Assembly (NCBI GenBank): GCA_026713305.1
Contig: JAPOOS010000270.1
Span: 1 to 35,705, forward strand
Reading direction: 5' to 3'
Source: Paracoccaceae bacterium
Lineage (GTDB): Bacteria > Pseudomonadota > Alphaproteobacteria > Rhodobacterales > Rhodobacteraceae
DNA: 35,705 nt
Part shown: piece by piece, positions 1 through 35,705 of the stretch
Layout: each line of letters begins with the position of its first letter
Numbering within the stretch: position 1 is the stretch's first letter
Translations under genes and position numbers: made by a program
Notes under the pieces: generated by a model
What the model saw: the letters and a program-made list of their open reading frames with translations, nothing else
What the model was told of the DNA's origin: nothing
The model's database searches: none

Positions 1-770
1 CGCGACATCAATGTCGCCTGCATGGGCATGCTGGGAATGATCTCCAGCTTGCGGTCTCCGCCTTCCCTTGAAGCGCGGCTCTGAAACCATCGCAGGTGTC
101 TTGTCAATTGGGAGGCAGGCGCCGTGGCAGACGATTCTGGTGTCCGTCGGTTTCCGAGAAAACCAGACCGTCGCATGCATGCGAGGAAACTCCTTGCATT
201 GCGCAGATATGGGCAGCGACTTGGCAAGCCCGTTCCGGTTTCACTTCAGATTGCCTGTCAGAAACATCTCAAGCTCTGAAAGGCCGCGGGCGAGATCGCC
301 CTGCAGGGCTTCATGCAACGGTTGTTGAAACGACGCCCAAGCGCTTGCACGACAGGATGAAGGATTGTGTGCACCCGCACAGTTGCCATGCGCGGACGAC
401 GAAGATCCGGGACGGCTGCCGCGGGCTTTCCCAAAGAGCTCGAACAGGCATGGCTTGGAGACCGGCGCGTTGACGGTGGAGCGGAGCGATCAGGGAACTG
501 TCCTGCCGCGGGCCGCGGTGTTGCGTGAGCGCTCCAAAGCGCTGTAGCGGAAGCTGAAGCCAGCGCCGAACGGCACAAAAGCCTGCTGTCCTGGCCAATG
601 GCAGGCTGGTCCGTGGCAAGCATGACGAAAGTCCCAGCCGATGTTTCGCCTTCCGAGGCCGCTCGCTGCCAATAGATCTGGAATGCAGCACGTTGGACTT
701 TGAAATCCAGACCGGGATTGTCCGGCTTCAAGAGGTCAATCGGTCAACTCTCGCACAATTCGAACCGGAT

Positions 771-3254
771 TCAGGAGTCCAGAACCAGTTGTCCGCCTGA
801 CCTGCGCCCGCCCTGGCAAATCGTCAGGTAGGAATTGAGAAGGTTCTTTTTCCTGCCGCTGTCGAACTTCACGGTCGAGTACTCCTGCCCCTCGGCAATA
901 ACCGTCCCCATGCCAAAAACCTTGTGCTGCACTCGAATTCCGATCGCGAAACCACCGTCAGGTGCATCCGGGACCGCCGACAGGCTGAAGCTGGATGTCT
1001 TCCAGTGCTTGATGTGACGCCCAGGCAGTTCCCCGAGGAATTGGGATCTAAGCGCCACCTGGATATAGCCAAAGCGCATCGTCGACTCGGCATGGGAGAT
1101 TATGCAGATTTCCTTGGCCCTTGTGATGCCTACATGAGCCAAGCGTCTCTCCTCCTCCAGCGCCTCAAGGCCGAGCATGTCCCAAGCCGTTCGCCGAGTT
1201 TCGTCGATCTCGGCAGGCTTTGGCGGCGTGCTCCAAGACGATGCGGACAATTGCAAAATGGAGCCCAATCTCGACATTTTCGCACGACCGGACTTGCTGG
1301 CGGTTAGGTTCAGGCTTTTGAGAACCGAGTTCAGTTGATCACTGGACGGCTGCTTCGGAAGTCTTGCGACCCGCTCGATCAGCCGCCGTTCTCCCGACAT
1401 GTTCAATTCGGAATTCCAATCCCCTGAAATTGCCCGGCCACTGGGCAGCTGCCCTTCTTCCCAGCCGACCAGATACACAACCTTGAATTCGGATCCCTTC
1501 GCTGCGTGCAGCGTCATCAGAGAAACCTGCTGTTCACGTTCCTTCGCACCATGCCGGGCTTCCTGGTTCATCAAGCCAACATGTTCGATGAACATTTCCA
1601 GACTGGGGTGACGTCCGGAGAATTCGGCGAACTGGACCAGATTTTCGAGACGAACGCGTGAGTCCTCGTTGTCGATGCGCTCGTAGAAATCGATCATCCC
1701 AGTGTCCTTCAGGAAGTCCGAGACAACTTCGCTCAAACTGGCAGGCATTTCTGCGGCCCCTTCAGCATTTGGAGCGCCGCCGGAATTCAGCTTCGTCAAT
1801 TGCCATGTCCAATGGTCGATCAAGGTGACAAATCGCTCGACAGCTGAAGCCATGCGCGTGGACACCTCGGCGGACCCTGCCAATTGGCGGGCGCTGTCCA
1901 TCAGCGAAAGACCGTTGCGAGTGGCGATTTCCCTTATCTTGGCAAGACTCATCGCCCCGATGCCACGGGCAGGGAAGTTGACCACTCTGTCGAAGGCAGC
2001 GCCGTCATGGACGTTGTGACACAGCCTGAGATATGCCATGGCATCCATGATTTCCTTGCGGTCATAGAAGCGGCTGCCGCCGATCACACGGTAGCCGATG
2101 CCGTGATCCACCAATTTCTGTTCAATCTCTGCCAGCCGCGCCCAAGTGCGAGACGCCACGGCGATGTCCGAACCACTGCAATAGGGGCTCTTGCCACTCT
2201 TGCCCAGCAGCGTTTCAATGCCTCGGGCAACGAAGCCCGCCTCCTCCTGATCCGACGCGGTGGAGACGACATCGACTTTGCGAGCGTCTCCATCATCGGG
2301 AATTCCGGGTTCGAGAACCTTGGGATGCCGATCAATGTTGTGCTGAATGAGACCGACTGCCGCTCCAAGTATATGGCGCGTGGAACGATAGTTGCGTTCG
2401 AGCTTGACAATCTTCGCGCCCGGGAACTGGTTCTCGAACTCCAGCATGATTCTGGGCCGCGCACCGCGCCAGCTGTAGATAGCCTGATCGTCATCCCCGA
2501 CGCAGCAAATGTTGCGATGACCTAGCGCCAGCAGGCGCAACCACTTGTATTGGGCGATGTTGGTGTCTTGATACTCGTCCACCAGCAGATAGCGCAGCAT
2601 GTTTTGGTACTTCTCCAAAACCGCGTCGTTTTCGGAGAACAGCTTCACAACATGCAGAATCAGATCGCCAAAATCAGCGGCGTTGGATTTGCGCAAAATC
2701 TCCTGGTAGGCGCTGTAAAGGCGGATCGCAAGACCGCCCGGATGTCGCCAGTCACGGTCGTCAAGATCGTCGGGAAACAGTCCGTCGTTCTTCCATTTGT
2801 CGATCTTGCTCTTGAATTCCCTTGGCGTCCAGTCCTCCGACGTTATGTTTTTGGCTTTCAGCAATTGCTTTATCGTGCGCAACTGGTCATCGCTGTTGTA
2901 GATGGTGAAGTTCGGTGCAAGGCCCACCCTCTCGGCTTCGTACCTGAGAATCCGCGCGCACATCGAATGAAAGGTCCCAACCCAGCGCAACCTAACGCGG
3001 GAAATCCCGGTTATCGCCTCCACTCTTTCCTTGAGTTCGTTTGCTGCTCTGTTGGTGAACGTCACTGCCAGGATGTTGTGAGGTTCTGCAAGGCCACACT
3101 CAATGATGTATGCCATGCGGCTGGTCAGCGTGCGCGTCTTCCCCGTTCCGGCCCCTGCGACAATCAGGACGGGACCATCGACAGCTTCGACAGCTTCGAT
3201 CTGTCGCTCGTTCAGCTCCTCGACAAAGGCCGGTGAATTGTTCGTGCTCTGCAA
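771..3254 (-). CDS. uvrD: ATP-dependent DNA helicase, UvrD/PcrA (SF1A) family
   Basis: Walker A AGAGTGKT, LLVDEYQDTN, GDDDQAIYSWRGA, LERNYRST, MTLHAAKGSEFKVVYL, LEEERRLAHVGITRAK; C-terminal Tudor-like segment (VQHKVFGMGTVI...TVKFDSGRKK). The ORF opens at 3386 (GTG); a TTG at 3254 after GGAGAAC gives the family-typical N-terminus just before LNERQIEAV. Start uncertain. Confidence 0.93.
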   Translation of the reverse strand: MQSTNNSPAFVEELNERQIEAVEAVDGPVLIVAGAGTGKTRTLTSRMAYIIECGLAEPHNILAVTFTNRAANELKERVEAITGISRVRLRWVGTFHSMCARILRYEAERVGLAPNFTIYNSDDQLRTIKQLLKAKNITSEDWTPREFKSKIDKWKNDGLFPDDLDDRDWRHPGGLAIRLYSAYQEILRKSNAADFGDLILHVVKLFSENDAVLEKYQNMLRYLLVDEYQDTNIAQYKWLRLLALGHRNICCVGDDDQAIYSWRGARPRIMLEFENQFPGAKIVKLERNYRSTRHILGAAVGLIQHNIDRHPKVLEPGIPDDGDARKVDVVSTASDQEEAGFVARGIETLLGKSGKSPYCSGSDIAVASRTWARLAEIEQKLVDHGIGYRVIGGSRFYDRKEIMDAMAYLRLCHNVHDGAAFDRVVNFPARGIGAMSLAKIREIATRNGLSLMDSARQLAGSAEVSTRMASAVERFVTLIDHWTWQLTKLNSGGAPNAEGAAEMPASLSEVVSDFLKDTGMIDFYERIDNEDSRVRLENLVQFAEFSGRHPSLEMFIEHVGLMNQEARHGAKEREQQVSLMTLHAAKGSEFKVVYLVGWEEGQLPSGRAISGDWNSELNMSGERRLIERVARLPKQPSSDQLNSVLKSLNLTASKSGRAKMSRLGSILQLSASSWSTPPKPAEIDETRRTAWDMLGLEALEEERRLAHVGITRAKEICIISHAESTMRFGYIQVALRSQFLGELPGRHIKHWKTSSFSLSAVPDAPDGGFAIGIRVQHKVFGMGTVIAEGQEYSTVKFDSGRKKNLLNSYLTICQGGRRSGGQLVLDS

Positions 3255-3650
3255 ACCAAGTTCTCCTGTCCGGAGGTCATTGAAACATCCAGGAGTTCTA
3301 TCAGGATTGACGCCTGACCGACAACTGGACTTGAACCACTCGCCGAAGTTGGCGTGAGGCGTCAAGCCAGCCCTGAACGCAGCCACACGGGCGTCTTCAG
3401 GGATGACTGCAACCGTGCCAATCCCGTTCGACCGGAATTGGCGGACATTTCCACCTCGACCCTACGCTCCAGCGACCGTGCAATTGCCGAGTCGGAAACA
3501 CATTGCACATGTACGCCTTCCCGGCTGCCGACTGGAAGGCGAAGTTCATGCCCTGCTCGTTCCATTTGCCGGGATTTGCACATCGCATTCGATTGCACAT
3601 GGAGTTTCGCGTTGAAACCGTCAGGGCAAACATTACATCTCTGGACAAGT

Positions 3651-3706
3651 CAGGTTGCTCCGCGCACTTCGCGGAATCATGCAGCCGCGATGCCCTAAGC
3701 AACCTG
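3651..3706 (+). promoter_or_regulatory. Candidate structured 5' leader of the terC gene (9-bp closing stem plus stacked inner hairpin)
   Basis: CAGGTTGCT (3651-3659) is the exact reverse complement of AGCAACCTG (3698-3706). Inside, CCGCG-CACTT-CGCGG (3660-3674) stacks directly on it. The RBS-like ggagtgaag and the terC ATG (3725) follow immediately. Confidence 0.4.
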
Positions 3707-3724
3707 CGGGAGTGAAGTAAGTCA

Positions 3725-4426
3725 ATGTTCGAAACCGAAGTCATTGCCGCGTTTCTCTCGCTGTGCCTGTTGGAAATCGTGCTGGGCATAGACAACGTTC
3801 TTTTCATCGCGATCGTTGCCGCACGGCTTCCCAAGGAACGTCGCCGGACCGCTAGGATCATCGGCCTCTCGATTGGGTTGCTGCTTCGAATAGCGCTCCT
3901 GTTCTCGATCACCTGGCTGCTGACGCTGAATCAGCCGGTCATGACGGTGCTGGAGCTCGATCTCAGTTGGCGCGATCTGATCATGATCGGGGGAGGCGGC
4001 TTTCTCGTGATCAAGGCGGTTCACGAAATCATCAGGCAGGTCGAGGAAGAATCGGGAGTGCCCGAAGCTCGCGACACCAGCTTTGTGAGCGTGATCCTGC
4101 AGATCGCCATTATCGATGTCGTGTTTTCGATAGACTCCGTATTGACTGCCGTTGGCATTGCCGAGGAAATATGGGTCATGATTGCCGCCATTCTTGTCGC
4201 AATAGTGGTGATGATCGTTGCCGCCGAGTCGGTGGCGGGATTTCTTGAACGTTATCCGTGGATGAAGATGATTGGACTGGCGCTGCTGGTGCTTGTCGGC
4301 GTGGTTCTGATTGCGGACGGCTTTCATCATCATGTCGATCGCAGGTATGTGTATCTCGCAGTCGTGCTGGCGATCGTCGTGTCGGTTGTGCGGCTGACGC
4401 TGACCAAGCGCCGGAACAGGGCCTGA
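3725..4426 (+). CDS. TerC family integral membrane protein (putative metal/Mn-related exporter family)
   Basis: EIVLGIDNVLFIAIVAARLP and IIDVVFSIDSVLTAVGI repeats and multiple hydrophobic helices typical of TerC/Alx/YkoY; RBS upstream. Confidence 0.9.
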   Translation: MFETEVIAAFLSLCLLEIVLGIDNVLFIAIVAARLPKERRRTARIIGLSIGLLLRIALLFSITWLLTLNQPVMTVLELDLSWRDLIMIGGGGFLVIKAVHEIIRQVEEESGVPEARDTSFVSVILQIAIIDVVFSIDSVLTAVGIAEEIWVMIAAILVAIVVMIVAAESVAGFLERYPWMKMIGLALLVLVGVVLIADGFHHHVDRRYVYLAVVLAIVVSVVRLTLTKRRNRA

Positions 4427-4641
4427 ACCGTTCTTGAGGAGGCGCAACTGGAAGCCACTGTTTCGCTGCCCAGAATTGGCCAAAAGGCGGCGGCGGACGC
4501 CAAACGTTCTTGACGCTGCCTTCGAACGCAGCGCATTTGACGCAACGCTCGCAACGAACGACGAACACTTCCAGTCGCTGCACAGCCTTTGACTCTTGTC
4601 GCTGCACGGTCTTGAGCCTGGCCAAACATGGATTGCCAACT

Positions 4642-6498
4642 ATGCCAAACAGCTCAAATCCAGCCTCCGTCCCTCCGACGGAACGGCGCATAGGCAGACT
4701 GAGCGAGGTCTCGATAAACCAGATCGCCGCAGGCGAGGTTCTCGAAAGGCCGGCTTCCGCCGTAAAGGAACTGATAGAAAACGCGATTGATGCCGATGCC
4801 ACCCGCATTGAGATCACAGTCGTGAATGCCGGGAGAAATCTGATTCGTGTCGCCGACAACGGTTGCGGGATTGCTTCCGACGACCTGAAGCTGGCAGTTG
4901 AAAGGCACGCCACGTCGAAGATTTCCGACGCAAACCTCAATGACATCCGCACCTTGGGATTTCGGGGCGAGGCTCTGCCTTCGATGGGCTCCGTGGGCCA
5001 GTTGACAGTCAAGTCCAGGTGGCACGACAGCGACAGGGCGTTTCAGATCGAAGTCGATTCCGGCAATTTGGTCGGTGTGCGACCGGCAGCCTTGCGGGAA
5101 GGCACGATTGTCGAACTTCGGCAACTGTTTTCGAAAACCCCCGCCAGGCTGAAGTTCCTGCGTTCGAACAAGGCCGAGACGAGAGCCATCAACAGTGTCG
5201 TTCGGACGTTGGCCATGGCAACGCCCAAAGTCGGCTATTCGCTGCACAGCGGGTCGGAAACAGGCCGCCTTCAACGCGTTTTGTCGATGCCACCGGAATC
5301 CGAATCGGATGGCGACCCATTCCGTCTTCGCCTGACGCGCCTGTTCAAGTCTGAGTTTCTCGAAAACACCGTTGCCTTCGAGCGTGAACTGTCGGGAGTT
5401 GCCGTGCGCGGCTTCTGCGGGTTGCCCACCTATGTGCGCAGCGCAACCTCCGCCCAGCACTTCTTTGTCAACGGAAGAGGGATCCGGGACCGCCTCTTCC
5501 TGGGCCTCGTCAGGGGCGCCTACGGCGATCTCGTGTCCAGCGGCAAGCACCCGGTCATTGTCCTGTTCATGGAATGCCCGTCCGAAATGATAGACGTCAA
5601 CGTGCATCCAGCCAAGACGGAGATCCGATTTCGCGAACCCGGCTTGATCCGTGCCGTTACAATCAGCGCCATACAGGACGCCCTGGCAAGGGAGGGTCAC
5701 CGCACGGCGCCGAGCGTATCCCGCGCAATGACCAGTCGCCTTGCGCCTGGCCGGCCGGAATCGACAGCGGCCAACCCGGATCAGGCCGATCAGCGAGAAG
5801 GGGGTTCGACCGGGCGGCATGGAAGTCTTCTGGATGCGGACGCAACGGCCGCAAAGCCTCTCGGTTCCTTTGAACCAGCCGCTGAACCGGGTTCTGTGGC
5901 CGACCCGAAGGCGCTTGAACATCCGCTTGGGGCTGCGCGCATGCAGGTGCACCGCAATTACATCGTGTCCCAAACGGCGGATGGCATTGTTCTTGTTGAT
6001 CAGCATGCTGCAGCGGAGCGTCTCGTGTTCGAGGAACTCAAGAAAGCCTACCATGCGGGCAAGCCCGATTCCCGAGCTCTCCTGGTTCCCGAAGTCGTCG
6101 AATTGGAGCAGAACGACATCGACCGACTGTTGGAAGTCAAGGAAGAGCTTGCAGCGCTGGGCCTGACAGTCGATCGCTTTGGTCCAGGCGCCGTTTGCGT
6201 TCGGCAGATTCCTGCGATTCTCGGCGAAGTCTCGTGCAAGGACTTGCTGCAGGACATTGCCGACGGTCTCGGCGCCGGCGAAAGGGTCCGCGTGTTGGAA
6301 AAGCGCATGAACGATGTCCTCAGCACAATTGCATGCCATGGGTCCATCCGGTCAGGCAGCGTTCTGAGCGTGAACGAAATGAATGCGTTGTTGCGCAAAA
6401 TGGAGGTGACGCCCCACTCGGGTCAGTGCAACCATGGCCGGCCAACTTGGCTTGAATTGAAGCTCTCCGACATCGAGCGCATGTTCGGCCGCAGGTAG
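4642..6498 (+). CDS. mutL: DNA mismatch repair protein MutL
   Basis: IAAGEVLERPASAVKELIENAIDADATRIEI, DNGCGI, GFRGEALPSM (GHKL ATPase); C-terminal DQHAAAERLVFEE endonuclease-type motif, ACHGSIRSG, QCNHGRPT. Start set at ATG 4642 (MPNSS...). Confidence 0.95.
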   Translation: MPNSSNPASVPPTERRIGRLSEVSINQIAAGEVLERPASAVKELIENAIDADATRIEITVVNAGRNLIRVADNGCGIASDDLKLAVERHATSKISDANLNDIRTLGFRGEALPSMGSVGQLTVKSRWHDSDRAFQIEVDSGNLVGVRPAALREGTIVELRQLFSKTPARLKFLRSNKAETRAINSVVRTLAMATPKVGYSLHSGSETGRLQRVLSMPPESESDGDPFRLRLTRLFKSEFLENTVAFERELSGVAVRGFCGLPTYVRSATSAQHFFVNGRGIRDRLFLGLVRGAYGDLVSSGKHPVIVLFMECPSEMIDVNVHPAKTEIRFREPGLIRAVTISAIQDALAREGHRTAPSVSRAMTSRLAPGRPESTAANPDQADQREGGSTGRHGSLLDADATAAKPLGSFEPAAEPGSVADPKALEHPLGAARMQVHRNYIVSQTADGIVLVDQHAAAERLVFEELKKAYHAGKPDSRALLVPEVVELEQNDIDRLLEVKEELAALGLTVDRFGPGAVCVRQIPAILGEVSCKDLLQDIADGLGAGERVRVLEKRMNDVLSTIACHGSIRSGSVLSVNEMNALLRKMEVTPHSGQCNHGRPTWLELKLSDIERMFGRR

Positions 6499-6761
6499 CC
6501 GGACGCCCGGCGTTTGCCTGCATTGGTCCAGGCTGATTCCGCAAGGACGACCGCGTTGCATTGCCGTCGAGCCGAACTTGAAAGGGCCGGTTGGTCTTCA
6601 ACAGGAGTCGGCGAAGTCCTCACGGCCTTCCCTTCAGATTGCAAATCGCTCTTGAACGGCAGCAATCTCTGGATTTGCCTCCAAACTTGGCTTAGGACAG
6701 CGCTTCCGCATTACTCGCTGGGGCACACGGTCCCAAGCGGCTGAAAGAAGAGTGAGCGTTG

Positions 6762-8903
6762 ATGACCAGAAGTCGCCCGGTTGTTGCCGGCATCGATGCC
6801 GGCGGCACAATGACAGACACCATCCTCGTGGACCAGAGCGGTGAATTTACCGTTGGCAAGGCTGCCACCACTCCCCAATGCGAGGCTCTCGGCTTTCTGG
6901 AATCAGCGGAGGAAGCGTGCCACTATCGAGGCATTGGGCTGGAAACCATGTTCCGCAACGTCGATGTCGTTCTTTATTCGGGCACTGGCATGCTCAATGT
7001 TCTGCTGTCGAGGACCGGCCGTCGGCTTGGCCTGATCACGACACGTGGCATGGAGGACATGGTTCTCATGGGGAGGGGCCTGCAAGCATGGAGCGGCTAC
7101 TCCTACAGCGACCGGCTTCATGCCGTTACCCACTGCCATCCCGAACCTCTGGTCAGCCGTCTCGACACGTTCGGCGTGACAGAACGGATAGATCATTTTG
7201 GGGACGTGATCATTGAACTCTACGAGCATGAAGTCCGAGACGCCGTCATCACGCTGATTGATCGGCGGGTCGAGGCGATTTGTGTTTGTCTGCTCTTTGC
7301 ACACGTCAATCCAACCCACGAAAGGAGGATTGCCGAAATCGCAAGGGCCGAGCTGAAGGCGCATGGCTCCGAAACCGACCTGTATCTGAGCCACGATGTC
7401 CGGCCTGTGGTGCGCGAGCAATCGCGGCTAAATTCCGTGCTCATTGAAGCCTATGCCACCGGCCGTGGCCGGCAACAGCTGGCCTCGATTCAGGACACGG
7501 CTGCACGGCACGGATTTCGGCACACGGTGCAGACGCTGCAATCATTCGGCGGCTTGACATCCATAGCGCATCCACATCTGCACGAGACAATGGTTTCAGG
7601 TCCCATCGGCGGCATTCTCGGGGCACAGTATGTCGGCCGCTTGATTGGAACCGATTCCCTGGTTGTATCCGATTTGGGGGGCACCAGCTTCGACATGGGC
7701 ATCATCACGCGCGGCCAGGTCAGAATCGAGCACGAACCCGTCATGGGACGGTTCAAGCTCAATCTGCCCATGATTGCCATGGACACGATCGGAGCAGGCG
7801 CAGGAATGCACCTCAAGGTGGATCCAGTGACCGGCAAGGTCAGCCTGGGGCCGGACAGCGCTGGCTCCGAACCTGGTCCCGTGTGCTTTGACAAAGGGAA
7901 TCTGCAACCAACGGTCTGTGACTGCGATGCCATTCTCGGAAGACTGAACCCCGAGTACTTTCTGGGTGGCAAGGTCAGGCTGAATGTCGAGCTTGCACAT
8001 GAGGCGTTTCGAAAGCGCTGTGCGGAACCGCTGGGCATCGACAATGTGCATGACGCCGCCGAGGGAATGCTGACCATGCTCGAGTCGGAAGCCTCAACAG
8101 CCTTGCGACGGATTCTGTCGGCACAAGGCATTCATCCTTCCGAATATGCCCTGCTGTCCTACGGTGGTTCGGGACCGTTGCACCTCGGGGGCTACAGCCG
8201 CGACATTGGGTTCTCGGACATATTGACGTTCAAGTTCGCGGCGGCGTTTTCCGCGTTTGGATGCACGACTGCCGACTACCAGAAACGCTTCAGCCGGTCG
8301 GTCAGGCTGGACGTTCCGTTGGCGGGAGATGAAGAGGAAATGTCGCATGTCGCTCGACGCATCGACATCGTCTGGAACGATCTTCGGCGACAGGCTGGCA
8401 ACCAAATGAAGGCGGACGGCCATTCCGCGAACAACGTCCATTGCAAGCCGTTCCTGCTGATGCGCTTCACGGGACAGCTGGAGGATGTCGAGATTGCCTC
8501 CCCCATCGAATTGGTCGCTGACAGCAAGGGCCTCGAAACCGTAGTCGCAACTTTCGTTGACACATATCGCAAGATCAATCGCTGCGTTTCCACCTACGGA
8601 CAGGCCGGCGTCACGATCGTCGAACTGGGCGTCGCCGCTTCAGCAGCGAAGATAAAGCCGAAACTGGTCCGCAAACAGCTGGGTTCGCCGTCTCCCTGCC
8701 AAAACACGCACAAGGGCCAAAGGGAAGTCTACTTTGGCGGAAGCTGGCATTCCACCGACTTGTGGGAAATGGACGGCCTGCAGCCCGGCAACGAAATCGG
8801 CGGACCCGCCGTCATCGAACACCCGGCAACCACGCTTGTGGTGCATCCCGGCGATCAGGTGTTCGTGGACGAGTGGTCAATCCTCCACTACCGCCACGGA
8901 TGA
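6762..8903 (+). CDS. acxA: Acetone carboxylase beta-subunit-like protein (hydantoinase/oxoprolinase HyuA superfamily)
   Basis: GIDAGGTMTDTILVD, RGMEDMVLMGRG, VSGPIGGILGAQY, DLGGTSFDMG, AMDTIGAGAGMHLKVDPVTGKVSLGPDSAG, FSAFGCTTADY; length (~713 aa) and gene order match acetone carboxylase rather than plain HyuA. Confidence 0.82.
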   Translation: MTRSRPVVAGIDAGGTMTDTILVDQSGEFTVGKAATTPQCEALGFLESAEEACHYRGIGLETMFRNVDVVLYSGTGMLNVLLSRTGRRLGLITTRGMEDMVLMGRGLQAWSGYSYSDRLHAVTHCHPEPLVSRLDTFGVTERIDHFGDVIIELYEHEVRDAVITLIDRRVEAICVCLLFAHVNPTHERRIAEIARAELKAHGSETDLYLSHDVRPVVREQSRLNSVLIEAYATGRGRQQLASIQDTAARHGFRHTVQTLQSFGGLTSIAHPHLHETMVSGPIGGILGAQYVGRLIGTDSLVVSDLGGTSFDMGIITRGQVRIEHEPVMGRFKLNLPMIAMDTIGAGAGMHLKVDPVTGKVSLGPDSAGSEPGPVCFDKGNLQPTVCDCDAILGRLNPEYFLGGKVRLNVELAHEAFRKRCAEPLGIDNVHDAAEGMLTMLESEASTALRRILSAQGIHPSEYALLSYGGSGPLHLGGYSRDIGFSDILTFKFAAAFSAFGCTTADYQKRFSRSVRLDVPLAGDEEEMSHVARRIDIVWNDLRRQAGNQMKADGHSANNVHCKPFLLMRFTGQLEDVEIASPIELVADSKGLETVVATFVDTYRKINRCVSTYGQAGVTIVELGVAASAAKIKPKLVRKQLGSPSPCQNTHKGQREVYFGGSWHSTDLWEMDGLQPGNEIGGPAVIEHPATTLVVHPGDQVFVDEWSILHYRHG

Positions 8904-11140
8904 CGCGCATGAAACTCGCACACATGATGGACGGTCACAGGGCATCCAAGGGACCACTCGCCGACCAGCTCGCCAGAAGCGAAAGGCTCTTTGCAAGCAC
9001 CGGCCACTACGCCGGTCTTGAAGATCTGGAGCTGAGGCAGGCCGACCCGCTCAGGTTCGAAACGGTTCACATGAAACTGCGGGCCTTTTGCGTTTCTGCC
9101 CGGGAGATGGCGCGGCGGATTTCGGCGTCTCCCGGCGTCAGGGAAGTCGGCGAGATGGTCGTCGCACTGTACACGCCGGAAGGCGACGCGGTGGCGCTGT
9201 CGAACGGCATCATGGTGCATGTCCACACGATGAGCCGGTTCATCAAATGGATGATCCGCAACGAATACGAAGGCAATCCGGGGATTGCGCCGGGGGACAT
9301 CTTTGCCAACAACGATGCATTCATCGGAACGGTCCAGGTACCCGACGTCATGGATGTCATTCCGATTTTTCACGAGGGCCGGCTGATTGCATGGGCAGGA
9401 GCCGTCTGTCATGAGCTCGAAGCCGGCGGCATCACGCCAGGCGGCGACGTTGCCCTGGCCCAGGAGCGCTACGCCGAAGGACTGTTCGTGTGTGCCGAAA
9501 AGATCGGCGTGAACGACACGATCCGGCGCGACTACGTCATCCGCTGCGAACGCAACCTGCGCATGCCCATCTACTGGGTGCTGGACGAGCAGGCCAAGGT
9601 TGCAGCCTGCATCTACATTCGTGAACAGCTTCTCGAACTTGTGGCCGACATCGGCGCCGAAACCCTGGTCAGCCTGTGCCGGGAATTCATCGAGGAAGGA
9701 AGACGTTCCCAGCTTGCACGCACTCGGCAACTGACCGTCCCGGGGACATATCGCGGCCACGCGTTCTATGGTCACATCACTTCCGGCAAGCCCGGATTCC
9801 AGGCGCTGGGCGACCCGGACTGGCTCTATGCAATCCCCATCGAGATGACCATTGGCGTGGACGGCAAGATCATGCTCGACTTCGAGGGCGCCCAACCCTG
9901 GGGATACCATTCCATGAATTGCACGCCCGCTGGAATGGATGGCGGCATGTTCGTGACGTTGACACAGCACATGAACTACGAGGGCATGGTCAACGCCGGC
10001 GCCTGGCTGGCGACCGAATTGCGGCTGCCTCCGGGCTCGTGGACCAATCCCGATCGCGAAACCTGCGCAACCGCCACGTCCTGGGCTCTGCTGTTGCCGG
10101 CGTTCGGAGTGTTCCAGCGTCTGCTTTCACGCGGATTTCTGGCACGCGGGTTTGTCGAGGAAGTGTTTGTCGGGCAGGTCAACAGTCCGATGATTGAAAT
10201 GGGTGGCATCAATCAGCACGGCGACGAATTCGGCATCGCTCACTTCGAGTGCGCCGCCGCAGGATCGGGCGCCTTGGCAATCAAGGACGGCCTCGACACT
10301 GCCTATGTAGGCTGGAATCCGGAATCGGACATGGGAAACGTCGAGATCTGGGAACAGGAAATGCCCCTGCTGTACCTGGGACGCTCAATACTCCCGAATT
10401 CGGGCGGCGCCGGAAGGTTCCGTGGCGGAAACGCCTTTCTGTCAACTTGGCTCGTCAGCAAGACCGACGAACTGCGGCTCGTGACTTCCGAACATTCTTC
10501 GCGCGTGTTCGACAACGCCGGCATGTGCGGCGGCTATCCGGCTCCCACCTGCCAGGTTCATCGCACAGTCAGGAACTCCAACATCGCTCAAAGGGCACGG
10601 AACCGCCTGCCTTTGGTTCACGACCTCGGGCCCGGCCAGGACAGGCTTGCCAGCCGTCTCGACGGCATTCATGAGCAAACGGAGGGGCCATTCATTGCCG
10701 CTCCCATGAAGTCGGGGGACATCTTCACGCATTCCTACAATGGCGGCGGGGGATATGGCGATCCGCTCGCGCGGTGTCCCAAGCTGACGCTGACTGACAT
10801 GCGCAACGGACACTCTTCGCGCCGACATGCCGAAGTCGTTCATGGAATCCGCTTCCTGGAGAGTTCGGAGAGTGAATTGGCGATCGATTGGGATGCAACG
10901 AAACAGGCCAGGAAATCCATGCTCCGGAACAGACTGGAGAGGGCGCGCCCTGTCTCCGCCTGGCTTTCCGAAGAGAGGCAACGCGTCATGAGCCGAGACT
11001 TTGTTCCCGAAGTCCGGAAGATGTATGCGGCGGCAATGCGACTGTCTCCACGATTTGCCGCGGAGTTTCGCCAGTTCTGGAGCCTGCCTTCGGAATTCAG
11101 CTTCGAAGACACCGGCGCCGGCAAGGACCCATCCAAATGA
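8900..11140 (+). CDS. acxB: Acetone carboxylase alpha-subunit-like protein (HyuB superfamily)
   Basis: ATG at 8900 overlaps the upstream TGA (ATGA). GRYAGL-like GHYAGLEDLELR, IHVHTMSRFIKWMI, DIFANNDAFIGTVQVPDVMD, EMTIGVDGKIMLDFEGAQPWGYHS; C-terminus PVSAWLSEERQRVMSRD...FRQFWSLPSEF resembles acetone carboxylase alpha. Confidence 0.82.
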   Translation: MTRMKLAHMMDGHRASKGPLADQLARSERLFASTGHYAGLEDLELRQADPLRFETVHMKLRAFCVSAREMARRISASPGVREVGEMVVALYTPEGDAVALSNGIMVHVHTMSRFIKWMIRNEYEGNPGIAPGDIFANNDAFIGTVQVPDVMDVIPIFHEGRLIAWAGAVCHELEAGGITPGGDVALAQERYAEGLFVCAEKIGVNDTIRRDYVIRCERNLRMPIYWVLDEQAKVAACIYIREQLLELVADIGAETLVSLCREFIEEGRRSQLARTRQLTVPGTYRGHAFYGHITSGKPGFQALGDPDWLYAIPIEMTIGVDGKIMLDFEGAQPWGYHSMNCTPAGMDGGMFVTLTQHMNYEGMVNAGAWLATELRLPPGSWTNPDRETCATATSWALLLPAFGVFQRLLSRGFLARGFVEEVFVGQVNSPMIEMGGINQHGDEFGIAHFECAAAGSGALAIKDGLDTAYVGWNPESDMGNVEIWEQEMPLLYLGRSILPNSGGAGRFRGGNAFLSTWLVSKTDELRLVTSEHSSRVFDNAGMCGGYPAPTCQVHRTVRNSNIAQRARNRLPLVHDLGPGQDRLASRLDGIHEQTEGPFIAAPMKSGDIFTHSYNGGGGYGDPLARCPKLTLTDMRNGHSSRRHAEVVHGIRFLESSESELAIDWDATKQARKSMLRNRLERARPVSAWLSEERQRVMSRDFVPEVRKMYAAAMRLSPRFAAEFRQFWSLPSEFSFEDTGAGKDPSK

Positions 11141-11697
11141 AGGGATACGACCGGAAGACCATAGGCGACCTGCTTGAGGGCGCGCTTCCCTGGCAACAGA
11201 CCAAGCAAATCATGAGTTCCTACAAGGACGACGACAGGTTTTTGAAGGCCCTCGCCGCGCATCAGATGCGAGTGCCATGGAAGGCACGAATTCTCCTGCC
11301 CTTGGGCGAGAACCTCTACATTGTCCTGAAGGAGGGACAGCGTGTGGTGCGATGCAGCTGCGGGTTCGTGTTCGGCGACGCAAGCAGGAACTGGAAACTG
11401 GGTGCAGTCGTCTTGGTGCGCAAGACTCGACAGGAGCTGGAGGAAATCTACCCCCATGCGGATGTTTGCGACGGCAACTGGATGGAATTGCGGGAGTTCA
11501 TATGTCCTTCCTGCGCCACGCTGCTCGAGGTTGAGGCCTGCGCACCCGGCTATCCGATTGTCGAGGACTTTCGGCCTGATCTCGATGCATTCTACAGTGA
11601 GTGGCTTGGCGCTCCTCTCGAAGACGCATCGGGCGAGGCGTCGCCGAATGAACACGGCGGTTCGAGTTTGTCGCAGCCTCCGGACCGGAACACATGA
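11137..11697 (+). CDS. acxC: Acetone carboxylase gamma-subunit-like protein
   Basis: Starts in an ATGA overlap with the alpha gene. MRVPWKARILLPLGENLYIV, VRCSCGFVFGDASRNWKLGAVVLVR, EEIYPHAD...REFICPSCATLLEVEACAPGYPIVEDFRPDLDAFYSEWLG; CxC and CxxC pairs as in the small gamma subunit. Confidence 0.85.
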   Translation: MKGYDRKTIGDLLEGALPWQQTKQIMSSYKDDDRFLKALAAHQMRVPWKARILLPLGENLYIVLKEGQRVVRCSCGFVFGDASRNWKLGAVVLVRKTRQELEEIYPHADVCDGNWMELREFICPSCATLLEVEACAPGYPIVEDFRPDLDAFYSEWLGAPLEDASGEASPNEHGGSSLSQPPDRNT

Positions 11698-11728
11698 TAT
11701 TGCAGCCCACATGCCGGCAGGGGCAGTC

Positions 11729-12670
11729 ATGATTGCAGGCGGCCTTCAGTCGTCGGCGACGATCAAGGGCGCTTTGATGGTTCTTTCCGCCATGTTGCTC
11801 ATCGGACTGATCGACAATTTTGTGCGGATAGTCGCCGAACATTCAGGAGTGTGGCAGTTTCATCTGTTCAGATCGATGATGGCCTGTCCGCTTATAGTCC
11901 TGTACTGCCTGTCCACCGGCAAGCGCATTCGGCCAAAGCGGCCCATAGTGGTCATGCTTCGTTCGCTGATCCTGACGGCAGGGCTGGTTTGCTACTTTGT
12001 GTCGCTGTCACTCCTTCCCATAGCAACGGCAGGAGCCGGGCTATTCACTTCACCACTGTTTCTCGTCCTGTTCTCGGTTGCCTTCTTCGGCAGTTCGGTC
12101 GGAGTTTGGCGAATTGCCGCGGTGATCGTGGGTTTCTCGGGAGTTTTGATGGTCTTGCAGCCAGACCCGTCTGCTCTCGGCCCAACGACATTTCTGCCGG
12201 TTCTTGCCGGAGCTCTCTACGCAGTGGCACAGCTCATAACCCGTCATTTTCTGGCAGACGAGAACACCTCCACCGTGTTGCTTTGGTTCTTCCTGATGTT
12301 CGGCATCATTGGACTTGTCGGCACGATGGCAATGACGGCAATCAATGTCCCGGCAGCGTGGCTGGAGGCCGCGCCATTTTTCTTTTCCGGTTGGAGGGCG
12401 CCTACAGCCGAGTTTTTGTTCTGGACCACGATCCAGGCGCTCGGTTCGCTCGTCGCGGTTTCAGGTCTGATCCGAGGCTACCAGATCGCGGATCCGACCT
12501 ACATTGGCGTCTTCGAGTACAGTTTCCTGCTTTCGGCAGGACTCTGGAGCTGGATGCTTTGGAACGAAATTCCCAACGCGGTCGGCATGGTGGGCATTGC
12601 CGCCATCATCGCAGCCGGCGCGCTAATCTCGGTCAGAACCAGCATGTTGGCTCTCGGCAGGAACAGGTGA
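11729..12670 (+). CDS. DMT superfamily (EamA-type) transporter
   Basis: About ten hydrophobic helices, LFRSMMACPLIVLY, GFSGVLMVLQP, SLVAVSGLIRGYQIADPTYIGVFEYSFLLSAGLWSWMLWNEIP. Start chosen at ATG 11729 after AGGGGC; ATG 11711 is an alternative. Confidence 0.85.
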   Translation: MIAGGLQSSATIKGALMVLSAMLLIGLIDNFVRIVAEHSGVWQFHLFRSMMACPLIVLYCLSTGKRIRPKRPIVVMLRSLILTAGLVCYFVSLSLLPIATAGAGLFTSPLFLVLFSVAFFGSSVGVWRIAAVIVGFSGVLMVLQPDPSALGPTTFLPVLAGALYAVAQLITRHFLADENTSTVLLWFFLMFGIIGLVGTMAMTAINVPAAWLEAAPFFFSGWRAPTAEFLFWTTIQALGSLVAVSGLIRGYQIADPTYIGVFEYSFLLSAGLWSWMLWNEIPNAVGMVGIAAIIAAGALISVRTSMLALGRNR

Positions 12671-12696
12671 CGGGCGATTTCCTGCTCCGAGCCGCT

Positions 12697-12711
12697 GCAG
12701 GCGGCGCCTGC
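12697..12711 (+). terminator. Possible weak hairpin terminator after the DMT transporter
   Basis: GCAGGC-GGC-GCCTGC perfect 6-bp stem 27 nt after the stop codon; no clear U-tract, so weak support. Confidence 0.2.
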
Positions 12712-12989
12712 CCATTGTGCCGGCAATCACGTTGCTCATGTTCACTTGCGTTGAATGACCTTCCATTATGTCGAGAGCAGTTGCGCATGGGTTGGCAGCT
12801 TGATGTGCCGTGCCCTGCAATTCTGCAATCCCTTGCTCTTTGACATCTCTTGACTCACCATATGGGAACCGCTTGAACCGAGCTTGTCGCCTTCAAGGAC
12901 AAACGGCGTGCGTTGGGATTTCCACGGAAAGTGCAGGAGAAATTTGTGGCGGCACATCTCCTGACGAAGATGCCGAAACCGCCAATCCG

Positions 12990-15410
12990 TCACGAACGCA
13001 TTGCAAGATGCCCTGGGTCGTAGGGGCTGTCTTCGATCACTCTCGCCTGCCACCGCTCGTCGATGATGTCCACCTCGCAGGAACTGCCAATCTCCGCGGC
13101 CGATGCCTCCAAGTAACCCATGGCCAAGTTCAATCCAGTGCGGTAGCCAAAGCCCGCCGACGTTATGGTCCCGACAACTTTGTCGTCAACGACTATGCTG
13201 GAGCCGTGCTGTGCCTTTGCATGATCGCAGTCAATGGCCAGCGTACGGAATGCACTCCGATTTGCGGCTTCAAGACGTCTCGAAAGCGCTGCAGAACCGA
13301 AAAACGTCTTGTCCAAGTCAACAAATCTGTCGAGGCCAGCCTCGAAAGGATCAAACTCCGTTAGGAGATCGGCCTTCCAGTGTCTGAACCCCTTTTCGAT
13401 CCGCATGCTGTCCGCAGCAAATGAGCCGTATGGCCGCACTCCGAATTCCGCACCCCTGAGTTCCAACTCGCTCCACACCTCCGCCAGCGATTCGGCTGGA
13501 ACATGAAGCTCGAACGCAAGCTCGCCACAGTAGCTCAGACAATAGACAACCATGTCAATGCCGGCGAACCGCATCCGGCGCAAACCGAGAAAGCGAGGAA
13601 GCGTGTGCTTCCCTTCGTCAAGCCCGCGCTCAAGGACTCTCCTTGCGTCAGGACCCGCCACAACGATTGCCTGGATTGATTCCGTTAGCTGCGTCAGTCC
13701 AATTGATCCGTGCGAAGGCAGTGCATCGGACAGCCACTCGAAATCATGGTGTTCCGCCGCCGCTGCAGAGCAATACCAGAAACTGTCTCCCAGGTTGGCG
13801 ATCGTGGCTTCCGACTTCACGCATCCAAGCGAATTGAGGAAATAGCACAATCCAATCCTGCCTTGCCGCCGTGGGACCCGCGAGCAGGACAGACGCGCCA
13901 GCCATTCGTAAGCGCCGCTGCCGAAAATCTCAATCCGCGTAAAGCCGCAAACCTCGCTGATGCCGACTTTCCGATGCACATTCAGGACCTCGCTCCGGAC
14001 GATTTCGTCGATGACGTTGCGCCGAAACCCAATCCCGCCGGAGCCTATGGATTCCGAAGGAAAGCAGGAACTTCTCTCCCAGCCGTTTATCGGCGCGAAC
14101 TCCGCCCCTCGATCGACCAGTGAATCAGTCAGCTGCGTGACTCTTGCGGGTCTGCCTGCTGGCCTGTGCTCGCGTGGCAAGTGAAAGCGAAACTCGTTCC
14201 GATAGTCCTCGACGGCCTTGTCGCGGCAGTAGTCGCTGTCGGCATATGAACCGAATCGACGCGGATCAAGACACCATGTGTCGTAGCAGGCCTCGCCGTG
14301 CACCATCAACTGCGCAAGCAGCCAACCGTGACCGCCACCCTCTCCTATTCCTGCCCTCAGCCCGACAATGCACCAGGCATTGCCATGACCGGGCACACGG
14401 CCGACAAGCGGCAAGCCATCGGCGGAATACGTAATCGGGCCGTTTATCACGTTGGCAATCCCGGCGCGTTGGAGCACCGGCAGACGCCTTTCCGCTCGTT
14501 CAAAGACCTCGAGCATTCTGTCATAGTCTTCCGGCAGGAGATCCCGAGAAAAGCCCGGGTCGATGCCGCTCATGCCCCAGACCTGGCAATTCTGCTCGTA
14601 GAATCCCACGAGGAGACCCCGCTGTTCCTGCCGGCTGTAGAAATCGTCGGTTGGGCAGCGCAGCAGTGGCAGTCTTCGCCCCGCTTGAGCCACTTCGGGA
14701 ATCGCTTCGGTTACCACATGTTGATGCTCCATGGACACGACCGGCAGCCAAGTGTCCATCATGGCCGCAACTTCGTTGACCCGGTAGCCACACGCATTGA
14801 CCACGTGCCTGCAGACAATTTTCCCCGTCGGTGTGTGGACATGCCAGCGGCCATCGCGTTCCCGGGACATTCCCACGACCGGCGTTTGCCGATACACTTT
14901 GGCGCCGGACCGGCGAGCATGAAACGCCAGCGCCATGCACAGTTGCGCCGGATCGACATGTCCATCTTCCGGATCCCACAATCCTCCAAGCAGGCCGTCC
15001 GTCTCCAAAAGGGGGTGCCGACTTCGGCATTCGTCGGCGCTGATCACCTCAAACTGAACACCCATCCCCCTGGCCATGGACGCAAAGTGCCAGTATCCAT
15101 CCATCTGCCACTGTTCCGTTGCCAGCCGAATTCCGCCGTCGGCATGATTGTAGTTCACCGGATAGGCAGAATCGCTGGACAGTTCCCGGTACAGCTTGAT
15201 CGAATATGCCTTGAGGCCGATCATTGTCTGGCTGGTTCCGAAGCCGGTAACCTGGCCGGCCGAATGCCAGGTCGTGCCACTGGTCAGTTCGTCGCGCTCG
15301 AGAAGCACGACATCGTGCCAGCCGCACTTCGTCAGGTGGTACAGCGTCGAGCATCCAGCAATGCCTCCGCCGATCACCACAGCCTGCGCATATTCCACCG
15401 GTTGCTTCAT
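12990..15410 (-). CDS. FAD-dependent demethylating dehydrogenase fused to GcvT/aminomethyltransferase domain (dimethylglycine/sarcosine dehydrogenase-like)
   Basis: N-terminal AVVIGGGIAGCSTLYHL Rossmann motif, TSGTTWHSAG (the His used for covalent FAD in DMGDH/SARDH), GWLLAQLMVHGE; C-terminal GcvT-type segments (AFELHVPAESLAEVW, PYGSFAADSMRIEKGFRHWKADL). Start ATG at 15410. Confidence 0.87.
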   Translation of the reverse strand: MKQPVEYAQAVVIGGGIAGCSTLYHLTKCGWHDVVLLERDELTSGTTWHSAGQVTGFGTSQTMIGLKAYSIKLYRELSSDSAYPVNYNHADGGIRLATEQWQMDGYWHFASMARGMGVQFEVISADECRSRHPLLETDGLLGGLWDPEDGHVDPAQLCMALAFHARRSGAKVYRQTPVVGMSRERDGRWHVHTPTGKIVCRHVVNACGYRVNEVAAMMDTWLPVVSMEHQHVVTEAIPEVAQAGRRLPLLRCPTDDFYSRQEQRGLLVGFYEQNCQVWGMSGIDPGFSRDLLPEDYDRMLEVFERAERRLPVLQRAGIANVINGPITYSADGLPLVGRVPGHGNAWCIVGLRAGIGEGGGHGWLLAQLMVHGEACYDTWCLDPRRFGSYADSDYCRDKAVEDYRNEFRFHLPREHRPAGRPARVTQLTDSLVDRGAEFAPINGWERSSCFPSESIGSGGIGFRRNVIDEIVRSEVLNVHRKVGISEVCGFTRIEIFGSGAYEWLARLSCSRVPRRQGRIGLCYFLNSLGCVKSEATIANLGDSFWYCSAAAAEHHDFEWLSDALPSHGSIGLTQLTESIQAIVVAGPDARRVLERGLDEGKHTLPRFLGLRRMRFAGIDMVVYCLSYCGELAFELHVPAESLAEVWSELELRGAEFGVRPYGSFAADSMRIEKGFRHWKADLLTEFDPFEAGLDRFVDLDKTFFGSAALSRRLEAANRSAFRTLAIDCDHAKAQHGSSIVVDDKVVGTITSAGFGYRTGLNLAMGYLEASAAEIGSSCEVDIIDERWQARVIEDSPYDPGHLAMRS

Positions 15411-15437
15411 CTGCCTCGTCGATGCCGCTGAATTTTC

Positions 15438-15468
15438 CGCTTCACGCAATGCCGACCTCCGTGAAACG
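15438..15468. promoter_or_regulatory. Operator-like inverted repeat in the divergent FAD-GcvT / mttB-like intergenic region
   Basis: CGCTTCACG-N13-CGTGAAACG, 8 of 9 positions symmetric (TTCACG/CGTGAA perfect). Lies 28-58 bp upstream of the minus-strand gene. Confidence 0.35.
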
Positions 15469-15492
15469 CCTTCGTCGCCAGGGTCTCGGGCC

Positions 15493-15520
15493 TTGGAACA
15501 TGGCACATTGCTGTTTCCAA
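15493..15520. promoter_or_regulatory. Second inverted repeat in the divergent intergenic region
   Basis: TTGGAA-N16-TTCCAA perfect 6-bp dyad, about 58 bp upstream of the mttB-like ATG. Confidence 0.25.
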
Positions 15521-15577
15521 ATGCGCTGTTTTGTTGTAGCGACTTCTGTACGCATTCAATGGGAGATTCTGCAACCA

Positions 15578-17101
15578 ATGGCAGGAAGAGCAAGACGCGC
15601 AGGCGGCCGTGCCGCCAGAGTGGCCAAACGAACGGCCGAGGTCCCTGAAATCAACCCGGCGCCTCCCGGTCAAAGAGGTGGCCGCTTCAAGCCGCTGACC
15701 GAACCGGAAATTCAAAAGATCTACAACACCTCCCTGCGTTTCCTGGAAGAGTTGGGGATGGGCGACTCGCCCGATTTCCTGACGGAAGCCTGCCTTGAAG
15801 CGGGCGCATTCCAGAACTCTCTTGGCCGGCTTTGCTTTCCGCGAGCGTTTGTGGAGGACATTATCGACGGCGCCTGCAAGGAGATAACGCTGCACGGCCG
15901 CGACCCGTCGCGGTCGGTGACAATCGGCAAGGACCGGGTTCACTATGGAACCGGCGGGGCCGCCGTGCAAACGCTGGACTTGGAAACTGGACTCTATCGA
16001 CCATCGACCACTCAGGACCTCTACGACTTTGCGCGCCTCCAGGACAGGCTTCAAAACATCAGCTGGTTTGCCAGATGCTGTGTGGCCACCGACTGCACCA
16101 ACAACATGGATCTTGACGTCAACACCGCCTTTGCCTTGGCAAAGGGCACGACCAAGCCCATCGCGACTTCCTTCTTCATCCACGAACATGTCGACCCGAT
16201 CGTGGAGATGTTCGACATGATTTCAGGTGGCGAGGGAGAGTTTTCGAAGCGTCCTTGGTGCTTTGTTCACATCAGCCCGCAGATCTCTCCGTTTCGCTAT
16301 GGTCCCGACGCGGTTGAGGTGACGCAGGCCTGCATTCGCAACAACATAACGGTCAACTGCATCACAGCGGCCCAGGCAGGCGCAACTGCGCCGGCGCCGC
16401 CCGCCGGCTTCATGGTCACCTCGCTGGCCGAGACGCTGGCCTCGCTGATCATGGTGAATGTCTTCAAGCGTGGACACCCGATGGTGTTTTCCAACTGGCC
16501 GTTCGTCGTCGATTTGCGAAGCGGGGCGTTTTGCGGAGGCGGTGGCGAAACCGCCCTCATGAATGCCGCCAGCGCCCAGCTGTCGAACTGGCTTGGACTT
16601 CCGTCCGGTGTCGCATCCAGCATGACCGACGCCAAGGCGGTCGATGCCCAGATGGGCATGGAAAAGGGAATCACGGCCCTGGCTGCGGGACTCGCAGGCG
16701 CCAACATGGTCTATGAGAGTTCCGGCATGATGGCATCGATCCTGGGATGTTCCTTCGAAGCGTTCCTGCTCGACAACGAAATGCACTCCCACATCTACCG
16801 GACCGTCCGCGGCATTGAAGTCAACGACGACACCATCGCATACGACGCCATAACGCATTCGGTGCTGAACGAAGGGCACTTTCTGGGAAACCAGGTGACC
16901 ATGGGCGCCATGCAACGCGACTATTTCTACCCGGAGCTGGCCAACCGTGATCCTCCGATCACTTGGAAGGAGAACGGCGCCAAGGACATCTGGCAGGTAG
17001 CCAGGGAACAGGTTGTCGAGATTCTCGACTCCTACCACCCGCCCTACATGCCCCGCAGGATCGAACGGGAAATCCGCAGGAAGTACAACATTCTCCTTTA
17101 G
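15578..17101 (+). CDS. Trimethylamine methyltransferase (MttB) superfamily protein, non-pyrrolysine
   Basis: RFKPLTEPEIQKIYNTSLRFLEELG, GTGGAAVQTLDLETGLYRPSTTQDLYDFARLQD, GGGGETALMNAASAQLSNWLGLPSG, AGLAGANMVYESSGMMASILGCSFEAFLLDNEM, C-terminal YHPPYMPRRIEREIRRKY. The ORF is uninterrupted, with no in-frame TAG. Confidence 0.88.
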   Translation: MAGRARRAGGRAARVAKRTAEVPEINPAPPGQRGGRFKPLTEPEIQKIYNTSLRFLEELGMGDSPDFLTEACLEAGAFQNSLGRLCFPRAFVEDIIDGACKEITLHGRDPSRSVTIGKDRVHYGTGGAAVQTLDLETGLYRPSTTQDLYDFARLQDRLQNISWFARCCVATDCTNNMDLDVNTAFALAKGTTKPIATSFFIHEHVDPIVEMFDMISGGEGEFSKRPWCFVHISPQISPFRYGPDAVEVTQACIRNNITVNCITAAQAGATAPAPPAGFMVTSLAETLASLIMVNVFKRGHPMVFSNWPFVVDLRSGAFCGGGGETALMNAASAQLSNWLGLPSGVASSMTDAKAVDAQMGMEKGITALAAGLAGANMVYESSGMMASILGCSFEAFLLDNEMHSHIYRTVRGIEVNDDTIAYDAITHSVLNEGHFLGNQVTMGAMQRDYFYPELANRDPPITWKENGAKDIWQVAREQVVEILDSYHPPYMPRRIEREIRRKYNILL

Positions 17102-17393
17102 CGGCCGAACCGCGGTGAAAGCCGCACGCTGACCGGGACCTGGCAGGTCATGCGCATCGGAAGCGCTTGAGCTGGCAGCCAACGCTTGTCCGTGAGGACT
17201 GCACGCCTTGACCGACCGGAAGGCAAACGCGGTCCCGCAGGCCAGTTTTCCGCTGCAACGTCAAGACAATTGGCGTTCCTCCTGGCGCTTGCCAGTCCCC
17301 CGCCGTCCCATGCCTGGCTCGGAATCAGGAAGATTGGCGGCGGATGCAGGTCGGAACCTGCGAATTCGGCACATTCCGGCTCGATGCCGGCAG

Positions 17394-17729
17394 TCAGTCC
17401 TCCGTCCGGTCGTGCCAGTCGGCCACGTCGGGGTGGTCCTCAGCTGTGCGAAACTCCGGCGCAAGACCACCGGGAGCGCCCCATCCGGTTACGCCGTCTC
17501 CGAAGAACTCGGCGTTTATGTCAATGAACTGGCTCGCCTCCTCCGGGATCTCGGTTTCGCACCAGATTGCGTCCACCGGACAGACCGACACGCAGATTGC
17601 ACAGTTGATGCATTCGTCTGGCTGGATGTAGAACATCCGCCCGCCTTCATAAATGCAGTCGACCGGACATACCTCGGTGCATACGCCATCCTTGACGTCG
17701 ATGCAGGTGTCGGCAATCACATAGGCCAA
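17394..17729 (-). CDS. 7Fe-type ([3Fe-4S]/[4Fe-4S]) ferredoxin
   Basis: TTG start; CIDVKDGVCTEVCPVDC (C-x7-C-x3-C-x3-C) and CINCAICVSVCPVDAI, similar to Azotobacter FdI-like/FdxA ferredoxins. Confidence 0.88.
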   Translation of the reverse strand: MAYVIADTCIDVKDGVCTEVCPVDCIYEGGRMFYIQPDECINCAICVSVCPVDAIWCETEIPEEASQFIDINAEFFGDGVTGWGAPGGLAPEFRTAEDHPDVADWHDRTED

Positions 17730-17736
17730 AGCTAGC

Positions 17737-18504
17737 TCACGATCCTGACCATTCGGGCTTCCGCCGCTCGAGAAACGCCTTTACTCCCTCCTGGCTGTCA
17801 TCGCTCGTCAGGGCATCGACCAGGCTGGCCGACCGCGTTCTCCTTGCCTCCGCCACCGGTCGTGCGGAAAGGTCGTAGACACTGCGCTTGATTGCCGCCA
17901 GGCTGAGCGGTGCGCATGCCAGGATTTCATCTGTCCACTTCGCCACGGCCGACTCAAGCATGTCGTCCGGCACAACCTCGTTGACGAGCCCCATTTCAAG
18001 CGCTTCGGAAGCGCTGATTCTGCGGCCCGTCAGCAGCATGCCAAGCGCAACCCTTTGCGGCACAAGCCGAGGCAGCACATGCATGCCGTCGAGAGGCATC
18101 CTGCCCACTCTGGGTTCGGGAAAGCCAAAGCTTGCCGATTCCGCAGCGACTGCAATGTCACAGCCAAGCACGATTTCAAAGCCGCCGCCGAGCGCGAATC
18201 CGTTGACGGCCGCGACGACCGGCGCCGAAACCCGGCCTCCCAAGGCGCAACCGCCAAAGCCGTGTCTGTTTGTGCCTTCCCAATAGTCCAGCCCATCCGG
18301 TCCGGCTTCCTTCATGTCCGCGCCGACGCAAAAGGCCCGACCTGCGCCGGTCAACACCACGCATCGCACCGACTTGTCCTGTTCGATCCGCGTCCAGACT
18401 GCATCCAGCTCACGCTCCGTTGCCTGATCGACTGCGTTCAGCCGCTGCGGACGATCCAGCGTGACCAAGGCGAGATGGCCCGTCCTTTCAAACTTGACGC
18501 TCAT
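17737..18504 (-). CDS. Enoyl-CoA hydratase/isomerase (crotonase) family protein
   Basis: LDRPQRLNAVD, VVLTGAGRAFCVGADMKE, VAAVNGFALGGGFEIVLGCDIAVAAESASFGFPEPRVG; both catalytic Glu positions kept (GGGFE, FPE). ATG overlaps the TGA of the upstream CoA-transferase gene. Confidence 0.9.
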   Translation of the reverse strand: MSVKFERTGHLALVTLDRPQRLNAVDQATERELDAVWTRIEQDKSVRCVVLTGAGRAFCVGADMKEAGPDGLDYWEGTNRHGFGGCALGGRVSAPVVAAVNGFALGGGFEIVLGCDIAVAAESASFGFPEPRVGRMPLDGMHVLPRLVPQRVALGMLLTGRRISASEALEMGLVNEVVPDDMLESAVAKWTDEILACAPLSLAAIKRSVYDLSARPVAEARRTRSASLVDALTSDDSQEGVKAFLERRKPEWSGS

Positions 18505-19685
18505 GCAGGGTCGGCCCGCTGCAATTCGCATTCGGAGAGAACCGCCGCCGTGTCCTGTCCAAGCCGCGGGGGTTGGTGGCGAACCTGAAACGGAGCATCG
18601 GACATTGATATTGGCGAGGCGACAACGCGCACGGGCCCGTTTGCAGTTGGCTCCATGTCGGCGACCATCCGGTTGTAGGCCGTCTGTGGATCGGCCAGAG
18701 CTTCGCCAAGCGAGACCACCGGCGCACAAAGTATGTCCACCTCTTCGAGGCGGGAGAGCCAGTGCTCGGTTGTGCCTGCGGCAAAGCTGCGGCGGAACAC
18801 TTCCTGAATCTCCGCCCTGTTTTCCCTTTGGACCTCAAGATTTGCAAACTTGTCCTGCAACGACAGATCCTCGAGATTCAGCGCCTTGCAAATCTCGCGC
18901 AGCGGATTTTGCTTGAAGGCGCCAATCATCACAATCGCGCCATCCTCGGTGTCAAACACGCCGGAAAGCGGCATCGCAGCCCAATTGAGCTCCTTGCCGC
19001 GCATCATCCACATTGCCGCTTCCTGCATTTGCATTGCCAGCATTGAATCGAACAGCGAAACGGAAACCTGCTGGCCTTCCCCTGTCCCTTGCCTTTGGAG
19101 CAGAGCCAGCAATATCCCCTGCACGAGATGCATTCCGGCGGCGTAGTCGGCAAGCGCGGTTGGGTAGATCGAAAGCGGAACGCTGTCGTCCGCTCGCCTT
19201 TCCATGGCGCCGCTCATCGCCTGTGCCAGCACATCCTGCCCGCCCTTGCGAACGTTGGGTCCGCCCAGTCCAAAGCCGGTCCCACATGCGTAGACGATTC
19301 CCGGATTGATTGCCCTGACATCCTCATAGCCCAGCCCCATGCGTTCCATGACGCCGGGTCGAAAGTTGTTGACAACTACATCCGCCGTTTGGATGAGCGC
19401 GATCGCGGCATTTCTGCCCGACTCGCTCTTGAGATCAATGACGACGCTTCTCTTGTTGCGGTTGAGGCTGGCAAACACCGGGTTGTTGCCTCCATCGGGG
19501 TCGTCGCCGACGCTCCAGCGGGACAGGTCGCCATAGGGTCCTCGTTCGATCTTTATGACATCGGCTCCGTAGTCGCCGAGCATCTGGGTGCAGCAGGGTC
19601 CCATCATGACCTGCGAAAAGTCCACCACCCGGATGCCGTCCAGCGGCAGTGGGCGGCCTGCGCCATTGTTCTTCATGTCAGCCAT
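18501..19685 (-). CDS. Class III CoA-transferase (CaiB/BaiF family)
   Basis: PLDGIRVVDFSQVMMGPCCTQMLGDYGADVIKIERGPYGDLSR, NRNKRSVVIDLKSESGR, ADVVVNNFRPGVMERMGLGYEDV. Start ATG 19685 or 19676. Confidence 0.92.
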   Translation of the reverse strand: MADMKNNGAGRPLPLDGIRVVDFSQVMMGPCCTQMLGDYGADVIKIERGPYGDLSRWSVGDDPDGGNNPVFASLNRNKRSVVIDLKSESGRNAAIALIQTADVVVNNFRPGVMERMGLGYEDVRAINPGIVYACGTGFGLGGPNVRKGGQDVLAQAMSGAMERRADDSVPLSIYPTALADYAAGMHLVQGILLALLQRQGTGEGQQVSVSLFDSMLAMQMQEAAMWMMRGKELNWAAMPLSGVFDTEDGAIVMIGAFKQNPLREICKALNLEDLSLQDKFANLEVQRENRAEIQEVFRRSFAAGTTEHWLSRLEEVDILCAPVVSLGEALADPQTAYNRMVADMEPTANGPVRVVASPISMSDAPFQVRHQPPRLGQDTAAVLSECELQRADPA

Positions 19686-21039
19686 CCTCCCCAACAAAGG
19701 CATTGTCTGCCGGAACGTCCCCAGGGTCCGCCCCCTGGGCTCGCATTTGCCGCTGTATCGCCTTCACGTCCACATCACGGACCTTGATTCCAGCCTGCAG
19801 CGCAAGTGCAGCGGCGATGCCGGTGGCTTCGCCCATGGCCATGCATGGCGGAATTTCCCGGCTGAGCTTCTGTGCCTGGGGCGTCGCCGAATAATGCCTT
19901 CCGGCCACAAGCAGCTGATCGACTTCCCTTGGAAGCAGCGCCCGGTAGGGTGTGTAGTAGTCACGTCCTCGGCATACTGAATCGGCGAAATGCACCCGTT
20001 CCATCACGTCCGGTTTGGTCACAATGTACTCGCCATCAAGCAGTCGGGTCTGCCGAACGCCGGTCTGCGGCGCGAAGTCGACAAAGTAGGCCTTCTCGAA
20101 TCCCGGCACGTTGGCGCGAGCGAACTCGAGCAGATTCTGCATTCTCCGCCTGCCCTCGAATTCGGCTGCCGTCAGATCCTCCACCTTCAGACCGTCAAAT
20201 CCGGTCATGTGCGGACAGTTGCACCAGACTACGCCCGGAAGCGGCGTCTTGAGCCACCAGTAGTCCCAACAACCGCGAATGATCTTCTTGGCCCTTCGTT
20301 CAAGCGCCAGATATTCCTTTGGATGACCGAACTGAAACCTCTCGGCTGCATCGGTGTCGACACCGCCAATTCGCGAGACCGTGGTCACTATGAACGAGCC
20401 CTTCGCAAACGGCGCGCCGGCGCTTGCGGCAACATCGAGATCACCGGTGGCGTCAATCACGACACCGCTCCGAACGGCCTGCGTCCCATCCTTGGTTTCA
20501 ACGATGACTCCGGCAACGGCGCCATCCTCGACGATGGCGGACTGGAACCAGCTGTGCAGTCTCAGGTTGACTCCGGCTTCGCCCACCATGTCCAGCGACG
20601 CCTGCTTGAAGCCGTCCGGGTCGAAGGCCGCGGCAAAAATCACCGGGTGCGGCTTGTAGTGTGTGTGGAAATCATACACGCCCCAGCGCGACCATTTCTC
20701 CCAGCTGGCTTGGGTTCCGCGTATTGCGGGGTCGCGATCCTCTTCCGGCGGATAGACGCAAAGCCCCTTGGCGTGCATGCGGTCGATGATCTCCATGGCA
20801 AGGCCAAGCACCGAGATTTCGGTGTCGTTGTGCATGTCGTCAAGCACCAGCACCATGCCGCCGGATGCCAGCCCGCCCAGGTAAGGGTAGCGCTCAAGCA
20901 GCGTGACGGAGGCGCCGTTGCGAGCAGCCGACACCGCGGCGGATATGCCCGCCGGGCCGCCGCCGACCACAACAACATCGGATTCGCAGACAACAGGCAG
21001 GTTGGCCGACGGTCTCCTGACAAATGCAGGGCTGTCCAC
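19678..21039 (-). CDS. FAD-dependent oxidoreductase (FAD_oxidored-like)
   Basis: DVVVVGGGPAGISAAVSAARNGASVTLLERYPYLGGLASGGMV, VVIDATGDLDVAASAGAPF, DQLLVAGRHYSATPQAQKLSREIPPCMAMGEATGIAAALAL; GTG start. Confidence 0.87.
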   Translation of the reverse strand: MDSPAFVRRPSANLPVVCESDVVVVGGGPAGISAAVSAARNGASVTLLERYPYLGGLASGGMVLVLDDMHNDTEISVLGLAMEIIDRMHAKGLCVYPPEEDRDPAIRGTQASWEKWSRWGVYDFHTHYKPHPVIFAAAFDPDGFKQASLDMVGEAGVNLRLHSWFQSAIVEDGAVAGVIVETKDGTQAVRSGVVIDATGDLDVAASAGAPFAKGSFIVTTVSRIGGVDTDAAERFQFGHPKEYLALERRAKKIIRGCWDYWWLKTPLPGVVWCNCPHMTGFDGLKVEDLTAAEFEGRRRMQNLLEFARANVPGFEKAYFVDFAPQTGVRQTRLLDGEYIVTKPDVMERVHFADSVCRGRDYYTPYRALLPREVDQLLVAGRHYSATPQAQKLSREIPPCMAMGEATGIAAALALQAGIKVRDVDVKAIQRQMRAQGADPGDVPADNAFVGEDG

Positions 21040-21057
21040 TCTGGATCTCCTCGTTAA

Positions 21058-21831
21058 CTAGAACACGGCGTCCGGTTTCCACCGGATCACCATCCGTTCG
21101 ACAAGTGAAGTCACCGTGAATCCTGCCACCGCCAGACTGGCGCCGAGAATCACGGTTGCATAGAGCATTGGCGCTCGGAAGTTGTAGGTTGCCTCGATGA
21201 TCAGCGCACCCAGGCCATAGTTCGAGCCGATCCATTCTCCGACAATCGCGCCAATGACGGAAGTCGTCGAGGCTATCTTGAGCGCCGCGAACAGAAACGG
21301 CAACGAGCTTTGGAGTCTGATCTTCAAGAGCGTTTCTCGGTTGCTTGCCGAAAGCACCCTCAAGAGCTCAAGCATTTGCGGGCTGACCGCCTTCAGGCCG
21401 CGGACCATGTTGACCAGTGTCGGAAAGAAACAGATCAGCGCCGCGATCACGATTTTCGGCGCATATCCATTGCCGAGAATGAGAACCAGAATTGGCGCAA
21501 TCGCGATGATCGGAATTGTGTTGACGAAGACCGCTATGGGGTAGAATGCACGTTCGGCGAAACGGCTGTGCACAAACCAGATCGCCAGCAAAACGGCAAC
21601 CAGATTGCCGATGATGAATCCCGACACCGCCTCGAACAGCGTCGGCAGAAAGTTCAGCCACAGGATGTCGGCCTTGTCGCGGAAAACCGCCATTACTTGA
21701 AGCGGGCTGGGCGCAATGTAGGTGGGAACGCCGAACACAGTCACACCCAGCTGCCACAGCAGGATGATCGAGCAGCCAGTTGCAATGGCTGGCAAGCGCT
21801 GCCGCCATCTTGGCATCGTCCTTCCGCTCAT
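21058..21831 (-). CDS. ABC transporter permease (NitT/TauT-type, BPD_transp family)
   Basis: ERAFYPIAVFVNTIPIIAIAPILVLILGNGYAPKIVIAALICFFPTLVNMVRGL, EWIGSNYGLGALIIEA. Confidence 0.92.
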   Translation of the reverse strand: MSGRTMPRWRQRLPAIATGCSIILLWQLGVTVFGVPTYIAPSPLQVMAVFRDKADILWLNFLPTLFEAVSGFIIGNLVAVLLAIWFVHSRFAERAFYPIAVFVNTIPIIAIAPILVLILGNGYAPKIVIAALICFFPTLVNMVRGLKAVSPQMLELLRVLSASNRETLLKIRLQSSLPFLFAALKIASTTSVIGAIVGEWIGSNYGLGALIIEATYNFRAPMLYATVILGASLAVAGFTVTSLVERMVIRWKPDAVF

Positions 21832-21858
21832 TCCGCCAAACCAGCGCTTCGCATGAAC

Positions 21859-22677
21859 TCAATTCCTCTCGAGCAAACGGCGAAGATGCCCGGTTATCTG
21901 GACAAATTCCAGCGTGTCGCGCATCGACAGGTGACGTGGAGGGTCGAGATCAACATCGTAAAGGTCGCGCACCGTCCCTGGATGATCGGTCAACACGAGG
22001 CATCTCTGTCCCAGAAACGTGGCTTCCGGAACCGAGTGGGTGACAAACATTATTGTCGTGCCGGTTTCGTCCCAGATTCTCAGCAGCTCCTGATTGAGCT
22101 TGTCGCGGGTAATCTCGTCAAGGGCGCCGAACGGTTCATCCATCAGCAACACGCGCGGCCGACAAACCAGCGCCCGCGCTATCGAAACCCTTTGCTGCAT
22201 TCCACCCGAAAGCTCATGCGGCAACGCCGTCTCGCGACCGGCCAAACCAACCAGTTCCAGCAGTTCCTCCGGTTCAGCGTGAATCTCGAACGAGTCTTGC
22301 CTAGGGCCGACTTCAAGCGGCAGTCGGACGTTGTCCAAGGCGCTGCGCCACGGCAGGAGAGTTGCATCCTGAAACACGAACGCAAAGTCACGAGCCCTGC
22401 GCGCCCTTTCGGGCGTTCGGCCGAAGACCTCGATGTTCCCCTCCGAAATCGGAGCGAGATCGGCAATTGCCCGCAGAAGGGTCGACTTGCCGCAGCCCGA
22501 CGGTCCAATCATGGTGACCAACTGACCGTCAGTCACCTCGAACGAGACGTCTTGCAGCGCGGTTACGACATTCTCGTCCTGCCCAAACCGGACGGTAAGG
22601 TTGCTGACTGAAATGGCGGTCAAACCGGCCGATTCCGGTTTGACCTTGCCCTGTTCGGGAGAGCGTCTATGCAGCAA
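21859..22677 (-). CDS. ABC transporter ATP-binding protein (NitT/TauT-type)
   Basis: MIGPSGCGKSTLLRAIADL (Walker A), LSGGMQQRVSIARAL (signature), VLLMDEPFGALDE (Walker B). TTG start overlapping the binding-protein gene. Confidence 0.93.
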   Translation of the reverse strand: MLHRRSPEQGKVKPESAGLTAISVSNLTVRFGQDENVVTALQDVSFEVTDGQLVTMIGPSGCGKSTLLRAIADLAPISEGNIEVFGRTPERARRARDFAFVFQDATLLPWRSALDNVRLPLEVGPRQDSFEIHAEPEELLELVGLAGRETALPHELSGGMQQRVSIARALVCRPRVLLMDEPFGALDEITRDKLNQELLRIWDETGTTIMFVTHSVPEATFLGQRCLVLTDHPGTVRDLYDVDLDPPRHLSMRDTLEFVQITGHLRRLLERN

Positions 22678-23716
22678 CTTGCTTTCGGACAGTTTCCGTG
22701 GCGCCGAGAATCTCGGACGTCATCACGTCGCCGAGGCCCGGCACGTCGCCTTCGAACTGGCCCAGTTGACTGTAGATGTCGAGCTGCGCCTGCCAGTTGG
22801 CCTCGTTCATCGCAGCCCAGCCGTTCTCTTGCGTCACCTCGTTGAAGGAGAAACCGAGAACTGGTCCGACAGCTTCCAGTTCGCTGGCCAGGTCAAGAAT
22901 GGGGTATTCACCCACGAGCATCTCGGCAGCCTCTACGGGATTCTGCCTCGCATAGCCCCAGCCGCGTGCCGACCCGGTCAGGAAGCGAGCCAGAACATCC
23001 GAATGGTCGCGCAGCATGTTGTCCGTCGTGTAGTAGACATTGGCGTACAACTGGATGCCTGCATCCCAAAGCATCATGTCGACTCGGTCTTCGCCAAGGA
23101 TCTTCAGTGCATTCGTGTTGGTCTGCCAACCCGTGACGGCCGCTGCCTGCCCGGTCAGGAGCTGGTTCATGTCGCTTCCCATGTTGACGATTTCGACATC
23201 CTCTTCGGATATGCCGTTCTTCGCCAGCAGGGCTCTCAGGAGAATTACCGCTGTTGGCTGGGTTGCGATGGTCTGTCCCACCATGTCCTGCGGCGTGTTG
23301 ATCGGGTTGTTGGCCAATGAGAAGTAGGTGAACGGATGCTTCTGAAAACCGGCCGCGAAAGCCTTTACCGGCACGCCGGCGGAACGCGCCAGCATAAGCG
23401 AAGGACTTGATGACAGCTGACCAACGCCAGCTCTTCCGGCGGCAACCGATGCCACCCCGTCCACTCCAGGTCCTCCAGGCGTGACCGACAGTTCAATGCC
23501 TTCCTCGCCGTAGTATCCCTTGCTCTTGGCAACGACCTCGCCAAGAATGCCGTTGCTTGCGAGCCATCCAAGCTGCATGCTCACCTCGGCGCCATGCGAG
23601 CTGGCATGTGCCACCGAAATCAGTGAGGCCGCTGCCGCGCCCCCAACCACGGCAGCGCCGCCTCGCATAAAGTCTCGCCTTGCCACCAACGGCATCGACG
23701 ATTTCAATCCAGTCAT
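22667..23716 (-). CDS. ABC transporter substrate-binding protein (NMT1/SsuA-like), Tat signal
   Basis: N-terminal RRDFMRGGAAVVGGAAAA twin-arginine signal; QLGWLASNGILGEVVAKSKGYYGEEGIELSVTPGGPGVDGV; RBS AAGGAGGG upstream. Confidence 0.9.
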   Translation of the reverse strand: MTGLKSSMPLVARRDFMRGGAAVVGGAAAASLISVAHASSHGAEVSMQLGWLASNGILGEVVAKSKGYYGEEGIELSVTPGGPGVDGVASVAAGRAGVGQLSSSPSLMLARSAGVPVKAFAAGFQKHPFTYFSLANNPINTPQDMVGQTIATQPTAVILLRALLAKNGISEEDVEIVNMGSDMNQLLTGQAAAVTGWQTNTNALKILGEDRVDMMLWDAGIQLYANVYYTTDNMLRDHSDVLARFLTGSARGWGYARQNPVEAAEMLVGEYPILDLASELEAVGPVLGFSFNEVTQENGWAAMNEANWQAQLDIYSQLGQFEGDVPGLGDVMTSEILGATETVRKQVAA

Positions 23717-23782
23717 TGCGACCCTCCTTACAGTTTGATGATTGGCGGTTGCGTGTCGTGACCGCTGGCCTCAACCGGCAGC

Positions 23783-23829
23783 CTGTTGCATGTTTGGTTG
23801 AACGCAACAGCCAAGCCAAGCACTGGCTG
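23783..23829 (-). promoter_or_regulatory. Overlapping alternative hairpins in the leader of the ABC binding-protein gene
   Basis: CTGTTGC (23783-23789)/GCAACAG (23804-23810) and CAGCCA (23808-23813)/TGGCTG (23824-23829) share bases, so the two stems are mutually exclusive. Confidence 0.25.
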
Positions 23830-23951
23830 ACGGCAGAATAGCCGAATTTCCCGATGATTGACAATGCAACGGCGCTCGAATTCCGGCCCTGCCTCGCGCC
23901 GGAATGGGTGTCGCGCCCTTTCGTGGCACGTTCGTCGGCAGGCTGTCGGCT

Positions 23952-24668
23952 TCAATTGAGAAAAATGTTTACCCTCCGGTTGCGCCGTCCCTTCTTTTGG
24001 ATTTTGCCGATTCTGACAGGTCCGATCTCCGCTGTCGACGCCACATGGGTGCCACCGCATGGCTGCAGGTCCACGGTGTCCTCGCCTGAACCTATCCGGA
24101 CAAGCCGCACCAGACCAGCTCCGGTTGGCGGCTTGACCGCCATGGTCTTCACGAGCTGGGGATTTGCTGCAAGCTCCTCGTCCGAGATCGTTTCATCCGT
24201 CACCGGCAAATCCCTGTCGACGAGATCGTTGAGCCGCTGTTCCAGCTCCTCCTTGTTGGTGACCGCATCCGGCATGTCGAAATCCAGCCTGCCCTTGAGC
24301 GTCGAAATCGAACCACCCGTGACCGGCAACGGTATGACAACCGACAACAGATGCAGAGCTGTATGGATCCTCATGTGCAAGTTGCGACGTTCCCAGTCCA
24401 GCTCCTGGATGACGCTCGCTCCCTCGGCCGGGACATTCGCGCCCGGCTCGACGAAAACCTCGATCTCACCTGCAACGCCCTTGCGAACGTCGGTCACCCT
24501 GGCCGAACCATTTTCCCAGCGGATGCATCCAAGATCGCAGGGCTGGCCGCCGCTTGTGGCGTAGAACAAAACCTGGTCCAACACCAATCCACCGTTTCCG
24601 GATACGGCCAAAACCTTGCCTTCCGCTGACCTTGCGTATGGTGTCTTCAAAAACAGTAAACTGGGCAT
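23952..24668 (-). CDS. alaX: Alanyl-tRNA editing protein (AlaX family)
   Basis: FYATSGGQPCDLG, HTALHLL (HxxxH), CGGTHVASTAEIG (CxxxH) editing-site motifs. Confidence 0.9.
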   Translation of the reverse strand: MPSLLFLKTPYARSAEGKVLAVSGNGGLVLDQVLFYATSGGQPCDLGCIRWENGSARVTDVRKGVAGEIEVFVEPGANVPAEGASVIQELDWERRNLHMRIHTALHLLSVVIPLPVTGGSISTLKGRLDFDMPDAVTNKEELEQRLNDLVDRDLPVTDETISDEELAANPQLVKTMAVKPPTGAGLVRLVRIGSGEDTVDLQPCGGTHVASTAEIGPVRIGKIQKKGRRNRRVNIFLN

Positions 24669-24686
24669 TTGGCAAACTCCGTGCTG

Positions 24687-24730
24687 AATTCAATGCGGCA
24701 GTTTATTGTGTCTCACGCGCAATTCAATGC
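24687..24730. repeat. Pair of 10-bp direct repeats upstream of alaX
   Basis: AATTCAATGC at 24687-24696 and again at 24721-24730. Confidence 0.4.
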
Positions 24731-24774
24731 CTGACCGGATCATTGGAGCTGGCAGGGGTTGCACCGGGCTCAAC

Positions 24775-24820
24775 TGTCCTGAAGCGAATTGGTTCGAACA
24801 GTCCAATTGACCTCAGGACA
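24775..24820. repeat. Long symmetric inverted repeat (two-tier hairpin)
   Basis: TGTCCTGA-agcg-AATTGG-ttcgaacagt-CCAATT-gacc-TCAGGACA: 8-bp outer and 6-bp inner stem separated by a 4x4 internal loop. Confidence 0.5.
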
Positions 24821-25057
24821 CCGGCAACCGGACATTCCCATGACTCTGCGGCCCGCTTGAGTGGAGCGCGCTCTGGCCGGTGTTGTTTGCCCAGTTATTT
24901 CTTCCCAGCCGCAAAGAAAAGTTGCGAATTGAATTGACGGCGATCTGCACGGCGGTCGGGAACAGCGCGGAACAAAATGAGGGTGTTTTCGGCGTCCTGA
25001 GCGGGGTTCGGGCGTGTTGCCGATGTCGAGATGGCCGGTAGCGGGGCGGGGAAGAGG

Positions 25058-25567
25058 CTAAAGCCCGAGTTGCTCGAAGGTCCGAAGCGGCAGGTACAGG
25101 CGCAGCGGCTGCGACGGGAAGGGCGCGAAACCGTAGCGCTCGTGGAACGCGCTGGCTCGGTCGTGCAGCTCATCGACCACCACGGCATAGACCCCGATGG
25201 TGTCGCCCGCGCGGACGACCCGATGGATCGCGTCAAGCAACAAAACTTCGCGGAGCCCGCTCCCCTGGCTGCGAAGATCGACGGCCAGCCGCCCGATGAC
25301 TGCCGCCGGCACGGGATAGTGCGGCAGGCGTCTGGCGAGTTCCGCCGGCAGGTTGTCCTTCTCGAAGCTTGCCGCGCTCAGCGTGTAGTAGCCGGCGACC
25401 CGTTCGGGAGGGTCGCCCGACGCGACAAAGACCTGCGCGACACGCCGCCGGGCGTCCTGGGAAGCCTGCCGGCGGATGTAGTGGTCGAGCGAAGGCTCGC
25501 CGCAGGAGAAGGATGCGCGGCCGTGATGCGGACCGAGCGGATCGACCGTCAGCGGCGATTCATCCAC
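25058..25567 (-). CDS. GNAT-family acetyltransferase toxin (TacT-like)
   Basis: CGEPSLDHYIRRQASQDARRRVAQVFVA, VAGYYTLSAASFEKDNLPAELARRLPHYPVPAAVIGRLAVD, LLLDAIHRV, FHERYGFAPFPSQPLRLYLPL; GTG start overlapping the antitoxin stop. Confidence 0.9.
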   Translation of the reverse strand: MDESPLTVDPLGPHHGRASFSCGEPSLDHYIRRQASQDARRRVAQVFVASGDPPERVAGYYTLSAASFEKDNLPAELARRLPHYPVPAAVIGRLAVDLRSQGSGLREVLLLDAIHRVVRAGDTIGVYAVVVDELHDRASAFHERYGFAPFPSQPLRLYLPLRTFEQLGL

Positions 25568-25844
25568 CGATGCGTTTGCGGTAAAGGCGCGCGGCCCGCC
25601 TCAGCGCCGCGTTCGGCGCAGGCGGGTTGAGCAGCGCGTCATGGAATGCGTCCCAATCCGTCGCCGGGAGCACGATGCGCTCGCGCGCCTCGATCACCCG
25701 CTCGGCCGCGGTCACGGCGTTGTGCAGCACGAATCGGCTGACCGTGGTTTCCTCGTAGGCCGCCGCGCGTTCGAGCTTGCGCTTGCTTCTGGCATCGAGG
25801 CGCATGTGGAGCCGTTCGTGCTTCGTCTCGTTTGTTTCAGCCAT
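25560..25844 (-). CDS. DUF1778 antitoxin (TacA-like, ribbon-helix-helix)
   Basis: RLHMRLDARSKRKLERAAAYEETTVSRFVLHNAVTAAERVI...RIVLPATDWDAFHDALLNPPAPNAALRRAARLYR is the typical DUF1778 pattern; overlaps the toxin gene. Confidence 0.92.
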   Translation of the reverse strand: MAETNETKHERLHMRLDARSKRKLERAAAYEETTVSRFVLHNAVTAAERVIEARERIVLPATDWDAFHDALLNPPAPNAALRRAARLYRKRIGG

Positions 25845-25875
25845 GACGATGTCTCCCGCGTAGGATGGCGATGAC

Positions 25876-25888
25876 TATGTGCACCATA
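25876..25888. promoter_or_regulatory. Candidate operator palindrome upstream of the DUF1778-GNAT module
   Basis: TATG-TGCAC-CATA, 31 bp upstream of the antitoxin ATG, between it and the divergent recombinase remnant. Confidence 0.3.
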
Positions 25889-25949
25889 ACGGCGTACATT
25901 GCAAGCGCGTCGGCGGACGAGGCCGGCGAGAGACAGGAGACCGGAGACC

Positions 25950-26201
25950 ATGACCCTGTGTTGCGCGCTCTACGCCCGCCATTCATTCGACCAGCAGCGG
26001 GCGGCTTCCATCAAGGACCAGTTTCGCATCTGCCGCGAGCACGCGGAACACGAGGGCGGGAAGATCGAGAACATGTATCGGGACGCGGTGATCTCGGGCG
26101 CGAGCGTCATTCTGCGCCCCGGCGTCCTGCCGCCGACCGCAGGCGCAACGCCGTCTTCGTCTGCCGCGACCCGAACGGAGCCGTTTGCGGCGCCGAAATA
26201 G
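25950..26201 (+). pseudogene. Truncated serine recombinase (resolvase N-terminal domain remnant)
   Basis: MTLCCALYARHSFDQQRAASIKDQFRICREHAEHEGGKIENMYRDAVISGASVILRPG matches the serine recombinase N-terminus. Similarity stops near 26126 and no recombinase continuation is visible in other frames. Confidence 0.75.
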
Positions 26202-26517
26202 TCGGCAGCTGGCAGCGCAGGGACGGCAGCCGCTTTTGTGGCCTGGCTCCCGGCACGCTCAAGTCCAAGAACCGTTTCCGGTTGTCGGCAGGACTCCGCC
26301 AAGCCCTGTCAAACGCCTGCCGCGCTTCCCGTTCGGGGGCAAAAATGCGGCTTTCGGAAACTCGGGCGCCTGCGAACGATGGCGGCTGTTGCCATGACGC
26401 ATGTCCGCTCGACGCGGGTCCTGTCCAGGAGTCGATTTCCGAAGGCCGAACTGTCGGCGCAGGACGGTTGGGATGCAAATTGCCGGCGGTGACGGAATTC
26501 ACGTGGCCGGGCTGGCG

Positions 26518-28860
26518 CTACTGATCTTCCGAACGCTCGGGGTTTCTGATCCAGACATCGCGCTGGGCAAACGGAATTTCGATTTTCTCCCTTGCGAAGC
26601 GCTCGCTTATCTTGAAGTTCATCTTGGACTTGACGTCCAGGATGTTGCTGATGTCGTCGAGAAAGACGCGCAGCTGAAAGTCCAGCGAATCGGCGCCGAA
26701 ACCCATGAAAAGGACAGCCGGAGCTGGATCGTCAATGATTTCCTCGTCCTCTTCCGCCAGTTCAAGCAACACTCTCTCAATCAGTTTTGGGTTCGTTCCG
26801 TACGCGACGCCGACCGGAATGATAACGCGGCCCTGTGTGTTGCCGAGCGTCCAGTTCTGCAGCTGGCTTGAAAGCAAGTCGGAGTTCGGCACTACAACCG
26901 TGGCTCGGTCGAACGTCTCGATGTGCGTGGAACGCACAGACACTTTCCGAACCGTGCCGACGACGTTTCCGCATTCGATCCAGTCGCCTTCGTTGATCGG
27001 TCGCTCGCTAAGCAGGATTATTCCCGACACGAAATTCGAAACTATGTTCTGCAGGCCGAACCCGATGCCGATCGACAGCGCCCCGGCCACAATCGCAAGG
27101 TTGCTGAGATCCAAGCCCGCCACGATGATGGCCACGACAATTGACAGGCCTATGCCCACATATCCGCTTGCGGTAACCAGCGCCCTCTGGGCTCCCCTTT
27201 CCAGGTTGGTGTTCGGAAGCACCGAATGTTGCAGCAGGGTCTGAAAAAGGCGGGTCAGGGAAACGCCCACTATGAGAACGACAATCAGGGCCGCGACGGC
27301 GCCGACCGTAATCGCTGTGCCTCCAATCACGATGCCCTGTTGACCCCTCTCAAGAATCCTCAGGACATCGCTTGTGCTGAGGCCCCAGGAATACGCCAAT
27401 GCGACGAATGTCGCCACAAGAAGAACAAACCCAACGGCCAAGGTCACCGGACCCTGTGCGCTCCTGAAAAACCTCCTGTGCACACGCCGGGAGGCAAGCA
27501 CGTACATTTCCATGGAGATCTTGAACACGGCAAATGCCATGCCAATCGAGATCAATGTGTTGATGAAGGAGAGCAGGAGATATGCGGATCCGGCGGCGTA
27601 GCCGTGCACGGCGAATGTGACGGACGCCAAGGCAACCACCAATGACGTGCGCGCCAGAATCACCAGCAGGCGGCCGCGCAGTCCCGCATCCTCCTCCTGG
27701 TCGTCGGCAGGCTGCGCAATGTCCACAAGGTGCCACCCAATGCGATAGACGCAGAATCCGGCAATCAACATCAAGGGAAACTGCAGCACGCCGGTGATTT
27801 CGTCCGTTGCTGTCTGACCAATGGCCTGGAGCAGCTGCCACAAGGCCAGCACGCACGCCAGGGAAATGCCGTAGGATTGCAGGGCAAGCATCTGTCCTGG
27901 AGCCACTTCAACCCTGAACAGATCACGGCCCGAGTCGCTGCCTGACAATCTTGTCAGCCAACAGGTTGAGCAGAATGCGAGAATGGCAGGTGGAACGGAT
28001 GCGAGCAACGTCTGGCTGTTGACAAACAACAGCCCGGTTGCGTCAAATGCCCAGACCAACGCATACGCGGCGCCAACCGGGAACACCACATTGGCGACCA
28101 AGGCCGACAGCTGCTGAACGGAAAACCTTGCAACCGCCGTGGCCTTGGGCTCCAGCCGAATTGTCAGACTGCCAATCCATCGGCGTCCTGGAAACAGGAG
28201 CAGCAGACCCAACAGCGCCCAGGCGACAGCCTCTGGCAGTTCCTGCCAGGCGGCTCTTCGCTGGGCGGCGATGCCGAGGCCCTGGGATATTTCCGCAACC
28301 GACGAGACCACATACGTGTATGCAAACTGGACGGCGGCGAGCCATTCGCCGGACAGCAGCGGCGATGCAACTCGAGCCCTGAGCGATTCCCCTGCCCGTT
28401 GCGAAATGGCGGCGTTGATCTCCGTCAGGTATGCGCTTGCGGCCTGTGAAACCTCTTCCGCAATGAAAAACTGATCCGAGGCATTCACAAGGCGTTCGAG
28501 CAGGTTCTCGCGGAGCGCGTCCATAATGTCCGAACGAGCGCCGATTGCCTCCTCGCTGGAAGCAAAAGCATCCAGTCGCTGGTTTAGCCTGAGAATTTCC
28601 TCTTCCAGCGGCTCCTGGTAGGATCGAGCCAGAGCTTCCCATTCCTCGACCTGCGACCGCAGCGTCTTCAGCGCGTCTCTTGAAGCTCCGCCGGAACTTA
28701 GCACACGGTCCACGCGCGTCTGAAATGTCTGCCATTGCTGGTAGTCCAGGCCAGCCGTCGTTTGCGCCACCGCCACACCGCCACAGGCGACGAACGCCAG
28801 CAAGGCTGCCGAAGACAGCAGCCACCGCATTGCCGGCACGATGCGCGCAGGCAGCTTCAT
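26518..28860 (-). CDS. Large mechanosensitive channel, MscS family with DUF3772-like N-terminal region
   Basis: Signal peptide, DYQQWQTFQTRVDRVLSSG...coiled region, multiple TM helices, MscS core (GFGLQNIVSNFVSGIILLSERPINEGDWIECGNVVGTVRKVSVRSTHIETFDRATVVVPNSDLLSSQLQNWT). Start ATG 28860. Confidence 0.92.
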   Translation of the reverse strand: MKLPARIVPAMRWLLSSAALLAFVACGGVAVAQTTAGLDYQQWQTFQTRVDRVLSSGGASRDALKTLRSQVEEWEALARSYQEPLEEEILRLNQRLDAFASSEEAIGARSDIMDALRENLLERLVNASDQFFIAEEVSQAASAYLTEINAAISQRAGESLRARVASPLLSGEWLAAVQFAYTYVVSSVAEISQGLGIAAQRRAAWQELPEAVAWALLGLLLLFPGRRWIGSLTIRLEPKATAVARFSVQQLSALVANVVFPVGAAYALVWAFDATGLLFVNSQTLLASVPPAILAFCSTCWLTRLSGSDSGRDLFRVEVAPGQMLALQSYGISLACVLALWQLLQAIGQTATDEITGVLQFPLMLIAGFCVYRIGWHLVDIAQPADDQEEDAGLRGRLLVILARTSLVVALASVTFAVHGYAAGSAYLLLSFINTLISIGMAFAVFKISMEMYVLASRRVHRRFFRSAQGPVTLAVGFVLLVATFVALAYSWGLSTSDVLRILERGQQGIVIGGTAITVGAVAALIVVLIVGVSLTRLFQTLLQHSVLPNTNLERGAQRALVTASGYVGIGLSIVVAIIVAGLDLSNLAIVAGALSIGIGFGLQNIVSNFVSGIILLSERPINEGDWIECGNVVGTVRKVSVRSTHIETFDRATVVVPNSDLLSSQLQNWTLGNTQGRVIIPVGVAYGTNPKLIERVLLELAEEDEEIIDDPAPAVLFMGFGADSLDFQLRVFLDDISNILDVKSKMNFKISERFAREKIEIPFAQRDVWIRNPERSEDQ

Positions 28861-29241
28861 TCCACAATCCAAACGATTGTCAGGCAAAAGGAACATGGAG
28901 AGAAATCCCCTGCGCTATGCAGCCGCAATCCAATGTGCCCATCCGGCACAACGCATCCATAAATCCCATTGCCTCTTCTGTCCAAGGTCGAAGAGCTGGA
29001 CATCCTCACGAACATGCGCTTTCGCGATCGATCCCAAACTGTGTTCTTCCTGTGCACTGCGCGCCATGTCCGGAAGGGAACCCGTCGAACGCTTCGTCGG
29101 CTGCCCTTGCCTCGCCGGCAACGGGCGGCGATTCTTCCGCCGGATGCGGCATTGCCACAACCTGCCCTGAATGCTGCGTGAAGTCGAAAGCCGGTGGCAG
29201 CGGCGCGCAGGGCAGTCGCACCGCAAGCGGGTTGGAGGGCG

Positions 29242-30291
29242 CTAGCTTTCGCCGCTGTCGACAAATGCATCCGGCACGTCCGGCGGACCGTCACTGATCC
29301 AGGCTGGAATCGGAAGTTCCTTCCGCTTCAGAAACGACGGCGAAAACAGACGGGACTGATAGCGAGTTCCATAATCGCAAAGCACGGTCACAATCGTATG
29401 GCCGGGCCCAAGATGTTCCGCCAGGCGAACTGCGCCCACGATGTTGATTCCCGAGCTTCCTCCGAGGCAGAGACCCTCGTGCATCAGAGTGTCGAATATG
29501 GCCTCGACCGCCTCGCGATCCGAAACTTGGCACTGAAAGTCGAGGTCAAGCCCCACGAGGTTTTCGGTTACGCGTCCCTGCCCTATGCCTTCGGTTATCG
29601 AACTGCCCTCGGCCTTCAACTCGCCATGGGCGTAGAAGTTGTACAGCGAAGCGCCGAATGGGTCCGCCAGGCCGATTGCAATGCCGGGATTCTTCTGACG
29701 AAGTCCGAAGGCCACGCCGGCCAACGTGCCGCCAGTTCCGACGGCACAAACAAAGCCGTCGACCTTGCCACCTGTTTGTTGCCAGATTTCCTGGGCCGTG
29801 GTCTCGAAGTGTCCGCGCCTGTTGGCCAGATTGTCGAACTGATTGGCCCAAAAGGCGCCGTGCGGTTCGGATTCCGCAAGCTTCTGCGCCAGGCGATCCG
29901 AGTATCGGACAAAGTTGTTCGGATTCCGGTACGGCACTGCCGGAACCGGCACCAGAACCGCGCCGAGTAGCCTCAGCACGTTCATCTTCTCCTGGCTTTG
30001 GTTGTCCGGAATGACGATGACCGTCCGGTAGCCCAGTGACGAACCGACGAGCGTCAGGCCAATTCCCGTGTTGCCGGCGGTTCCTTCGACGATCGTTCCG
30101 CCCGGCTCAAGGAGCCCTCTTGCCTCGGCGTCCTGTATGATGGCCAGCGCCGCCCGGTCCTTGACCGACTGGCCGGGATTGAGAAACTCCGCCTTGCCAT
30201 AGATGTCGCAGCCGGTTGCCTCCGAAACTCGGCGCAGCTTTATCAGTGGCGTGTTGCCGATCGCCTCGGCAAGGCTTTCGCATTTTTTCAT
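29242..30291 (-). CDS. cysK: Cysteine synthase-like PLP-dependent enzyme
   Basis: IGNTPLIKLRRVSE, FLNPGQSVKDRAALAII (PLP Lys), IVEGTAGNTGIGLTLVGSSLGYRTVIVIPDNQSQEKMNVLRLLGA, GTGGTLAGVAFGLR, GGSSGINI. Confidence 0.88.
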   Translation of the reverse strand: MKKCESLAEAIGNTPLIKLRRVSEATGCDIYGKAEFLNPGQSVKDRAALAIIQDAEARGLLEPGGTIVEGTAGNTGIGLTLVGSSLGYRTVIVIPDNQSQEKMNVLRLLGAVLVPVPAVPYRNPNNFVRYSDRLAQKLAESEPHGAFWANQFDNLANRRGHFETTAQEIWQQTGGKVDGFVCAVGTGGTLAGVAFGLRQKNPGIAIGLADPFGASLYNFYAHGELKAEGSSITEGIGQGRVTENLVGLDLDFQCQVSDREAVEAIFDTLMHEGLCLGGSSGINIVGAVRLAEHLGPGHTIVTVLCDYGTRYQSRLFSPSFLKRKELPIPAWISDGPPDVPDAFVDSGES

Positions 30292-30322
30292 GGGCCAGAT
30301 TCCGGCAAGTCGGGATGCAGTC

Positions 30323-32473
30323 CTACCGTGCGGATTTCCTGGCCTGCCGCCAACGGTGCAGAATCGGTTCCGTGTATCCGTTTGGCTGATCCAGGCCCTC
30401 GAAAACCAGTTCCCTGGCCGCCAGGTATGCTTCGGTCTCGAAGCCGGGCGCCATGGGCCGGTAATCCGGGTCGCCGCTGTTTTGTCGATCCACGACTTCG
30501 GCCATCTCCTTCATCATTTGATCAACCAGGTCCCTGCTCAGTATTTCATGATGGAGCCAGTTCGCAATGTGCTGCGAGGATATTCTGCACGTTGCCCGGT
30601 CTTCCATCAGGCCGACGTCATTGATGTCAGGGATCTTTGAGCAGCCGATGCCCTGATCGACCCAGCGAACCACATATCCAAGAATTCCCTGCAGGTTGTT
30701 TCGGACTTCCTGCGCCAGTTCGTCGCTTGACCACAGATTGCCGCCGGCAAGCGGGATTTCAAGGATTGTGTCCAAGTCGGCGCGGGCTCCCTGTCGAGAC
30801 AGTTCGGCCTGCCGAGCCAGGACGTCGGTGCGCAGGTAATGCGTTGCGTGAAGCGCCGCTGCGGTGGGGCTGGGCACCCAGGCTGTGTTTGCGCCGGCCT
30901 GCGGATGCTCGATCTTGACCTCAAGCATGTCGCTCATCAGGTCCGGCATGGCCCACATGCCCTTTCCAATCTGCGCCGATCCGCTTAGCCCGCAGCGCAG
31001 CCCGACGTCGACGTTCCAGTCCTCATAGGCTGACAGCCAGGGGGCTTCCTTGATGTCGGCCTTGCGAAGAAACGGGCCCGCCTCTCCCGAAGTGTGGATC
31101 TCGTCTCCCGTGCGGTCAAGGAATCCGGTGTTGATGAAGGCCACGCGCCGCCTTGCGGCTGCAATGCAGCCCGCCAGATTGACGGTTGTGCGGCGTTCCT
31201 CGTCCATGATGCCGATCTTGACGGTGTTTTGTGGCAAGCCAAGGATTTCCTCGACGCAACTGAACACCTGGTCGCAAAACTCGACCTCCGCCGGACCATG
31301 CATCTTTGGCTTGACGACATACACCGAACCGCGGGCGGAGTTGCGGCGATCGCCTCTGACGTCATGAAGCGCGATCATGACCGTGCAAAGAGCATCCAGC
31401 AAGGCCTCGCTGATCGTATCGCAGTCGGGGCTGCGAACCATGTCGGTGCTGACGTGGGGCGCAGTGTTGCGCACGAGCAGAAGCGCTCTCGCCTTCAGCG
31501 TCCTGGGCCGACCGTCGGGGTCGAGCACCTCCCTGTCCTCACGGATTCGCCGCGTGATGCGGCGCCCATTCTTCACAAGCTCGGCGGTCAGGTCGCCCTT
31601 GAGCACGCCCATCCAGTTTCGGTAGGCAAGCGCCTTGTCCTCGGCATCGACGACGGCGACCGAGTCCTCGCAGTCCATGATGGTCGTGACTGCCGCCTCA
31701 ATCTGGACGTCGCAGACCCGGGCCTTGTCCGCCCTTCCCACCGGATGATCGGCATCGAACTGAATTTCGACATGCAGCCCATGCTTGCGCAGGACAATGC
31801 TGTCGGGCGACTGCGGCGCCCCCGTATAGCCGACCAGCTGTTCTTCATCCGCCAGCCGAAAGGTGGCGCCGTTGGCTTCCACAGCGAGCCTGCCCTCGCC
31901 GACGCGGTAGCCGGTTGCTTCCAGGTGGGACCCAGCGCCGAGCGGAAAGGCATCGTCCAACAGTTGCCTGACCCATGCGACAACCTTGCCGCCGCGATCG
32001 GCGTCGTAGCCGTGCGCCGCCGGAAGCGCTCCAAACACGTCCGAGCCATAGAGTGCATCGTAGAGGGAGTTCCAACGGGCGTTTACGGCGTTCGTCGCAA
32101 ACCTTGCATTGGTTACCGGCACGACCAGCTGCGGTCCGGGTATGGTCGCAATTTCAGGATCGACGTTGCTGGTTTCAATCCTGCAATCGTCAGGTTCCGG
32201 GACAAGGTAGCCGATTTCCTCCAGGAAGGCGCGGTATTCGCCCAAATCAATCTCGCGGCTGCGGTTCGCTCGATGCCAGTCGTTGAGCTTGTTCTGCAAT
32301 TCACGCCGAACTTTCAGGAGTTCTCTGTTCCCGCGCTCGAACCTGGCGACAAGCGTAGACAGCCCCGCCCAGAAGTCTTCCCTCGAAACGCCGGTGCCTG
32401 GCAGCGCTTCCTCTTCGATGAACTGCGCCAGTGTGCCATGCACCTGCAAAGATCCGCGTGTTACGAACTCCAT
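30323..32473 (-). CDS. glcB: Malate synthase G
   Basis: VTNARFATNAVNARWNSLYDALYGSDVFG, TTIMDCEDSVAVVDAEDKALAYRNWMGVLKGDL, IGIMDEERRTTVNLAGCIAAARRRVAFINTGFLDRTGDEIHTSGEAGP, GVNTAWVPSPTAAALHATHYL-like GANTAWVPSPTAAALHATHYL. ATG at 32473. Confidence 0.95.
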   Translation of the reverse strand: MEFVTRGSLQVHGTLAQFIEEEALPGTGVSREDFWAGLSTLVARFERGNRELLKVRRELQNKLNDWHRANRSREIDLGEYRAFLEEIGYLVPEPDDCRIETSNVDPEIATIPGPQLVVPVTNARFATNAVNARWNSLYDALYGSDVFGALPAAHGYDADRGGKVVAWVRQLLDDAFPLGAGSHLEATGYRVGEGRLAVEANGATFRLADEEQLVGYTGAPQSPDSIVLRKHGLHVEIQFDADHPVGRADKARVCDVQIEAAVTTIMDCEDSVAVVDAEDKALAYRNWMGVLKGDLTAELVKNGRRITRRIREDREVLDPDGRPRTLKARALLLVRNTAPHVSTDMVRSPDCDTISEALLDALCTVMIALHDVRGDRRNSARGSVYVVKPKMHGPAEVEFCDQVFSCVEEILGLPQNTVKIGIMDEERRTTVNLAGCIAAARRRVAFINTGFLDRTGDEIHTSGEAGPFLRKADIKEAPWLSAYEDWNVDVGLRCGLSGSAQIGKGMWAMPDLMSDMLEVKIEHPQAGANTAWVPSPTAAALHATHYLRTDVLARQAELSRQGARADLDTILEIPLAGGNLWSSDELAQEVRNNLQGILGYVVRWVDQGIGCSKIPDINDVGLMEDRATCRISSQHIANWLHHEILSRDLVDQMMKEMAEVVDRQNSGDPDYRPMAPGFETEAYLAARELVFEGLDQPNGYTEPILHRWRQARKSAR

Positions 32474-32712
32474 CTCAAGACTTCCTTTCAAGACAATGCA
32501 TCAATGCCGGCGCCATGCGCAGCAGTCGCAGCCAACCGGTCCTGCCGCCAAAGCGCCTGATTCACGAGTGCCTGACGGGGATGTCGTCCACGCAGCCGCG
32601 ATCGTTGCAAGACCACTCTTGAAGAGGATGCATGCGTTGCGGGCTGTTTTGCGAACGCCGTCGAGGTATGGTGGGCTTATTGCACAGGCTCGGTGGATTC
32701 CGCAAGGAACGC

Positions 32713-33705
32713 TCAAGCGTTGACGTCAATGACCACGCGCCCGCGCACCTGTCCGCGCAGGATGTCCTTGCCGAGCTGTGGCAGATCCGCCAGCGTCCTC
32801 ACGGACGTGACTTCCTCCAAGTGCCGGCGGGGAATGAGCTGGGCTATTCTTTCCCAAGCCCTCTGGCGACGATCAACGGGTTGCATCACGCTGTCGATTC
32901 CCAGCAGGTTGACGCCCCGCAGCAGGAAGGGAATCACCGTGGTCGGCAGCGCCGCGCCGCCGGCAAGCCCAACTGCAGCCACCGAGCAGCCGTATTTCAT
33001 TTGCCCCAGCACGCGTGCCAATGTTGTGCCACCGACCGCATCGACGCATCCTGCCCAGGTTTCTCTTTCAAGAGGCCGCTTCGTGGTCTCGGCCAGCGCC
33101 TGGCGATCAAGGATGTCCGATGCTCCCAGCGATCGCAGGTAGTCTTGCGACTGGCTGCTCCCGGTAACGGCGCTGACCTGATAGCCCAGCGCCGCCAGCA
33201 GCGATGTGGCAACCGATCCAACCCCTCCGCTTGCGCCGGTCACCAGCACGGGTCCGGCATCCGGTTTCATGCCATGCTCCTCAAGCGCGTCGATTGCCAG
33301 CATGGCTGTCAGTCCCGCCGTGCCTATCGACATGGCGCCCCTTTCGTCAAGACCGTCCGGAATGCCAACCAGCCAGTCGGCGTTGACACGCGCCTTTTGT
33401 GCGTATCCGCCCCAACGCACCTCGCCAACTCGCCAGCCGGTCAGGACCACCTTGTCGCCGGGCGAAAACCGATCGTCGTCGGATGTCTCGACGCTTCCCG
33501 AAAAGTCTATGCCCGGCACATGTGGATAGTTTCGGACCAAGCCTCCGCCGGGACCGATGCACAATCCGTCCTTGTAGTTCAGCGTCGAGTAGGCGACATT
33601 GACCGTTACGTTTCCTTCGGGAAGATCGTCGTGTGTTATCCTCTCGACCGAAGCCGACGTCCTGCCTTCTTCGTTCCTTTCGACTACCAGTGCGTTGAAT
33701 GGCAT
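32713..33705 (-). CDS. acuI: Acrylyl-CoA reductase (AcuI/YhdH-type MDR family)
   Basis: FNALVVERNEEGRTSASVERITHDDLPEGNVTVNVAYSTLNYKDGLC, VPGIDFSGSVETSDD, GWRVGEVRWGGYAQKARV, VLVTGASGGVGSVATSLLAALGYQV; adjacent to a dmdA homologue. Confidence 0.88.
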   Translation of the reverse strand: MPFNALVVERNEEGRTSASVERITHDDLPEGNVTVNVAYSTLNYKDGLCIGPGGGLVRNYPHVPGIDFSGSVETSDDDRFSPGDKVVLTGWRVGEVRWGGYAQKARVNADWLVGIPDGLDERGAMSIGTAGLTAMLAIDALEEHGMKPDAGPVLVTGASGGVGSVATSLLAALGYQVSAVTGSSQSQDYLRSLGASDILDRQALAETTKRPLERETWAGCVDAVGGTTLARVLGQMKYGCSVAAVGLAGGAALPTTVIPFLLRGVNLLGIDSVMQPVDRRQRAWERIAQLIPRRHLEEVTSVRTLADLPQLGKDILRGQVRGRVVIDVNA

Positions 33706-33722
33706 GTTCTGCTCCCGTGAAG

Positions 33723-34847
33723 TTATGTGAATGACGAGCCTCGTACCGTGGCCGTTTCGGTTCTGCCGGGCAATTCAACCGTCAGTTCGGTGCCGGCATC
33801 CCAATATGGCGCCTCCACCATTCCAATCGCGACATTGGTTTCCAAATCCCACGACCAGCTCGCCGCGGTGATCCGTCCGGCGAACCTGTCCCCGCAGGCA
33901 AGCCTCCATGCCTTGTCGCACATTGGCGCCGGCGGTCCTGAAATGGCCAGAGACCTGACGCATCTTGCCGGCCCCTGCTCCCTGATGCGCAGCAGCGGCT
34001 CCCGAGCCAGGCAATCGGAGGCGCCCTCAAGGTCGCAGTACTTCCCCAGCCCGCATTCGTAGGGATCGTTTTCGATGGTCACGTCGCCGCCGTAGGAAAG
34101 CATTCCCGCCTCTATGCGTTCGGTGTAGTTTGGGCTGCCGGGTCCGACATCGAGGTCTCTTCCAGCCTCCATCAACGCTTCCCAAAGCGGCATGGCGAGA
34201 TCTGGGCGGTCAATATAAATTTCGTATCCGCCCTGCCGCGAATAACCCGACCGAGATATCACAAGCTCACGGTTCTTGAAGCCAAAGCGGCCGTAGCCAA
34301 AGAACCGCAGCTTCCGGACTTCCTCGCCAAACACGCGTCCCATCAGCTTGCCGGCCAAGGGGCCTTGAACAGCCAGCGGCGAGACATCGGGTTCCCACAC
34401 CTGGACATCCAGTTCAAACCCTGCCTTCAAACCCTTGATCCAGAGACTCAGGTCGCTGTCCGCTATCGACACCCAATAGCTGTCTTCCGCCAGCTTCAGA
34501 ACCAGAGGGTCGTTCAGCAGCTTGCCGCATTGGTCCACGGCAGGGATGTAGTAGCAACGCCCCACAACCATCGATTCAACTCGCCGCGGCACGAACAGCG
34601 CCAAGGTCTTGGTGGCGTCCTTTCCGCGGACGGCAACCTGGCGCTGGCAGGAAACGTCCCAAAGCTGCACTCTGGACTTCAAATGGCGATAGTCCTCTTC
34701 AGGAGTCCTGAAATGCACCGGCAAAAGCGTGTGGTTGTAAACCGAACAGGAATGCACTCCAGCAGCCACGACTCCGGGCCAAAACGGACTCCTCCGAATT
34801 CTCGTGGTCGCAAAGAAGTTGAGAGCCCGGGTCAACTCCGTCCTCAC
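33723..34847 (-). CDS. dmdA: DMSP demethylase DmdA-like, GcvT family
   Basis: RIRRSPFWPGVVAAGVHSCSVYNHTLLPVHF, DYRHLKSRVQLWDVSCQRQVAVRGKDA, GRCYYIPAVDQCGKLLNDPLVLKLAEDSYWVSIADSDLSLWIKGL, EPDVSPLAVQGP, SRSGYSRQGGYEIYI, ERIEAGMLSYGGDVTIENDPYECGLGKYCDL resembles remembered Pelagibacter/Roseobacter DmdA along most of its length. GTG start overlaps the upstream stop. Confidence 0.83.
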   Translation of the reverse strand: MRTELTRALNFFATTRIRRSPFWPGVVAAGVHSCSVYNHTLLPVHFRTPEEDYRHLKSRVQLWDVSCQRQVAVRGKDATKTLALFVPRRVESMVVGRCYYIPAVDQCGKLLNDPLVLKLAEDSYWVSIADSDLSLWIKGLKAGFELDVQVWEPDVSPLAVQGPLAGKLMGRVFGEEVRKLRFFGYGRFGFKNRELVISRSGYSRQGGYEIYIDRPDLAMPLWEALMEAGRDLDVGPGSPNYTERIEAGMLSYGGDVTIENDPYECGLGKYCDLEGASDCLAREPLLRIREQGPARCVRSLAISGPPAPMCDKAWRLACGDRFAGRITAASWSWDLETNVAIGMVEAPYWDAGTELTVELPGRTETATVRGSSFT

Positions 34848-35545
34848 CTCTCCGGTCCGCGCCAGTCAATGGCGCAAATTTCGGCTGACCGGCCTTGAAA
34901 GTCCCAGACGCGTCCATAGGCCCGAACGCGTCCCTTTGTTGCCGTCGCAACGATGATGTCGCTGCCCATCCAGTACTTGGTGTTGGTGGCCACAACGTCC
35001 TTGCTCGGGTCCTGACCGGTTATGGGAACGACTTCACCCTGAATGCGCTTTCCGACAAGCAGCCTTCTTGCCTTGCCATCCGACTCGAATCGAACCTTGG
35101 TCCTTTTCACGCCAAGAAATTCGGAAACGAGCATCTTGAACAGGCCAGTCGTGCCCTTCGCCCTTCCGGAAAGGATCTGCGTCAGTCCGTGATAGGCTCG
35201 ATGAGACGAGCGATCGTCAATGAAGACACCGGCCTTCCAGTTTCCCCGAGCCATCATTCCGGGAATCTCGAGAACCATGCCAACGTTCAATCCCGAGAGG
35301 GATTCGCTGCCGTAGGCGCCGTCGTCAATCCTGATTCCTGCCCAGGCCTGACAAACTCCCTCGGTCGGCGGATGACGCCCCAGACTGACGACGCAGGGAC
35401 AGAAAACCGTGCAGTTGCAGTTGAGAATCAGCTCACCCTTGATGAACCACGGAATCAGCCCGCGGTCCGACTTGGTGACTGTTGGATGGCGTGAATCGAT
35501 TCGGCCCCTGACGGCGATTCGATCGGATTTCCTTCTCTTCGTCAT
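34844..35545 (-). CDS. DUF1326 domain protein
   Basis: ELILNCNCTVFCPCVVSLGRHPPTEGVCQAWAGIRID (CxCx3CxC), FVS-type conserved segments, RAYHGLTQILSGRAKG. ATG 35545; TGA overlaps the dmdA GTG (GTGA). Confidence 0.85.
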   Translation of the reverse strand: MTKRRKSDRIAVRGRIDSRHPTVTKSDRGLIPWFIKGELILNCNCTVFCPCVVSLGRHPPTEGVCQAWAGIRIDDGAYGSESLSGLNVGMVLEIPGMMARGNWKAGVFIDDRSSHRAYHGLTQILSGRAKGTTGLFKMLVSEFLGVKRTKVRFESDGKARRLLVGKRIQGEVVPITGQDPSKDVVATNTKYWMGSDIIVATATKGRVRAYGRVWDFQGRSAEICAIDWRGPER

Positions 35546-35558
35546 GTTGACTCCCGTG

Positions 35559-35705
35559 TCATGCGATCGAACTCGCAGCAATCACCGCGGAAGCGGCGAC
35601 AAGACATCCACCCAGTGGCCTCGAAACGTATCGGCCGAGAGCGGGCAACTTCTCCAGAGTGATGAACAACGTCGCCAATCCCATCCAGGCAAGCGACATC
35701 ATTCC
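35559..35705 (-). CDS. DUF2182-like membrane protein, C-terminal end only (truncated by window)
   Basis: Reverse-strand translation GMMSLAWMGLATLFITLEKLPALGRYVSRPLGGCLVAASAVIAASSIA* matches the G(M/V)MxLAWMxxLTxxxLLEKL end typical of DUF2182; stop lies 13 bp before the DUF1326 ATG. Confidence 0.65.
   Translation of the reverse strand, partial: GMMSLAWMGLATLFITLEKLPALGRYVSRPLGGCLVAASAVIAASSIA

Follow-up and report, generated by a model that had tools for sequence, protein, structure and literature searches.

Gene order at the contig end

DMSP is an algal sulfur compound, and acrylate is a toxic by-product of its breakdown. The dmdA-acuI operon has a central place in the turnover of DMSP in the sea, and most work on it has dealt with these two genes. 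In the majority of the dmdA genera examined here, they are preceded by two others, one of which belongs to a copper-moving family. What do these two genes, encoding a DUF2182 and a DUF1326 protein, do in front of dmdA? If the pair matters, copper availability would be tied to DMSP and acrylate catabolism, and the functionless DUF1326 family would gain a role.

The question arose from a stretch of 35,705 nucleotides (the window), which is one entire contig (C78) out of the 351 that make up a fragmented genome whose closest named relatives are Rhodobacteraceae/Paracoccaceae MAGs. On the minus strand, DUF2182 (truncated by the contig end), DUF1326, dmdA, acuI, glcB, and a cysK-like gene follow one another in this order:

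35559..35705, minus strand: DUF2182/PpoB2 gene, 3' end, 48 codons and stop (PF09948, 29.7 bits; cut-off 28.7)
34844..35545, minus strand: DUF1326 gene, 233 aa, with GGGAG before the ATG (PF07040, E = 4.8e-46)
35393..35419, minus strand: codons of the C-x-C-x3-C-x-C cluster (C43, C45, C49, and C51), conserved in 81 DUF1326 proteins
34833..34847, minus strand: predicted coupled junction of DUF1326 and dmdA (from the sequence and the sibling junctions)
33723..34847, minus strand: dmdA, DMSP demethylase (NF009133, 487.7 bits; equivalog cut-off 410)
32713..33705, minus strand: acuI/yhdH, acryloyl-CoA reductase family, 17 nt 3' of dmdA (TIGR02823, 441.9 bits; cut-off 297)
30323..32491, minus strand: glcB, malate synthase G, the conserved next gene within the genus (NF002825, 1097 bits)
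29242..30291, minus strand: cysteine synthase family gene (cysK-like), 3' of glcB in siblings too (NF007989, 536 bits)

Because the contig ends there, just the last 48 codons of DUF2182 lie in the window. They close with TGA (35561-35559) 13 nt before the ATG of DUF1326 (35545), and both this distance and the CNCTVFCPC motif of DUF1326 (residues 43-51) agreed with the original prediction, which had been made from the sequence of the window. The window end shares a 141-bp identical overlap with another contig (C281), whereby DUF2182 is completed to 255 aa; the full-length protein on C281 scored 167 bits against the PF09948 cut-off of 28.7, and its closest named relative is complete at L135:6193-6987. 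DUF1326 was over the PF07040 cut-off (157.5 bits vs 25). AcuI was slightly below the cut-off of the equivalog NF051456 (423.9 vs 440 bits) and within the wider subfamily TIGR02823. Scanning the window for promoters and terminators gave a result no better than chance. The glcB and cysteine-synthase-like genes after acuI (29242-32491) may represent an extension of the operon that is specific to the genus.

A GTGA overlap of DUF1326 with the start of dmdA had also been predicted. The overlap is present: the TGA that ends DUF1326 (34846-34844) shares bases with an in-frame GTG (34847), at which the ORF of dmdA begins; however, this GTG is not certain to be the start. An alternative TTG at 34835, located 8 nt past the DUF1326 stop and preceded by the good ribosome-binding sequence GAGGTGAGG, appears to match the sibling junctions better: in six same-genus genomes, the dmdA ATG lies approximately 6-9 nt after the DUF1326 stop. 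Whichever start applies, the predicted tight spacing of the two genes is conserved.

Linkage of the pair to dmdA and acuI

In the same genus, DUF1326 was found directly before dmdA, with acuI and glcB after it, in 7/7 genomes where a true dmdA was found. The family survey covered 199 genomes of 198 genera, i.e., about one per genus. dmdA was over the cut-off in 85 and DUF1326 was present in 106 of the 199 genomes. Counting the dmdA neighbourhoods, which had been proposed together with the original prediction, revealed DUF1326 linked to dmdA in 64 of the 85 genomes, within about 1.7 kb, always upstream and on the same strand, although, the linkage being inherited, these genera cannot be counted as that many independent events. 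The arrangement is thus not peculiar to the genome in which it was first noted. None of the 52 sub-cut-off DmdA-like paralogues in the same family had DUF1326 nearby, and DUF2182 stood alongside 118 of the 123 DUF1326 genes in the family. The spacing between DUF1326 and dmdA varies because other genes are inserted between them. Within the genus, DUF1326 was 72-73% identical to most siblings and 85% to the nearest one, whereas the corresponding values for DmdA were 48-51% and 68%; across 25 family members, the identity to the DUF1326 protein of the window was 54-85%.

Gene maps were drawn for 60 neighbourhoods as well as for 80 named loci (Jannaschia, Ruegeria, Roseovarius, Phaeobacter, Tritonibacter, Yoonia, Seohaeicola, and others). 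The usual order in the mapped loci was a divergent GntR gene followed by DUF2182-DUF1326-(DinB)-(dmdA)-acuI, with the genes in parentheses being optional. A CoA ligase gene lay between DUF1326 and dmdA in a few loci, and acuI was often followed by genes for a BCCT transporter, a cysteine-desulfurase-like protein (class V aminotransferase), a photolyase (phr), and a cyclopropane synthase (cfa). In the genomes lacking dmdA, the pair was located directly before acuI or DinB-acuI, so that acuI, and hence acrylate, is the steadier partner; the counts of acuI linkage are to be read as "at least". Most likely, dmdA is an optional member that joined a pair-acuI unit later. The pair is itself separable and dispensable, since GntR-(DinB)-dmdA-acuI was kept without it at two loci (L221 and L222) and the pair was kept without dmdA and acuI at another (L220). 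The operon membership of the pair in the Rhodobacteraceae is well supported.

Some further observations concern the neighbours. The DinB-family protein (169 aa; L115:6450-6959 and many other loci) often lies between DUF1326 and dmdA or acuI. In one genome (G022:C59:14845-16643), the DmdA-like sequence between DUF1326 and acuI consists of two pieces and contains an in-frame TAA; this dmdA is, as judged from its reading frame, decaying beside an intact pair. Two loci of another alphaproteobacterial family (L264 and L265, f33), where the pair had seemed to stand beside acuI, were rejected as DMSP-linked: the genes directly after DUF2182-DUF1326 are really phosphatidylcholine-synthase-like and quinone-oxidoreductase-like. 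At L262 (G237), an acyl-CoA synthetase gene follows the pair, and a DddP-like M24 protein is encoded about 3 kb further on; its 398 bits fall short of the 600-bit cut-off, and no claim to DddP is made.

The genes around acuI admit a different reading, in which the pair is a general thiol/electrophile stress module with no copper client, which the acrylate operon would carry on account of the toxicity of acrylate. The DinB gene that separates DUF1326 from dmdA at many loci and the phr, cfa, and class V aminotransferase genes downstream would fit such a module, as would the protection by AcuI against acrylate toxicity (PMC3338564). However, phr and cfa may just happen to lie nearby, and a stress module leaves unexplained the tyrosinase and SBP56 neighbours of DUF2182 (see below) and the one PpoB2 protein that has been tested. 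We therefore consider this reading unlikely.

The order of dmdA and acuI is the same as in the acrylate-linked dmdA-acuI operon of roseobacters (Todd et al. 2012, PMC3338564), but the two upstream genes, DinB, and GntR are unmentioned in the accessible part of that account. Similarly, acuI has a regulator gene beside it in the acuR-acuI-dddL operon of Rhodobacter sphaeroides (described in PMC3338564), but the regulator there is of the TetR type, and it and a DMSP lyase occupy the place of GntR, the pair, and dmdA. The literature searched, with subscription papers outside it, contained nothing on DUF1326, DUF2182, or R. pomeroyi SPO1910-1912, and what joined dmdA with "copper chaperone" there concerned MtoX and DddW only. 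This agrees with the earlier statement that no described link of DUF1326 or DUF2182 to DMSP was known. Within this scope, the pair in the dmdA-acuI operon is likely undescribed.

Gene spacing and a candidate operator

The median gap was 14 nt from DUF2182 to DUF1326 (n = 77), 8 nt from DUF1326 to dmdA (n = 36), and -1 nt from DUF1326 to DinB (n = 30). An A/T-flanked, repeated palindrome, TGTCWGACA, was found in the GntR-DUF2182 gap at 47 of 51 loci (e.g., L150 and L158), and 78 of its 83 strict matches in 1.02 Mb fell between GntR and DUF2182. At the two loci without the pair (L221 and L222), the sites lay between GntR and the dmdA unit. From this distribution we infer that TGTCWGACA is a candidate operator bound by the FadR-type GntR of the dmdA-acuI operon. 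In the mapped loci of the window's own genus, the GntR gene and the operator were both absent; upstream of the pair were a lon-like gene in siblings and tRNA-Asp on C281.

Acrylate and DMSP induce dmdA and acuI approximately 10-14-fold in R. pomeroyi (PMC3338564). The same paper describes a lacZ fusion induced by acrylate and DMSP that carried a 350-bp fragment with its 3' end inside dmdA. Transcription of dmdA from its own promoter, named with the original prediction as part of what would refute it, is partly borne out by this fragment in that organism.

This promoter activity just upstream of dmdA would also fit a pair that is a bystander, i.e., a self-contained metal module that an ancestor acquired next to acuI and that has been passed on with it while sharing no function. 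The second arrangement, DUF1326-DUF2182, occurred in 23 copies in the family, none of them close to acuI or dmdA; beyond the family, the neighbours of the pair were mostly unconserved, with phosphatidylcholine synthase being one example. Nevertheless, the adjacency persists where DinB or a CoA ligase gene has been inserted and whether or not dmdA is present, and the short gaps and the shared putative operator region also speak against a bystander, which we regard as quite improbable. The original prediction had suggested from the coupling that the pair acts in the same process as dmdA. Methanethiol handling, its first example, is not favoured by co-occurrence (see below). Since the coupling is widespread, the gaps are short, and the putative GntR operator region is shared, the pair and dmdA are likely to be needed under the same conditions.

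DUF2182 belongs to the PpoB2 copper chaperone family

DUF2182 had been put forward as a predicted metal-binding family of unknown function, and the latter requires correction, since PF09948 is now titled "PpoB2, Copper chaperone". Its sole characterised member, PpoB2 of Marinomonas, passes copper to a tyrosinase (PMC2855505). The present genes share with Marinomonas mediterranea PpoB2 (COG5486, PF09948; tyrosinase PpoB1) the family and the layout of a partner gene with a chaperone gene. Unlike there, the partner here is DUF1326, the chaperone gene comes first, and the unit lies in an acrylate/DMSP operon.

The structure model of DUF2182 was helical (pLDDT 85), as for a polytopic membrane protein. 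Among 59 sequences, M73, M77, M81, M82, C169, C173, C202, C205, C206, and M210 were invariant, and Met and Cys residues were kept along the helices. The structure search gave no convincing match of DUF2182 to any known fold, and no PDB relative was found by sequence for either DUF2182 or DUF1326.

Solitary DUF2182 genes have other neighbours. A tyrosinase gene was located 4-10 nt upstream of a solitary DUF2182 gene in three genomes (L276, L277, and L278 in G338, G596, and G420), and a pair encoding SBP56, a methanethiol-oxidase homologue, and ferredoxin was found upstream in one genome (L215). These tyrosinase and SBP56 neighbours lend the copper reading support that does not depend on published work. 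At four further loci (L272, L273, L275, and L218), DUF899, which is not a known copper protein, was directly upstream of or overlapped DUF2182. By analogy, the solitary loci suggest a partner-plus-chaperone layout in which DUF1326 would take the place of the partner. The metal of the pair is probably copper.

The tyrosinase-DUF2182 operons, which lie outside Marinomonas, are located at L276:3311-5630, L277:5011-7372, and L278:2941-5205, with a DUF7868 domain at the C-terminus of the tyrosinase. DUF899, thioredoxin-like by eye with a CxxC motif, is another candidate partner of the DUF2182 chaperone.

DUF1326 as a putative copper acceptor

Five Cys residues (C43, C45, C49, C51, and C65) were invariant in 81 of 81 DUF1326 proteins, which came from both arrangements and several families. 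As ligands, they would be compatible with Cu, Zn, or Fe-S. The DUF1326 model was all-beta and moderate overall, but poor at the Cys cluster (pLDDT <50 at residues 46-50). Its best Foldseek matches were coherent, all being acetoacetate decarboxylase (ADC) structures (E = 4.6e-6), but with a TM of only 0.3-0.4. Homology to the ADC superfamily was rejected, with an hhalign probability of 0.14% and no invariant Lys, and the modelled resemblance is kept as a hint on the fold. A search of the viral library gave no convincing fold match for DUF1326.

Taken together, a PpoB2-type chaperone expressed with its own Cys-cluster partner alongside acrylate/DMSP catabolism would be the best reading, to which we give about an even chance. 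DUF2182 would sit in the inner membrane and act there as a chaperone or transporter of copper, with its invariant Met and Cys residues as the path, and would hand copper, probably Cu(I), to DUF1326. The five invariant Cys of DUF1326 (CxCxxxCxC and the fifth) would form a soft-metal site, and DUF1326 would be either a copper protein that needs loading or a soluble acceptor that passes copper on. For such a role of DUF1326, as client or as acceptor, we can offer no more than an informed guess, somewhat short of even odds. Because the pair would be made together with AcuI and DmdA, it would serve acrylate/DMSP catabolism, in the simplest case as a metalloprotein acting on a catabolic product or as protection from the metal and thiol/electrophile stress arising from that catabolism. 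It is conceivable, though we would not expect it, that DUF1326 is a new Cys-ligated copper protein, perhaps an enzyme, that is loaded by the chaperone and acts on an acrylate/DMSP metabolite, in which case copper supply would control the step.

Methanethiol oxidase as a possible client

To our knowledge, AcuI and DmdA are not copper enzymes, and no known copper enzyme was found among the members of the dmdA-acuI operon with the pair. A periplasmic copper-dependent methanethiol oxidase (SBP56/MtoX) would be an attractive client, as it is reported to depend on copper and removes the methanethiol made downstream of DmdA; in this case, the pair would load the oxidase. MtoX has been reported as Cu-dependent, and its gene neighbours that of an SCO1 copper chaperone (PMC5739008). 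The mtoX-SCO1/senC-mauG operon likewise places a copper chaperone gene with a gene of methylated-sulfur metabolism, but here the chaperone is of another family and no mtoX is in the operon (PMC5739008): the SBP56 gene of the window genome lies on another contig (C198). Apart from the SBP56-ferredoxin-DUF2182 apparent operon at L215, a DUF2182/GntR locus abuts SBP56-ferredoxin at L216, and SBP56 is about 1.1 kb from DUF2182 in G075.

Family-wide, the pair and SBP56 co-occurred (OR 6.3). However, among the dmdA genomes, SBP56 was present in 41 of 70 with the pair vs 7 of 15 without it (p = 0.41), the pair also occurs in genomes without dmdA, and three SBP56 proteins tested scored below the curated MtoX cut-off. 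Furthermore, a genome of the same genus (G006) has the pair and dmdA and no SBP56. The co-occurrence and this sibling lower MtoX as an obligate client, and a methanethiol oxidase as the client is doubtful. The handling of methanethiol that the original prediction had offered as an example is not favoured by the co-occurrence, the SBP56-DUF2182 locus notwithstanding. The chaperone with DUF1326 as its own partner remains the preferred reading.

At L215:5644-8242 (G168:C5), the genes for SBP56, a 2Fe-2S ferredoxin, and a divergent DUF2182 lie in what looks like a single operon, with an overlap of 4 nt; after them come genes that resemble those for formaldehyde and sulfide handling.
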